DNA of 64,000 bases from Paenirhizobium selenitireducens ATCC BAA-1503 (GTDB lineage Bacteria; Pseudomonadota; Alphaproteobacteria; Rhizobiales; Rhizobiaceae): NCBI RefSeq assembly GCF_000518785.1, contig NZ_JAEG01000001.1, positions 434,001 to 498,000 on the forward strand. Direction: 5' to 3'. Below the pieces are notes generated by a model. The model made no database searches, was not told the DNA's origin, and saw only the letters and a program-made list of their open reading frames with translations. Made by a program: the position numbers and the translations under genes. Each line of letters begins with the position of its first letter. Position 1 is the stretch's first letter. This document shows, piece after piece, positions 1-64,000 of the stretch.

Positions 1-229
1 AACTATCCTTGCCGCCCGAAAGGCCGACCAGCCAGCGCTTCTGGTCCTTCATCATGTCGAAATCGCTGATTGCCTGGCGCACCTGGCGGATCAGCCGCTT
101 GCGCAGCTTGTTGAAGCCGACCGAGCGCGGCGCATGGGCGAAGACCGGATGCACGCCGGCAGCGTCCGCGGCGAATTCCTCGTCCTCGGCGGACGGGTCG
201 ATGATCAGGTCGGCGGACAGGACGGTCAT
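1..229 (-). CDS. ttcA: tRNA 2-thiocytidine biosynthesis protein TtcA, N-terminal part (gene runs off the left edge)
   Basis: TtcA is an ATP-dependent, iron-sulfur sulfurtransferase that makes 2-thiocytidine at position 32 of some tRNAs. Only the first 76 codons are inside the window, reading leftwards from the ATG at 229. The conserved stretch from about residue 38 ([16 protein letters not shown]) leads into the PP-loop ATP-binding motif SGGKDS at residues 71-76, the order seen in TtcA of other proteobacteria. The Cys motifs that bind the cluster lie beyond the edge. It follows glsA on the same strand after 63 bp, so the two may be co-transcribed. The acidic N-terminal 25 residues look like a lineage-specific extension. 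Confidence 0.88.
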
Positions 230-292
230 GGCTTCAGGCTCCACGGGCGCAGCGGGCGCGCGCCCTGCCAATGCCCGGTTGACGCGGCAAGA

Positions 293-1219
293 TCAAGCCC
301 CGAATACCGACCAGCCGGTGCGCGCCGCCAGCATTTCGAGCGCGACGGAGCCCAGCGCCGAATTGCCGACCTTGTTGAGGCCCGGCGACCAGACGGCGAT
401 CGAAGCCTTGCCCGGCGCGATCGCCAGAATGCCGCCGCCGACGCCGCTCTTGCCCGGCAGGCCGACATGGAAGGCGAAATCGCCCGATCCGTCGTAGTGG
501 CCGCAGGTCAGCATCAGCGCATTGATGCGCCGCGCCCGCTTCGGCGAGACGACAGAATAGCCGCTGATCGGGTCATGACCGTGGGCGGCGAGGAAGAGCC
601 CGGCGCGCGACAGTTGCCGGCAGGTCATGGCGATGGCGCACTGGTGGAAATAGACGCCGAGCACATGGTCGACCTCGTGGTGCAGATTGCCGAAGGAGCG
701 CATGAAATTGGCGAGCGCATGATTGCGGAAGCCTGTTTGCGTCTCGGACTTGGCAACCGCGCTGTCGATGCTGATCGTCTCGTCGTCGGCAAGGTAGCGC
801 ACGAAGCGCAGCACCTCGCCGATCGCCTCCCTCGGCTTATGGCCGGCCAGCACCATGTCGCAGACGACGATCGCGCCGGCATTGATGAAGGGATTGCGGG
901 GAATGCCGTGCTCCTGCTCGAGCTGCACGATGGAATTGAAGGCGGAACCGGAGGGCTCACGGCCGACGCGTTTCCAGATTGATTCGCCGGCCTTGCCGAG
1001 CGCCAGCGTCAGCATGAAGACTTTCGAAACGCTCTGGATGGAAAACGGCGTCGCCGCATCGCCGGCGGTGAAGATCTGGCCGTCGACCGTGGTCAGGGCG
1101 ATGCCGAACTGGTTGGGGTCGACCTTGGCAAGCTCGGGAATGTAATCGGCGACCTTGCCCTCGCCGCGTCGCTCGGCAAGCGACATTGCGATGTCGTCGA
1201 TGATCGCCTGAAGGTCCAT
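293..1219 (-). CDS. glsA: Glutaminase A
   Basis: This enzyme hydrolyses L-glutamine to glutamate and ammonia in the cytoplasm. The 308-residue length is normal for the serine-dependent glutaminase family, which shares the beta-lactamase fold. The catalytic SxxK motif is visible as Ser63-Val-Ser-Lys66 inside [10 protein letters not shown]. The conserved blocks [11 protein letters not shown] and the glycine-rich segment around [12 protein letters not shown] follow in the expected order. It lies between rpsD and ttcA on the same strand. The strong rpsD terminator at 1287-1310 lies upstream, so glsA probably has its own promoter in the roughly 70 bp before its start. Confidence 0.93.
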
Positions 1220-1279
1220 CCGCTTCCTCTCACAGCCCAGCGCCGTTCGTGCATATTCGCCGCAAAATATTGCAGCGCA

Positions 1280-1310
1280 AATAGAAAAAGCCGCCCCGAA
1301 AGGCGGCTTT
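1280..1310 (-). terminator. Rho-independent terminator of rpsD
   Basis: A 9-bp stem (AAAGCCGCC with GGCGGCTTT, 1287-1310) with a six-base loop is followed on the minus strand by a T-rich run. It lies just past the rpsD stop. Confidence 0.85.
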
Positions 1311-1332
1311 CAACAATCCGGTCGCGCAGCGA

Positions 1333-1950
1333 TCAGCGCGAGTAGAATTCGACGACCAGCTGCGGTTCCATGACGACAGCGTAGGGAACGTCGGACAGGC
1401 CCGGAACGCGAACGAAGGTGGCAACCATCTTGTTGTGGTCGACTTCGATGTAGTCCGGAACGTCACGCTCGGCGAGCTGGACCGATTCGAGAACGGTGAC
1501 CAGCTGCTTCGACTTCTGGCGAACTTCGATCACGTCGCCGGCCTTGCAGCGGTACGAGCCGATGTTGACCTTGACGCCGTTGACGGTGACGTGGCCGTGG
1601 TTGACGAACTGACGGGCAGCAAAGACCGTCGGGACGAACTTGGCGCGGTAGACGATCGCGTCGAGACGCGATTCGAGCAGACCGATCAGGTTCTCCGAGG
1701 TGTCACCCTTGCGGCGGTTGGCTTCGTCGTAGGTGGCGCGGAACTGCTTCTCGCGCAGGTCGCCGTAGTAGCCCTTCAGCTTCTGCTTGGCGCGCAGCTG
1801 CACGCCGAAGTCCGAAAGCTTGCCCTTGCGGCGCTGGCCGTGCTGGCCGGGGCCATATTCGCGACGGTTGACCGGGGACTTCGGACGACCCCAGATATTT
1901 TCGCCCATGCGGCGGTCGATTTTGTACTTGGATGAAGCGCGCTTGCTCAT
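1333..1950 (-). CDS. rpsD: 30S ribosomal protein S4
   Basis: S4 nucleates assembly of the 30S subunit by binding the 5' domain of 16S rRNA, and in several bacteria it represses its own mRNA. The 205-residue product has the usual basic N-terminus ([20 protein letters not shown]), the S4 N-terminal domain to about residue 95, and the S4 RNA-binding domain from about residue 95 to 155 ([21 protein letters not shown]). An AAAGGA ribosome-binding site precedes the ATG. The gene stands alone, as is usual in Rhizobiales, rather than in an alpha-type ribosomal operon. The leader carries an unusual hairpin with alternative pairing (separate entry). Confidence 0.97.
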
Positions 1951-2286
1951 CGTATTTCCTTTACAACAGGTTACACCAGTCTGTTGCCAGACTGGATCAA
2001 GGAAACACGCCCTCCTCTGAACTCCGTTTTGGAAGCTCTGACAGGCCTCTCACATAAAGCGTATGGAAAGTGCCACGGGACATGTCAAAGAAAACACCGG
2101 GCGACAGGCCCGGCGTTGGTGGGGTCATTAGCGGCGGATCACGCGAAAGTCAACGGCTTGCGCTTGAACTAATTGCAGCCGGCTCCATTTCGGAGCGACG
2201 CAGCACCGGGCCCCTCTGACGCGAGTGCCGGATTCCCGTGATGTCGGAGCTGCGATCATCAACCGTTCCGGCAAAGGAAACCCGCA
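1951..2286. other. Intergenic region between rpsD and the TerC-type gene
   Basis: This 336-bp gap separates divergent genes. Minus-strand TTGACA at 2083-2088 with weak -10 candidates around 2059-2065 could be the rpsD promoter. A short GC stem (CCGGGC with GCCCGG, 2097-2113) lies next to it. On the plus side the TerC leader can fold: GCTCC with GGAGC (2182-2196), and CGCAGC (2199-2204) with GCTGCG (2249-2254). I looked for the manganese-sensing yybP-ykoY consensus often found upstream of TerC/Alx genes and did not see it. Confidence 0.4.
1957..1995 (-). promoter_or_regulatory. Structured rpsD leader, possible autoregulatory element
   Basis: On the minus strand a perfect 8-bp stem with a four-base loop (CCAGTCTG, loop GCAA, CAGACTGG; 1976-1995) ends 25 bases before the rpsD ATG. 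Its loop and the adjacent stem bases read CAACAG (1981-1986). These can pair with CTGTTG (1964-1969), which abuts the AAAGGA ribosome-binding site. This gives either a pseudoknot or a switch between two helices. S4 regulating its own mRNA through a pseudoknot is known from enterobacteria; its use here is inference. Confidence 0.4.
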
Positions 2287-3285
2287 ATGGATTTTCTTTG
2301 GACAGACTTCCTGGGGACCGCCGTCTGGATGTGGCTCTCCTTCCTGGCCCTTGTTATCTTTCTACTCGCCCTCGACCTTGGCGTCCTGCATAAAAAGAGT
2401 GCCGAGATCGGCATTCGCGAAAGCTTCCTGCTCTCCGCCTTCTACATGTCGCTCGGTCTCGCCTTCGGCGGCTGGGTCTGGTGGCAGTCCGGCCAGCAGG
2501 CCGGCATCGAATACCTGACGGGTTTCGTCGTCGAGAAGAGCCTGGCGATGGACAATATCTTCGTCATCGCCATGATCTTCGGCTATTTCGCCATCCCCCG
2601 CGCCTATCAGCACCGGGTGCTGCTCTGGGGCATTCTCGGGGTGATCGTCCTGCGCGGCATCATGATCGCCGCCGGCGCCTCGATCGTCGAGAACTACCAT
2701 TGGGTGCTCTATCTCTTCGCCGCCTTCCTGATCGTCACCGGCATCAAGATGCTGCTGACGGCCGACAAGGAATACGACGTCTCGGGCAATCCCGTGCTGC
2801 GCTTCCTGCGCAGGCACCTGCCCGTCACGGAGAAGCTGGAAGGGCATCACTTCTTCGTCCGCCGCGAGGACCTCATGTCCGGACGGATGAGGACCTATGT
2901 CACGCCGCTCTTCCTGGCGCTGGTCATGGTCGAACTGGCCGACCTGGTCTTTGCCGTCGACTCCATCCCGGCGGTGTTCGCCATCACCACCGATCCCTTC
3001 ATCGTCTACACCTCGAACATCTTCGCCATCCTCGGCCTGCGGGCGCTCTATTTCGCGCTGTCGGCGCTCATCCACCGTTTCGCCTATCTGAAATATGCGC
3101 TGTCGGTGGTGCTGATCTTCATCGGCGCGAAGATCTTCGTGGCCGACATGCTGGGGCTCGCCAAGATCCCGCCGCTGGTGTCGCTCGGCGTGACGGTGGG
3201 CATCCTGGCCGCCGGCATCCTTGGATCGCTCTGGGCGACCCGCAACGAGGGCAAGAATGGCACCAGGGCACTGGAGCAGAAGTAA
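2287..3285 (+). CDS. TerC/Alx family integral membrane protein
   Basis: Members of this family are polytopic inner-membrane proteins linked to tellurite resistance (TerC), alkaline pH response (Alx) and manganese export. The 332-residue product has about eight to nine hydrophobic helices. The family's paired acidic motifs in membrane segments are present: LALDLG near residue 30, EKSLAMDNIF near residue 83 and ADLVFAVDSIPAVF near residue 220. The substrate cannot be told from the sequence; metal-ion export is the family's best-supported role. The ATG follows an AAAGGAAA ribosome-binding site. A terminator follows immediately, so it is probably a single-gene transcript. Confidence 0.88.
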   Translation: MDFLWTDFLGTAVWMWLSFLALVIFLLALDLGVLHKKSAEIGIRESFLLSAFYMSLGLAFGGWVWWQSGQQAGIEYLTGFVVEKSLAMDNIFVIAMIFGYFAIPRAYQHRVLLWGILGVIVLRGIMIAAGASIVENYHWVLYLFAAFLIVTGIKMLLTADKEYDVSGNPVLRFLRRHLPVTEKLEGHHFFVRREDLMSGRMRTYVTPLFLALVMVELADLVFAVDSIPAVFAITTDPFIVYTSNIFAILGLRALYFALSALIHRFAYLKYALSVVLIFIGAKIFVADMLGLAKIPPLVSLGVTVGILAAGILGSLWATRNEGKNGTRALEQK

Positions 3286-3290
3286 GGACG

Positions 3291-3318
3291 AAAGGGCGGT
3301 TTTCGAGCCGCCCTTTTT
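3291..3318 (+). terminator. Rho-independent terminator of the TerC-type gene
   Basis: A 9-bp stem (AAAGGGCGG with CCGCCCTTT) with an eight-base loop is followed by a T run, starting 6 bases after the stop codon. Confidence 0.85.
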
Positions 3319-3427
3319 CCCCTCCCCGGCGCTCTTCACCTCCCCGCATATCCGCGACAAAGCATTCACCTCGCCCTCCGGGGCGGCTATAGCTAGGCGA
3401 CCCCGCAACCGCAGATCGGATTCGCCC

Positions 3428-4662
<1,235 letters not shown>

Positions 4663-4666
<4 letters not shown>

Positions 4667-5088
4667 CCGATCCCTTCGACCTCGAACGCTTCGTGGACGC
4701 CCAGCAGCCGGTCTATGCGAGGGTTTTGAGCGAACTCCGCAACGGGCATAAGACGAGCCACTGGATGTGGTTCGTCTTTCCGCAGATCGCGGGTCTGGGC
4801 GGAAGCCCCAAGGCGATTCGCTACGCCATTGCGTCGCTCGCCGAAGCCCGCGCCTATCTCGACCACCCGGTGCTTGGGCCGCGGCTCAGGGAATGTTGCG
4901 AGATCCTTGCGGGGCTGGAAGGCAGAACCGCCGAGGCGATCTTCGGCTACCCGGACGTGCTGAAGCTCCGATCCTCGCTCACGTTCTTTTCCCGCGCGGC
5001 GGGCCAGGGCGACAGCGTGTTCGACGCGCTTCTGGCAAAGTACTACGAAGGAAAGGCCGACCCGCAGACGCTGGCGCTGATCGCCTAG
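4663..5088 (+). CDS. DUF1810 family protein
   Basis: This 141-residue cytoplasmic protein belongs to the DUF1810 family, whose role is not established. The family signature is visible: HKTSHWMWFVFPQIAGLG at about residues 29-46, then conserved YL-DHPVLG-RL and a C-terminal SLTFF segment. I chose the GTG at 4663 because it overlaps the pepT stop in a GTGA arrangement typical of translational coupling, and because it gives the normal family length. An upstream in-frame start at 4582 would lie inside pepT. Coupling to a peptidase gives no clear functional clue. Confidence 0.85.
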
Positions 5089-5099
5089 CCTTCCACCGC

Positions 5100-6629
5100 T
5101 TACTCCGCCGCCGAGGGAACCTCGCAATCGTCCATGGCATTCGGATCGCCGGGCGCCGTCTCGACCTGCAGGTCCGGGAAGGCGACGATGCGCTTACCGG
5201 CGAAGTCGGTATGGACGACGATCAGATTGTGTTCCTCGAAATAGCCGAGCAGACGGCGGGCGCGGCGGGCCGAATGGGTGCCGTAGGCCTTGGCGATGCG
5301 CTGGTCGGAGGGGCAGGCCTCGCCGCGGATAGCAGCCCGCGCCATCAGCAGAAAGACGCCCTGCAGGTCGTCGGAGACACGCTGCGACAGGTCGAGCGCC
5401 ATGGCCCAGCTTTCGCTGCCCGCGGTCTCCTCGTCGACGCCGGAGCGGGTGATCGCCACGCGGCGGCGAAATTCGCCCATGGCCATGGGCGGGCCCGCCA
5501 CGCGCCGCATGCGGGCGCGCACCAGAAACTCCTGATAGAGAACCGAATCGGTGCGATAAGCAGCCTGCGGATCGGCGAGGATCTCGGCGAGCACATGGGC
5601 AAGCTTCTCCTCGCGCTCCTCCAGGGACATTTCCGGCGCCGACGGCCGGCCCTCGACCGGGCCGGCAGGACCGCTCGCCGCCGGGGCTGCCTTCGAAAGT
5701 TCGGCGAGGATGTCGGTGGTCGGCCGCGGCGCCGGCGGCGCGCGGCGCACGATCGGCCGGGCGAATTCTTCCGGATCGGGGGTGAAGATCAGGTCCTCGA
5801 CGTCCTGCGGCGCATCCGGCAGCGGCATCAGCTTCGGGCTCGACGAACGCGCCGAGGTCTCGACCGTGCCGATGACGATCGGCAGCGGGCGGCGCGACAA
5901 GGCCGGCCCGAGCGCGACGAAATTGCCGCGCTTCAGGTCGCGGAACATTTCCGCCTGGCGCCGGTCCATGCCGAGCAGGTCGGCGGCGCGCGCCATGTCG
6001 ATGTCGAGAAAGGTGCGCCCCATGAGGAAGTTCGAGGCTTCGGCCGCGACGTTCTTGGCGAGCTTGGCCAGGCGCTGCGTGGCGATCACGCCGGCAAGCC
6101 CGCGCTTTCGGCCACGGCACATCAGGTTGGTCATCGCGCCGAGCGACATCTTGCGCGCGTCTTCCGAGACGTCGCCGCCGACCGAGGGCGCGAACATCTG
6201 CGCTTCGTCGACCACCACCAGCACCGGATACCAGTATTCGCGCTCGGCATCGAACATGCCGTTGAGGAAGGCGGCGGCGGCGCGCATCTGCTGCTCGATG
6301 TCGAGGCCTTCAAGGGTCAGAACGCAGGAGACGCGGTGCTGGCGGATGCGGTTGGCGATGCCGGCAAGCTCGGCCTCGGTGCGCTCGCCGTCGACCACCA
6401 GATGGCCGAACCGGTCAGACAGGGTGACGAAGTCGCCTTCCGGGTCGATGATGACCTGCTGCACCCAAGGCGCCGACTGTTCGAGCAGGCGCCTGAGCAG
6501 ATGCGATTTGCCCGATCCGGAATTGCCCTGCACGAGAAGACGCGTGGCCAGAAGCTCCTCGATATCGAGCTTGGCCGGCTCCCCGCCCGACAGCGTACCC
6601 ATATCGATTCCGACCTGCACCAATACCAC
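5100..6629 (-). CDS. HerA-like/DUF87 ATPase
   Basis: The 509-residue protein is a HerA/FtsK-superfamily ATPase. Walker A is GNSGSGKS at residues 35-42. Walker B is LVVVDEAQ with Asp141-Glu142. The arginine-rich stretch CRGRKRGLAGVIATQR at about 171-186 matches the HerA family's sensor region. Residues after about 280 form a less conserved tail with a Pro/Ala-rich linker and a helical C-terminal domain. HerA proteins are DNA-translocating hexamers that act with NurA nucleases in archaea or with antiphage partners in bacteria. No nuclease or defence gene is adjacent, and the context (peptidase, DUF1810) looks like housekeeping. The 5' end could be a few codons shorter (second Met at residue 10). 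Confidence 0.82.
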   Translation of the reverse strand: MVLVQVGIDMGTLSGGEPAKLDIEELLATRLLVQGNSGSGKSHLLRRLLEQSAPWVQQVIIDPEGDFVTLSDRFGHLVVDGERTEAELAGIANRIRQHRVSCVLTLEGLDIEQQMRAAAAFLNGMFDAEREYWYPVLVVVDEAQMFAPSVGGDVSEDARKMSLGAMTNLMCRGRKRGLAGVIATQRLAKLAKNVAAEASNFLMGRTFLDIDMARAADLLGMDRRQAEMFRDLKRGNFVALGPALSRRPLPIVIGTVETSARSSSPKLMPLPDAPQDVEDLIFTPDPEEFARPIVRRAPPAPRPTTDILAELSKAAPAASGPAGPVEGRPSAPEMSLEEREEKLAHVLAEILADPQAAYRTDSVLYQEFLVRARMRRVAGPPMAMGEFRRRVAITRSGVDEETAGSESWAMALDLSQRVSDDLQGVFLLMARAAIRGEACPSDQRIAKAYGTHSARRARRLLGYFEEHNLIVVHTDFAGKRIVAFPDLQVETAPGDPNAMDDCEVPSAAE

Positions 6630-6849
6630 CTCGTCTGATCACGCGCTCGCCGGACGAACACCTCGCCCCGCGAACCACAGATGCTTTAGCAAATAAACTG
6701 CGAATCGGCGTCGGGAAAGACCCGGCATCAACAGGCAATTATGCCTCAGGGACCGACAGACTTCGAGCGCCGGGCACATTTTTCCGCTCTTCGTCGAACC
6801 CAATGCCCGTGACGGACCGCCGGACCCGGCATGAGCGGCATGGTTTGCC

Positions 6850-6889
6850 CCTGAGGGTTTCGGCAAGGCAGGCCGCCGAAGCCCTCAGG
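6850..6889. repeat. Long inverted repeat downstream of the DUF1127 gene
   Basis: Fifteen paired bases (CCTGAGGG, one G-T wobble, TTCGGC, and their complements) enclose a ten-base loop, starting 8 bp after the DUF1127 stop on the minus strand. There is no T tract on either side, so it is more likely an mRNA 3'-end stabilising stem or Rho-assisted terminator than a classical terminator. Confidence 0.6.
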
Positions 6890-6896
6890 TGCATTG

Positions 6897-7133
6897 TCAC
6901 AGCCGGATGTCCCAGGCATTGAAGCGTCGCGGACGCCGCCAAGTCTCCTGTGGTGGCAGGCCGATGTCCCGCAGCATGTAGTCGGACAGACCGTGGACCG
7001 AATTGGACCTCCGGCGTCGTTTCCACGCGACGTAGACAAGAGCCCGCGCCGATGCCCATACACCGAATTTCCGGCACAGGTCGTCGACCGCTGCCAGGGG
7101 GTCATCTGCAATTATAGATTGTTCCTTATACAT
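6897..7133 (-). CDS. DUF1127 domain small protein
   Basis: The 78-residue basic protein carries the DUF1127 signature WKRRRRSNSVHGLSDYMLRDIG at about residues 38-58 (LSDYMLRDIGL is diagnostic). Short DUF1127 proteins are abundant in alphaproteobacteria, and some have been linked to RNA turnover and to phosphate and carbon metabolism. This member has a longer N-terminus than the commonest 45-50 residue versions, predicted helical and lacking a signal peptide. It is isolated in a 950-bp low-density stretch and is followed by the long stem at 6850-6889, consistent with a monocistronic, stable mRNA. Confidence 0.85.
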   Translation of the reverse strand: MYKEQSIIADDPLAAVDDLCRKFGVWASARALVYVAWKRRRRSNSVHGLSDYMLRDIGLPPQETWRRPRRFNAWDIRL

Positions 7134-7291
7134 AGCTTTTCCGTCCCGGCGCAGCGACGCAACCAGGTCCTCTCCATGGAAAACAAGCGTGTGAGACGAG
7201 CGGGAAAACGCGGTTACGCGTCTCGACGGTCGATCACATCAGTTCTGCTGAAAATGGCGCCAGACGCCGGGAATCCTGGACGGAAGACCGT

Positions 7292-7384
7292 TCAGGCGGT
7301 GGTTCGCGACCCCGAAGCGCTAAGCGCCGAGAGAAGGAACATGGACCCGCCAGCAAGGCGCATGAATGCAAAATGATGTGTCAT
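7292..7384 (-). CDS. Possible 30-residue small membrane peptide
   Basis: A 30-codon frame starts at the ATG at 7384 and is preceded by a near-ideal AGGAGG ribosome-binding site six bases upstream. The product is hydrophobic in the middle (GGSMFLLSALSA) and could be membrane-associated. There is no recognised family. It lies between the CorC-type gene and the DUF1127 gene on the same strand, in otherwise empty sequence. The only support is the ribosome-binding site and the isolation of the frame, so a chance ORF remains possible. Confidence 0.35.
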   Translation of the reverse strand: MTHHFAFMRLAGGSMFLLSALSASGSRTTA

Positions 7385-7580
7385 CGACGCCTCCTGTGTT
7401 TGAACTGCGGATGATCGTAAGTTTGCACAAGACAAAGCATGCGACAAGCCCACAATTGCGGATTGCAGACATAGCCGGATCAAAGTTGCAGATCGGCAAC
7501 AGGTGACGAGCAGGCAGCCACGACGAAGGCGGCGGCCGAACCGTCCGCCTTCCAGGACGGCAGTCAGGCGCCGAAAGCCG

Positions 7581-8870
7581 TCAGATCGAAGGTTCGCCGA
7601 CCGGCGAAACCAGCAGCTTGTCGATGCGCCGCCCGTCAAGGTCGATCACCTCGAAGCGCCAGCCATTGGCCTCGAAGCTCTCACCGAGATCGGGGATGCG
7701 CTTCAGCTCGGCGATGACATAGCCGGCAACCGTCGTATAGTCCGGATCGGATTCCACCGGAATGCGGATGCGGTCGACGAACTCGTCGATCGGCGTCCAG
7801 CCGGCCACAAGATAGGAACCGTCGTCGCGGCGCACCACGTAGGGCTCTTCGTCCTCATATTCCTGGAACACGCCGGTGATCGCTTCCAGAATGTCTCCGG
7901 AGGTGATGATCCCTTCGAAATGTCCGTATTCGTCATAGACGAGCACCATGTGCAGCGGCGTCTTGCGGATCGCCTGGATGATGTCCACGGCACTGGCGAG
8001 GTCGGAGACGATCGGCACTTCGCTCAGATGCTCGCGAATGTCGAAGTCGGAGCCGAGCGCGATGGCATCGTAGATGCGCTTGGAGAACAGAACGCCGATG
8101 ATCTCGTCGGAATCGCCCGAACGAACCGGCAGGCGCGAATGCGCGGCGCTGCGCAGCTTGTCGCGGATTTCCTCCAGCGTGTCGTCGACGTCGAGAACCT
8201 CGACGTCACGGCGCGGCGTCATCAGACCGCGCGCGGTACGGTCGGCAAGGCGCATGACGCCGGAGATCATCGCCGATTCTTCATTCTCGATGACGCCGGC
8301 ACTCTGCGCCTCGGCCAGCACCGACTTGATTTCCTCGTCCGTCACCGTGCCAGCCGAAACGCCCTGCTGGCCAAGCAGCCGCAGCAGCAGGCGTCCGGAA
8401 TTGTCGAGCAGCCACACCAGGGGTGCGGCGACCTTCGACAGGATCAGCATGGGCGCGCCGACCTTGGCGGCGACCGCTTCCGGATTGCGCAGGGCGATCT
8501 GCTTCGGCACGAGTTCGCCGACGATCAGCGACAGATAGGTGATCATCACCACCACCGAGCCGACGCCGAGAGCACTCGCCACATTTTCGGAAAGCCCCTG
8601 CTCGGCCAGCCATCCGGCCAGCCGGGCGCCGAGCGTGGCGCCGGAGAAGGCACCGGACAGGACGCCGACCAGCGTGATGCCGATCTGCACCGTCGACAGG
8701 AAGCGACCGGGCTCTTCGGCGAGCCTGAGCGCGATGGTCGCACCGCGATTGCCCTGCTCGGAAAGCACCTTGAGGCGCGTCGTGCGCGAGGAGACGACCG
8801 CCATCTCGGACATGGCCAAGACCCCATTCAAAATGGTGAGCAGGGCAACGATCAGAATTTCCGTAAACAA
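7581..8870 (-). CDS. CNNM/CorC-type transporter-associated protein (DUF21, CBS pair, CorC_HlyC domains)
   Basis: The 429-residue protein has the HlyC/CorC layout. A DUF21 membrane domain with about four helices spans residues 1-190 and includes the conserved GELVPKQIALRNPE segment. Two CBS domains follow at about 205-325, then a C-terminal CorC_HlyC domain with the VAGWTPIDEF motif. Such proteins are inner-membrane factors linked to magnesium and cobalt efflux; older annotations call them hemolysins, which is not supported. It is transcribed in the same direction as murI-trmJ but 97 bp downstream of murI, so the connection is uncertain. Confidence 0.88.
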   Translation of the reverse strand: MFTEILIVALLTILNGVLAMSEMAVVSSRTTRLKVLSEQGNRGATIALRLAEEPGRFLSTVQIGITLVGVLSGAFSGATLGARLAGWLAEQGLSENVASALGVGSVVVMITYLSLIVGELVPKQIALRNPEAVAAKVGAPMLILSKVAAPLVWLLDNSGRLLLRLLGQQGVSAGTVTDEEIKSVLAEAQSAGVIENEESAMISGVMRLADRTARGLMTPRRDVEVLDVDDTLEEIRDKLRSAAHSRLPVRSGDSDEIIGVLFSKRIYDAIALGSDFDIREHLSEVPIVSDLASAVDIIQAIRKTPLHMVLVYDEYGHFEGIITSGDILEAITGVFQEYEDEEPYVVRRDDGSYLVAGWTPIDEFVDRIRIPVESDPDYTTVAGYVIAELKRIPDLGESFEANGWRFEVIDLDGRRIDKLLVSPVGEPSI

Positions 8871-8967
8871 AATAAGCTCGAGGCTCCTGTGAACATGCGG
8901 CCTGTCCGGCGGCGGCCAAGCTCTCTACCATGATTGGCCGCCGCATTCCAAATATAGGCGAGTAGAT

Positions 8968-9801
8968 TTAGCGGTCCGACGCCACCTTTAGCAAGGGCGT
9001 TGCGATGTCGAGACCGAAGCCCTGCATCAGGCGACGGGTGGAAAAATCGGGATTGCCCGAGGTGAAGACGGCAAAGTCGAAGCCCTCGGGGTGTTCCGCC
9101 CCCTCGATCAGCGGCACCAGCCGGCGGGCCTGGCGCGCGATCGCCTCGGCCGGATCGAGCCAGTCGACCGGCCAGGGGGCGAGGCGACGAAACACGTTGG
9201 CGAGGAACGGATAGTGGGTGCAGGCGAGCACAACGATGTCGGTGTGCGCGCCGTCCTTCTCGACGAAACAGGGGGCGATTTCCGCCAGCACCGCCTCGTC
9301 CGACACCGGCTCGCCGCGAATATAGGCTTCCGCCATCCTCGCCAGGTTTTCCGAGCCCACCAGCCGGACATGGCAGCGGGCCGCAAAAGACTGGATGAGG
9401 TCGCGGGTATAGGCGCGCTTGACCGTGCCGGGCGTGGCAAGCACCGAGACGAGCCCGGAACGGGTGCGCTCGGCCGCCGGCTTGATCGCCGGGACCGTGC
9501 CGATGAAGCGCATGTCGGGAAAGGCTTGGCGAAGATCGGTGCCGGCAAGCGTAAAGGCGGTGTTGCAGGCGACGATCACCGCTTCTGGCTCATAGGTCGC
9601 GAGCAGGTCGGCAAACAGATCGAGGATACGCTGTCGAAGCGGCGCTTCCTCCCAGCCGCCATAGGGAAAGCCGGCATCGTCGGCGACGTAGATGAAGCCG
9701 CGCTCCGGCATCAGGACGCGCGCCTCGCGCAGCACGGTCAGCCCGCCGATGCCGCTGTCGAACACCAGCACCGGCTTCAGTTCATTCCCCGTCTGCGCCA
9801 T
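8968..9801 (-). CDS. murI: Glutamate racemase
   Basis: MurI converts L-glutamate to D-glutamate for peptidoglycan precursors. In the 277-residue product the N-terminal FDSGIGGL motif places Asp15-Ser16. The two catalytic cysteines are visible as Cys79 in VACNTA and Cys194 in LACTHYPF, and the middle [13 protein letters not shown] block fits the family. The ATG lies inside the last codons of trmJ (20-bp overlap), so the two genes should be translationally coupled. Confidence 0.95.
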
Positions 9802-10612
9802 CGTCCGCCCCGTCCAAGTCCTGCCAAGGTCCCGCCTTGCCGCGCGGGCTCTTGCGGCTGTAGCGATCGAATGTGGCGAAAACGCCGCGCATGATGCTGA
9901 TCTCCTGCTCGGAATAGGCGCGGCGCGTCAGCACGGCGCGCAGATTGTCGATCATCTTCGGCTTCTTGGCCGCAGGCCGGAAATAGCCGCGCGCATCGAG
10001 CGCCTCCTCGACGGATTCGATCATGCCGAACAGCTGTTCCTTGGTCGCCGGCTTCTGCTCGAGCGGCTGGAACGAGGTCTCCGCCAGATCGTCGAGGCCG
10101 CCCTTCATCCACTCATAGGACATCAGCAGCACCGCCTGCGCGATGTTGAGCGAGGCAAAGGCCGGGTTGACCGGAAAGGTGACGATCTCGTCGGCCAGCG
10201 CCACCTCCTCGTTGGTGAGCCCCCAGCGCTCGCGCCCGAACATGATGCCGGTCGCCTCGCCCGCCTTGAACTTCGCCCGCAGGGTCGCAGCCGCCACCAC
10301 CGGCGCACGGACCGGCTTGAAGCCGTAGCGTTCGCGCGCGGTCGTGGCATAGACGAAATTGAGGTCGGCCAACGCCTCCTCAAGCGTATCGAAGACGCGG
10401 GTTCCGTCGATCACATGGTCGGCCTTGGAGGCTGCAGACCGCGCCTTCTCGCTCGGCCAGCCGTCGCGCGGATTGACCAGGCGCAGTTCCGACAGGCCGA
10501 AATTGGCCATGGCGCGCGCCACCATGCCGATGTTCTCGCCGAGTTGCGGCTCGACAAGAATGATCGCCGGCCCCTCGGCCAGAAGTTCGCGTTCGGAATT
10601 GGTGCCTGACAT
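9782..10612 (-). CDS. trmJ: tRNA (cytidine/uridine-32-2'-O)-methyltransferase, TrmJ/SpoU class
   Basis: The enzyme methylates the 2'-OH of position 32 in tRNA using S-adenosylmethionine, with the SPOUT trefoil knot. The 276-residue product shows all three SpoU motifs: [14 protein letters not shown] at 26-39, FGRERWGL at 125-132 and SLNIAQAV at 154-161. The C-terminal helical extension (about 190-260) is characteristic of TrmJ rather than shorter TrmL. The tail is acidic. It overlaps murI by 20 bp and leads that two-gene unit. Confidence 0.9.
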
Positions 10613-10681
10613 ATTAAGCCTCGAGAAGGATTTCCGGGCTCCATTCGCACAAAAACGGCCGAACGCAAAGGGCGCGGGCGA

Positions 10682-11239
10682 TTAGTCCTGGCCCTTGAAC
10701 CCCTTCAGCATGTGGTCGATGTCGCTCCGGACCAGATCGGCGTATCGGGCCTTGACCGATGTCTCAAGCCGCCCGTCCTGGTAGTCGGCGTTCCAGAAGT
10801 TGTCGATGACGTAGCGTCCGTCCTCCTGGATGACGTGGAAGCGCAGGGCGGGTTCCTTCATGTCGGGCTTCTGGCCCCAGCAGGACGAAACGTCGAAATA
10901 GACGTCTACCGGCACCAGATCGCCCGTCGGCTTGCCGGTCACAATCCTGAGATCCTTCATCTCGCAGGGGTCCTGGCTGACAACCACTTCGTCCTGCCCC
11001 GTCATGAAGCCCTGCATATCGAGCAGTTCGTCCCCGAGCGCCGCCATGCGGTAGATCTGCGCGAAGCTCCGGCTGTAGATCGATGTCAGCAGGATCTCGT
11101 CGAAATAGTCGCTGGCCGCGCTGTTGCCCTCGATGCCGTCGGCGACCTTCATCAGGGCCACCACGGGATCCTGCGGTTCGCCCGCCTGGGCAGCACCTGC
11201 GACAAGCGAAGTTGCGAGCAGAAGCACACGAAATATCAT
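10682..11239 (-). CDS. Exported DUF3828-like protein, paralogue 3 of 3
   Basis: The 185-residue product starts at the ATG at 11239, which has GGAGG seven bases upstream; an ATG eight codons earlier lacks one. A signal peptide (MIFRVLLLATSLVAGAAQA) is predicted, cleaving near residue 19. The mature part resembles its two upstream neighbours. It has an N-terminal helical segment ending in a D/E-x-L...FAQIYRMA motif, a QDPCEM segment, a second Cys in SSCWG, and a C-terminal DGRYVIDNF motif. The two cysteines probably form a disulfide. I compare it with DUF3828 only by pattern; the function is unknown. Confidence 0.75.
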   Translation of the reverse strand: MIFRVLLLATSLVAGAAQAGEPQDPVVALMKVADGIEGNSAASDYFDEILLTSIYSRSFAQIYRMAALGDELLDMQGFMTGQDEVVVSQDPCEMKDLRIVTGKPTGDLVPVDVYFDVSSCWGQKPDMKEPALRFHVIQEDGRYVIDNFWNADYQDGRLETSVKARYADLVRSDIDHMLKGFKGQD

Positions 11240-11314
11240 GGGGCCACCTCCAGCAGCGGACATTCGACTTATCTCATGATGGTCTGGCGACGCGTGAAGC
11301 GCGCCGAGCCATCG

Positions 11315-11857
11315 TCATTGCGCCAGGGCATCGAGCTCGGCGCGCAGCGGTGTCCGGTCCACGAACCGGATGTCATCGACCACGTAACGCCTTTCGCCGA
11401 CCTCGTCGTCTTCCTGCACCAGCCGGTAGACGACCTCCGTGACCTCGTCCTTGCCCGCATATTCGCCGTCATAACACCAGCTGCGCTTGAAGCCGACCTT
11501 CACCTCGGTGATGTCGTTGTGCGTCTCCGGTTTGCCATAGGTCACGTCCTTCGGCACGCAGCCATCCTGGCCGCCGAACACGGGGTCATGGTCCAGAAGC
11601 ATGGTGTCGCGGCCCTTCTTGTGGGCCAACAGCGCCTTCGCATAGGCATCGACGAAACCGTCGCTGAAATAGTTGAGCAGCATGCCGGCGGAGAAATAGT
11701 CGTCGTACACGGCCTTGCCGTCCGGTTCGACGCCGGCATTGTACCTGGCCATGTCCATCAGGACCTGGACCGGCTCGATGGGCTCGTTGGCAAGCGCGGG
11801 GCCGCAGGCAAACATCGAAATCGCCCAGGCGACCGCCAGTTTCCGCATCGCCATCAT
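11315..11857 (-). CDS. Exported DUF3828-like protein, paralogue 2 of 3
   Basis: The 180-residue product has a signal peptide with an AxA-type end (FACGPALA). The mature region repeats the pattern of the neighbours: YFSDGFVDAYAKAL near residue 62-75, a DHDPVFGGQDGC segment, a second conserved Cys (RSWCYDG) and a C-terminal RRYVVDDIRF motif. It lies 36 bp after paralogue 1 and 75 bp before paralogue 3 on the same strand, so the three are probably one transcript produced by old tandem duplication. Function unknown; periplasmic location inferred. Confidence 0.78.
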   Translation of the reverse strand: MMAMRKLAVAWAISMFACGPALANEPIEPVQVLMDMARYNAGVEPDGKAVYDDYFSAGMLLNYFSDGFVDAYAKALLAHKKGRDTMLLDHDPVFGGQDGCVPKDVTYGKPETHNDITEVKVGFKRSWCYDGEYAGKDEVTEVVYRLVQEDDEVGERRYVVDDIRFVDRTPLRAELDALAQ

Positions 11858-11893
11858 GGAATCGTCCTCGGGTTCACGTTCGGGGCCGTCGCC

Positions 11894-12418
11894 TCACTGG
11901 GCGGCGATCTTCTTCAGCTCGTCCTTGATCGACTCGCCCGAATTGCCGTCGACGACCGGATAGACGTCATCGATCACCGAACGCCCGCCCTCCTCCTGAA
12001 CGTGGAAGATCAGCACCGTGTCCTTGAGGTATTCAGGATCGTCGCCGAAGCATTTGCGGTTGTTGAACAGCGCTGTCACCTGGCCGTCGCCGTCATTCTC
12101 GATGCGAATGTTCTCGAAGGGGCAGCCGTCCTGTCCGCCGGCGATCGGATCGTAGTCGAAGGGGGAGCCCGTGGTTTCGCCCTCCGGCGGATCATAAGCC
12201 GGATGCTTGGATGCCTCCTTGTAGGCGGCAACAAAATCGGCGCTGAACAGGCGAACGAGGCGTTTGGCGTCGAATACGTCCTCAGGCGCCGCGTCCTCGC
12301 CCCTCCAGTTGCCGGCCGTGACGTCGATCACTTCCCTGACCGGGGCGGTGACGTCGGCGGCAAGCGCGGCGCCCGCCGCGAGGCAAAGCGAGACGGCGGC
12401 GGCGACGAGAGACTTCAT
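11894..12418 (-). CDS. Exported DUF3828-like protein, paralogue 1 of 3
   Basis: The 174-residue product has a clear signal peptide (MKSLVAAAVSLCLAAGAALA). It shares with the two genes downstream the LVRLFSADFVAAYKEA segment, the FDYDPIAGGQDGCPF segment, a second Cys in NRKCFG and the terminal RSVIDDVYPV motif. It is the first gene of the three-gene set. The sharing of a GGQDGC block by paralogues 1 and 2, but not 3, suggests they are closest to each other. Function unknown. Confidence 0.78.
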   Translation of the reverse strand: MKSLVAAAVSLCLAAGAALAADVTAPVREVIDVTAGNWRGEDAAPEDVFDAKRLVRLFSADFVAAYKEASKHPAYDPPEGETTGSPFDYDPIAGGQDGCPFENIRIENDGDGQVTALFNNRKCFGDDPEYLKDTVLIFHVQEEGGRSVIDDVYPVVDGNSGESIKDELKKIAAQ

Positions 12419-12563
12419 GGCGCAGGTCCTGCAAAACGAGGGAAACGGATCGGCGGCAATCTAGCGGAGCGCGGGCAAACCGCAAGAGCGGCAAAAGGCC
12501 GGCAATGCGGCCAAAGTTGGTATGATTTTGTGAACGAAAAGGCGCTACAGCGAGGGCTCTGCG

Positions 12564-12592
12564 CTTTCAGTTCCCGATCCGGAATGCTATAG
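12564..12592 (+). promoter_or_regulatory. Candidate icd promoter
   Basis: CTTTCA, a 17-bp spacer and CTATAG match the rhizobial housekeeping pattern (CTTGAC-N17-CTATAT) at moderate quality. It sits 57 bp upstream of the icd ATG. Confidence 0.45.
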
Positions 12593-12648
12593 CCCAGCCA
12601 GACTGACAATAGGGACCCTCGTCCCTCCCCCTAGCTGCGAGGATACTC

Positions 12649-13863
12649 ATGGAAAAGATCAAGGTTGCAAACCCCGTCGTCGATCTCGACGGCGATGAGA
12701 TGACGCGCATCATCTGGCATTTCATCAAGGAAAAGCTGATCCTGCCCTATCTTGATCTGCAGATCGAATATTACGACCTCTCGGTCGAGAACCGCGACGC
12801 CACCAACGACCAAGTGACGATCGATTCCGCCAACGCCATCAAGAAGCATGGCGTCGGCATCAAGTGTGCCACGATCACCCCGGACGAGCAGCGCGTCAAG
12901 GAATTCAACCTCAAGGAAATGTGGAAGAGCCCGAACGGCACGATCCGCAACATCCTCGGCGGCGTCATTTTCCGCGAGCCGATCATCTGCAAGAACGTTC
13001 CGCGTCTGGTTCCCGGCTGGACCAAGCCGATCGTGGTCGGCCGTCACGCCTTTGGCGACCAGTACAAGGCGACCGACTTCAAGTTCCCCGGCAAGGGCAC
13101 GCTGACCATCAAGTTCGTCGGCGAAGACGGCGAAGTGATCGAGAAGGAAGTCTACAAGGCCCCCGGCGCCGGCGTTGCCATGGCCATGTACAACCTCGAC
13201 GAGTCGATCCGCGATTTCGCCCGCGCCTCGATGATGTACGGCCTGATGCGCAAGTGGCCGGTCTACCTGTCGACCAAGAACACCATCCTCAAGGCCTATG
13301 ACGGCCGCTTCAAGGACATCTTCGAAGAAGTCTACCAGAACGAGTTCAAGGCTCAGTTCGACGAAGCCGGCATCATCTACGAACACCGCCTGATCGACGA
13401 CATGGTTGCATCCGCCCTCAAGTGGTCCGGCGGCTATGTCTGGGCCTGCAAGAACTATGACGGCGACGTGCAGTCCGATACGGTCGCCCAGGGTTTTGGC
13501 TCGCTCGGCCTGATGACCTCGGTCCTCTTGACCCCGGACGGCAAGACGGTCGAAGCCGAAGCCGCCCACGGCACGGTTACCCGTCACTACCGCCAGCACC
13601 AGAAGGGCCAGGAGACCTCGACCAACTCGATCGCCTCGATCTTCGCCTGGACCCGTGGCCTCGCGCACCGCGCCAAGCTCGACGACAATGCCGAGCTCGC
13701 CCGCTTCGCCACCACGCTGGAAAAGGTCTGCATCGACACCGTCGAAAGCGGCTTCATGACCAAGGATCTGGCACTGCTGATCGGCCCCGACCAGCCGTGG
13801 CTGTCGACCACCGCCTTCCTCGACAAGGTCGACGAAAACCTGCAGAAGGCCATGGCCGCCTGA
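12649..13863 (+). CDS. icd: NADP-dependent isocitrate dehydrogenase
   Basis: Icd oxidatively decarboxylates isocitrate to 2-oxoglutarate in the TCA cycle and supplies NADPH. The 404-residue product belongs to the homodimeric subfamily shared with eukaryotic NADP enzymes. It starts with [16 protein letters not shown], and has the substrate-binding [12 protein letters not shown] segment near residues 94-105 and the acidic metal-binding region DDMVA near residue 251. It is flanked by its own promoter candidate and a strong terminator, so it is monocistronic. Confidence 0.97.
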
Positions 13864-13901
13864 GCCATACGCTCGGAGCCGTCGCTTTAGATGATCACGG
13901 A

Positions 13902-13931
13902 AACCCGGCCTCGTGCCGGGTTTTCTTTTTT
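13902..13931 (+). terminator. Rho-independent terminator of icd
   Basis: An 8-bp stem (AACCCGGC with GCCGGGTT) with a five-base loop is followed by a T-rich run. Confidence 0.88.
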
Positions 13932-14012
13932 GCGCCTGACCGTCTTGCGAAGCCCGGAGAAGGCTGTTAACAATTGGAACATAAAGGGAACATTGCATCA
14001 AGGAGTGAAGGA

Positions 14013-14633
14013 ATGACCGATCTGACGCTCTATACCAATCCCATGTCGCGCGGGCGGATCGCCCGCTGGATGGTCGAGGAGACCGGCCAGCCCTATGACA
14101 CGGTGATCGTTCCGTTCGGCCCGGCGATGAAGTCGGCCGATTACCGGGCGGTGAACCCCATGGGCAAGGTGCCGGCGGTGCGACACGGCGACGTCGTCGT
14201 CACCGAATGCGCGGCGATCTGCGCCTATCTGGCCGACACCTTTCCCGAGGTGAAACTCGCACCGCCCAACGCGCTGCGCGGCAGTTATTATCGCTGGCTG
14301 TTCTTCGCCGCGGGCCCGCTGGAGGCGGCGGTCAGCAATCGCAGCCTTGGCTTCGAGGTTCCCGACGAACGACGCCGCATGATCGGCTATGGCAGTTTTC
14401 AGGACGTGATGGATACGCTCGAGATCGCCGTCTCGACCAACCCTTTCGTCGCCGGGCAGGCCTTCACCGCGGCCGACGTCTATGTCGGCTCGCATATCGC
14501 CTGGGGTCTGCAGTTCGGCTCGATCGAAAAGCGGCCCGCCTTCGTCGACTACCTCGCCCGGGTCAGCGATCGTCCCGCCTTTCAGCGCGCCAAGGAGAAA
14601 GATGATCAGGCGGCAGCCGCGATGCAGCCGTAG
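14013..14633 (+). CDS. Glutathione S-transferase family protein
   Basis: The 206-residue protein has the two-domain GST layout: a thioredoxin-like N-terminal domain (LTLYTNPMSRGRIARWMVEE), the cis-Pro glutathione-binding region MGKVPAVRHGDVVVTECAAI at about residues 49-68, and an all-helical C-terminal domain. The start at 14013 was chosen for its purine-rich AAGGAGTGAAGGA leader; an in-frame codon 13 codons upstream lacks one. The substrate is unknown. The Ser in the SRG motif near residue 11 is a candidate for activating glutathione. Confidence 0.85.
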   Translation: MTDLTLYTNPMSRGRIARWMVEETGQPYDTVIVPFGPAMKSADYRAVNPMGKVPAVRHGDVVVTECAAICAYLADTFPEVKLAPPNALRGSYYRWLFFAAGPLEAAVSNRSLGFEVPDERRRMIGYGSFQDVMDTLEIAVSTNPFVAGQAFTAADVYVGSHIAWGLQFGSIEKRPAFVDYLARVSDRPAFQRAKEKDDQAAAAMQP

Positions 14634-14831
14634 GCTCAACCAACGGGTCTCACCGCCGCGGATCGGGGGTGAAGGACGCAAGGATCGAAAGAGCGGATAT
14701 GATCGATAGTCTGGATCATCGAGCCGACCCGGAAGGCGCAGGGAAGCGTTTTGCCGCAATCGAGACTCAGGATATGAAAGGGACGCGTTCAAGACTGTAT
14801 CTGCTCCAACACCGCTGAGCGATCGGCCCTC

Positions 14832-16460
14832 ATGAATCAGGACTTCACGCCAAAAGTCGTCAGCGTCTTCCAGGAAGGCTATTCCCTGGCCCGCCTGAAA
14901 TCGGACGCGCTGGCCGGGCTCACCGTGGCGATCGTCGCCCTGCCGCTGTCGATGGCGATTGCCATCGCCTCCGGCGTCACGCCCGACCGCGGGCTGTACA
15001 CCGCGATCGTCGGCGGCTTCCTCGTTTCCCTGCTCGGCGGCAGCCGGCACCAGATCGGCGGGCCGGCCGGCGCCTTCATCGTGCTGGTCGCCACGACGGT
15101 CGCCACCCATGGCGTCGAGGGCCTGATCGTCGCGACGATGATGGCCGGCGTCTTCCTCATGCTGGCCGGCGCGCTGAAGCTCGGCGACTACGTGAAGTTC
15201 ATCCCCTATCCGGTCACCGTCGGGTTCACCGCCGGCATCGCGGTGATCATCTTCGCCAGCCAGATCAGCGAATTGCTGGGCCTGAGGCTCGCGGTCAAGG
15301 AACCCGGCGCGCTGGTCGACAAACTGCCGGTGCTCGTCGACGCCCTGCCGACCCTCAACCCGTCCGCCGCGGCGATCGCCGCCCTGACGGCTGCAACCAT
15401 CCTCGTGCTGCGACGGTTTCGACCAACCTGGCCCGGCATGCTGATTGCCGTCTGCCTTGCTTCCGCCGTGACCGCATTCCTGCATCTCGACATATCGACG
15501 ATCGGCACCCGCTTCGGCGGCATTCCACGCAGCCTGCCCTTGCCGCAGCTGCCGGAATTCTCAGCCACCCTCATGCGGGCCGTGCTGCCCGATGCCATCG
15601 CCTTCGCCCTGCTCGGCGCCATCGAATCCCTGTTGTCGGCGGTCGTTGCCGACGGCATGACTGGCCGGCGCCACCGCTCGAATGTCGAGCTGATCGGCCA
15701 GGGGGTCGCCAATATCGGCTCAGCCCTGTTCGGCGGCATGTGCGTGACGGGCACCATCGCCCGCACCGCCACCAATATCCGCGCCGGTGCGACCAGCCCG
15801 GTCGCCGGCATGCTGCATGCGCTGGTGCTGCTGCTGTTCATGGCGATCGCCGCGCCGCTGGCAAGCTACATCCCGTTGTCGGCGCTTGCCGGCGTTCTCG
15901 CCATCGTGTCGTGGAACATGATCGAGCGCCCGGCCTTCGTCGCGCTGATCAAGACCTCGCGCGGCGACGCCGTCGTGCTGCTGGTGACCTTCCTGCTGGT
16001 GGTGTTCCGCGACCTCACCGAGGGCATCATCGTCGGCTTCACCCTCGGCGCGCTGCTGTTCATCGACCGCATGGGCAAGAGCGTCACGGTCGCCCCGCAT
16101 GACGACGAGCCGGAACGGCCGCTGGAAAATACCGACAGCAACACGGTGGTCTATCGGCTCGGCGGCGCCTTCTTTTTCGGCGCGGCGGCAACCGTCGGAT
16201 CGGTGCTCGACCGCATCGCCGACCGGTATCACCACTTCGTGCTGGACTGCTCGGCCCTGTCCTTCATGGATTCGACCGCCGCCAACGTGATCGCCGGCAC
16301 GGTCCGCAAGGCGCGGCGCGCCGGCGTCTCGGTCTATATCGCCGGCGCCGGTCCCGAGCTGCAACGCCTGCTCGAAACCCACGAGGTGGACGGAACGAAC
16401 GTGACCTATGTGCGAAGCGTGGAAGATGCCCGCAAGCTGATCGCAGCGCGACCGGCCTAG
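14832..16460 (+). CDS. SulP/SLC26-type anion permease with STAS domain
   Basis: The 542-residue inner-membrane protein has a SulP transmembrane core (about 10-14 helices up to residue 405), with the signature GLTVAIVALPLSMAIAIASG near residues 29-48. A cytoplasmic STAS domain follows from about 430 to the end, containing LDCSALSFMDSTAANVI, whose Asp-Ser-Thr loop is the conserved regulatory site. Family members carry sulfate, bicarbonate or dicarboxylates; the substrate cannot be assigned, as neither sulfur-assimilation genes nor a carbonic anhydrase is adjacent. Confidence 0.88.
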   Translation: MNQDFTPKVVSVFQEGYSLARLKSDALAGLTVAIVALPLSMAIAIASGVTPDRGLYTAIVGGFLVSLLGGSRHQIGGPAGAFIVLVATTVATHGVEGLIVATMMAGVFLMLAGALKLGDYVKFIPYPVTVGFTAGIAVIIFASQISELLGLRLAVKEPGALVDKLPVLVDALPTLNPSAAAIAALTAATILVLRRFRPTWPGMLIAVCLASAVTAFLHLDISTIGTRFGGIPRSLPLPQLPEFSATLMRAVLPDAIAFALLGAIESLLSAVVADGMTGRRHRSNVELIGQGVANIGSALFGGMCVTGTIARTATNIRAGATSPVAGMLHALVLLLFMAIAAPLASYIPLSALAGVLAIVSWNMIERPAFVALIKTSRGDAVVLLVTFLLVVFRDLTEGIIVGFTLGALLFIDRMGKSVTVAPHDDEPERPLENTDSNTVVYRLGGAFFFGAAATVGSVLDRIADRYHHFVLDCSALSFMDSTAANVIAGTVRKARRAGVSVYIAGAGPELQRLLETHEVDGTNVTYVRSVEDARKLIAARPA

Positions 16461-16493
16461 CCGATGTGGCAGGCACATTCGCCTGCCGACCAA

Positions 16494-16522
16494 GAAAAAG
16501 GGCCGGCGCACAGCGCCGACCC
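16494..16522 (-). terminator. Rho-independent terminator of alaS
   Basis: GGGCCGGCG (16500-16508) pairs with CGCCGACCC (16514-16522) with one mismatch. On the minus strand it is followed by CTTTTTCTTG. It lies 61 bp after the alaS stop. Confidence 0.75.
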
Positions 16523-16582
16523 GAAAATCCTTGAACGATTGCACAAACGACGGGAGCGCAGCGCCTCCCCGAGCGCCTGCGC

Positions 16583-19243
<2,661 letters not shown>

Positions 19244-19330
19244 GTCATGCCCTTCATTCTGGCCGGAAACCAGCCAATCCGCGAAAATCAATGGCTTTTA
19301 TCGCCCGCCATCCCCCCTGTCCAGCCGCCG

Positions 19331-19370
19331 AACGCAAAACCGGCCACACCTCTTTCGATATGTGGCCGGT
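19331..19370 (-). terminator. Rho-independent terminator of recA
   Basis: A perfect 10-bp stem (ACCGGCCACA with TGTGGCCGGT, 19339-19370) with a twelve-base loop is followed on the minus strand by TTTTGCGTT. Confidence 0.82.
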
Positions 19371-19401
19371 CTTTGATCTGAAAAATGACAGAGCGCAGCA
19401 A

Positions 19402-20487
19402 TTATGCGTCGCCGGCATCGCCCTCTTCGCTGTCCGGACCGCCGTTCTGCAGGAACTTTTCGGCAATCAGCCCGGCATTCTGCCGCAGCGCCATTTCGAT
19501 TTCCTGTGCGAGCGCCGGGTTGTCGCGCAGGAACAGTTTGGCGTTCTCGCGGCCCTGGCCAAGTCGCTGGCTGTTGTAGGAGAACCAGGCGCCCGACTTT
19601 TCGACGATGCCGGCCTTGACGCCGAGGTCGACGAGCTCGCCGGTCTTGGATACGCCTTCGCCATACATGATGTCGAACTCGACCTGCTTGAAGGGCGGCG
19701 CCATCTTGTTCTTGACCACCTTGACGCGGGTCTGGTTGCCGACCACCTCTTCGCGGTCCTTGACCGCGCCGATGCGGCGGATGTCGAGACGGACCGAAGC
19801 GTAGAACTTCAGCGCATTGCCGCCGGTGGTGGTTTCCGGAGAACCGAACATCACACCGATCTTCATGCGGATCTGGTTGATGAAAATGACCATGGTGTGC
19901 GACTTCGAAATCGAAGCGGTCAGCTTGCGCAGCGCCTGGCTCATCAACCGGGCCTGGAGACCCGGCAGGCTGTCGCCCATCTCGCCCTCGATTTCGGCGC
20001 GCGGAGTGAGTGCGGCAACCGAGTCGATGACCAGAACGTCGATCGCGCCGGAGCGCACCAGCGTGTCGGTGATCTCGAGCGCCTGCTCGCCGGTGTCCGG
20101 CTGCGAGATCAAAAGATTCTGCAGATCGACGCCGAGCTTGCGGGCATAGACCGGATCAAGCGCGTGTTCGGCGTCGACGAAGGCGCAGATGCCGCCCTTC
20201 TTCTGCGCTTCGGCGATCGTCTGCAGCGCAAGCGTCGTCTTGCCCGAGCTTTCCGGGCCGTAAATTTCAATGATTCGCCCCTTCGGCAAGCCGCCGATGC
20301 CGAGCGCAATATCGAGGCTGAGCGAACCGGTCGAGACCGTCTCGATTTCGACCACGCTCTCGTTTGCCCCGAGCTTCATGATCGAGCCCTTGCCGAACGA
20401 CCGTTCGATCTGCGAGAGCGCCGCTTCCAATGCCTTGCTTTTGTCCACCGATTTGTCCTCTACGAGCCGCAAAGAATTTTGTGCCAT
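19402..20487 (-). CDS. recA: Recombinase RecA
   Basis: RecA drives homologous recombination and stimulates LexA self-cleavage in the SOS response. The 361-residue product has Walker [10 protein letters not shown] at residues 77-85, the conserved [13 protein letters not shown] region with loop L2, and the acidic C-terminus ([10 protein letters not shown]). The ATG at 20487 gives the standard start [10 protein letters not shown]; the frame continues 76 codons upstream but overlaps the SOS operator and promoter. A LexA-type operator lies 69-85 bp upstream (separate entry). Confidence 0.98.
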
Positions 20488-20555
20488 CTGGTCCACCTTT
20501 AGGTTATTGAAGCCGCATAGGCAATGAAGCAGCCGAAGGCCAAGATGTACACGTT

Positions 20556-20572
20556 TTGTTCCAATCTGGCAA
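20556..20572 (-). promoter_or_regulatory. LexA/SOS operator and promoter of recA
   Basis: Reading on the minus strand, TTG-N11-CAA is exactly the operator form described for Rhizobium recA. The same bases start a promoter-like TTGCCA-N17-TACATC (20544-20572), so LexA would cover the -35 box. Confidence 0.65.
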
Positions 20573-20729
20573 TACCCTGCCAAACTATTGGTTTTCTGCC
20601 GTATTCCGGCGTGCGTTCGCTTTTTGTCCGGATTGTCCGGATCCCCGCTGACATCAGCGCCAGACCGTCTTTTTCCACCGGCATTCGCAGCGTCGATTCG
20701 CAGCCTCCGGCCCACCCGAGGGATTACCG

Positions 20730-21674
20730 ATGAGCCTCGACATCCTTGTGCTGGGCGGCGCCCATATCGACCGGCGCGGCCGCCTGGACGGTCCCACCCG
20801 CATGGGTGCCAGCAATCCCGGACGGTGGCTTGAGGAGCCCGGCGGCGGCGCCTTCAACGCCGCCTGCAACCTGGCCCGCCTCGAACGCCGGGTCCGCCTG
20901 GTCGCCCCGCGCGGCGGCGACGCCTATGGCGAACGGGTGGCGGCGGCGGCGGAACAGGCCGGCATAGAGGATTGTCCGGTTGTCTTTCTCGACCGCGCCA
21001 CGCCGAGTTATACGGCGATCCTCGAAGCCGACGGCAACCTGATCGTCGCGCTCGCCGACATGGCCCTCTACGACCTGTTCTCGGCCCGACGCCTGAAGAG
21101 CCGGTCGATGCGGAACAGCCTGGCGCTGGCGCCCCGCCTGCTGTGCGATGCAAACCTTCCCGGCGAGACGATCCTGGCCCTGGCAACCAGCGCCAACCGG
21201 CTCGGCAAGCCGATTGCGGTGATCGCCATTTCTCCGGCCAAGGCGACACGGCTCAAGGCCTGCCTGCCGCTTCTCGACCACGTCTTCATGAACGCCGCCG
21301 AGGCCGAAATCCTGGCCGGCGGCCGCGCCGACGATCCGTCCGACTGGCCGGCCATGCTGCGACGGGCCGGCCTGCGCGCTGGCACAGTCACCATGGGCGC
21401 CGGCGCGACCGTTGCGTTCGACGATACATGTATCGCCCTGCTCGCCCCGCCGCATCTCGATCAATTCTCCGACGTGACGGGCGCTGGCGACGCCTTTGCC
21501 GCCGGCTACCTTTCGGCCAGCATGGCCGGGGAACCGATCGCTGAAGCGCTGCGCCATGGCACGGCCTGCGCCGCGATCACCCTGCTTTCGCCGCATGCCA
21601 CGGCGCAAAACCTCACGCCCGATCTCCTAAAGTCGGGGCTGGCCCTTGTGCCGGCGGCCGCTATCCTGTCATGA
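20730..21674 (+). CDS. psuK: PfkB-family kinase, probable pseudouridine kinase
   Basis: The 314-residue protein is a ribokinase-fold (PfkB) sugar kinase. The N-terminal [14 protein letters not shown] block lies at residues 38-51. The C-terminal signature [13 protein letters not shown] lies at 248-260, with Asp254 the expected catalytic base and the GAGD anion hole intact. Pseudouridine kinase is inferred because psuG follows 28 bp downstream on the same strand, the usual pair for pseudouridine breakdown: phosphorylation followed by C-C glycosidic cleavage to uracil and ribose 5-phosphate. The sequence alone would only support a PfkB kinase. Confidence 0.82.
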
Positions 21675-21702
21675 CACCTGCACGAGAATCCCGGACACGA
21701 CC

Positions 21703-22629
21703 ATGAGCAAATCCATTTCGCCCCTTCTGCCGATCGTCTATTCCAGCGAGGTCGTCGCCGCAAAGGCGCGCGGAGCCCCGATCGTCGCACTCGAATCGAC
21801 CATCATCACCCACGGCATGCCTTATCCCGGCAATCTGGACATGGCCCGCAGCGTCGAGCAGATCGTGCGCGACAATGGCGCGGTTCCGGCCACCATCGCA
21901 GTGATCGAAGGCGTGCTGCATATCGGCCTCGAGGCCGAGCAGATCGCTGCCCTCGCGCAGATGAGCAGCGTGATGAAGCTGTCGCGCGCCGATCTTGCCT
22001 TCGCGCTCGCCGAGCGGCGCACCGGCGCAACCACGGTCGCGGCAACGATGATCGCAGCGGCCCGCGCCGGCATTTCGGTCTTCGCCACCGGCGGCATCGG
22101 CGGCGTCCATCGCGGTGTCGAGGAGAGCTTCGATATTTCCGCCGACCTCGAGGAACTGGCCCGCACGGCGGTCATCGTCGTCTCCGCCGGCCCCAAGGCC
22201 ATCCTCGACATCCCCAAGACGCTCGAGGTGCTGGAGACCCGCGGCGTTCCGGTCGTCACCTACGACAGCGAGGAGTTCCCGGCATTCTGGTCGCGCAGCT
22301 CCGGTCTGCGCAGTCCGCTCAACCTGCCGAGCCCGGCGGCGATCGCCAATTTCCAGCGCATGCGCGAACAGCTCGGCATCGACGGCGGCATGCTGATCGC
22401 CAATCCGGTTCCGCTCGAGGACGAGATCGCGCGGGAAGAGATGGAAATCTATATCGGCCGGGCGCTGGCCAGCGCCGAGCGCGAGGAAGTCACCGGCAAG
22501 GAGGTGACCCCCTTCCTGCTCGACACGATTTTCCACATGACCAGCGGCCGCAGCCTGAAAACCAATATCGCACTGGTGGAGAACAATGCCCGTCTCGCCG
22601 CCGAGATCGCGGTTGCGATGAACGCCTGA
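21703..22629 (+). CDS. psuG: Pseudouridine-5'-phosphate glycosidase
   Basis: PsuG reversibly splits pseudouridine 5'-phosphate to uracil and ribose 5-phosphate with a Mn2+-dependent Schiff-base mechanism. The 308-residue product has the family blocks IVALESTIITHGMPYP near residues 26-41, KLSRADLAFAL (with the lysine expected to form the imine) and FATGGIGGVHRG. The start at 21703 was chosen to give the standard N-terminus; the frame extends 19 codons upstream into psuK. The stop lies 13 bp from the convergent LuxR-type gene. Confidence 0.93.
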   Translation: MSKSISPLLPIVYSSEVVAAKARGAPIVALESTIITHGMPYPGNLDMARSVEQIVRDNGAVPATIAVIEGVLHIGLEAEQIAALAQMSSVMKLSRADLAFALAERRTGATTVAATMIAAARAGISVFATGGIGGVHRGVEESFDISADLEELARTAVIVVSAGPKAILDIPKTLEVLETRGVPVVTYDSEEFPAFWSRSSGLRSPLNLPSPAAIANFQRMREQLGIDGGMLIANPVPLEDEIAREEMEIYIGRALASAEREEVTGKEVTPFLLDTIFHMTSGRSLKTNIALVENNARLAAEIAVAMNA

Positions 22630-22642
22630 AAAGTCGGCCGCT

Positions 22643-23380
22643 TCAGCTCAGATAGCCCAGCCGGACCGCCTCGCCTAGCGCATGCTCGAGACGGTCCGTG
22701 CCGAGCTTCCGGCAAAGAGAACCGACCAGATAGTTGACCGTGCGCGTCGACAGCGAAAGCCGTTGCGCGATCGCGTAGGTATCCAGACCGGATGCGGCCA
22801 TCTCCAGACACTCGATCTCCAGGCTGGATATGCCGGTTCTCTGCCAGTCACGCCGCTTTTCCAGGGCCTCCATGCGGTCGAGAAGATGGATCGACAGGAA
22901 GCTGAACTCATCCAGTTCCGCCGCCGACAGGGGTTCTCGCTCGCCGTAGAGCCCGAAGATATGCTTGCGCCCGTCGAGCGTCGGCAAGGTAGCATAGGCG
23001 GCCCGGCTCATGCCGTGTGCCGCGAGAAGGGCCATCAACTGCTCCACCTGCGGTGACCTGCGGGCCCTGTCCGTCAGATCGCTCTCGTGCCACTGCCAGA
23101 CAAGTCGATCGGACGAGACGAGAATGCGGACCGGCGCGACCGGAAGTCCGCCGATGGCATCGAACCCTTCGATAAAACCGGCAGGAACGTTGGTCAGGAG
23201 AATCTGGTCACGCAGCGTGTCCGTCGAGGCCGGGCGCGAGGAAAAGAGCTTGAAGTAGCGGAACTGGAAACGTTGCAGCAGGAAATCGATCGCGGTGCCG
23301 ATCTCGCTCAGGCTTTGCGCCGTCTGGATACGGACGAGCAGGTCTCTGCTGCCGCCGTCTGACACCCCGTCTGCGTCCAT
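22643..23380 (-). CDS. LuxR-family transcriptional regulator (orphan)
   Basis: The 245-residue protein has a C-terminal LuxR-type helix-turn-helix at about residues 180-240 (LEIECLEMAASGLDTYAIAQRL, then STRTVNYLVGSLCRKLG). Its N-terminal ligand-type domain has the length and layout of autoinducer-binding domains. No luxI homologue is adjacent. One AHL synthase gene lies 29 kb away, but that has its own LuxR partner, so this is an orphan (solo) regulator by context. Whether it binds a homoserine lactone cannot be read from the sequence. Confidence 0.8.
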   Translation of the reverse strand: MDADGVSDGGSRDLLVRIQTAQSLSEIGTAIDFLLQRFQFRYFKLFSSRPASTDTLRDQILLTNVPAGFIEGFDAIGGLPVAPVRILVSSDRLVWQWHESDLTDRARRSPQVEQLMALLAAHGMSRAAYATLPTLDGRKHIFGLYGEREPLSAAELDEFSFLSIHLLDRMEALEKRRDWQRTGISSLEIECLEMAASGLDTYAIAQRLSLSTRTVNYLVGSLCRKLGTDRLEHALGEAVRLGYLS

Positions 23381-23519
23381 CCCACCTCGACCAAATGCCG
23401 GATTGCCGGCCGGGCGACCTCTGCGCCCGACCGTTCAAATCACCAGGCGTGCGGCGAGAGACCGCCTGCGGGCAATTTGACAGAAGTCAAGAGCAGTAGG
23501 CCAAGGAACGGGGCAAATG

Positions 23520-26156
23520 TCAATTTGATCCGTCGAGCATTTCGCGCACGGCCACCGCAAGCTGCTTGAGGGAGAACGGCTTCGGCAGGAAGCCGAATTT
23601 CGCATCGGCCGGCAGATTGCGGGCGAAGGCATCCTCGGCATAGCCGGAAACGAAGATGAATTTCATGTCCGGATACTTCTTGCGCAGCTCGGTGAGCAGG
23701 GTCGGCCCGTCCATTTCCGGCATGACGACGTCGGAAACGACGATGTCGACGGCACCGTCGAGCTCTTCCAGGATGTCGAGCGCCTCGACCCCGGATCCGG
23801 CCTCGTGCACGGTATAGCCGCGGGTTTCCAGCATGCGCTTGCCGCCGCGCCGAACCGCCTCCTCATCCTCGACCAGCAGCACGACGGCGGACTTGCCGGT
23901 GAGATCGGCAGGTTCGTCCTTCGCGGCACCTGCTGCCCCCTGGGCAACACCGGAAGCGCGGTCGTCGCCGGTCGAAGCGACGCCCCCCGCCGCAGCGCTG
24001 GATGCAGTCGCCGGGACAATTTCGGGGATGTGGCGTGGCAGGAAGATGCGGAACTTGGTGCCGCGTCCGACTTCCGATTCCGGATAGATATAGCCGCCGG
24101 ACTGCTTGACGATGCCGTAGACCATGGCGAGGCCGAGGCCCGTTCCCTTGCCCACTTCCTTGGTGGTGAAGAAGGGCTCGAAGATCTTGTCCATGATCTC
24201 CGGCGCGATGCCGGTCCCGGTGTCAGCCACCTCCACCAGGACGAACTCTTCCTCCGGCAGGCCGCGATAGTTGAACGCAGCGGCCTCGTCGGGCGAGATG
24301 TTGCGGGTCGTCACCGTGATCGTCCCGCCGTCCGGCATGGCATCGCGGGCGTTGACGCACAGGTTGATCAGCACCTGCTCGAATTGCGACAGGTCGGTCT
24401 TCACCGCCCACAGGTCGCGGCCATACTCGACCTTGAGCTTGACATTGCTGCCGGAGATCAGGCGGTCGACCAGCATGCGCAGATCGCCGATCACGTCGGT
24501 CAGGTTGAGCACGCTCGGCCGCATGGTCTGCTTGCGCGAGAAGGCGAGCAACTGGCGCACGAGAACCGCCGCGCGGTTGGCGTTGCGCTTGATCTCCATC
24601 AGGTCGGCAAAGCTGGAATCCGACGGCCGCGCCTGCAGCAGCAGATGGTCGGAGGAGAGGAGGATCGCGGTCAAGACGTTGTTGAAGTCATGCGCAATGC
24701 CACCGGCGAGCGTGCCGACGGCATTCATCTTCTGCGTCTGCGCCATCTGCGTCTCGAGCGCCTTCTGGTCGGTCACGTCGACCGCGTAGACGATCGCCGC
24801 CTCTTCCGGCGCCTCGTCGCTCTGGTCGATCACCGCATTGACGTAGAAACGGAAATGCCGCGTGTCGTTGACCGGGTGACGGCTGTCGATCGGCGCGATG
24901 TCGACCTGGCGATCCTTGGCCGCGGCCAGCGCCTCATGGAAGCGCTCGCGCTCGTTTTCGTGGATGACGACTTCCAGCTTGCCGCCGCGGTCGACGTCGT
25001 CGCGGCTGACGATGTCAGAGAACAGCTTGAGGAACGGCGCATTGGTGCGCAGGATCCGCCCCTCGCCGTCCACCGAGGCAATCGCCATGGGCGTGTTGTT
25101 GAAGAAGCGGGTGAAGCGCATCGAAGCGATCGACGCCGACTGGTCGCTGCCGCCTTCCTGACGTGCCAGCACGATCGAACGGCTTTCGCCGGGCGCGCCG
25201 TCGCGGGCCGAGCGGACCCGGTGGACGAGCCTGACCGGCAGGCTCTGGCCGTTGACGCGGCGAAGGTCGAGATCGAGCGTCTCGGTCTTCGACTGACCCG
25301 GCTCCGCCTGGACGGAATCGATCAGCGCCATACCCTCGCCGGCCACCAGATCGGCGATCGTCATCGAGCCGGGGCTGAACTGGGTCAGATCGACGCCCAG
25401 CCATTCGGCCAGAGTCGCGTTGAGATAGTAGATCTCACCCTTGCGGCCGGCCGAGAAGAAGCCGGCGGGCGCATGGTCGAGATAGTCAATGGCGTGCTGC
25501 AGTTCCTTGAAGAAGCGCTCCTGGTCGTCGCGCTCGGACGTGATGTCGCTGATCTGCCAGATATGCAGCTTCTTGCCGAGACTGCGCTCGCCCGACAGCA
25601 GCCGTGCCTTCAGCCGGTACCAGTGGGCGCCCGAGCCGCTCGCCGTGTGCGTGCCGAGCGGCTTCAGCAGCCGGAATTCCTCATAACCTTCGCGGCCTTC
25701 GCGAAGGCCATTGGTCAGGCGATAGAGCGCCTCGCTCGATTCGCGGTAGCGCGACAGCAGCGCCTCGAGCGTCTGCACCTCGGTCGCCTTCTTGGCGCCG
25801 GTCATGCGCCCATAGGAACCGTTGGCATAGACGACGCGGCCGTCCTCGTCGGTGATCAGGATGCCTTCCGGCTGGCTGGCGAGAAAACCGCGCGCCAGCG
25901 TGTCAGAATGCGACTGCGGCATCACCTCGACGAAACCGATCACGGCGGCGACGATGAAGAATATGCCCATCATCGCCAGGATGCCGAGAATGCCGAGCAC
26001 GAACTCGTTGTCGAGCTGGCCCTTGAAGAGAACGAACGCGACCGCGGCCCCCAGCAACACGACGGCCAGCAGGATGACGCGCAGTGCCGTACCCGAACGC
26101 GTTGCCCGATCCACCAGGGGACCCTCGTCGTCTGCGCCCTTCGGCTCTCTTGTCAT
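23520..26156 (-). CDS. cckA: Hybrid sensor histidine kinase CckA (cell-cycle control)
   Basis: CckA autophosphorylates and passes phosphate through ChpT to CtrA and CpdR, setting cell-cycle progression. The 878-residue product has two N-terminal membrane helices (about 25-44 and 53-77) and PAS domains (about 90-205, 220-330, 345-465). The HisKA motif GGIAHDFNN carries phosphoacceptor His489. The HATPase core includes [12 protein letters not shown]-terminal receiver domain has Asp809 in VVSDVVMP and Lys859. These features fit alphaproteobacterial CckA throughout. An Ala/Gly-rich linker separates kinase and receiver. It is divergent from the FliO-like gene. Confidence 0.95.
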
Positions 26157-26430
26157 ATATGCCTCGTGCTCGAACCCGGATGCCGCGTTGCCGCCTGCGA
26201 TGATGGAAGGAATCGGGCGTGTCGATCATCTTTAGCAATTTGCGGCAGCCGCAAAAAGCTCCGTGCAGGCATATTGCGCGCGCCCATACACAGCAATCCC
26301 CACAGGAATGCCGCATTTTTCAAGGAACATGCATCTTTTACCCGAAGCGCCGGCCGAGCCGGCCTCCCTGCCCTTGCCGGATTGCGAAATAGACCGTCTT
26401 CTGCCAGAAAGCGGAAAAGGAGAGCCCGAC

Positions 26431-27834
26431 ATGTTTGACGAACTGAAGACCGCCTATGCGGACCGTTTTCTGGTCGCAGCACTCGGCGTCAGCCTTGCGC
26501 TTCTGTGCCTGTTCATCGTGCTGTGGCTGCTGCGCAACCGCGCGCCCTCGCCCTTCGTCCGCGGCGGTCGCAACCGCCAGCCGCGTCTGCAGGTCCTCGA
26601 TGCCGCCGCGGTCGATGCCCGTCGCCGGCTTGTATTGGTCCGCCGCGACAATGTCGAACACCTGGTGATGATCGGCGGGCCGACCGACATCGTCATAGAA
26701 AGCGGCATCGGCGACGAGCGCGCCTATCTGTCGGCAACGCCGGTCCGGGACACACCCTTGCAGGTCGCTGCCGACCTTCCGCCAGCCGCACAGCCGCAAC
26801 CCGCACCCGCTCCGCGCGCTCTCGACCGCATGGAGACCCCTGTGGCGCCGGCCGCAAGGCCCGAAGCCGTGCCCGCGACGCGACCCGAAGCGCCTGTCGC
26901 CGCCCGCCCCGTGACGCCCGCACCCGCCGCGGCACCGGCGCCGGTGTCCGCCGCCGCCGTAGCGAAGGCCGCTGCCCCAGTTGCAACCCCGGCACCAGTA
27001 CAGGCGCCGCAGCTCCGGCCGGAACCGAGCGCGGAGATGCGTGCACCCGAAGCGCCGAAGGTCGAGGCGGCTCCCTCGCCGACGCCGAGGCCGGAACCTG
27101 CCGCACCGCTGCGGGATGCGGCCGATTTGGCCAGGCCGGAAGGCGTCCGAGCCGAACCCCCGGTCCTGCGCCCCGTCTCCGAGGTGCTTGCCCAGTCGCC
27201 GTCCGTCACCGCCGCAAGGCCCGAGCCGAAACCTGCCCAGCCCGTTCCTCCGGCGGCTCCGGTGATGCAGCCCGCCGCTCCGGCGCCTGTCGCTGTCCCC
27301 GCCCCAGCCGCCGCACCCGAGCTTCGCCCGGTCGAGGCTTCGGCGCGCTTTGCCACGCCGGCAGCCGCCGCCGTGATGGCGGCGCCATTCGTCGCGCCGT
27401 CGCCTGAAATTGCGCCAAGGCCCGCAGTCGATTTGCCGACCATCCCGCAGAGCGATGCCGCCGATATCCTCGAAGCCGCGCGCCAGCGCGTGCTATCGCC
27501 GGTATCCGGGCCATCACCGCGCAGCGACGCCCGCGCAGATCTGCCCTCCGCCGCACCGGAAGCCGCTATGCGGTCTGGAGAGCTAAGCGAGTTCGAACGC
27601 GTCCTGGAAGAAGAGATGGCGCTGCACCTGGCAGCAAACGACGCCCAGCCGATGGCGCCTGCACCGTTCCAGCCCCTGTTGCCCGAGACACGCGCCGACC
27701 GGCCCGTCGTTCCGCCGATGGCGACGCCCGTGCGCGTCGACCCGGCGCGTCCGTCCGCAGCCGCGTCGCAGGAGCCGGACCTGCAGAACGAGATCGCCCG
27801 CATCTTTGGCGAGATGTCCGCCGATCGCAACTGA
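26431..27834 (+). CDS. FliO-like membrane protein with long Pro/Ala-rich tail
   Basis: The 467-residue product begins at the ATG at 26431, which has an AAAGGAG ribosome-binding site; the upstream frame is not conserved in character. One membrane helix lies at about residues 16-37 (LGVSLALLCLFIVLWLL). A short cytoplasmic domain of FliO type follows (RLQVLDAAAVDARRRLVLVRRDNVEHLVMIGGP, about 55-88), which in FliO assists assembly of the flagellar export gate. The remaining 350 residues are a low-complexity Pro/Ala/Glu-rich stretch with short helical blocks at the end, not part of classical FliO. Other flagellar genes are absent here, so the assignment rests on the domain alone. Confidence 0.72.
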   Translation: MFDELKTAYADRFLVAALGVSLALLCLFIVLWLLRNRAPSPFVRGGRNRQPRLQVLDAAAVDARRRLVLVRRDNVEHLVMIGGPTDIVIESGIGDERAYLSATPVRDTPLQVAADLPPAAQPQPAPAPRALDRMETPVAPAARPEAVPATRPEAPVAARPVTPAPAAAPAPVSAAAVAKAAAPVATPAPVQAPQLRPEPSAEMRAPEAPKVEAAPSPTPRPEPAAPLRDAADLARPEGVRAEPPVLRPVSEVLAQSPSVTAARPEPKPAQPVPPAAPVMQPAAPAPVAVPAPAAAPELRPVEASARFATPAAAAVMAAPFVAPSPEIAPRPAVDLPTIPQSDAADILEAARQRVLSPVSGPSPRSDARADLPSAAPEAAMRSGELSEFERVLEEEMALHLAANDAQPMAPAPFQPLLPETRADRPVVPPMATPVRVDPARPSAAASQEPDLQNEIARIFGEMSADRN

Positions 27835-27860
27835 ACCGCGGCCCGCTTGCTCCTCAACGC

Positions 27861-27888
27861 AAAAATGCCGGCGCGAGCCGGCATTTTT
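27861..27888. terminator. Bidirectional terminator between the FliO-like gene and dksA
   Basis: A perfect 12-bp stem with flanking A and T runs (AAAAATGCCGGC, loop GCGA, and its complement) lies between convergent genes and can serve both. Confidence 0.9.
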
Positions 27889-27942
27889 CACATCGGCCTT
27901 GCGGCCGTTCGATCTGAAAGACAGGCTGCATCCAGCGCCGCC

Positions 27943-28362
27943 TTATTCGTCGCGATACACCTTTTCGCGCCGCTCATGGCGCTCCTGCGCCTCGATCGAC
28001 AAGGTCGCGATAGGCCGGGCGTCCAGGCGCTTCAAGCCGATCGGCTCGCCGGTTTCCTCGCAATAGCCGTAGGTGCCGTCATCGATCCGCTGCAGGGCGG
28101 CATCGATCTTGGAGATCAACTTGCGCTGCCGGTCGCGGGCACGAAGCTCGATGGCACGGTCGGTTTCGGAGGATGCCCGGTCTGCAAGGTCGGGATGGTT
28201 GGCACTCTCTTCGGCCAGGTGGCCGAGGGTTTCACGCGCTTCCCGGAGGATGTCGTTCTTCCATGCGACCAGCTTCGCGCGAAAGTAAGCCCGCTGGCTC
28301 GCGTTCATGAACTCATCGTCTTCCGAGAGAACATAATTGCTAAGATTGATCTTCTCACTCAA
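27943..28362 (-). CDS. dksA: RNA polymerase-binding transcription factor DksA
   Basis: DksA enters the RNA polymerase secondary channel and, with ppGpp, adjusts rRNA and stress promoters. The 139-residue product has the coiled coil with tip residues Asp58, Asp61 and Ala63 (DLADRA), matching the essential E. coli tip. Its zinc finger is degenerate: Cys101, Thr104, Ser122 and Ala125 stand where E. coli has four cysteines, as in other alphaproteobacterial DksA proteins. I chose the TTG at 28362: it has AGGAGA six bases upstream, whereas the longest start (28425) lies inside the -35 box and the ATG at 28383 would have almost no leader. Confidence 0.93.
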   Translation of the reverse strand: MSEKINLSNYVLSEDDEFMNASQRAYFRAKLVAWKNDILREARETLGHLAEESANHPDLADRASSETDRAIELRARDRQRKLISKIDAALQRIDDGTYGYCEETGEPIGLKRLDARPIATLSIEAQERHERREKVYRDE

Positions 28363-28396
28363 CGCGATTCTCCTGAAGAACATCTCAATGGCGGGC

Positions 28397-28425
28397 TGTA
28401 TATCCTTTCGATAACCGGGGTTCAA
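28397..28425 (-). promoter_or_regulatory. Promoter of dksA
   Basis: On the minus strand TTGAAC, a 17-bp spacer and TATACA form a strong sigma-70-type promoter. Transcription would start near 28390, giving a leader of about 28 bases to the TTG start. An AT-rich block at about 28440-28490 lies upstream and could act as an UP-type element. Confidence 0.7.
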
Positions 28426-28643
28426 GCCTAATGGGTGAATGTTAAGGCATTTTTAAATCTGTCATATTTTTAGGCTAAGGGCATATTTTTTCACCGCTAT
28501 TTGGCACTTCGGCAGCACCTCGGCCGGCCGGGCCTACAGCGCCCGCATCCGACTGTGGTCTAATCGGTTTGAACGCCTGTTGACGGACCTCCCCGACAAA
28601 AGCTAGTTCAGGGTAAGAAAGCCCAGTCGCGGAATTCCTTCGG

Positions 28644-29138
28644 ATGACCCTCCTAGCCTCGCCTCCCCAACGCATCTACCTTATGAGGCACGCGAAGTCC
28701 GGCTGGGCGAAACCCGGCGAGCGCGACTTCGATCGCCGCCTGGACGACGCCGGCTTGATCGAGGCAGAGCAGGTCGCAGGCGTGGCGGCCAAACGCGGCT
28801 ATCGCCCCTCCATCGTGCTGTCGTCCTCGGCGGTGCGTTGCCGCCAGACCGCAGAAGCCTTGCGCCGCTCGATTGACGGGGCGACCGAATTCCGCTTCCT
28901 CGACGAACTCTACAATGCCCCGGCCGACGCCTATGTCGACCTGATTGAGCAGAGCCGGCAATTCGACTCCGTCATGCTGGTCGGCCACAATCCGGCAATC
29001 GAGGAACTGTTCGCCACGCTGGTCGGCATGGATGCCGTCAACCGCACCATCCCGGAAGGCTACCCGACCTCCGGCCTTGCGGTCCTCGACCACCAGGCCG
29101 CCGGTGGCGACTGGATCCTCACCGATTTCATCGCCTGA
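28644..29138 (+). CDS. SixA-like histidine phosphatase
   Basis: The 164-residue protein is a small member of the histidine phosphatase (phosphoglycerate mutase) superfamily. The RHAKSGW motif places the catalytic Arg15-His16, and the second active-site His115 is in VGHNPAIEEL. The short length and RHAKS motif match SixA, which dephosphorylates phosphohistidine on Hpt domains or PTS proteins. An Hpt-like protein lies 7 kb away, but no partner is adjacent. The next gene (YcjX-like) starts 117 bp downstream on the same strand. Confidence 0.85.
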   Translation: MTLLASPPQRIYLMRHAKSGWAKPGERDFDRRLDDAGLIEAEQVAGVAAKRGYRPSIVLSSSAVRCRQTAEALRRSIDGATEFRFLDELYNAPADAYVDLIEQSRQFDSVMLVGHNPAIEELFATLVGMDAVNRTIPEGYPTSGLAVLDHQAAGGDWILTDFIA

Positions 29139-29255
29139 CAGCCCCGGGCGCGGCCATTGAGAATCCGGCTGCGACGATCCGGGGGCCGTCCTGTCCTTTT
29201 TCCTTGGCCGTCCGCTTCCTATATGCGGGAGGCACATCACGCGGGGACGAATGAA

Positions 29256-30731
29256 TTGCCGCCATCCTTGACCAGCTTCACCGACGAAGCCGCAATCGCA
29301 CTCGACAATCTCGCCGACCGCGCGGCGAACCTCGTCAATCCGACCATCCGCCTCGGCGTCACCGGCCTGTCGCGCGCCGGCAAGACGGTGTTCATCTCCT
29401 CGCTGGTCCACAATCTGCTGCATGGCGGACGCCTGCCGCTGTTCGAACCGATCAGGTCCGGCCGCGTCACCGCCACGCGCCTTGAGGAACAGCCGGACGA
29501 TGCCGTGCCGCGCTTCCAGTACGAGGATCACATCCGCGCCCTGGTGCGCGAGCGGATCTGGCCGGATTCGACCCGGGCGATCTCGGAGCTTCGCCTGACC
29601 ATCGAATACAAGAGCGCCAGCGGCTGGAACCGCATGTTCTCGCCCGGCCGCCTGTCGATCGACATCGTCGACTATCCCGGCGAATGGCTGCTCGATCTGC
29701 CGCTGCTCGCCCAGGATTTTCGCCAGTTCAGCGACGCGACGGCGCAACTTGCGCTGACCGGCATCCGCACGGAGCTGGCGCGCGACTGGCTCGACCTGTG
29801 TGCCGCGATCGACATGGACGCGCCGGCCGACGAGATGGTCGCCCGGCAGCTGGCGACCACGTTCACCGCCTATCTGCGCGCCTGCAAGGCCGACGAGCGC
29901 TCGCTATCCACCCTGCCGCCCGGCCGCTTCCTGATGCCCGGCGACCTCGACGGCTCGCCGGCGCTGACCTTCGCGCCGCTCGTCGGCATGCCGGAGACGC
30001 GCGCGCCGAAGGGATCGCTGCGTGCCATGATGGAGCGCCGCTTCGAGGCCTACAAGACGGTCGTGGTGAAGCCCTTCTTCCGCGAGCACTTCGCAAGGCT
30101 CGACCGGCAAATCGTTCTGGTCGACGCGCTGCAGGCGATCAATCGCGGCCCCGAAGCCGTGCAGGATCTGGAACGTGCGCTCGCCGACGTGCTGGCCTGC
30201 TTCCGCGCCGGCACCAACAATGTGCTGACCTCGCTGATCCGCCGGCGGATCGACCGCGTGCTGGTGGCCGCCACCAAGGCCGACCATCTGCACCACGAAA
30301 GCCACGACCGGCTCCAGGCGATCACCCGGCGGCTGGTCGATCGCGCCATCCAGACGATCGGCATGTCGGGCGCCGGCATCGACGTCATGGCCATCGCCTC
30401 GGTGCGCGCCACCCGCGAGGCAACCGTCAAGCGCGACGGCCATGACCTGCCGGTCATCGTCGGCACGCCGATGGCGGGCGAGAAGGTCGGCGCCGAGCGC
30501 TTCGACGGCAATCGCAAGACTGCCGTCTTTCCCGGCGACCTGCCGGACGATGCGGAAGCCTTCTTCCGCTCGATCGACGAAGGCGCGGACCGTCTTGACC
30601 TGCCCGAGCTGGACATCGTGCGGTTTCGTCCGCCGCTGCTCGAGGAGACCGGCGGCGGGATCACGCTTTCGGTGCCGCATATCCGCCTCGACCGCGCCAT
30701 GCAGTTCCTGTTTGGAGATCGCCTCGCATGA
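29256..30731 (+). CDS. YcjX-like (DUF463) P-loop protein
   Basis: The 491-residue protein belongs to the YcjX/DUF463 family of P-loop NTPases of unknown role, linked in enterobacteria to the phage-shock operon region. The P-loop is GLSRAGKT at residues 37-44; the switch-like IVDYPGEWLLDLPLL follows near residues 130-145. I prefer the TTG at 29256, with GGGGA eight bases upstream; an ATG at 29223 is in frame but has no ribosome-binding site. The stop overlaps the YcjF-like start (ATGA), so the two are coupled. Confidence 0.82.
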   Translation: MPPSLTSFTDEAAIALDNLADRAANLVNPTIRLGVTGLSRAGKTVFISSLVHNLLHGGRLPLFEPIRSGRVTATRLEEQPDDAVPRFQYEDHIRALVRERIWPDSTRAISELRLTIEYKSASGWNRMFSPGRLSIDIVDYPGEWLLDLPLLAQDFRQFSDATAQLALTGIRTELARDWLDLCAAIDMDAPADEMVARQLATTFTAYLRACKADERSLSTLPPGRFLMPGDLDGSPALTFAPLVGMPETRAPKGSLRAMMERRFEAYKTVVVKPFFREHFARLDRQIVLVDALQAINRGPEAVQDLERALADVLACFRAGTNNVLTSLIRRRIDRVLVAATKADHLHHESHDRLQAITRRLVDRAIQTIGMSGAGIDVMAIASVRATREATVKRDGHDLPVIVGTPMAGEKVGAERFDGNRKTAVFPGDLPDDAEAFFRSIDEGADRLDLPELDIVRFRPPLLEETGGGITLSVPHIRLDRAMQFLFGDRLA

Positions 30732-31810
30732 AAAGGCCCCCGTCACCGCCGCATGCCGCTCCGCGCCGTCCCGCGTCCTTCGCCATCGAGCAGGAGATCG
30801 CGGTAGCCCCGAAGGCCAGTGGCCCCAGGGCGCCGCAGAGTTTCGACGACGAGATCGAAATCACGCCCGACGAGGCCGACCCGTTCATCGGCGGCGACCT
30901 CGCCGCGGTCGAACCGCTGGCGATTGCCCGGCCGCGCCGCCGTGGACTGTCGCTCGGCAAGATCACCGCCGGCGCCTTCGGCCTGCTCCTGTCGCTGGCG
31001 ATCGGCCTGTGGCTCGACGGCTTGATCCGCGACCTGTTCGCCCGCTCGGACTGGCTCGGCTATGCCGCGCTCGCGGTGCTGGCCGTCGGCCTGCTCGCCC
31101 TGTTCCTGTTGCTGGCGCGCGAGGCCGTCGGCCTCTACCGGCTCGAAGCGGTGCAGAACCTCAAGGCCGACGCCGAAAAGGCCGTAGCGGAAGGGCGCAA
31201 GCCCGCCGCCCGAACCGTTGTGCGGCAGTTGATGCGGCTCGTCTCGACCCGCCCGGAAACGGCGCGCGGCCGCGCCACGCTCGAAGCGAGCGAGGAGGAC
31301 ATCATCGATGCGCCGCAACTGATCGAGCTTGCCGAACGTGAACTTCTGGCGCCGCTCGACATCCGCGCCCGCGGCCTCATCCTCGGCGCCTCGAAGCGCG
31401 TCTCCGTGGTCACGGCCGTCAGCCCGCGGGCCATCGTCGACCTCGCCTATGTGCTGTTCGAGGTCTTCCGCCTGGTGCGGGCCATGGCCGAGCTCTATGG
31501 CGGCCGGCCGGGCACCGTGGGCATGTTGCGGCTCCTGCGCGACGTCATCGCCCACCTCGCCGTCACCGGATCGATCGCCGTCGGCGATGGCCTTGCCCAG
31601 CAGATCCTCGGCCACGGGCTCGCATCGCGGCTTTCGGCGCGCCTCGGCGAAGGCGTGATCAACGGCCTGATGACCGCGCGAATCGGCATCGCCGCCATGG
31701 ACCTCTGCCGCCCTCTGCCGTTTCGCGCCGTGAAGCGACCCGGCATCGGCGATTTCATCTCCGACCTCACGCCCAGCATGACAGGCAGGCCGGATCAGCC
31801 TATGAAGTGA
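30728..31810 (+). CDS. YcjF-like (DUF697) inner-membrane protein
   Basis: The 360-residue product has an 80-residue, acidic, probably disordered N-terminus. Two membrane helices follow at about residues 78-97 and 109-130, then a helical DUF697-type domain in the second half with a hydrophobic, glycine-containing core. YcjF and YcjX are encoded side by side in many proteobacteria, as here, with a four-base overlap. No enzymatic motif is visible. A membrane anchor or partner for the YcjX NTPase is a reasonable inference. Confidence 0.82.
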   Translation: MKRPPSPPHAAPRRPASFAIEQEIAVAPKASGPRAPQSFDDEIEITPDEADPFIGGDLAAVEPLAIARPRRRGLSLGKITAGAFGLLLSLAIGLWLDGLIRDLFARSDWLGYAALAVLAVGLLALFLLLAREAVGLYRLEAVQNLKADAEKAVAEGRKPAARTVVRQLMRLVSTRPETARGRATLEASEEDIIDAPQLIELAERELLAPLDIRARGLILGASKRVSVVTAVSPRAIVDLAYVLFEVFRLVRAMAELYGGRPGTVGMLRLLRDVIAHLAVTGSIAVGDGLAQQILGHGLASRLSARLGEGVINGLMTARIGIAAMDLCRPLPFRAVKRPGIGDFISDLTPSMTGRPDQPMK

Positions 31811-31879
31811 CGACCGGCTGGGAGAATGGCCGCTTTTCCCGTTGCCCACGGCTTCTTTTGCGTCTAGGGCAAGGATGCA

Positions 31880-31887
31880 TTAACCAT
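31880..31887 (+). promoter_or_regulatory. CtrA-type box upstream of the exported protein gene
   Basis: TTAACCAT is the core motif reported for CtrA in Sinorhizobium. It lies 54 bp upstream of the ATG at 31941 and just upstream of a TTGACG -35-like element (31899-31904). Confidence 0.45.
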
Positions 31888-31937
31888 CTCCCGTTAGTTT
31901 GACGGCAGGTTATTGGTTGCTCGTACCAAGGTTTGAG

Positions 31938-33065
31938 TCAATGTCGCTCCGTATCTTCTCGCCAGTCGGCCGCATTGCCGTCATGTCCGTCGTCGCATTG
32001 ACGGTTACGGCACCGGTTGCCGATGCTGCATCGCGCGACAAGCGCTTCTTCCAATCGGTCGCCGGGGTCTGGAAAGGCCCGGGCGAGATTGTCGCCGGCA
32101 AGTACAAGGGCACCAAGTTCACCTGCAGCCTCACCGGCCTGCCAGCCGACGGCAACCTGACCGGCATCACGCTCGACGGCACCTGCCGCGTCGGCGTCTT
32201 CTCGCAGCCGATGAAGGCGACGATCGCAGAGGTCGGCGGCAAGTATCAGGGCCAGTTCCTCGACGGCGCCGAAGGCAAGGGCCTCGACATCGTCTCCGGC
32301 GCCGTGACCGGCGACCGCGTGGTCATGGGCATCAACCGCAACAAGCTCAACGGCGCCATGGTCGCCCGCCTGCAGAACGACAGCGCGATGAACATCACGA
32401 TTTCGGTCAAGGTCGAGGATCGCATGGTCCCGGTGATCGGCCTGAAGCTCAACCGTCAGGCCGACGCCTACGCCGGCTCCGTCAAGAACTGACGCGCCGC
32501 GGCCAGTGCCGCAAGCGCCTGCTACCGCGATCGCCTGCCCTCTGCCGCGCCACCAGGCGCGGTTTTCGTTTGCGACGACGATGCCCTCGGCACTGCTCAA
32601 GGCGAGCCAGTCGGCGACCGCCCTGCCCTTCACCTTGAGATCGCCGGCGATATCGGCAAGCGGCATCAGCACGAAGGCGCGTTCCGTCATGCGCGGATGC
32701 GGCACGGTCAACGCCTGCTCGTCAATCTCCAGGCCGTCATAGGTCAGGACGTCGATGTCGATGGTGCGCGGCCCCCAGCGCTCGGTCCGCACCCGCTTCA
32801 TGTCGCGCTCGATGTCGAGGCAGGTCTCGAGCAGCTTGAGCGGCGAAAGACGCGTCTCGATGGCGGCGCAGGCATTGTAGAAATCGGCCTGGTCGATCTT
32901 GCCCCAGGGCGGCGTGCGGTAGAGCCGCGACACGGCTGTAACCCGGCAGTCGTCGCGCGTGTCCAGCCGGCGCAGGGCCAGGCCCATGGCCGCGACGGGG
33001 TCGCCGATATTGCCGCCGAGCCCAAGCGTGGCCTGGCGCCAGTCGTCCTCAACGGAAGTGTTCAA
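31938..33065 (-). CDS. folK: FolK pyrophosphokinase; frame lacks the usual stop and runs antisense through the neighbour
   Basis: FolK transfers pyrophosphate from ATP to 6-hydroxymethyl-dihydropterin in folate synthesis. Residues 1 to about 173 are a complete FolK: GLGGNIGDP at 15-23, LYRTPPWG at 48-55, and RWGPRTIDIDVLTYDG at 96-111 with the metal-binding Asp pair. Family members end near this point (WWR at 171-173, about base 32547). Here the frame stays open for 202 more codons, ending only at 31938 and covering the convergent exported-protein gene. The tail has the Asp/Ala/Gly/His-rich composition of an antisense shadow. A one-base shift would meet TAG at 32522-32524. It follows folB with a 17-bp overlap. 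Confidence 0.85.
   Translation of the reverse strand: MNTSVEDDWRQATLGLGGNIGDPVAAMGLALRRLDTRDDCRVTAVSRLYRTPPWGKIDQADFYNACAAIETRLSPLKLLETCLDIERDMKRVRTERWGPRTIDIDVLTYDGLEIDEQALTVPHPRMTERAFVLMPLADIAGDLKVKGRAVADWLALSSAEGIVVANENRAWWRGRGQAIAVAGACGTGRGASVLDGAGVGVGLTVELQADHRDHAILDLDRNRDVHRAVVLQAGDHGAVELVAVDAHDHAVAGHGAGDDVEALAFGAVEELALILAADLCDRRLHRLREDADAAGAVERDAGQVAVGWQAGEAAGELGALVLAGDNLARAFPDPGDRLEEALVARCSIGNRCRNRQCDDGHDGNAADWREDTERH
31941..32492 (+). CDS. Exported conserved hypothetical protein
   Basis: The 183-residue product starts at 31941, giving a signal peptide that ends in PVADA near residue 29. The mature protein begins with a helical KRFFQSVAGVWKGPGEI segment and continues with many short beta strands rich in Gly, Thr and Lys, suggesting a small beta-barrel or lipocalin-like fold in the periplasm. 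Two cysteines (FTCSL and GTCRV) may pair. The folK reading frame on the other strand runs through this whole gene. The signal peptide, codon pattern and CtrA-type box favour this gene as real. Function unknown. Confidence 0.8.
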   Translation: MSLRIFSPVGRIAVMSVVALTVTAPVADAASRDKRFFQSVAGVWKGPGEIVAGKYKGTKFTCSLTGLPADGNLTGITLDGTCRVGVFSQPMKATIAEVGGKYQGQFLDGAEGKGLDIVSGAVTGDRVVMGINRNKLNGAMVARLQNDSAMNITISVKVEDRMVPVIGLKLNRQADAYAGSVKN

Positions 33066-33417
33066 CGCTCACCTGTACGTAGTCGAGGATTCCAGGCACC
33101 GGGGCGCTCGGCTTGCGCACCGAGATCTTCGCCCGGCGGATCTCCGGGAACCGGGCACACAGCTCCTTGGCGATCGTCAGCGCCAGCGCCTCGATCAAGA
33201 GGTGCCGGCTGGTGGTTACCGTCTTCTCGATCACCTTGAAGGCGACACCGTAGTCGACCGTGCCCTCCAGCGCGTCGTTTTCCAGCGCCGCCCCGGCCGA
33301 TACATCCAACTCGGCATCGACGTAGAAGCGCTGGCCGAGGACCTCTTCCTCCGGATAGACCCCGTGGCGGGCGAAGAACGCACAGTTCTTCAGGGTGATC
33401 GTATAGACGTCCGTCAT
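33049..33417 (-). CDS. folB: Dihydroneopterin aldolase
   Basis: FolB converts 7,8-dihydroneopterin to 6-hydroxymethyl-dihydropterin and glycolaldehyde. The 122-residue length is standard. The conserved FARHGVYPEEEVLGQRF segment at about residues 15-31 carries the Glu that binds the pterin, and the DYG motif and the C-terminal VRKPSAPVPG motif (about 102-111) hold the catalytic lysine. Its ATG overlaps the folP stop by four bases and its 3' end overlaps folK by 17, giving a tightly coupled folP-folB-folK order that follows the pathway enzymes. Confidence 0.95.
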   Translation of the reverse strand: MTDVYTITLKNCAFFARHGVYPEEEVLGQRFYVDAELDVSAGAALENDALEGTVDYGVAFKVIEKTVTTSRHLLIEALALTIAKELCARFPEIRRAKISVRKPSAPVPGILDYVQVSVEHFR

Positions 33418-34283
33418 CGCGCCTGTCCTTTGCCGGATTCTCGTTGGGCCGCGATCATAGCATCGGCGACGGCCAGCGCGTCCCGGTTGATCGCGACATT
33501 GTGCACCCGGAAAACCGAAGCGCCCTTCAGCCTGAGCAGCGCGGTGGTGGCCGCCGTCGCCGCGTCGCGCTCGCCGGCGTCGCGGCCGGTCAGCGTGCCG
33601 AGGAAGCGCTTGCGCGATGTGCCGACCAGCAGCGGGTAGCCGAGCGCCAGCAGCTCGTCGCAGCGCGCCATCAGCGCCATGTTCTCTTCCACCGTCTCCT
33701 TGGCGAAGCCGAAGCCGGGATCGAGCACGATCGCCTCGCGCGCCACCTTCGCTTCCGCGGCGATCGTCAGCGACCTTTCGAGATAGTCGAACTGGTCGGC
33801 GACCACGTCGGCCAGCCGCTCACGCCCGCGGCCCGTATGCATGACGCAGAGCCCAGCACCGGTCGCGGCAGCGATCGCGGCGATTTCCGGCTCCTTCTGC
33901 AGGCCGTAGACGTCATTGATGATGTGGGCGCCGGCCGTAACGGCCAGGCGCGCAGTCGCGGCGCGGTAGGTGTCGATGGAGATCAGCGCCTCCGTCTCGC
34001 ACGCCAGCCTCTCGATCACCGGCAGCACCCTGTCCTGCTCTTCCGCGGGGCTGACGGGCGCCGCCCCCGGCCGGGTCGATTCACCGCCGATGTCGAGGAT
34101 GTCCGCGCCGTCGGCGAGACAGCCAAGGGCGTGCTCGACCGCCTTGTCCACGCTGAAATGCCGGCCGCCGTCGGAAAAGGAATCGGGCGTGACGTTGACG
34201 ATCGCCATCAGCCTGCCCTTGCCGTCGAGGGAAATGCCGCGTCCGTGGGCGGCCCGCCAGTATGCGCTCGTTCCGATGGTCAC
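33414..34283 (-). CDS. folP: Dihydropteroate synthase
   Basis: FolP condenses 6-hydroxymethyl-dihydropterin pyrophosphate with p-aminobenzoate and is the sulfonamide target. The 289-residue product has both signature motifs, VNVTPDSFSDGG (about 29-40) and GADILDIGGESTRPGA (about 58-73), plus the lysine/arginine loop GTSRKRFLG. I chose the GTG at 34283, which has AGGGA six bases upstream; an ATG 15 codons earlier lies close to the divergent DUF922 gene. It leads the three-gene folate operon. Confidence 0.94.
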   Translation of the reverse strand: MTIGTSAYWRAAHGRGISLDGKGRLMAIVNVTPDSFSDGGRHFSVDKAVEHALGCLADGADILDIGGESTRPGAAPVSPAEEQDRVLPVIERLACETEALISIDTYRAATARLAVTAGAHIINDVYGLQKEPEIAAIAAATGAGLCVMHTGRGRERLADVVADQFDYLERSLTIAAEAKVAREAIVLDPGFGFAKETVEENMALMARCDELLALGYPLLVGTSRKRFLGTLTGRDAGERDAATAATTALLRLKGASVFRVHNVAINRDALAVADAMIAAQRESGKGQAR

Positions 34284-34382
34284 AGCGCGGTCCCTTCCGG
34301 CGAAAAATCGCACCCGTCGATATTGCACTCTCAGAGCCTATGCCCCAAGGTCGCGGCGAATTCAACACGACGGACACCGAGA

Positions 34383-35009
34383 ATGAAGACTGCGCGCCGT
34401 TTGAGCGTCCTGACAGCCGCTGCGGCACTGCTATTCGGTCTGGGCGACGGAGCCAGCGCCGAGACGATCGTGCGCAAGTCGATCTCCTATTTCCAGATCG
34501 GCGGCACCACGGCCGAGGATCTCGACCGCGAACTGGAGCGTCGGGGACCGGAAACCCGCAGCAGCGGCTCGCGCCATCCGGGCGCCACGCAGATCAAGTT
34601 CGGCGGAGAACTGACCTATGTGCATTCCGCCGGGCAGTGCCGGATCGGCGAAACCAAGGTGACGCTCAACACAAAGATTATCCTGCCCAGCTGGAAGAAC
34701 CGCAAGAAGGCCCATGGCGACCTTGCGCTCATCTGGGACGCCCTGTCGAGCGACATCAAGCGTCACGAGGAACGCCACGCCGAAATCGCCCGGCAGTATG
34801 CGCGGCAGCTGGAAAAGGCATTGAAGAAGCTTCGTCCGCAACGTAACTGCGAGGCCATGCAGGCCAAGGTGGCGGAAGCCACCGACAAGGTCATCTCGGC
34901 CCACGACGCCGCGCAGATGGACTTCGACCGAGTCGAAGCGATCAATTTCGAGAATCGCATGATTCGCATTCTCGAATACCGAGCGAAGCGCAATTCCCCC
35001 AAGAATTGA
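34383..35009 (+). CDS. Exported DUF922 protein with HExxH metalloprotease-like motif
   Basis: The 208-residue product has a signal peptide (end near ASA at residue 26). Its DUF922 domain contains His128-Glu-Glu-Arg-His132, an HExxH motif embedded in SSDIKRHEERHAEIAR, as expected of a zinc-dependent peptidase. The family is annotated as putative secreted Zn-dependent protease, but activity has rarely been shown. The C-terminal quarter is helical and basic. It is divergent from folP, with the two start regions about 100 bp apart. Confidence 0.82.
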   Translation: MKTARRLSVLTAAAALLFGLGDGASAETIVRKSISYFQIGGTTAEDLDRELERRGPETRSSGSRHPGATQIKFGGELTYVHSAGQCRIGETKVTLNTKIILPSWKNRKKAHGDLALIWDALSSDIKRHEERHAEIARQYARQLEKALKKLRPQRNCEAMQAKVAEATDKVISAHDAAQMDFDRVEAINFENRMIRILEYRAKRNSPKN

Positions 35010-35164
35010 GGTGGGCAGGATCGCCAGCCAGACAAAAATGCCACAGGGCTTGCGTGAAACTTGCAAGCGAGCCTGTGAATAACTGGCTATTTCTCGGCGT
35101 GGTACTTGATCATTTCCTGAAATATAAATGTCATCAAGTTCAGTTCATCACGTTTAGACGGTTC

Positions 35165-35275
35165 CCGAGTTCTCCCTGGCGCATCCTGGTGCCACAGGTG
35201 TTCCCTCCCTCGCCTGAATATGGCGATGCGCCCTCCTGCCCCGCTCCTCGCTGACCGAAGAGCGGGGCTTTTTTT
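35165..35275 (+). ncRNA. Candidate small RNA with exposed CCUCC motif
   Basis: A strong terminator lies 230 bp past the nearest upstream plus-strand gene. In front of it are three consecutive stems: GGCGC with GTGCC (35178-35193); a 6-bp stem CAGGTG with CGCCTG (35195-35216) whose ten-base loop is exactly TTCCCTCCCT; and the terminator (35238-35268). A second CCTCC lies unpaired at 35232-35236. Exposed CCUCC anti-ribosome-binding-site loops followed by a strong terminator are the hallmark of alphaproteobacterial trans-acting sRNAs of the suhB/cuckoo and alpha-r14 type. The 5' end is not defined; no convincing -35/-10 pair was found, so the start is approximate. Confidence 0.5.
35238..35275 (+). 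terminator. Strong Rho-independent terminator of the candidate sRNA
   Basis: A perfect 9-bp stem (GCCCCGCTC with GAGCGGGGC) is followed directly by seven T residues on the plus strand. The nearest upstream plus-strand gene ends at 35009. Confidence 0.88.
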
Positions 35276-35282
35276 GGCTTTG

Positions 35283-35603
35283 TCAGCCCTGGCGTTCGGG
35301 AACGCGCACGACGAGGCCGTCAAGCGCCGGCGTGACCTTGATCTGACAGGAAAGTCGGGAATTGGGCTGCACGTCGACGGCGAAGTCGAGCATGTCTTCT
35401 TCCATCGGCGAAGGCGCCCCGACCTTTTCGCTCCAGGCTTCGTCGACATAGACATGACAGGTGGCGCAGGCGCAGGCGCCGCCGCATTCGGCCTCGATGC
35501 CGGGAACGGAATTGCGCACCGCATTCTCCATGACCGTGGATCCTTCGGCCGCAGCGAGTTCAAAGCGCGTGCCGTCGAAAGCGATGATGGTGATTTGTGC
35601 CAT
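35283..35603 (-). CDS. 2Fe-2S ferredoxin, adrenodoxin type
   Basis: This 106-residue electron carrier has the adrenodoxin/FdxB pattern C-x5-C-x2-C with Cys40, Cys46 and Cys49 ([15 protein letters not shown]) and the fourth ligand Cys86 in RLSCQI. Cys44 is an additional cysteine in the loop. The MEEDMLDF segment is typical of the group. In rhizobia such ferredoxins serve P450s or iron-sulfur assembly; no partner gene is adjacent. It is convergent with the candidate sRNA, whose terminator ends eight bases from its stop. Confidence 0.92.
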
Positions 35604-35742
35604 GATGAGGTTTCCAGACTTCGCCGATTGTAAAAAACGGCGAAGTCATCACCCAAAACCGCAGGGCAGTCAACATTCGGCGAGCCAAAATTGCAGCCAG
35701 CCACCGCATTGCAGCAAGCTTTGCTTGCGCAATGCGCAACCG

Positions 35743-36114
35743 TCAGCGGCAGAGCTTGAGGATGAAGTTTTCGGCTTCGATCACCCGGGCGGCAATTGCG
35801 GCGACCCGGCCGGCGTCCGGACCATCGCGCTCGACAGCTTCGGCCGCGTGGAAGACCGCATGGGCGCCAACCGCATCGGCGGCATTCTTCAGGCGCTGGG
35901 CGATCACGACGCGGGCCGTACCCTCGGACTCGTTGGCGAGTGCCTGGAGGCAGCCGCGGGCCTGACGGGCAAACATCTGCAGGATTTCGATTTCGACCGC
36001 CTTGTCGCCCTTGGTCGTGGTGGCCAGCTGGACCAGGTCGATCGGCCGGTCCTTCGATGGGCAACGCCCGCCGTTGTTTTCGGGGGCTTCGAATGCGATA
36101 TTGAGTGCGGCCAT
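35743..36114 (-). CDS. Hpt-like protein lacking the phosphorylatable histidine
   Basis: The 123-residue, mostly helical protein starts MAALNIAFEAPENNGG and has a conserved rhizobial look (GRCPSKDRPIDLVQLA). The segment VVIAQRLKNAADAVGAHAVFHAAEAVE at about residues 69-95 aligns by eye with the Hpt motif A-H-x-L-K-G-S-A-x-x-V-G-A, but Gln73 stands where the phospho-accepting His is expected. It may therefore be a non-phosphorylatable Hpt relative, or the resemblance may be structural only. It lies upstream of, and divergent from, the giant polar protein. Confidence 0.6.
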   Translation of the reverse strand: MAALNIAFEAPENNGGRCPSKDRPIDLVQLATTTKGDKAVEIEILQMFARQARGCLQALANESEGTARVVIAQRLKNAADAVGAHAVFHAAEAVERDGPDAGRVAAIAARVIEAENFILKLCR

Positions 36115-36595
36115 GGGACGATTTCCTTCTTATGGGTTTTCTTGGTACCGGCATCCTCGGCGATGCAGCATCCACATCCGGTTAAACCCGCGCCCATCTG
36201 CCGGCAAAACCTTACGATATGGTTAATGACCCCTAAACCGCCGAACCGTATGGTTTTTCACGCGCTAATTTAGTTTAAATGCTGTTAACAATTGCTCCAT
36301 CGCATTAGGAATGCCGCCCCCACTTAATTGTCTCTGCTTTCTGAATGTGTCACTACGGTACGGATGATGTGGGTGAAGGGTGGAAACCTTTGCCCTCAAG
36401 CCGGATGATGATAGGAAACGATCGTCATGCTCTTGATAAGGGGCGGTTCCGGCGGCGTATTCCGATGGAGATTTCATCTGGCGTGGCGGCAGGATGGGGT
36501 CCCCTTGAAAAGTTGTTTTGCCGGGCGCCCCGTCGCGAGCGACCAGGGGTGGCAGGCAGGACAGCTCAATAGGCTTGGTAACGAGGCGTAACCCT
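36115..36595. other. Long intergenic region upstream of the giant polar protein
   Basis: This 481-bp non-coding gap is AT-richer than its surroundings near 36210-36310. It contains a CtrA-type box at 36219-36226, TATGGTTT at 36249-36256 (a partial second copy) and a GTTTAAATGCTGTTAAC segment at about 36273-36289 with two TTAA halves. Downstream, at about 36370-36430, are short imperfect hairpins. No complete gene or confident -35/-10 pair was found. The length suggests a long leader or complex control region. Confidence 0.5.
36219..36226 (-). promoter_or_regulatory. CtrA-type box upstream of the giant polar protein
   Basis: ATGGTTAA is the exact reverse complement of TTAACCAT, the core CtrA motif of Sinorhizobium. 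It lies 370 bp before the polar-protein ATG and 105 bp before the Hpt-like ATG, so either gene could be the target. Confidence 0.4.
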
Positions 36596-39500
36596 ATGGC
36601 GAACAACAAGACGGTCGAGTCGATTGACGACAGCGCGTTCCAGGCGCTGGAAGCGGCTCTGAGGATCGATTTCGACGAACAGGAGACGCCGGCCGCCCGA
36701 GGCAGGCAGGCGTCAGACGCACCGGAGGCCAAAGTGTCCGAGTCCAGCAACCAGCGTCCTGCCGCTCCCAAGAAGTCGACCGAGCGTCGCCCGGCCCGCG
36801 GCGCCGACCTTGCGCCCGAAATGGCCCCAAAGGCGCCCGCCTTCGAACCCGCCAACGACGCATCCCGCCGCAACCCCGCTGCCATCATGAGGACGCTGGA
36901 AGGCGCCTCCATGCCCGGCGCCATGCGCAACGCGACGATCGTCTCGGTGCTGTGGATGCTCGGCGCCATCGGCCTCAGCCAGCTTCTCTACGGCACCGCC
37001 ATATGGCAGGCGCCCACCGTCGCCGACGTCGTGGCCATGCCCGGCGTCGTTGCGATCTTCGTCGGCACGATCATTCCCGTCATGCTGTTCTTCGCTTTCG
37101 CCATCATGATGGCGCGTGCCCATGACCTGCGCAATGCGGCGCGGTCGATGGCAGAAGTCGCGCTGCGCCTTGCCGAACCGGAGACTATCGCCTCCGAACG
37201 CATCATGACGGTCGGCCAGGCCGTGCGTCGCGAAGTCTCGGCGATGAACGAAGGCATCGAGCGCACCATCGCCCGCGCCACCGAGCTCGAAACGCTGGTC
37301 CATTCCGAAGTCACCGCGCTCGAACGCAGCTACAGCGACAATGAGCTTCGCGTCCGCGGCCTCGTCCACGAACTCGGCTCCGAGCGCGACGCGATCGTCA
37401 CTCACGCGGAACGCATTCGCAGTTCCATCGTCGGCGCCCACGACCAGCTGAAGGAAGAACTGTCGCTGGCGACCGAAGAGATCGCGGTCCGCCTCGCCAC
37501 CTCCGGTGAGGCATTCGCGTCGCTGATCGACACTCGCGCCGCGGCCCTGATGGAAAAATCGGACGCCGCCGCAACCTCGATCGGCAGCCTGCTGTCGAGC
37601 AAGACCGAAAACCTCGTCCAGACGCTCAGCGCCTCGGGCATCTCGCTGGCCAGCGAGTTCGACACCCGCCTGCAGCAGCTCACCGGCACCCTGCAGCAGC
37701 GTGGCCGTGAACTGCTCGGCGAATTCGAGACCCGCGCCTCGACCCTCGACGCCAATACCGAAAAGCTCAACGCGGCGCTGAGCGAGCGCGCCCGCCAGCT
37801 CAACGAGACGCTGGCCGAACGCACCCGCGAAATCGCCGACAGCCTGACGAGCGGCGAACAGGGCATCACCAGCTCGCTCGACGAAGTACTGGCAAAACTG
37901 AATGCGACGCTCGACGACAAGGGCGCCGCCTTCCGCCACAGCCTGCAATCGAGCGCCGACGACGCCATCGTCGACCTCGACCTGCGCTCCGGCCTGTTCG
38001 AGGATCGCCTGCAGGCGACCATCGGCCTGGTCAACTCGGCCTTCGACGAGCGCGTCGCTGAATTCGCCAGCGCCTTCGACCAGCGCGCCGGTTCGCTCGA
38101 CAGCAAGCTGATGGAAAGCCTTGCCCGCATCAACGAGACCGTCACCGGCGGTTCCGAGGCGATCGACGGCATCCTCAATTCGAGCATCGAGCGCCTCGGC
38201 TCGACGCTGACCGACCAGTCCTTCGCGCTGGCCACGGCGGTCGGCACGGGCCAGGAACTGATCGACGACGCTCTGTCTACCCGCGCCCAGGAAATCGCCG
38301 ACGCCATGTCCGCCCGCGCCCTTGCGCTGAGCGAGAGCCTGGAGAACGCCCACAAGCGCATCGATGCCGTCATGGAAGAACGCGGTGGAGCACTCTATTC
38401 CGCCCTTTCCGACAACCAGAACCGCTTCGAGGAAACCCTGTCCAGCCGCGCCGAGACCATCGTCAATGCGCTGGCGGGCAACCAGGATCGCTTCGCCGAG
38501 ACCCTCGACAGCAAGGCCCGCGAGATCGCCGATACGCTGGCCAGCGGCCAGCAACGCCTCGACCAGACGCTGGAAGGCCGTGCATCGACCCTGATCGAAG
38601 CCGTGTCCGGAACCGAGAGCCGCCTCGCCGAGGCACTCGACCGCCGCACCGCGACGATCATCGAAACCGTGGCTGACGCCGACCAGCGCCTCGAAGCCGC
38701 CTTCGCCGACAAGGCCGAAGCGATCCGCAGCGCCTACAGCGAAAACCAGGACCGCCTCGACCTGTCGCTGGCCGGTCATGCCGCCTACCTCGCCTCCACG
38801 CTGGAGCAGGCCGGCGAGCAGCTCGAAAAGTCGCTTGGCGAGGGCACCAGCCGGATCGGCGAAACCATGGCGTCCGGCCTTTCCGGCATTGGCGACACGA
38901 TGGCTTCGGGTCTTGCCGGCATCGACGGCAAGCTCTCCGATACCCATGAACGCATCCGCGCAACGCTGGAAGAACGCGGCAATGCGATCGACCTGACGCT
39001 GCGCTCGGCCCAGGAGCAGCTGGACGGCACTCTCGCCGAACAGGGTGCCGCGATCGGCGCTTCGATCGCCGCTTCCACCGGCATGCTGGAAATGACGCTG
39101 GAGGAGCGCGAGGAAGCGCTGCGCCGCGCCATCGACGAAAGCGGCAAGGCGCTCGACGAACGCCTGCGCGGCACGGCCGGTGCGCTGACCAGCCAGATCG
39201 GCGAAGCCGCCAGCGAAATCACCCGTACGGCGCAGGATTTTTCGGGTCGCATCGAACAGTCGGTCGGCGGCATGGCGAACCGTATCGACGATACCAGCAC
39301 CCGCATCGAGGTCAGCCTCGAAACCCTCGAGGAGCGGATCAAGAACGGCCTTGACGGTGTCGATACGCGCATCGGCGATGCCGGTGAGAAATTCGCCGGC
39401 CGCCTGACCGAGAAGGTCTCCGATCTCGAGCGGGTCGGAAGCGATGCCGTGGAGCGCGTCTCGCGCGTGCTCGATGACGGCGCAACCAAGGTTGCCGAGA

Positions 39501-42055
39501 CCTTCGACAGCCGCACCGCCCAGATCGACGAACGCCTGTCGACCATGGACCGCGCCCTCAATATCGGCCTCGACAACGTCAACCGCACGATCGAGGGCAA
39601 GGCCGCCGGCCTCGCCGCCGCGTTGCGTGGCGCCGTTGCCGATGCCGCCCGCGACCTCGACGGCGAAGCCCAGCGCTCCGTCGAACTGCTCAACCAGACG
39701 GGCGCCCAGTTTGCCGAGCGGATCGGCGAACGCAGCGCCGAACTCAGCCGCACGGTCGAGGAGAAGTCCGAAGACCTCGCCAACCGCATTTCCGAAACGC
39801 AGACCCGCCTTGCCGGCCAGGCAGCGGCCGTGGCCCAGACCTTCGCCGAAGCCGGCGACGTCATCGCCAACAAGGTGGCGGAAGCGGAAGCCCTCGTCGG
39901 CAGCCAGATCTCGGCGCTGTCGGGTACACTCTCGGATGCCGGCTCGGCACTCGAGGCCCGGGCAACCGCGATCCGAGAGCAGCTTTCCGGCAATACCGCA
40001 GAAATCACCTCGACCATGGATGCCGTCGAAAAGGCGCTCGAAGCGCGCGGCAACACCATTCGCACGGTGCTCGACGAGCGAACCCGCGAACTCAACTCGA
40101 TGCTCGCATCCCGCTCGGCCGAACTGTCGCGCCTAATCGACGAGAAGGCGGCCCCGCTGGTCGCCGACTATGCCGAGACCGGCCGCACGGCCGCGGAGCG
40201 GATCGCCGAGGCAGCGGCACTGAGCACCGAACGCCTGCGTGCCGAGAACAATGCGATCGTCGATGCGATCGGCTACCGGGCCGACAAGGCGGCCGAGACC
40301 ATCAATGCGGCCGAGACGAGCCTGACGCAAAGCGCCGGACGCCTGATCGATCGCCTGAGCGAAAGCAATTCGGGCCTCGCCAACATGATCGAGCAGGTGG
40401 CCGCCAATATCGTGGCTGCCGATGGCCAGCTTGGCCAGACGACCGAGCGCTTCGCCGCAACCACGTCCAAGGCCGCCGACCTGCTGCAGACCTCCGGTCG
40501 CCTGCTCGATGGCAAGCTCGAGCGGCTGGCCGCCGTCTCCGGCGAGACCCTGTCGCAGGTCACCTCGATCGTCGGCCGCTTCGGCGATCACTCGAAGGTC
40601 CTGAGCCAGGCCTCCGACCTTCTTTCCGCCGCCCAGTCGAACCTTGTCGGCACCCTCGAGGAACGCCAGCAGGCGCTCCGCGATCTCGCCGTCGGCCTCG
40701 TCAAGCGCTCGGAAGAGATCGAGACGACGATGCAGAACCTCGGCAACATGGTCGACAGCGCATTCGAGCGCGCCGAACAGCGGTCGGGGCAGGTCGCAGG
40801 CAACCTGCGCCAGAGCATCCAGACCTCCTTTGCCGACATCGGCAAGATCCTGTCCGAGACGGAAAAGCAGGCGCTCTCCACCGCCGGCAACATGCGCGGT
40901 GCGCTGATGTCGGCTGGCGAAGACGCCAACCGCGCCATCGAGAAGACCCTGTCGGAAGCCGAGAAGCGTTCGGGCGACCTCGCCGACCGTCTGCGCGGCG
41001 GGCTCACCGCATCGCTATCGGACGTCGACAAGCTGCTCGGCGAAGCCGGGCGCAAGTCCGACGGTGCCGCCAACCATCTGCGCGAAGCCATGCGCCAGGC
41101 GGTCGAGGAAGCGGTCACCCGCTTTGCAGGCGCGACCGACGAGATCCGCCGCTCGGCCCAGGACATCCGCAAGGAACTGGACATGACCCGCAGCGAGCTG
41201 AAGCGTGGGGCGTTCGACCTGCCGGAAGAGGCCAAGGAAAGCGCTGCCGCCATGCGCCGTGCCGTGTCCGAGCAGATCAAGGCGCTGCAGGACATCTCGC
41301 AGCTCGTCGGCCGTTCGACCCAGGTCCTGGAAATCTCCGAGCCTGTCGCCCGCAAGCTGGCCGAAGCAAAGCCCGTCGAGGCACCGAGAAGGCCCCCTGC
41401 GCCCGCTCCGGCTCCCGTCGTCGCCCAGCAGCCTGCGCCGGCACCTGTCGTGGCCCCCGCTCCAGTACCGGCACCGGCACCGGCCCGCGCGATGGAGCCG
41501 CTTGGCCTGCGCGGCAGCATCAATCCATCGACCGCCCCTGCTCCCTCTGCAGGCGGCGTATCCGGCGGATGGATCAGCGACCTGCTGCGCGGCGCCTCGC
41601 GCGACGAGCATGAGGAAGCGGTCGCGGCACCCGCTCCGCGCGCGCCCGCACCCCGTCCGGCCGCCGAGGCCCCGGCCGCACCGCGCCAGGCCGACACCCG
41701 CAATCCGCGCCACATGGTGGAATCGCTGAACTCGCTGTCGGTGGACATCGCCCGCGCCATCGACCACGACGCATCGGTCGATCTGTGGCGCCGCTACCAG
41801 CGTGGCGAGCGCGACGTCTTCACCCGCCGGCTCTATACGCTGAAGGGCCAGCAGACCTTCGACGAGATCAAGCGCAAGTATGACCGCGAACCGGAGTTCC
41901 GCGTCGCCGTCGACCGCTACATCGCCGACTTCGAAAAGCTGCTCGGCGACGTCGCCCGCACCGACCGCGACAAGACCGTCACCCAGTCCTACCTGACCTC
42001 CGATACCGGCAAGGTCTACACCATGCTGGCCCATGCCGCAGGTCGGTTCAGCTGA
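36596..42055 (+). CDS. Giant coiled-coil membrane protein, growth-pole-ring (GPR/TipN-like) type
   Basis: The 1819-residue protein has an acidic, probably disordered N-terminus (1-110) and two membrane helices (about 113-133 and 151-173). About 1400 residues of almost uninterrupted helix follow, with degenerate repeats of the form LxxRxxxIxxxL plus the doublet TMASGLSGIGDTMASGLAG near residue 760. This region resembles apolipoprotein-type amphipathic repeats. A Pro/Ala-rich linker (about 1598-1645) and a globular C-terminus of about 130 residues (from NPRHMVESLNSL) end it. This layout matches the growth pole ring protein of Agrobacterium, which organises polar growth and relates to Caulobacter TipN. 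The ATG at 36596 has GAGG nine bases upstream; the longer frame lacks one. Confidence 0.85.
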   Translation: MANNKTVESIDDSAFQALEAALRIDFDEQETPAARGRQASDAPEAKVSESSNQRPAAPKKSTERRPARGADLAPEMAPKAPAFEPANDASRRNPAAIMRTLEGASMPGAMRNATIVSVLWMLGAIGLSQLLYGTAIWQAPTVADVVAMPGVVAIFVGTIIPVMLFFAFAIMMARAHDLRNAARSMAEVALRLAEPETIASERIMTVGQAVRREVSAMNEGIERTIARATELETLVHSEVTALERSYSDNELRVRGLVHELGSERDAIVTHAERIRSSIVGAHDQLKEELSLATEEIAVRLATSGEAFASLIDTRAAALMEKSDAAATSIGSLLSSKTENLVQTLSASGISLASEFDTRLQQLTGTLQQRGRELLGEFETRASTLDANTEKLNAALSERARQLNETLAERTREIADSLTSGEQGITSSLDEVLAKLNATLDDKGAAFRHSLQSSADDAIVDLDLRSGLFEDRLQATIGLVNSAFDERVAEFASAFDQRAGSLDSKLMESLARINETVTGGSEAIDGILNSSIERLGSTLTDQSFALATAVGTGQELIDDALSTRAQEIADAMSARALALSESLENAHKRIDAVMEERGGALYSALSDNQNRFEETLSSRAETIVNALAGNQDRFAETLDSKAREIADTLASGQQRLDQTLEGRASTLIEAVSGTESRLAEALDRRTATIIETVADADQRLEAAFADKAEAIRSAYSENQDRLDLSLAGHAAYLASTLEQAGEQLEKSLGEGTSRIGETMASGLSGIGDTMASGLAGIDGKLSDTHERIRATLEERGNAIDLTLRSAQEQLDGTLAEQGAAIGASIAASTGMLEMTLEEREEALRRAIDESGKALDERLRGTAGALTSQIGEAASEITRTAQDFSGRIEQSVGGMANRIDDTSTRIEVSLETLEERIKNGLDGVDTRIGDAGEKFAGRLTEKVSDLERVGSDAVERVSRVLDDGATKVAETFDSRTAQIDERLSTMDRALNIGLDNVNRTIEGKAAGLAAALRGAVADAARDLDGEAQRSVELLNQTGAQFAERIGERSAELSRTVEEKSEDLANRISETQTRLAGQAAAVAQTFAEAGDVIANKVAEAEALVGSQISALSGTLSDAGSALEARATAIREQLSGNTAEITSTMDAVEKALEARGNTIRTVLDERTRELNSMLASRSAELSRLIDEKAAPLVADYAETGRTAAERIAEAAALSTERLRAENNAIVDAIGYRADKAAETINAAETSLTQSAGRLIDRLSESNSGLANMIEQVAANIVAADGQLGQTTERFAATTSKAADLLQTSGRLLDGKLERLAAVSGETLSQVTSIVGRFGDHSKVLSQASDLLSAAQSNLVGTLEERQQALRDLAVGLVKRSEEIETTMQNLGNMVDSAFERAEQRSGQVAGNLRQSIQTSFADIGKILSETEKQALSTAGNMRGALMSAGEDANRAIEKTLSEAEKRSGDLADRLRGGLTASLSDVDKLLGEAGRKSDGAANHLREAMRQAVEEAVTRFAGATDEIRRSAQDIRKELDMTRSELKRGAFDLPEEAKESAAAMRRAVSEQIKALQDISQLVGRSTQVLEISEPVARKLAEAKPVEAPRRPPAPAPAPVVAQQPAPAPVVAPAPVPAPAPARAMEPLGLRGSINPSTAPAPSAGGVSGGWISDLLRGASRDEHEEAVAAPAPRAPAPRPAAEAPAAPRQADTRNPRHMVESLNSLSVDIARAIDHDASVDLWRRYQRGERDVFTRRLYTLKGQQTFDEIKRKYDREPEFRVAVDRYIADFEKLLGDVARTDRDKTVTQSYLTSDTGKVYTMLAHAAGRFS

Positions 42056-42112
42056 GACCGGAACGCCGGCGGGTTACCGCCGGCCGTTGACGGATAGGAC
42101 GTAGAAAGACAA

Positions 42113-42147
42113 GAGCCCCGGCGCCTCAATGGCCCGGGGCTCTTTCT
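42113..42147. terminator. Bidirectional terminator between the polar protein and the Mla operon
   Basis: GAGCCCCG (42113-42120) pairs with CGGGGCTC (42135-42142), with a T-rich run on the plus side (TTTCTTG) and AAAGACAA on the left, which reads as a T-rich run on the minus strand. It separates convergent genes. Confidence 0.8.
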
Positions 42148-42196
42148 TGTTTCTCGCGTATGAGGCACCGAACGACCGGGTCCCCGGCTGCTGCCC

Positions 42197-42847
42197 TTAG
42201 ATCTGGGTCAGCGTCCAGGCGACGATTTCCGCACTCACCCGGCCGAAGGCCCGGTCCATGGCGCGGATATAGGCCTCGTTGGACGAGCCCGACGCCGGCT
42301 CGCTGGCGCTGAACACCTTCTGCGCCTTGACTGCGCCGTTGCGGTCGTTGAGCAGCTTGACGGAGATCTCGACGATCCCGCGGTCGCCACCGACCGTGTC
42401 GATCTCGAAGGCTCGCACATCGGTGATCAGCTGGTAGTCGATGGCCAGACCCTGGCCGGGCTTGCCGACGCCGTCCAGCTTGCCGGTGTTCTCGAAGGTT
42501 TCGACCAGCTTGGCCTGAACCATCCGGGTCAGCTTGTCGCTCCACTGCGAGTTCGACAGATAGCGGATCTCGGAGGGCGAGACGCGCACCAGCACCTGCT
42601 CGCTGTCCAACGCCTTCAACGCCGACGGATCGGCGACCAGCAGCTGGCGGCTGCGGGCCGGCGCGCTGCTCTTGACGTCGGGTGCCGCCGTGATGTCGAA
42701 CGTATCGTTCGCCGCCTTCGACCCGCAGGACGACAGACCCGCGACCAGCAGCGGCACGAGGATCGCCGCCCTCATTGCCGTCGTGCAACGCGCCATGCTA
42801 GCGGCTCCGCCCATGTGACCCCTGCCCCTTCCCGTCCTGTTCGTCAT
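42197..42847 (-). CDS. ABC-type transport auxiliary lipoprotein (PqiC/Mla-associated)
   Basis: The 216-residue product has a lipobox GLSSC with the lipidated Cys41. The mature domain has the ABC-transporter auxiliary lipoprotein layout (PARSRQLLVADPSALKALDSEQVLVR, then a C-terminal SNEAYIRAMDRAFGRV helix). In PqiC-like proteins this domain helps the MCE substrate-binding protein bridge to the outer membrane. The start at 42847 overlaps the mlaD stop (ATGA), supporting coupling. Internal Met codons at 42796 (GGAG upstream) and 42775 would give a more normal, shorter signal peptide. Confidence 0.8.
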   Translation of the reverse strand: MTNRTGRGRGHMGGAASMARCTTAMRAAILVPLLVAGLSSCGSKAANDTFDITAAPDVKSSAPARSRQLLVADPSALKALDSEQVLVRVSPSEIRYLSNSQWSDKLTRMVQAKLVETFENTGKLDGVGKPGQGLAIDYQLITDVRAFEIDTVGGDRGIVEISVKLLNDRNGAVKAQKVFSASEPASGSSNEAYIRAMDRAFGRVSAEIVAWTLTQI

Positions 42848-44214
42848 CGTCTCGTCCGCCCGTCAAACTGCTTGACGTTGTCGCCGCCGAACAGCAGCCG
42901 CTGCGGATCATTGTCGAAATTTGTAATCGCGTCGTTCAGACCGCGCACCGTCTGGCGCGTATCGGTGACCAGCGACTGGATGTCCCTGAGCCCGGTATTG
43001 GAGAAGCGCGCCAGATTGTCGGCGATCGGGCCGATCTTGGAATTCAGGTTGTCGGCGGCACCGCGGATCGATTGCAGCGTCTTGCGCGCCTCGGCGCTCA
43101 GTGAATTCGCCTCGCCGGAACCGAGGAAGGAATCGACCTTCTTCAGGATGCCGTCGATCTGGTCCGATGCATTGTTCAGCTTGTTGGAAAGCTGGGTGAA
43201 GTCGGTGATCGCCTGGTCGATGTCCTGGGTGCGATCGGTAATGCTCTGGCTAAGATCCTTGAAGCCGCTGATCGCTTCGCGCGCATCGGCGGATGCGACC
43301 GAGACATCGTCCATCACCTGGGTGATCTTCTGGGAATCGACCGCGGCGATCACCGCATCGACCCTGCCCAGCGTCCTGTCGGCATTCTCGCCGAACTTCT
43401 GGAAGGTCGCAGCCGTGTCGCGGAAGGTCTCGATCGCCGGGCCGATCGTATCCGAGGCGTCGGCGAAATTGCCGGTGAACGCCTCGGTATTGGTGAGAAT
43501 CTGGTCGATCTTGTCCGAATTGAGCGCCTTGAACAGGCTCTCGGCCGCCCCGAGCGTCGAGTCGAGCCGGCCCGACAGGCCGGAGACCGAGTCCGACAGC
43601 GCGCTGACGCTTTGCAGGAACGTGTCGATGCCATCGGCATTGTCGGCCAGCGACTTGGAGAAGGTCTCGGCATTCTTGACGGTATTGGTCAGCGGATCGC
43701 GGGCATCGGTGAGGAAGCCCTGCAACTGGCCGATCGCATCGTCGGCACGCTTCAGGATCTTGTCGGCGGTCGCCAGAAGGTTGGTGACGCTCGACTGATC
43801 GGCGAGCAATACCGCCGGCTCACCGGTGGCGATCGCCTTCTCGAGAATATTGGCGTCCCCCGCATTACCGCCGGACAGTTCGATATAGGCCGCCCCGGTC
43901 AGGCCCTGAATCTCGAGCACCGCCTTGGTCGAGGCGGTGACGGGAGCGTCGGCCCGAACCTCGGTGAAAGCCACCGAGAACTGCGGATCTTCCTTGTCGA
44001 TGTAGAGGCTGCGCACCGAGCCGACGGCGATGCCGTTGAAGCGCACCGGCGAACCGATGCTCAGGCCGTTGGCCGAGCCCGGGATGCGGATGGCCAGCGG
44101 CGCGAGCGTCCCGCCACGGCCGTACTCCGCCATCCAGTAGACGAAGCCGAAGGCGGCCGCGATGACGAGCATCGTGAAAAAGCCGACGATCGCATAATTG
44201 GCTTTGGTTTCCAT
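42844..44214 (-). CDS. mlaD: MlaD/MCE-domain protein of the lipid transport system
   Basis: The 456-residue protein has an N-terminal membrane anchor (about residues 8-28), an MCE domain at about 38-118 (IPGSANGLSIGSPVRFNGIAVGSVRSL, then LEIQGLTGAAYIELSGG) and a long alpha-helical tail. The tail is much longer than in the roughly 180-residue E. coli MlaD and more like rhizobial and actinobacterial MCE proteins. It should bind phospholipid in the periplasm and form a ring or tube with itself. It overlaps mlaF by one base and the auxiliary lipoprotein by four. Confidence 0.88.
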   Translation of the reverse strand: METKANYAIVGFFTMLVIAAAFGFVYWMAEYGRGGTLAPLAIRIPGSANGLSIGSPVRFNGIAVGSVRSLYIDKEDPQFSVAFTEVRADAPVTASTKAVLEIQGLTGAAYIELSGGNAGDANILEKAIATGEPAVLLADQSSVTNLLATADKILKRADDAIGQLQGFLTDARDPLTNTVKNAETFSKSLADNADGIDTFLQSVSALSDSVSGLSGRLDSTLGAAESLFKALNSDKIDQILTNTEAFTGNFADASDTIGPAIETFRDTAATFQKFGENADRTLGRVDAVIAAVDSQKITQVMDDVSVASADAREAISGFKDLSQSITDRTQDIDQAITDFTQLSNKLNNASDQIDGILKKVDSFLGSGEANSLSAEARKTLQSIRGAADNLNSKIGPIADNLARFSNTGLRDIQSLVTDTRQTVRGLNDAITNFDNDPQRLLFGGDNVKQFDGRTRR

Positions 44215-45041
44215 CAGTCAGTCACTCTACCGGATACCACCGGGTCGCCCCGGCGAGGAATGGAACGGGCCCGCTTGCCCCTGAAATAGGATTTGACCCA
44301 CGGATCGTCGCTGGCGAGCATATCTTCTAAGGTGCCTTCGACCAAGACTCGCTTTTGTCCCAGAACAGCAATGCGGTCGCAGACCGAAAACAGGCTGTCG
44401 AGGTCATGGGTGACCATATAGACGGTCAATCCCAGCGTGTCGCGCAGTCTCGCGATCAACTCGTCGAATTCCGCGGCCCCGATCGGGTCGAGGCCGGACG
44501 TCGGCTCGTCGAGGAAGACCAGATCCGGGTCGAGCGCCAGCGCGCGCGCCAGTGCCGCGCGTTTGATCATGCCCCCGGACAATTCCGACGGATACTTGTC
44601 CGCCGCATCCGGGTCGAGGCCGACCAGATCCAGTTTGAGATAGGCAAGCTCATCCATCAGCCACTTCGGCAGGTCGAGATATTCACGCATCGGCAGCTGG
44701 ATGTTCTCCTTCACGGTCAGCGCCGAAAACAGCGCACCGTGCTGGAACAAGACGCCCAGCCGCGTGTCGAGTTCCATCCGCGTGCGCTCATCCACCGTAT
44801 TATAGTCGGAACCCAGGATTTCGATCGCGCCCGAGCGGCGCGGCAGCAGCCGCAGGACCGTGCGCATCAGCACCGACTTGCCGGCACCGGACGCGCCGAC
44901 GAAACCGAGAATTTCGCCGCGATAGATGTCGAGGTCGAGATTGTCGAGAACGACCTTGCTGCCGAAGGCGACCGTCAGGCCCTTGACCGACAGCACCTTC
45001 TCGCGCTCGTTGTTGTCCACCGCCTCGGTCTCCGTGTTCAC
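44214..45041 (-). CDS. mlaF: ABC transporter ATP-binding protein MlaF
   Basis: The 275-residue ATPase energises lipid transport by the Mla complex. Walker A is GASGAGKS at residues 49-56, the ABC signature LSGGM follows, and Walker B with the catalytic Glu is LVFLDEPTSGLDP. The C-terminal extension after about residue 240 is typical of MlaF. I chose the GTG at 45041 because GAGGTGG lies just upstream; the frame continues 17 codons further, overlapping mlaE. The spacing to the mlaE stop is then 10 bp. Confidence 0.9.
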   Translation of the reverse strand: MNTETEAVDNNEREKVLSVKGLTVAFGSKVVLDNLDLDIYRGEILGFVGASGAGKSVLMRTVLRLLPRRSGAIEILGSDYNTVDERTRMELDTRLGVLFQHGALFSALTVKENIQLPMREYLDLPKWLMDELAYLKLDLVGLDPDAADKYPSELSGGMIKRAALARALALDPDLVFLDEPTSGLDPIGAAEFDELIARLRDTLGLTVYMVTHDLDSLFSVCDRIAVLGQKRVLVEGTLEDMLASDDPWVKSYFRGKRARSIPRRGDPVVSGRVTD

Positions 45042-45051
45042 GCCCGCCACC

Positions 45052-46230
45052 TCAGAAGTCGATTGCCGAGTAGAAGATCGCGAACAGCGCATCCACCAGG
45101 ATCACGACGAAGATCGCCTTCACCACCGCCGCCGTGACATGTCGTCCGAGAGACTCGGCGCTGCCACCGACCTTCATGCCCTCGACTGCGGACACGATGC
45201 CGATGATCAGGGCCATGAAGGGTGCCTTGATCATGCCGGACGCCACGGTCGAGTAGTCGATCGCATCATGCAGACGCGTGGTGAACACGTCGAAGGTGAT
45301 GTCGGAGTAGCTCCAGGCGACCACGGAGGCGCCATAGAGCGCCGAGAAATTGGCGATGATGGTCAGCAGTGGCAGCACGACGGTCAGGGCCACCAGACGG
45401 GGAAACACCAGGACGCCGATCGGATTGAGACCGATTACCTTCAGGGCATCGATCTCCTCGCGCATCTTCATCGAGCCGATCTCGGCCGTGATCGCGCTGC
45501 CGGAACGGCCGGCGATCATGATCGCCGTCAGCAGAACGCCGATCTCGCGCAACTGAAGAATGCCGACAAGGTCGACGACGAAGATCTCGGCGCCGAAATA
45601 GCGCAGCTGGAATGCGCCCTGCTGTGCAATGATCGCCCCGATCAGGAAGGACATCAGCATGATGATCGGCACCGCCCGGACACCCATGTGATCCATCTGG
45701 GTGACCACAGAGGCCGGAGAGATGCCGCTGCCGCGTCCGAGTTTGGTCTGCGCACCGTGCACGGCAGAGCCGAGCACGAACATCATCGCCACCACGTCGA
45801 ACCAGAGATCGACAATCGCCTTGCCGACCGGTGCGAACAGCCGCTCGAACAGTGGCCCCTTGGCAGGAGGCGGGGCCGGATGCTTGACGTCTTCCGGCAG
45901 GACCCGCAGCAGTTCGCGCATCGCCGGGGTGCCGCCGGTCAGCTTGATGTCGCCACCCGCTTTCTGGCGGGCGGCGACGAAGCGGCGGACCAGCCAGGCG
46001 CCTGCCATGTCCATTTCCGAAACCGCGTTGAGATCGACCTCGATCGGCCGGGTGCCGTCCACCGGAACGAGGCGCCCATTGTTCTGCAGCAAGGTGCCGA
46101 GGCTGTTGTTGCGCCAGGCGCCGGACAGCCGGATGCGATGCCCCTCGCCCGGCAAATCGTCGATATCAATCGCGGCGCTCTCTGGGTGTACCGACTTCAA
46201 GGTTCTGACAACTTCCACGCATTGCGCCAC
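45052..46230 (-). CDS. mlaE: MlaE permease with N-terminal STAS domain
   Basis: The 392-residue inner-membrane permease belongs to the MlaE/YrbE family. The first 120 residues form a STAS-like domain (IRLSGAWRNNSL, then EMDMAGAWLVRRF), a fusion seen in rhizobial MlaE; in E. coli the STAS protein MlaB is separate. The membrane domain has about five helices and the conserved cytoplasmic loop AGRSGSAITAEIGSMKMREEIDAL near residue 255, which contacts the ATPase. It leads the operon mlaE-mlaF-mlaD-lipoprotein. No mlaA is in the window. Confidence 0.9.
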   Translation of the reverse strand: MAQCVEVVRTLKSVHPESAAIDIDDLPGEGHRIRLSGAWRNNSLGTLLQNNGRLVPVDGTRPIEVDLNAVSEMDMAGAWLVRRFVAARQKAGGDIKLTGGTPAMRELLRVLPEDVKHPAPPPAKGPLFERLFAPVGKAIVDLWFDVVAMMFVLGSAVHGAQTKLGRGSGISPASVVTQMDHMGVRAVPIIMLMSFLIGAIIAQQGAFQLRYFGAEIFVVDLVGILQLREIGVLLTAIMIAGRSGSAITAEIGSMKMREEIDALKVIGLNPIGVLVFPRLVALTVVLPLLTIIANFSALYGASVVAWSYSDITFDVFTTRLHDAIDYSTVASGMIKAPFMALIIGIVSAVEGMKVGGSAESLGRHVTAAVVKAIFVVILVDALFAIFYSAIDF

Positions 46231-46393
46231 ACGGGCTCAGCCAAATCGTCTTGCCAGCGCAAATCACTCAAGCGCGCAGTATAACGAGCCGGGCCGGCAA
46301 TGAAATCCTTAAGGAAGCGTTTATCGCCGCGCGTCACCATGAAGACACACGCGCCGCGGCCAGACCCGGCAGACATACGAATTCGCGTCGAGG

Positions 46394-47254
46394 CTAAGCC
46401 GCCTGGACGTCCTTCGCATTCGCCACTTCGGCGGTGATCGCCACGGCTGTCGCGCGGGGCGGCGCAAGGGCGGCGATCTTCTTGGCGGAGGCACCGATCA
46501 GATGGCCCCAGGAGATCAGCTCGAAGCGCCCGTCGAAATGCTCGACGATCGCCGTGCAGCTTTCCACCCAGTCGCCGGTATTGACGTAATGGATGCCGTC
46601 TATGTCTTCCATCACCGCATGGTGGATATGGCCGCAGATCACGCCATCCACGTCGTTGCGTCGGGCCTCCTCGGCGACGACGCGCTGGAATTCGCCGATG
46701 AAATTGACGGCCTGCTTCACCTGCAGCTTGGCCCAGGCGGAGAACGACCAATAGGGCATGCCGAGGCGGCGACGAACCGCGGCCAGCAGGATATTGATGT
46801 TGATCGCCATGTCGTAGGCCCAGTCGCCGAGATAGGCGACGAGGCGGGCATTGCGCACCACGACGTCGAATTCGTCACCGTGCAGAACGAGATATCGCTT
46901 GCCGTCGGCGGTCTCGTGGATCATCCGTTCGGCGACTTCGATGCCGCCGAAATGGGTGCCGGGAAAGCCGCGCAGAAATTCGTCATGATTGCCGGGAATG
47001 TAGACGATCCGGGTGCCCTTGCGCGCCTTGCGCAACAGCTTCTGGACGACGTCATTGCAGTCCTGCGGCCAGTACCAGCTGCGCTTCAGCCGCCAGCCGT
47101 CGACGATGTCGCCGACGAGAAAGATGGTCTCGGCCTCGTGGGTGCGCAGGAAATCGAGCAGGAAGTCCGCCTTGGCCGCCTTCGAGCCGAGATGCACGTC
47201 GGAAATGAACAGGGTTCTGAAGTGACGGATTTCCGAATCTGTATTCACGGTCAT
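46394..47254 (-). CDS. LpxH-like metallophosphoesterase
   Basis: The 286-residue calcineurin-like phosphoesterase carries all metal motifs: Asp19-Val-His21 in ISDVHLG, GDIVDGW at 48-54, GNHDE at 88-92, a distal HGDEFD, and GHIHH. The layout matches UDP-2,3-diacylglucosamine diphosphatase-like proteins of alphaproteobacteria. True lipid A function is uncertain because many of this order are thought to use LpxI. I start at the ATG at 47254 with GAGAGG just upstream; the longer frame overlaps the TetR gene. It is downstream of tetR on the same strand. Confidence 0.82.
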   Translation of the reverse strand: MTVNTDSEIRHFRTLFISDVHLGSKAAKADFLLDFLRTHEAETIFLVGDIVDGWRLKRSWYWPQDCNDVVQKLLRKARKGTRIVYIPGNHDEFLRGFPGTHFGGIEVAERMIHETADGKRYLVLHGDEFDVVVRNARLVAYLGDWAYDMAININILLAAVRRRLGMPYWSFSAWAKLQVKQAVNFIGEFQRVVAEEARRNDVDGVICGHIHHAVMEDIDGIHYVNTGDWVESCTAIVEHFDGRFELISWGHLIGASAKKIAALAPPRATAVAITAEVANAKDVQAA

Positions 47255-47354
47255 GGGCCTCTCGCTTGACGAGCCTTCGCCCCATCCAAAACCAGACTCG
47301 TGTTTCAGGATGATGACAGGCCGGCCCGCCAGCGGGTAGCGAACGGAAAACCGC

Positions 47355-47960
47355 CTATTGCTGGACCAGTTCGGGCAGTTCCAGACGGGCGATCTCGCCC
47401 GCCTCGGCGCGATCGACGCCGAGAGATACGAGAATAAGCTCGGCCACTTCGCTGCCCGCCTCACGCCAGCTCTTGTAGCCCTCCAGCACCAGCATCATGC
47501 CCGACAAGGTCGCGCCACCGATGATCGCGACCATGGAGGTGACCTGCTCCGGGCCGATGGCATAGCGACCATTGCCGATCGCCTTGACGATCTCTTCCGT
47601 CGACGATGCGGTCAGCAGTCCGCGCAGCGACTTGTTGCTGAAGCCGAACTGCACGATGAAGCGGCCCCATTGCGGCTCCTCATGCGCCCGGCGCAGGAAG
47701 AGGCGGATGCCGCAGGACAGCCGGCGCGCCGGATCGGCGATCTCGACGATGCTGACCCGCACCCGTTCCTGCATCTCGCAGGCGAGATCGCCCGCGACCT
47801 CCTCGAACAGCCGGTCGGGATTGGGCACGGCATTGTAGATCGTGCCGCGCGCCACGCCCGCCTCCTCGGCGAGATCGCTCACATTGACCCGGTTCGCGCC
47901 CAACCGCGCGAAAAGACGCATCGCCGCCTCATGGATGCGACACTGAACTCCAGACTTCAC
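47355..47960 (-). CDS. TetR/AcrR-family transcriptional regulator
   Basis: The 201-residue protein has a typical TetR N-terminal helix-turn-helix at about residues 9-50 (AAMRLFARLGANRVNVSDLAEEAGVARGTIYNAVPN) and a helical ligand/dimer domain. The ligand cannot be predicted. It is divergent from a 61-residue lipoprotein gene, and a perfect TTGAACA palindrome lies in the promoter spacer of that gene, the expected position for a TetR operator controlling both sides. Confidence 0.9.
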   Translation of the reverse strand: MKSGVQCRIHEAAMRLFARLGANRVNVSDLAEEAGVARGTIYNAVPNPDRLFEEVAGDLACEMQERVRVSIVEIADPARRLSCGIRLFLRRAHEEPQWGRFIVQFGFSNKSLRGLLTASSTEEIVKAIGNGRYAIGPEQVTSMVAIIGGATLSGMMLVLEGYKSWREAGSEVAELILVSLGVDRAEAGEIARLELPELVQQ

Positions 47961-48045
47961 GGCCGACTCCCTTCAGAACTTCCTACTCGTAGCGCACCGG
48001 GCGCCTACAAGCCAAGACCCACATAAATTTTCTAGGGCAACAACG

Positions 48046-48075
48046 TTGACATTTGAACATAAGTGTTCAATATGA
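48046..48075 (+). promoter_or_regulatory. Promoter with palindromic operator for the small lipoprotein
   Basis: TTGACA (48046-48051) is followed after 17 bp by AATATG (48069-48074). The spacer is filled by a perfect palindrome TTGAACA-TAAG-TGTTCAA (48053-48070), so a bound repressor would block RNA polymerase. The divergent TetR regulator starts 93 bp away and is the likely binder. Confidence 0.6.
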
Positions 48076-48150
48076 GCCATGAAAGTTCAGACCCCCAAAC
48101 GACAGGCCACTGAGAGCCGCCGCGCGGGACATCCACCAGGAGAACAGATC

Positions 48151-48336
48151 GTGGAAAAGATACTCGTCGCCCTGCTTGTCGCCACAACGCTTGCCGGCTG
48201 CTCGCAAACAACCCGTCCGGCGGACGAAAAAAAGACCGCCTGCGCCTATGCCGGCCTGTCCGACGAAGAATGCGCGAAGTCGAAGTTCGGCTATCGCGGT
48301 GCGACGGCGCCCTCCATCGCTTCTCCCTCAACCTGA
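48151..48336 (+). CDS. Small lipoprotein (61 residues)
   Basis: The 61-residue product has a compact signal sequence with lipobox TLAGC (Cys17), then a polar tail with two further cysteines (KKTACAYAG and DEECAKSKF). I chose the GTG at 48151 with AGGAGA seven bases upstream. The ATG at 48079 is in frame but lies only 5 bp after the -10 box, upstream of the expected transcript start. A terminator follows. Function unknown; regulation by the divergent TetR protein is inferred from the operator-like palindrome in its promoter. Confidence 0.72.
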   Translation: MEKILVALLVATTLAGCSQTTRPADEKKTACAYAGLSDEECAKSKFGYRGATAPSIASPST

Positions 48337-48370
48337 GACCCAGCCCCCGTCTTTGCTGGATCTGAGGCAA

Positions 48371-48397
48371 GCCCGGCGCTCCCCCGCCGGGCTTTTT
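48371..48397 (+). terminator. Rho-independent terminator of the small lipoprotein
   Basis: A perfect 8-bp stem (GCCCGGCG with CGCCGGGC) is followed by five T residues. Confidence 0.85.
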
Positions 48398-48518
48398 CAC
48401 GTGCCCGGCAACGGCTCAGCCCGACAAAATCGGTGAGGAGGGCGGCGAAGTACTCCCAGTCCCGTTCATTTGGTGTATGCAGGAACGCAATCCAAAGGAA
48501 AAGCGGACACGGGAAAGC

Positions 48519-50831
48519 ATGGATACCAAGGACAAGAACAAGTCGCAGCCGACAACCGCCACGGCAGACCTCGACGAGCAGGCACTTTTCTACCATCGCT
48601 ATCCGCGACCGGGGAAACTGGAAATCCAGGCGACGAAGCCGCTCGGCAACCAGCGCGACCTCGCGCTCGCCTACTCGCCCGGCGTGGCGGCGCCTTGTCT
48701 TGCCATCCGCGATGAACCTGAACTGGCGGCGGAATATACCGCCCGCGCCAACCTGGTCGCCGTCATCTCCAACGGCACGGCCGTGCTCGGGCTCGGCAAT
48801 ATCGGGCCGCTTGCCTCCAAGCCGGTGATGGAAGGCAAGGCCGTCCTGTTCAAGAAGTTCGCCGGCATCGACGTCTTCGACATCGAAATCGACGCACTCA
48901 CCGTCGATGCCATGGTCTCGACCATCTCGGCGCTCGAACCGACCTTCGGCGGCATCAATCTCGAGGACATCAAGTCGCCGGAATGCTTCGAGGTCGAGCA
49001 GCAGCTGCGCGACAAGATGAACATCCCGGTCTTCCATGATGACCAGCACGGAACGGCGATCATCGTCGCCGCCGCGATCCTCAACGGCCTGGAACTGGCC
49101 GGCAAGAAGATCGAGGACGTCAAGATCGTCGCCTCCGGCGCCGGCGCTGCAGCCCTCGCCTGCCTCAATCTCCTGGTCATCCTCGGCGCTCGGCGCGAGA
49201 ACATCTGGGTCAACGACATCGAGGGTCTGGTCTATATCGGCCGCGAAGTGCTGATGGACCGCTGGAAGTCGATCTACGCCCAGGACAGCGACAAGCGCAC
49301 GCTTGCCGAATCGATCGACGGCGCCGACGTCTTCCTCGGCCTGTCGGCCGCCGGCGTGCTGAAGCCGGAACTGCTGGCGAAGATGGCGGAAAAGCCGCTC
49401 ATCATGGCGCTCGCCAACCCGACGCCGGAAATCATGCCCGATCTTGCACGCGCCGCGCGCCCTGACGCGATGATCTGCACCGGCCGCTCCGACTTCCCCA
49501 ACCAGGTCAACAACGTCCTGTGCTTCCCCTACATCTTCCGTGGCGCGCTCGACTGCGGCGCAACAACGATCAACGAGGAGATGAAGATGGCCGCCGTGCG
49601 CGCCATCGCTGCGCTTGCCCGCGAGGAAGTCTCCGAGGTTGCCGCCCGCGCCTATTCCGGCGAATCACCGACCTTCGGGCCGAACTATCTCATCCCCTCG
49701 CCGTTCGACCCGCGCTTGATCCTGCGCATCGCGCCGGCTGTCGCCAAGGCGGCCGAGGAAAGCGGCGTGGCGCGCCGTCCCATCACCGATTACGATACCT
49801 ATTTCGACCAGCTGAACCGCTTCGTCTTCCGCTCCGGCTTCGTCATGAAGCCGATCTTCGCGGCCGCGAAGAAGGCATCGAGCAAGCGTGTGATCTTCGC
49901 CGAGGGCGAGGACGAGCGCGTCCTGCGCGCCGCCCAGGTCTTGCTCGAGGAAGGCAGCGGCAAGCCGATCCTGATCGGCCGTCCGCACATCATCGAAAGC
50001 CGCCTGCAGCGCTTCGGCCTTCGCATCCGTCCAGGCGTCGATTTCGATCTGGTGAACCCCGAGGACGATCCGCGCTACCGCGAATATGTCGAGGACTATT
50101 TCGCCCTGGTCGGCCGGGCCGGCATCAACCCGGAAGCCGCCCGCACGATCGTGCGCACCAACAACACCGTGATCGGCGCGCTGGCCGTGCGCCGCGGTGA
50201 CGCGGACGCCCTGATCTGCGGCGTCGAAGGCCGTTTCGACCGCCACCTGCGCGATGTCGCCCAGATCATCGGCAAGAAGCCGGGGGTGCGGGCCTTCTCC
50301 GGTCTCAGCCTGCTGATCTCGCAGCGCGGCGCGATCTTCTTCACCGACACCTTCGTCACCTACAACCCGTCCGCCGCCGAGATCGCCGAGATGACGATCC
50401 TCGCCGCCCAGGAAATCCGCCGTTTCGGCATCACGCCGCGGGCCGCGCTCGTGTCGCATTCGAATTTCGGCTCGCGCGATTCGGAAAGCGCCCGCAAGAT
50501 GCGCGAAGCCCTGCAGTTGATCCGCGCCCAGGCGCCCGATCTGGAAGTCGATGGCGAGATGCAGGGTGGCTCGGCGCTCTCGGAGGCCTTGCGCAAGCGC
50601 GCCATGCCCGACAGCACGCTGACCGGCGAAGCCAATCTGCTGGTCTTCCCCAACCTCGATGCCGCCAATATTTCGCTCGGCATTGTCCGCACCATGATGG
50701 ACGCGCTGCATGTCGGACCGATCCTGCTTGGTGCCGCCCTGCCCGCCCACGTGCTGTCGACCTCGGTCACCTCGCGCGGCGTGGTCAACATGGCCGCCCT
50801 TGCCGTCGTCGAAGCCGCACAGCCGGACTGA
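48519..50831 (+). CDS. maeB: NADP-dependent malic enzyme fused to a phosphotransacetylase-like domain
   Basis: The 770-residue product is the MaeB/Tme chimera typical of rhizobia. The malic enzyme half (about 1-440) has the malate-binding [10 protein letters not shown] segment, the metal-site [11 protein letters not shown] and the nucleotide-binding [13 protein letters not shown]. The second half (about 450-770) resembles phosphate acetyltransferase but probably acts as an allosteric domain. The enzyme makes pyruvate and NADPH from malate. I start at the ATG at 48519 (GGGAAAG upstream); an ATG 14 codons upstream is also in frame. Confidence 0.93.
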
Positions 50832-50868
50832 CGACCGCACCCGCGCCTGTCCCGGCGCCTCCCGCAAA

Positions 50869-50895
50869 CGCCCCGTCATCGACGGTGACGGGGCG
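50869..50895 (+). terminator. Stem-loop after maeB
   Basis: A perfect 10-bp GC-rich stem (CGCCCCGTCA with TGACGGGGCG) with a seven-base loop, 37 bp after the stop, lacks a T run. It is probably a 3'-end stem rather than a strong intrinsic terminator. Confidence 0.5.
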
Positions 50896-50987
50896 CTCCA
50901 CCAGACAAGCGCGCTATCCAAATTACCGGCTGGACATCGTGGCCTCCGACGAACACTCTTGCCCCATATTTTTGCAGGGTTTCAGGA

Positions 50988-51734
50988 ATGACGGACCAGG
51001 GCGGCTACTTCGACCTGCTGGACTGGCTGCAAGACCAGAAGGTCGTGCGTCCGCTCCCGTTCTTCAGGCAGATGCAGGCCGCCTTCGGCATCGCCCACAT
51101 CTTCTACATCGACGCCGTGTGCACGCCAGCAGGCATCAAAGCACACCGCTTGTGCCACACCTTCAGCGCCGCTGCGGTAAATGCGGTCAAGGCGCTCGGT
51201 CCCTCCGTCTTCGAACCTCCGCTCCGCCTGGCGCTGGCAGCGATCCGGCCGCTCGACTGGAACGTGCTCACGCAGGGCACCCCGGCCCGCGATGGCCTCG
51301 ACCAGGTGGCCGAGCGCCTTGGCATCACGCCCTGCGGCGTCGCCTACCCGCTCCTCTCGCGCGAAGGCCGCCAGGCCATATTCGCGGTCCATATCGATGC
51401 CGAAGCCTGCGATTGGCACAGGTTTCGCCGGTCTCATGACCGCGACCTGCAGGCGCTCGCAATCGAATTTCATGCCTCGCTCCTCCACGGTAGCGAACCC
51501 GGCGGCGGCGTAAACGAGGCGGCACCCCGGCTGACGCGACGCGAGCGCCAGGCGCTCTACTGGGCGGCGGCCGGGAAGAGCTACTGGGAGACCGCCGTGA
51601 TCCTCGGCATCACCGAGCGCACGGTTCGCTATTTCATGTCCAATGCGCGCCGCAAGCTCAATGTCGTGTCCAATACCCAGGCGGTCGCCGAGGCGGCCTG
51701 GCGCGGTCTTCTCCCGGGCTCCGACCTGCACTGA
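50988..51734 (+). CDS. LuxR-type quorum-sensing regulator
   Basis: The 248-residue protein has an N-terminal autoinducer-binding-type domain (to about residue 165) and a C-terminal LuxR helix-turn-helix at about 178-240 (LTRRERQALYWAAAGKSYWETAVILG, then TERTVRYFMSNARRKLN). It lies directly upstream of a luxI homologue on the same strand, 129 bp apart with a lux-box-like palindrome between, the classic cognate arrangement. The AHL type cannot be told from the sequence. Confidence 0.9.
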   Translation: MTDQGGYFDLLDWLQDQKVVRPLPFFRQMQAAFGIAHIFYIDAVCTPAGIKAHRLCHTFSAAAVNAVKALGPSVFEPPLRLALAAIRPLDWNVLTQGTPARDGLDQVAERLGITPCGVAYPLLSREGRQAIFAVHIDAEACDWHRFRRSHDRDLQALAIEFHASLLHGSEPGGGVNEAAPRLTRRERQALYWAAAGKSYWETAVILGITERTVRYFMSNARRKLNVVSNTQAVAEAAWRGLLPGSDLH

Positions 51735-51788
51735 GCACCCCCGCCCGCTGCGGCGCACAAGCATAATCCGCAATTGCAATTCCGCGAC

Positions 51789-51804
51789 CTGTCGCTACCG
51801 ACAG
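51789..51804 (+). promoter_or_regulatory. lux-box-like palindrome upstream of luxI
   Basis: CTGTCG-CTAC-CGACAG is a perfect palindrome 60 bp before the luxI ATG. A TATAGC -10 candidate lies at 51813-51818, so the palindrome overlaps the -35 region, as expected for LuxR activation. Positive feedback on AHL synthesis is inferred. Confidence 0.6.
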
Positions 51805-51863
51805 TTTCATTTTATAGCCATTTCGCCATCTTTCAGTCGCCTGGACAACTAAGGGAGACTGGA

Positions 51864-52505
51864 ATGATCCGGATCATCAATGGCGCCAATCGCAACGAAT
51901 ACCCCGAGGAAATCGCCGTCATGCACCGGCTGCGCAAGCGGGTGTTCCACGATCTTCTCAAATGGGACGTGACGGTCAGGGACGACTGGGAAATCGACCA
52001 CTACGACGAAGCCAACCCCATCTACGTCTTGTCCTATTCGCCGGAGGGCCTGCTGCGGGGCTCGCTGCGGCTGATGCCGACGCTCGGCCCCAACATGCTC
52101 GACGATACCTTCCCGATCCTGCTCGGCGGACGGCCGGAGATCCGCAGCGCCGAGATCTGGGAATCGAGCCGCTTCTGCATCGAGCCGGAGATCTCGCAGG
52201 ACCGCGCCTCGAACCAGGTGACGATTGCCGCAGCCGAACTGATGTGCGGCGTCGGCGAGATTGGCCTTGCCACCGGGCTCAGCCATATCGTCACCGTGAC
52301 GGACGTCTTTCTCGAGCGCATGTTCCGGCGCATGGGCTGCCCGGGCGAGCGCATCGCCGAGCCGCACAAGATCGGCTCGGTCCATGCCGTCGCCGTCGCA
52401 TGGGAAGTGACGCCAGACCTGCTCGCACGGATGAAGGCGATCGCCGAAATCGAGGGACCGCTGCTGGTCGAGCCGATTTCGATCGAACAGCCCCGCGCCG
52501 CCTGA
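51864..52505 (+). CDS. Acyl-homoserine-lactone synthase, LuxI family
   Basis: The enzyme makes an acyl-homoserine lactone from acyl-ACP and S-adenosylmethionine. The 213-residue product has the conserved N-terminal LRKRVFHDLLKWDV (Arg and Phe), DHYDEANPIYVL with the catalytic acid, LRGSLRLMPT, and the AEIWESSRFCIE block. All invariant LuxI residues appear present. The ATG has GGGAGA five bases upstream. With the adjacent luxR it forms a complete quorum-sensing module. Confidence 0.93.
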   Translation: MIRIINGANRNEYPEEIAVMHRLRKRVFHDLLKWDVTVRDDWEIDHYDEANPIYVLSYSPEGLLRGSLRLMPTLGPNMLDDTFPILLGGRPEIRSAEIWESSRFCIEPEISQDRASNQVTIAAAELMCGVGEIGLATGLSHIVTVTDVFLERMFRRMGCPGERIAEPHKIGSVHAVAVAWEVTPDLLARMKAIAEIEGPLLVEPISIEQPRAA

Positions 52506-52522
52506 TACCACCAGCGAAAAGC

Positions 52523-52551
52523 CGAAGCGCCGCAGCCACCGCGGCGCTTCG
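52523..52551. terminator. Stem-loop downstream of luxI
   Basis: An 11-bp stem (CGAAGCGCCGC with GCGGCGCTTCG) and seven-base loop, 18 bp after luxI, lacks a T run on the plus strand. Confidence 0.5.
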
Positions 52552-52578
52552 CGCGTTAACACAGATTTGTGTTCCCGT

Positions 52579-52607
52579 TTGGCGCTTTGTCCCTCGCAGA
52601 CTATAGT
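52579..52607 (+). promoter_or_regulatory. Promoter of the DUF2865 gene
   Basis: TTGGCG, a 17-bp spacer and TATAGT predict a transcript start near 52614. This excludes the in-frame ATG codons at 52567 and 52612 as likely starts. Confidence 0.55.
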
Positions 52608-52668
52608 AAAAATGCCTATAGGCTCCGCAGTAATCCGTACACGGACCGACGCCGACCGGGGATGCGAC

Positions 52669-53751
52669 TTGCACCATCGCAGAAATCGATTGCTACTGAC
52701 GCTGGCCGTCATGTTCACCTGCCAGCCGCTCGCTGCGCAGGCGTCGGTCGTGTGCGAAAGCCTGCGGCTGCGGCTTGCAGCCCAGCCGGAAGTGATTGCC
52801 GACACGAGCGAAATGCGCCGTTATTCCAGCGCCATCGCCCGGCAGAATCTGGAAATCCGCAAGGTCCGCTACGACATGCGACGCCTGCGCTGCGAGGGAG
52901 CGATCGTCGAATACCGGGCCGACGGCACGAGCCAGTGCGGCGAGCTTTCCACCGCGCTTACGCGCATGGAAAGCAACAAGCAGATGCTCGCCGGCAAGCG
53001 CGACGCGCTGCGTCACGAAGGTGCCGGCGCCAACCCGACCCGGGCGCGTCTTCTGGCGGCGATCGAGGCCAATGGCTGCAACGCCGACCAGCCAGGCCCG
53101 ACCGATGCCCCGATAGCACTGCCCGGCGCGCTGAGCCGACCGGGCGACACCACGGAGCCGGTAAGCGAAGCAAGCCGGGCGGGCCGTTTCCAGACGTTTA
53201 CCGGGCACGGCAGCCTCAGAACGCTGTGCGTGCGAACCTGCGACGGTGCATTCTTCCCGATCTCGTCGAACACCTCGCCGCTCAACTTCCGCCGCGACGC
53301 GCAGATTTGCGAGCAGATGTGCCCGGAAACCGAAACGGAACTCTACTACCATTCGATCCGCACCGAGGAGAGTGCCGACATGGTCTCGGCGGAGACCGGC
53401 CAACCCTACCGGGTGCTGCCGACCGCCTTCGCCTACCTGAACCGTTCGAGCGGCGACAACCCGTCCTGCGGCTGCGACCTCGCCGGCTACTATCGCCGGA
53501 TGCAGGGTGAGACGGCACAGGGAAATGCCGGCGGCGGCAACAAGGCGGTCGTCGAGATCGGCCGGTCGGCGGCAGCAAGCGGCACGCCGAATGGACTGCC
53601 CGCGCGGGCTACCCCGGCAAGGCCGCAGGATCGGGCCTATGACCCGCAGTCCGCGGCTGTGCGCCAGATCGGCCCCACCTTTCTGCCAACCGCGACCAGC
53701 GACATCGATCTGCGCAATCCGGCGCTGCCGGGCCCCCAGCCCCTTCAGTAA
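52669..53751 (+). CDS. Exported DUF2865 protein
   Basis: The 360-residue product carries the DUF2865 core RTLCVRTCDGAFFPISSNTSPLNF at about residues 183-206, followed by ICEQMCPETETELYYHS. Several paired cysteines suggest a disulfide-bonded periplasmic protein. I chose the TTG at 52669: it has GGGGA six bases upstream and gives a textbook signal peptide (basic HHRRNR, hydrophobic core, AQA end). The ATG at 52612 is in frame but would be at the transcript start. The C-terminal 80 residues are Pro/Ala/Gly-rich. Function unknown. Confidence 0.82.
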   Translation: MHHRRNRLLLTLAVMFTCQPLAAQASVVCESLRLRLAAQPEVIADTSEMRRYSSAIARQNLEIRKVRYDMRRLRCEGAIVEYRADGTSQCGELSTALTRMESNKQMLAGKRDALRHEGAGANPTRARLLAAIEANGCNADQPGPTDAPIALPGALSRPGDTTEPVSEASRAGRFQTFTGHGSLRTLCVRTCDGAFFPISSNTSPLNFRRDAQICEQMCPETETELYYHSIRTEESADMVSAETGQPYRVLPTAFAYLNRSSGDNPSCGCDLAGYYRRMQGETAQGNAGGGNKAVVEIGRSAAASGTPNGLPARATPARPQDRAYDPQSAAVRQIGPTFLPTATSDIDLRNPALPGPQPLQ

Positions 53752-53795
53752 TAGGCTCGTTGCCGACCGCAAGGATCGGTCTCACCCGCCCGCCG

Positions 53796-53826
53796 AAAAC
53801 ATAAACGGCCGGGCGAGTGCCCGGCC
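53796..53826 (-). terminator. Terminator of the chemoreceptor gene
   Basis: A perfect 8-bp stem (GGCCGGGC with GCCCGGCC, loop GAGT) is followed on the minus strand by a T-rich run (GTTTATGTTTT). Confidence 0.8.
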
Positions 53827-53857
53827 ATCTGCTAGTCTTTCTGCATGACCTGTTCGA

Positions 53858-55735
53858 TCAGGCGGCGCGCGCCTTCGCCGGCGCGTATCCGCGACGGCTG
53901 CCGCTGATGTCAAACTGCCCCACCTGGGTGAACAGTTCTTCTGCCTCCTGCGCCAGCTTGTGCGCCGAGGCGGTGGACTGCTCGACCATGGCGGCATTCT
54001 GCTGGGTCACCTGGTCCATCTGGTTGATCGCACCATTGATTTCGGACAGGCCGGTGGCCTGCTCGTGGGCACCGGTGACGATGGCGCGGATGTCGTTGTT
54101 GATCTGGGTGACATTCGCCTGGATCAGGCTGAGGATTTCACCCGACTGATTGACGAGCGAAACGCCGGAGCTTACGGCCTCGCTCGATCGGGCAACCAGT
54201 GCGGTGATTTCCTTGGCTGCATTGGCCGAGCGCTGAGCAAGTTCACGCACTTCCTGGGCGACGACGGCAAACCCCTTGCCGGCCTCGCCTGCGCGAGCCG
54301 CTTCGACACCGGCGTTCAGGGCCAGCAAGTTGGTCTGGAAGGCGATCTCGTCGATCACCCCGGTGATCTTGCCGATCTGCGACGAGCTTTCCTCGATATT
54401 GTCCATCGCGGCGATTGCGTTTCGGACGATCTCATCCGACTGCTGGGCTTGGCGGTTGGCCTCGCCCACCTTGCGGCTGGCGCTGTCGGCGATCGACGCC
54501 GAATTGCTGACCGTCGTGGTGATCTGGTTGAGGGCGGCGGCCGTCTGCTCGAGGGCGGCGGCCTGCTGCTCGGTGCGGCGCGCGAGGTCGTCCGAAGCGG
54601 AGCGCATCTCGGCGGAGCTGGAACGGATCTCATGCGAGATGCCGGCAATATCGGACATAGCGGTCTGCAGTCTGGCGGCCGACTGGTTGAAGTTCAGGCG
54701 CAGGCGATCATATTCGCCGTGGAAGGTCGTGTTGATGCGGGATGCCAGATCCCCCTGAGCCAGGCGGTCGAGGGCTTCTGCCAGGGCATCGACGGTCGTC
54801 TTGGTGCGGTTGAGTTCGACGATGCGCTCGGCATCGTTCATCGACTGGATCTCGGCGAGACGCTCGCGATTGCGCTGCTCCTCGACCTCGGCTTCGCGGC
54901 GGGCGATGAGGTTCTCGCGGAAGTTCTTGAAGGAACGGGCAAGATCGCCGATCTCGTCGGCGCGATCGATACCGGCAAGCTCGACGTCGACATGGCCTTC
55001 GGCCAGCTTGTTCATCGCCGCCGTCGCGCGGTTCAGCGGATTCAGCAGGCGCCGCATGACGAATGCCGCAAGACCGGCGCCGCAGGCCAGCACGAAGACG
55101 CCGAGCGCCGCAAGGATAAACGCCATGTCATGCGACTGCTGGCGGGCCGTGCTGATATCGGCCTCGGCCTTGGCTCCCTCGCGATCGACGACAGCCGTGA
55201 CGATGGCGCTCGTCGCCTCGATCTCCTTTTGCAGCGCATCCGAGAACCCGTCGAAATTGCCCATCAATTTATTGCCTTCCGTCGCACCGCCGGCGATGAA
55301 GGCATTGGCCATCTCGATCCCGGCCTTGTGGAATTCGGCATAGCGCTCGGACAACAGCTTCATTGCCGGGACAAGATCGGGGGCGTTAAGTTTCTGGGCC
55401 AGAGCGTCGATCCGAGTGACGAGTTCGGCGAGGCGCGCGGCCTCCTGCTCGGCCAGCAGGAATCCGTCGTCGAGGCCGTCCTTCGCCTGCGTCGCCGAAA
55501 TGTCGGTCAAGGATTCCTGGGTGCTGACGATCGCCAGCTCCACTTCCTTCTGGCTGGCGATCAGTTCGCGCAACAGGACGTCTGCCTTGCGCTCTTCCTC
55601 GTAGAGACTGATGACGGCCTCAAGCTGCCGCTGCCCTGCGATATCGGAAACGGCGATCACCGAGACACTGACGAGAACGAGTCCGCCGATGGCAGCGGAA
55701 ACGGCCCTGCCGAGGCGAATTTTGAGAAGATTCAT
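53858..55735 (-). CDS. Methyl-accepting chemotaxis protein
   Basis: The 625-residue receptor starts at the ATG at 55735; the longer frame lacks a ribosome-binding site. One membrane helix lies at about 11-31 and a second at about 208-232, enclosing a helical periplasmic sensor domain. A HAMP domain follows. The highly conserved signalling hairpin is [33 protein letters not shown] near residues 460-492. The C-terminus (APAKARAA) lacks the NWETF pentapeptide that tethers CheR/CheB. The ligand is unknown and no che genes are adjacent. Confidence 0.93.
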
Positions 55736-55915
55736 GGTGGCCCCAATTGACGATGAAATGTTGAAAGAGCCTCGCCGAGCCATTCGGCGCGCAACATCTG
55801 CATCATGCGGTTGGTGGAGCAAACTCCCAGGCAGAGCAAGTTTTAGCCAATGATGTTTAATGAATATTAAACATAGCGGTCGAGTGCAGGACTGCTGCAA
55901 GATACAACCAAAAGC

Positions 55916-56858
<943 letters not shown>

Positions 56859-56913
56859 GGAAGAATGTCTACAGCATCATGGCCCGAAGGCAAGACGGCT
56901 TGCCCGTGTCTGC

Positions 56914-57747
56914 CTAACCGGCCGCCGGGGAATAGCGGACATAGGCGAATTCGTCGCCATCCGGAGACCAGCACGGAACGTTGATCGTGCCCTGTCCGCC
57001 GAACAGTTCGAACAATGTCTCCGGATTGCTCCCGTCCGGATCTACGAGCCGCAGCCGCACGTCGAGATCGCGCGGATGGTCGAAGACGTCCGGGTCGTAG
57101 GACAAGAGCAGGACCTTGTCGCCCTTCGGCGACGGATGCGGAAACCAGTCGCCGAATGCGCTGTCAGTGATCCGCTCCGCCGCACCGCCTTCGAACGGCA
57201 CGCGCCAGATCTGCATCCGCCCCGAGCGGCTGGAATTGAAATAGATCCATCGGCCATCCGGCGAATAGTCGGGACCGTCATTGCGGCCCTCGCCGAAGGT
57301 CAGCCGGCTCTCGTCTCCGCCTTCAATGGATATCGTATAAATGTCGAACAGGTCGTTGCGAATACCGCAATAGGAAAGCGTGCGGCCGTCCGGCGACCAG
57401 CCGTGCCAGTAGGACGGCAGATTGCGCGTGACCTGGCGCGGCGTGCCGCCCTCAGAAGGCAGGATGTAGATGCACGACTTGCCGTGCTCCACCTTGTCCG
57501 ACACGACGATATATCTTCCGTCCGGCGAGATCCCATGGTCGTTGTTGCAGGCCGTGGCAAAACCGGTATCGATCTGCACCGGCGCGGCACTGCCGTCCGC
57601 CGGCAGCCGGTAGAGCAATCCGTCGCCATTGATGACGAGGGAGGCGCCGTCCGGGCTCCAGTTCGGCGCCTCGACCAGCCGGTCCGTCTGCCACACGACG
57701 CGCCGGGCGCGGCTGCGGATATTGAAGATCTCGACGGAACTCCGCAT
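56914..57747 (-). CDS. TolB-like beta-propeller protein
   Basis: The 277-residue protein consists of TolB/WD40-like beta-propeller repeats, seen in the recurring PxWSPDGxxL and ISPDGRYIVV motifs about every 40-45 residues (five to six copies). There is no signal peptide, so unlike periplasmic TolB it appears cytoplasmic. The family is often annotated as translocation protein TolB or biopolymer transporter by domain only. It is 35 bp downstream of nadE on the same strand and may be co-transcribed. Role unknown. Confidence 0.8.
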   Translation of the reverse strand: MRSSVEIFNIRSRARRVVWQTDRLVEAPNWSPDGASLVINGDGLLYRLPADGSAAPVQIDTGFATACNNDHGISPDGRYIVVSDKVEHGKSCIYILPSEGGTPRQVTRNLPSYWHGWSPDGRTLSYCGIRNDLFDIYTISIEGGDESRLTFGEGRNDGPDYSPDGRWIYFNSSRSGRMQIWRVPFEGGAAERITDSAFGDWFPHPSPKGDKVLLLSYDPDVFDHPRDLDVRLRLVDPDGSNPETLFELFGGQGTINVPCWSPDGDEFAYVRYSPAAG

Positions 57748-57782
57748 CGCGCGCTCCCTTTGGGCCTCGGGAATCGCCTCTG

Positions 57783-59462
57783 TCAGCGATCCCGGAAACG
57801 GTTGGTGATCGGATAACGCCGGTCGCGACCAAAATTCTTGCGGGTGATCTTCACGCCCGGTGCCGACTGGCGGCGCTTGTATTCGGCGAGATAGAGCAGA
57901 TGCTCGACGCGGTGCACGGTGGCGATCTCATGGCCGCGCGCGACGATCTCGTCGACGGACATTTCCTTCTCCACCAGGCATTCGAGGATGTCGTCCAGCA
58001 CCGGATAGGGCGGCAGCGAATCCTGGTCCGTCTGGTTGGGCCGCAACTCCGCCGACGGCGCCTTGGAGAGGATGTTGGCCGGGATGACCTCGCCCGAGGG
58101 CCCGAGCGCGCCCGGCGGCACATGCTTGTTGCGCCACGCGGCCAGCGCATAGACCTGCATCTTGTAGAGGTCCTTGATCGGATTGAAGCCGCCGTTCATG
58201 TCGCCGTAAAGCGTCGCATAGCCGACCGACATTTCCGACTTGTTGCCGGTCGTCACCACCATCGAGCCGAACTTGTTGGAGATCGCCATCAGGATCGTGC
58301 CGCGGGCACGGCTCTGCAAGTTCTCCTCGGTGATGCCGCTCTCGGTTCCCTCGAACATGTCGGAGAGCGCGGAGAGGAATCCGTCCACCGGCTCGCCGAT
58401 CGGCACGGTGTCGTAGTGACAACCGAGCGCCTTGGCGCAGGCGGCAGCGTCAGTGAGCGATTCCTTGGAGGTATAGCGATAGGGCAGCATGATCGCCCGC
58501 ACGCGCTCCTCGCCCAGCGCATCGACGGCGATCGCCGCGCAGATGGCCGAGTCGATACCGCCCGACAGGCCCAGCACGACGCTCTTGAAGCCGTTCTTGT
58601 TCACATAGTCGCGGAAACCCAGCACGCAGGCGCGATAATCGGCCTCTTCCTTTTCCGGAATGCGCGACATCGGCCCCTCGCCGCAGCGCCAGCCGTCGGC
58701 CGCACGCTTCCAGGTGCTTACCGACAGGGTGGATTCGAACTGGCTCATCTGAAAAGCCAGCGTCTTGTCGGCATTGAAAGCGAAGCTCGCGCCGTCGAAC
58801 ACGAGTTCATCCTGTCCGCCGACCTGGTTGGCAAAGACAAGCGGCAACCCGCTTTCGATGACCTGGCGCAACGCCACCTGATGGCGGATGTCGAGCTTGT
58901 CGCGATGATAGGGCGACCCGTTTGGCACCAGGAGGATCTCGGCGCCGCTTTCGGCCAGCGTCTCGCAGACGCCTAGGTCGTTCCAGATCTCCTCGCAAAT
59001 CGGTATCCCCAGGCGCACCCCCCGGAAATTGTAGGGGCCGGAAATCGTGCCCTCGACGAATACGCGCTTCTCGTCGAACTCGCCGTAGTTCGGCAGATCG
59101 ACCTTGTCGCGGATCGCGGTGATTTTGCCTGCGTCCAAAAGAGCGACGGAGTTGTGCCGACCTTTTTCGCCCTGGCGCGGGAAGCCTATCACGACGCCCG
59201 GCCCACCATCCGCGGTATCGGCGGCAAGCTGTTCAACCGCCGTGCGGCACGCCTTCAGGAACGCCGATTTCAGCACCAGATCCTCCGGCGGATAGCCGGA
59301 AATGAAAAGCTCGGTGAGGAGCAGCAGATCGGCCCCCTGGGACGCGGCTTCGGACCGCGCCTCCCGGGCCTTGGCGAGATTGCCGGCGACGTCGCCGACA
59401 GTCGGATCGAGCTGCGCAATGGCAATGCGGAGGGTGTCGGATCGGGTCTGAATATCGCTCAT
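57783..59462 (-). CDS. nadE: Glutamine-dependent NAD+ synthetase
   Basis: NadE amidates nicotinate adenine dinucleotide to NAD+ using ammonia released from glutamine. The 559-residue product has an N-terminal nitrilase-type glutaminase domain with the catalytic triad Glu51 (LTELFISGYPPEDL), Lys120 (DKVDLPNYGEFDEKR) and Cys156 (PICEEIW). The C-terminal synthetase has the PP-loop SGGIDS at 300-305. All key residues are intact. A PHO-box-like repeat array lies about 130 bp upstream, between nadE and the divergent LtaS-like gene. Confidence 0.96.
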   Translation of the reverse strand: MSDIQTRSDTLRIAIAQLDPTVGDVAGNLAKAREARSEAASQGADLLLLTELFISGYPPEDLVLKSAFLKACRTAVEQLAADTADGGPGVVIGFPRQGEKGRHNSVALLDAGKITAIRDKVDLPNYGEFDEKRVFVEGTISGPYNFRGVRLGIPICEEIWNDLGVCETLAESGAEILLVPNGSPYHRDKLDIRHQVALRQVIESGLPLVFANQVGGQDELVFDGASFAFNADKTLAFQMSQFESTLSVSTWKRAADGWRCGEGPMSRIPEKEEADYRACVLGFRDYVNKNGFKSVVLGLSGGIDSAICAAIAVDALGEERVRAIMLPYRYTSKESLTDAAACAKALGCHYDTVPIGEPVDGFLSALSDMFEGTESGITEENLQSRARGTILMAISNKFGSMVVTTGNKSEMSVGYATLYGDMNGGFNPIKDLYKMQVYALAAWRNKHVPPGALGPSGEVIPANILSKAPSAELRPNQTDQDSLPPYPVLDDILECLVEKEMSVDEIVARGHEIATVHRVEHLLYLAEYKRRQSAPGVKITRKNFGRDRRYPITNRFRDR

Positions 59463-59590
59463 GACCCTCGTTTAGCGCGGGACGCTCGCCTTCGCAATGT
59501 CGCCGAGCGAAAGGGGCGTGCCGCGCTGCAACAGACGGTGTTGAAAATCGCGGGAACAAACCGCCGCGCCGCATGGTTCATCTAGCGTTC

Positions 59591-59619
59591 ATGACGACTA
59601 TGTGACAGCTATGCGACAG
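59591..59619 (-). promoter_or_regulatory. PHO-box-like triple repeat
   Basis: Read on the minus strand, CTGTCGC-ATAG-CTGTCAC-ATAG-TCGTCAT gives three 7-bp PhoB half-sites at exact 11-bp spacing (5/7, 6/7 and 5/7 matches to CTGTCAT). It lies in the divergent promoter region of nadE and the LtaS-like gene; either could be the target. Confidence 0.55.
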
Positions 59620-59655
59620 TTTTGTTAAACTTCTTGACGATTGCTGGAGAGCGCG

Positions 59656-61599
59656 TTGGCTGAGATTATCTCCGAGCCCGGAATGTCCATTGCGAGTGCA
59701 AGTATCGCCCGCCAGGGCGAGAAAGCTGCGCGTTCGCAGCGCGCCGTGGCGCTGCGTCCGGCGATAAGGCTCGTCAACTCGCTGGTACTGGCGCTCCTAA
59801 CGATCATCGTGACCGAATGGCTGGCGCGTGGCACGCTGATCGACGTCTCCGACTACCTTCTCTCTCCGGCCCGTCCCGGCATGGTGGCCGTGCTGGCGCT
59901 CTTCCTGCTCTTCATTGCCGCCGACGCGCTGTTCGGCAGGGCCTACCAGTCCGCGCTGATCCTCGTGCCGCTGGCGATCCTGCCGGCCTTCCTGTCGATG
60001 CAGAAGCAGCAGTACCTCTCCGATCCGCTCTATCCGAGCGACATGCTGTTCGGCCGCCAGATCGGCGAGCTCGTGCCGGTGATGTTCGCCGCCCGGCCGT
60101 TCGCCTCGATCGGCCTGGTCCTCGGTACACTCGCAGCGCTTGGCCTGCTCGGCTATCTGCTGGTGCTCGGACGCCGCCACTTTCCGCAGCTTTCGGCGTC
60201 GTCGAAGCTCTTCCGCCTCATCGTGTCCCTGCCCCTGATCGGCGGCTTCCTGTCGCTGATGGACCCCAACTCGTTCTCCTATGTCCGCGACCGGCTGAAC
60301 ATCGTGCCGATGATGTGGGACCAGCAGGAAAACTATCGCCACAACGGCTTCCTGCTCGCCTTCGCCTTCAACGTGCCGATGGCCAATGTCCAGGCGCCGC
60401 AGGGCTATGGCGCCGACGTGATCACCGACATCGCGCCGGAGCGGCTACCCGCGACCTTCTTCGGCGGCCGCAATGCCGACGTGATCATGGTGATGAGCGA
60501 GTCGCTGTGGGATCCGACGCGCCTCAACAACGCCGCGTTGTCGCCCGATCCGATGCCGACAATCCGCGCCAATTCCTCCGGCAACCTGTTCTCGCCGGAA
60601 TTCGGCGGCATGACCGCCAATGTCGAATTCGAGGCACTGACCGGCTTCTCCAATGCCTTCCTGCCTTATGGCAGTATTCCCTATCAGCAGTATGTGCGCC
60701 GACCCCTGCCCTCGCTCGCCACTTTCTTCGCTTCGAAGGGCTACACGACACGCGCCTTCCATCCGTTCCAGAGCTGGTTCTGGAACCGGGCCAATGTCTA
60801 CCAGTCGCTCGGCTTCCAATCCTTCATGTCGGAAGAGAACATGCCGGTGATGGACAAGCGTGGCCTGTTCACCTCGGACGACGCGCTGACCAAGGAAATC
60901 ATCCGCTCGGCCGACCAGACCAAGGAACCGTTCTTCTTCTTCGCCGTCACGCTCCAGGGCCATGGTCCCTACGAGAAGAACCGCTATGCGAAGAACACGA
61001 TCGACGTGCAGTCCGCGTCGCTTGCACCGGAAAACCGTGACAGCCTGGCGACCTACGCCCAGGGCGTGCGCGAAGCCGACAGCAGCCTCAAGGCCCTGAT
61101 GGACTGGGCGAAGAAGCGCCGCCGCGAGACGATTATCGTGCTGTTCGGCGACCATCTGCCGCCGCTCGGCAATGTCTATACCGAAACCGGCTACATGCCG
61201 GACGTGGTCGCCACCCGCAAGGCTTCGGTCGGCGTGATGAAGCGCGAGCACGAGACGCCGCTTGTGGTCTGGTCGTCGAAGCGCGGCGTGCAGAAGGATC
61301 TCGGCTCGGTCAGCCCGTCGCAGCTGCCCTATTACGTGGTTCGCCTCGCCGGCTACCGGCACGCCTTCTACACCGGCGTCCTCGGCCGGCTGCACGAACG
61401 TTATGCCGTCGTGGACCGCCACCAGCTGATCGAGCGCAATGACCGTCCCCGCCCCGACTGGGCGACCTCCGGTGCGCCGATCGATCCGCTGATCCGCGAC
61501 TACCGCTACCTGCAGCACGACCAGATGTTCGGCGAGGGTTTTGGCACGGAGCGCTTCTTCCCCGAGCAGGCGGAGCGGCTCGACGCCCCGGCCAGTTGA
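59656..61599 (+). CDS. LtaS-family (alkaline phosphatase superfamily) membrane enzyme
   Basis: The 647-residue protein has an N-terminal membrane domain (about five helices, residues 38-205) and an extracytoplasmic sulfatase-type domain. Metal-site residues fit LtaS/OpgB: Glu282 (MVMSESLW), nucleophile Thr320 (GGMTANVEFEAL), His436 (LQGHGPY) and Asp499-His500 (LFGDHLPPLG). Family members transfer phosphoglycerol or phosphoethanolamine from lipids to a glycan; in rhizobia a likely acceptor is cyclic glucan, but this is inference. I favour the TTG at 59656 (GGAGA upstream); TTG 59641 and ATG 59683 are alternatives. Confidence 0.85.
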   Translation: MAEIISEPGMSIASASIARQGEKAARSQRAVALRPAIRLVNSLVLALLTIIVTEWLARGTLIDVSDYLLSPARPGMVAVLALFLLFIAADALFGRAYQSALILVPLAILPAFLSMQKQQYLSDPLYPSDMLFGRQIGELVPVMFAARPFASIGLVLGTLAALGLLGYLLVLGRRHFPQLSASSKLFRLIVSLPLIGGFLSLMDPNSFSYVRDRLNIVPMMWDQQENYRHNGFLLAFAFNVPMANVQAPQGYGADVITDIAPERLPATFFGGRNADVIMVMSESLWDPTRLNNAALSPDPMPTIRANSSGNLFSPEFGGMTANVEFEALTGFSNAFLPYGSIPYQQYVRRPLPSLATFFASKGYTTRAFHPFQSWFWNRANVYQSLGFQSFMSEENMPVMDKRGLFTSDDALTKEIIRSADQTKEPFFFFAVTLQGHGPYEKNRYAKNTIDVQSASLAPENRDSLATYAQGVREADSSLKALMDWAKKRRRETIIVLFGDHLPPLGNVYTETGYMPDVVATRKASVGVMKREHETPLVVWSSKRGVQKDLGSVSPSQLPYYVVRLAGYRHAFYTGVLGRLHERYAVVDRHQLIERNDRPRPDWATSGAPIDPLIRDYRYLQHDQMFGEGFGTERFFPEQAERLDAPAS

Positions 61600-61689
61600 C
61601 CGGTCCGGACGGTTTCGTCAAACCGATGACGGATTTCGCGCGCGACGGAACTCCGTTCCCCATCTTGCGTCGATGACGTAAACCGGCCA

Positions 61690-61718
61690 TTGACACAAAA
61701 CGGATATGAAAATTGTCT
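61690..61718 (+). promoter_or_regulatory. Candidate promoter of the conserved hypothetical gene at 61830
   Basis: A perfect TTGACA with a 17-bp spacer to a weak TTGTCT. It lies 111 bp before the ATG in a 230-bp gap that holds nothing else recognisable. Confidence 0.35.
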
Positions 61719-61829
61719 AGCCAGCACTTAGGCTTTCGTGCCGCGCCGTCCTCCCGCTCGCCGGAGAGCCGGCCGGAATGCAGGCCCACCCGATGATGTT
61801 CAAGACCTTTAGCAAAGCGTAAACAAGCC

Positions 61830-62756
61830 ATGCGGCCACTGACCCGCACCGAGATTGCCGCCAACCCTCTGTTTCCGACGATCGAGAAACAGATCGCCGA
61901 ACACCTGATCGGCATACACGTGCGCACGCCCCGCCTGTCGCGGCTGAAGGCATCGCATCGCAAGTGGCTGATGACCCATTCGCTGTTCGCCCTGTCCCTC
62001 CAGCGTCGGGACGACGACCCCTTGTCGGGGCTGACGGCGACCCGCTTTGTCGAGATCGTCATGAAGCTTGGCGCAGCGAGCCGCAACACCGCGACCGCCT
62101 TCCTCGCCGAACTGGTCGCCTACAAGTTCCTGCGCGACATTCCCGATGTACCCGACCGTCGCGTGCGCGTTCTGGAAACGACCGAAACCGCCTATGATGC
62201 CATGGAGGCCTGGTTCATGGGGCACATGGCCTGCCTCGACCGCCTGGATGGCGGCACGCGCGAGCAGACCGCCACCGCCGATCCGCGCATCTTCCGCATC
62301 GCCCAGCCCTTTGCCGCCGCCCATCTGGTCGAGGATCCGGCCTGGCGCGATCCGCCCGACAGCATCGGCCATTTCCTCTGGTCGGATCTCGGCGGCATGG
62401 TTCTCCACCATCTCATTGCCCGCATTCCCGGCACCTCGGCCGATGCGGAACGCATCGACGTCGGCCCGCTGTCGCTGCCGGAACTCAGCGAGGTCTACAT
62501 GATCTCCGCCACCAACCTGAAGCGCATGTTCAAGAAAGCCGAGATCGATGGCCTGCTGGGCTGGCAACTGCCACGCCGGCGCGGATCGCTGTGGCTGTCG
62601 CGTCATTTCGTCAACGACTACTTCGCATGGCAGTCGGCGAAGTTCGCAGCACTCGAACAGGCTTTCCACCATGCGACCGGCGAACTCGGCATCACCCTGC
62701 CGGTGCTGCCGTCGCTCCAACCCCTGCCGGTTCGTCAGGCAGGCCTGCCGGCCTGA
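61830..62756 (+). CDS. Conserved hypothetical protein, possible helix-turn-helix regulator
   Basis: The 308-residue cytoplasmic protein is not recognised as a named family. Two segments look like helix-turn-helix elements: VMKLGAASRNTATAFLAELVAYKFL near residues 76-100 and LPELSEVYMISATNLKRMFKKAEIDGLL near 214-241, the latter resembling the DNA-binding part of AraC or MarR proteins. No ribosome-binding site is visible before the ATG. It converges with the GFA gene, overlapping it by 22 bp. Regulatory function is a guess. Confidence 0.7.
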   Translation: MRPLTRTEIAANPLFPTIEKQIAEHLIGIHVRTPRLSRLKASHRKWLMTHSLFALSLQRRDDDPLSGLTATRFVEIVMKLGAASRNTATAFLAELVAYKFLRDIPDVPDRRVRVLETTETAYDAMEAWFMGHMACLDRLDGGTREQTATADPRIFRIAQPFAAAHLVEDPAWRDPPDSIGHFLWSDLGGMVLHHLIARIPGTSADAERIDVGPLSLPELSEVYMISATNLKRMFKKAEIDGLLGWQLPRRRGSLWLSRHFVNDYFAWQSAKFAALEQAFHHATGELGITLPVLPSLQPLPVRQAGLPA

Positions 62757-63136
62757 AAGGCCGGCAGTTTGTCATCGATCTCGTAGAACGCGCCCTTGTC
62801 GGCACAATAGATGTGATAGCCGCCGGCAAGCCCGCTCGGCTGGTCGAAGGCCCCGGCCATGACCGAGATACGGTCGCTGCCGTCGCGCAGCCAGAAAAGC
62901 GCCGAACCGCAGCGCGTGCAGAAGCCCCTTTGCGCCCCGTCGCTCGACCGGTACCATCCGATCATGTCCTCGCCGGCCAGATCCATGCGGTCGCGCGATA
63001 CGTCGGTCGCCGCATAGAAGAGGCCCGTCTGGCGCCGGCATTGCGAACAATGGCAGAAGACGACTTCGCGCAGGGGTCCCCTTGTCCGGAAGCGGACGGC
63101 GCCGCACAGGCAGGCCCCGGTTCTCTGCTCGTCCAT
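62735..63136 (-). CDS. GFA family zinc protein
   Basis: The 133-residue protein has the GFA (glutathione-dependent formaldehyde-activating enzyme-like) fold with zinc-binding cysteines: Cys9 and Cys11 (GACLCGAVRF), Cys28, Cys30 and Cys33 (FCHCSQCRR) and Cys73 and Cys76 (GFCTRCGSALFW). The family is named after S-(hydroxymethyl)glutathione synthase, but most members have no shown activity. No formaldehyde dehydrogenase gene is adjacent. Its 3' end overlaps the convergent hypothetical gene. Confidence 0.88.
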   Translation of the reverse strand: MDEQRTGACLCGAVRFRTRGPLREVVFCHCSQCRRQTGLFYAATDVSRDRMDLAGEDMIGWYRSSDGAQRGFCTRCGSALFWLRDGSDRISVMAGAFDQPSGLAGGYHIYCADKGAFYEIDDKLPAFQAGRPA

Positions 63137-63154
63137 TCAGCGCCCCCCAATTGG

Positions 63155-63194
63155 CAAAAAGAAACCGGGCCAGCTTGGGGAAGCCGGCCCGGTT
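63155..63194 (-). terminator. Rho-independent terminator of the DAHP synthase gene
   Basis: AACCGGGCC (63163-63171) pairs with GGCCCGGTT (63186-63194), followed on the minus strand by TTTCTTTTTG. Confidence 0.85.
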
Positions 63195-63223
63195 GGTCAA
63201 ATGCGCTTATCTGAAGCTAAGCT

Positions 63224-64000
63224 TCAGCCGTTTGCGACCATCATCCGCTTTTCATCGCGGCCGCCCTTCATCCGCTCGGCGAGCAGGAAGGCCAGTTCGA
63301 GCGCCTGGTCGGCATTGAGACGCGGGTCGCAATGGGTGTGGTAGCGATCCTGCAGGGCTTCTGCCGTGACCGCACGGGCACCACCGGTGCATTCCGTCAC
63401 ATCCTTGCCGGTCATCTCGATGTGGATGCCGCCCGGATGCGTGCCTTCCGCGCGATGGATCTGGAAGAAGCTCTCGACTTCCGACAAGATCCGCTCGAAC
63501 GGCCGGGTCTTGTAGTTGTTGAGGGTGATCGTGTTGCCGTGCATCGGATCGCACGACCAGACCACCTTGCGGCCCTCGCGTTCGACCGCACGGATCAGCT
63601 TCGGCAGGTGATCGGCGACCTTGTCGTGACCGAAACGGCAGATCAGCGTCAGACGGCCGGCTTCATTGGCCGGATTGAGCGCGTCGATCAGCTCGATCAG
63701 GTTGTCGGCCGTCAGCGACGGGCCGCATTTGAGGCCGATCGGGTTCTTGATGCCGCGGAAATATTCAACATGTGCGTGGTCGAGCTGGCGGGTGCGGTCG
63801 CCGATCCAGATCATATGGCCGGAGGTCGCGTACCAGTCGCCGGAGGTCGAGTCGACGCGGGTCATCGCCTCTTCATAGCCAAGCAGCAAGGCTTCGTGGC
63901 TGGTGAAGAAATCGGTTTCGCGTAAGGCCGGCTGGTTGTCGGAATTGATGCCGATCGCCTTCATGAAATCCATGGTCTCGGAAATCCGGTCGGCAAGCTT
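63224..64000 (-). CDS. Class II (plant-type) DAHP synthase, C-terminal part (gene runs off the right edge)
   Basis: The enzyme condenses phosphoenolpyruvate and erythrose 4-phosphate in the first step of aromatic amino acid synthesis. The window holds the last 258 codons. Diagnostic class II blocks are present: [50 protein letters not shown] with metal ligands, [19 protein letters not shown] and [18 protein letters not shown]. Class I enzymes lack this arrangement. The frame is open to the window edge (64000), with the residues before the internal Met also class II-like ([12 protein letters not shown]). Confidence 0.95.

Follow-up and report, generated by a model that had tools for sequence, protein, structure and literature searches.

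A member of the small RNA family Atu_C7 with a conserved upstream block lies between DUF922 and ferredoxin genes in Paenirhizobium selenitireducens

Results

A structured small RNA locus between the DUF922 and ferredoxin genes

We analyzed a 64,000-nucleotide stretch of the Paenirhizobium selenitireducens ATCC BAA-1503 genome (the window, to which all coordinates refer). Between a DUF922 gene and a convergent 2Fe-2S ferredoxin gene lies a small RNA (sRNA) gene whose predicted features are listed in Table 1. An earlier reading of the letters (the sequence-only reading) had proposed at this position a trans-acting sRNA with a CCUCC loop, and much of its description of the locus held. DUF922 ends 228 bases before the terminator stem, in agreement with the roughly 230 bp that had been described as free of plus-strand genes. 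The terminator is formed by a perfect 9-bp stem (GCCCCGCTC, 35238-35246, and GAGCGGGGC, 35260-35268) and seven T residues (35269-35275), and the hairpin before it has 6 bp, including one G-U, and a ten-base loop, both as had been stated. Terminator-like sites are common here (5 in 3.5 kb versus 3.4 in shuffles). A second CCTCC (35232-35236), described as unpaired, was so for four of its bases in the minimum-energy fold, its first C closing the outer stem; by eye on the alignments, relatives do not keep this motif, nor do they keep CTTGAT/ATCAAG (35105-35138), noted earlier as an imperfect repeat, as a repeat.

Two elements are additions to that description, namely the outer stem, which is a perfect 8 bp with both-side changes in 4 of 8 pairs, and the upstream UUCUCCC. 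The fold had a free energy of -53.2 kcal/mol against a shuffle mean of -41.2 (z -3.25), and none of 200 shuffles was as stable.

Table 1. Features of the sRNA locus and its flanking genes.
Feature	Position	Strand	Basis
DUF922 gene, upstream neighbor of the sRNA	34383-35009	+	Pfam PF06037, E 6.3e-43
Conserved dyad AATAACTGGCTATT (family consensus AATNACCGGTNATT), candidate activator site	35078-35091	+	Upstream-region comparison
Atu_C7 sRNA gene	35118-35275	+	cmscan RF02501, E 2e-12; predicted start ~35135, end 35275, ~140 nt
Predicted -10 element TATAAA	35123-35128	+	TA at fixed 31 nt past dyad
Conserved single-stranded UUCUCCC	35170-35176	+	Unpaired in fold; 91% mean column identity, 35 rows
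Outer stem, 5' arm GGCGCATC	35178-35185	+	Fold; 98.2% of cells paired
Middle stem, 5' arm GCCA, paired to TGGC 35221-35224	35191-35194	+	Minimum-energy fold
Loop hairpin, 5' arm CAGGTG	35195-35200	+	Minimum-energy fold, covariation
Exposed loop TTCCCTCCCT, presumed pairing seed	35201-35210	+	CCTCCC in 37/37 unselected relatives read
Loop hairpin, 3' arm CGCCTG	35211-35216	+	Minimum-energy fold, covariation
Outer stem, 3' arm GATGCGCC	35225-35232	+	Fold, covariation
Intrinsic terminator, 9-bp stem and seven T	35238-35275	+	Sequence, fold; helix 95.9% paired in 35 rows
2Fe-2S ferredoxin gene, convergent neighbor of the sRNA	35283-35603	-	Pfam Fer2, E 1.4e-11

The sRNA belongs to the Atu_C7 family

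The sRNA is a known Rhizobiaceae RNA, Atu_C7, and not suhB or ar14. The discovery of C7 is credited in PMC4201532 to Wilms 2012. The Rfam model Atu_C7 (RF02501) covered 35118-35273 with 65.4 bits against a cut-off of 45, over model positions 1-157 of 157, and this was its sole match genome-wide at E up to 0.001. According to the available part of PMC4201532, C7 of Agrobacterium C58 lies between atu1350 and atu1351, is detected on Northern blots and is termed a trans-encoded sRNA; it was enriched 20-fold with Hfq in minimal medium, and its level in this medium was down in the hfq mutant.

The sequence-only reading had placed the RNA with the suhB/cuckoo and ar14 sRNAs, and a covariance search with these models did not bear this out. 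In an Rfam search of 601 bases, suhB (RF00519) scored 15.3 bits here (cut-off 41), and neither ar14 (RF02344) nor ar15/AbcR (RF02345) was matched at E up to 10. Genes of these families sit elsewhere in the P. selenitireducens genome: the suhB model exceeds its cut-off three times, two of these matches overlapping the two ar15 genes, and ar14 is present in three copies of 105-112 bits. The definition of ar14 given in the available part of PMC10746234 requires three hairpins each with CCUCCUCCC, whereas here there is one such hairpin, with CCUCCC. A CCUCC-loop sRNA had thus been rightly sensed and assigned to the wrong relatives; such a loop by itself does not name a family, because several unrelated RNAs in one genome carry one. 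RF02501, covariation, loop conservation and the Northern blot and Hfq results for Agrobacterium C7 all support the reading of the DUF922/ferredoxin gap as the site of a trans-type sRNA whose CCUCC loop is exposed. As a comparison of working mode, moreover, the suhB/ar14 type is reasonable, and Atu_C7 probably shares the mode of action of the CCUCC-loop RNAs while being no member of those families.

Further names were considered for this RNA. Burkholderia anti-hemB was listed at E 0.0016 in the 601-base search with half its cut-off, which we took as a match to loop and terminator. Identity with PmaR was rejected, as PmaR is the former C10. SmelC151 as the Sinorhizobium meliloti name of C7 was unsupported, the available part of its description giving 74 nt and fragmented synteny.

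Structure, loop and gene order are conserved among relatives

Relatives were collected by a ferredoxin search, from which the best 80 named loci were taken. CCTCCC occurred within 330 nt of the ferredoxin stop in 40 of them, and these loci with the window (41), minus six near-identical rows, made an alignment of 35 rows. In this alignment 96.4% of cells were paired and both-side changes were seen in 14 of 25 pairs (pair-change counts being inflated by kinship of the rows), values that 0 of 500 shuffles reached; pairing fell to 35-55% when partners were slid by 1-3 columns. Since all rows had been selected for CCTCCC near the ferredoxin stop, this alignment cannot show loop conservation.

Covariance models gave matches that had not been picked for the loop. 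RF02501 exceeded its cut-off in 20 of 20 loci of one batch and 9 of 20 of a second (40 of the best 80 scanned), and in the sampled genomes of the order it matched 10 of 397, nine of them over cut-off. A model built from 34 ferredoxin-neighbor loci and the window (R1) matched 45 of the best 80 loci at E below 1e-6. This added five Hoeflea loci (L038, L054, L064, L070 and L089) with a C7-like RNA that lies some 1.1 kb away from ferredoxin and keeps the CCTCCC loop within stems of other sequence; four of the five were scanned with RF02501, and none of the four reached its cut-off. At E up to 0.001, R1 further matched 54 of 199 sampled family genomes, 42 with at least 43 bits. In the class sample it matched 15 of 289, and all except P. 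selenitireducens itself (14 of 288) scored 25-37 bits, with E down to 2e-7. We take these class-level matches as terminator matches, because all nine that were read were without CCTCCC and shared mainly the terminator. The order, family and class searches used stricter filters, by which weak matches are lost.

Among matches not picked for the loop, CCTCCC was found in the loop of all 37 that were read, although the models that retrieved them (RF02501 or R1) themselves contain it. The 37 comprise eight of the nine RF02501 matches in other genomes, 24 new loci among the best 30 R1 family matches and the five Hoeflea loci; 24 weaker R1 family matches were left out, and some of the 37 are possibly the same species as named loci. 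The ninth RF02501 match, L010, a 27-bit match beyond the family, was missed by R1 and has no CCTCCC. Loop conservation among relatives had been set beforehand as a check on the sequence-only reading, and it was borne out by these matches. The upstream TTCTCC was present in 33 of the 37; in one or more of these it sits at another place in the core.

The order DUF922 - sRNA - ferredoxin is likewise common to relatives. Of 78 loci, 76 had DUF922 ahead of the sRNA on its own strand and 75 had the ferredoxin gene, 45 of which had been retrieved via ferredoxin itself; in the 32 loci retrieved by other routes, DUF922 was found in 32 and ferredoxin in 29. The computed distance from the DUF922 stop to the sRNA core ranged from 14 to 689 nt, a few values possibly being off where the script met another stop.

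A conserved promoter-like block precedes the sRNA

A consensus scan found no sigma-70-like promoter; the sequence-only reading, too, had found no promoter with confidence. Comparison of upstream regions revealed the dyad of Table 1, whose consensus was present within two mismatches in 33 of 78 regions (0.85 expected from base shuffles); it was picked after the sequences had been read and related rows were counted many times, and because the dyad was first spotted by eye this count describes rather than tests it. A longer form, GAATRACYGGYNATTTCT, occurred once in the P. selenitireducens genome at up to two mismatches (reversed control, twice). The fixed spacing between dyad and TA is a stronger point. 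With dyads of up to four mismatches, TA lay exactly 31 nt past the dyad in 48 of 65 rows, or 31 of 47 once rows with similar blocks were removed; spacing 33 gave 26 rows (14), largely the second TA of TATA, spacing 18 gave 18 (5), and the other spacings tested at most 5. The position of TATAAA points to a start near 35135, and no -35 box was seen upstream of this predicted -10. Several genera have the block roughly 200 nt before the core, which suggests a longer leader there. The predicted promoter block, that is, the dyad, the exact 31-nt spacing and the TATA-like -10, is a new addition to C7.

VtlR/LsrB was considered as the activator and set aside, as the boxes GCAT-N3-TG-N3-T and TGCA-N6-GCAT in the available part of the published descriptions are unlike the dyad when compared by eye. 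Two minor repeats were also seen. An imperfect tandem repeat, TCATCAAGTTCAG / TCATCACGTTTAG (35131-35157), sits at the predicted sRNA 5' end, and an imperfect gapped inverted repeat, CACAGGGCTTGC ... GCAAGCGAGCCTGTG (35042-35077, by eye), lies between DUF922 and the dyad; in relatives, CTTGC words recur in the region matching the latter.

Candidate targets of the loop

For an RNA bound by Hfq, a CCUCCC loop held out in this way points to pairing with ribosome-binding sites. The P. selenitireducens genome contains 15 sites of the form GAGGGAGG-N2-12-ATG against 1 for the reversed pattern, an excess that many Shine-Dalgarno-like octamers may show, and 8 of the 15 begin a frame under 160 aa. Likely genes preceded by such a site include one for an ABC solute-binding protein, which matches Pfam SBP_bac_1 and exceeded the cut-off of no NCBIfam model (its best matches there were of the sugar type). 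Others are cydB, the gene of a TRAP binding protein whose start may sit further in than its complementary site suggests, an ABC permease gene (Pfam BPD_transp_2) and that of the protocatechuate dioxygenase beta subunit.

At E up to 1e-100, 30 of 61 genomes had an orthologue of the solute-binding protein. Using start codons picked by script, we found the leader GTGAGGGAGG, with 10-bp loop complementarity, in 10 of 12 C7 genomes (at least 43 bits), in 0 of 4 genomes with weak matches and in 0 of 14 without C7; the extended site was missing from two divergent C7 genomes. The mean duplex energies of the site with the window's loop were -21.5, -13.6 and -14.5 kcal/mol in these three groups, respectively. 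These comparisons suggest the binding protein, with its site GUGAGGGAGG, as a candidate C7 target. The evidence is suggestive only, because the C7 genomes are one part of the family, so that the contrast follows phylogeny, because other CCUCC-loop RNAs bind the site almost as well (ar14 windows up to -21.3 versus -23.2 for C7), and because genomes with C7 show no clear overall excess of complementary start sites. Per 5 Mb, GYGAGGGAGG before ATG was counted 3.45 times in the 42 genomes with C7, 2.62 times in the 12 with weak matches and 3.0 times in the 145 lacking C7; the reversed controls gave 0.33, 0.28 and 0.58. Rates so similar with and without C7 give no clear C7 signal. GUGAG could also be retained because it forms a small hairpin with CUCA or serves other sRNAs. 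In P. selenitireducens (C1:163762-163780; L140, L160) the solute-binding-protein leader carries an AACGTT-type palindromic stretch together with the GTGAGGGAGG ribosome site common to C7 genomes.

Discussion

We consider it likely, with a probability of roughly 0.8, that the region is an Atu_C7 gene with its own promoter, which yields an RNA of about 140 nt ending at 35275 whose loop, aided by Hfq, represses several mRNAs. Family, structure and the conservation of both loop and promoter block were observed here, whereas a transcript and its association with Hfq are published for Agrobacterium C7 (available part of PMC4201532). The predicted promoter has a TATA-like -10 but no recognizable -35 box; perhaps switched on by a putative factor that binds the dyad, it would start transcription near 35135, and transcription would end at the terminator. 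The stacked stems would then present the loop UUCCCUCCCU, which, aided by Hfq, would pair with purine-rich ribosome-binding sites and repress translation of several mRNAs, one candidate being that of the ABC-transporter solute-binding protein. A more specific version is a tentative possibility: a dedicated Rhizobiaceae switch, in which a putative activator at approximately AATNACCGGTNATTTCTAGCGATAGC (a consensus put together by eye) would turn on C7 from its promoter without -35, and C7 would shut off the binding protein through a site that co-evolved with the loop.

The region could instead be the DUF922 3' untranslated region, whether a terminator alone or an sRNA cut from the mRNA; a 3' end of the DUF922 transcript was also raised in the sequence-only reading. 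The nearly constant position of DUF922 upstream on the same strand fits this explanation, as does the failure to find a consensus sigma-70 promoter. Yet relatives keep a dyad and a -10, a set distance apart, in the stretch from DUF922 to the core, the gap from the DUF922 stop to the core is variable, and C7 was described in Agrobacterium as trans-encoded and seen on Northern blots; the promoter-like block in between makes a DUF922 transcript end the less likely reading, and we regard it as unlikely.

Membership in the suhB/MmgR or ar14 (cuckoo) type would explain a CCUCC loop of the same kind, and suhB is at least listed in the search; with a score so far under its cut-off, ar14 unmatched, one hairpin with exposed CCUCCC in place of three, and genes of suhB, ar14 and ar15 type elsewhere in the genome, it is hardly credible. 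A third explanation concerns the function of C7 and not its identity: it could be mainly a sponge for Hfq or another protein, its loop binding protein and not ribosome-binding sites. Strong Hfq enrichment in Agrobacterium is in line with such a role, as is the observation that complementary start sites are not clearly enriched where C7 is present. Against it, the C-rich loop of Agrobacterium PmaR acts on targets, with four bases essential (available part of PMC6234868), and the constancy of the loop letters while the stems vary is compatible with sponge and target pairing alike. We consider a mainly sponge-like function very unlikely.

The RNA resembles Agrobacterium Atu_C7 in sequence and structure across the whole model, in its terminator and in its intergenic position, but the first ~45 nt are only weakly similar in the RF02501 alignment, and the promoter block and Hoeflea copies are not mentioned in the available part of the published C7 text. 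Like ar14/NfeR1, C7 has an exposed anti-Shine-Dalgarno loop with predicted ribosome-binding-site pairing, and transporter mRNAs are among the likely targets of both. The available part of PMC10746234 reports that NfeR1 represses through pairing at the start region and describes it as Hfq-independent, in contrast to the Hfq-enriched Agrobacterium C7. The suhB copy of P. selenitireducens also has a UUUCCUCCCU stretch and terminator, and its ar15 copies also have a CCUCCC loop; AbcR RNAs inhibit ABC-transporter mRNAs (available part of PMC8844928). The accessible C-rich loop is shared with PmaR, in which it is needed for target regulation, and PmaR acts on its targets both up and down (available part of PMC6234868).

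Many genera of Rhizobiaceae have C7, and in Agrobacterium it is bound by Hfq. No paper on C7 targets or regulator was among the matches listed in the literature searched, which covered few subscription papers. The promoter block kept by relatives and the binding protein as a candidate target make the questions of its regulator and targets directly testable in laboratory strains.

Elsewhere in the window, the Rfam search identified a cobalamin riboswitch (56664-56872, minus strand, 107.9 bits) and a terC RNA element (2198-2256, plus strand, 52.7 bits). A very long plus-strand open reading frame (36518-42055; 1845 aa from TTG) shows repeated coiled-coil-like segments by eye.
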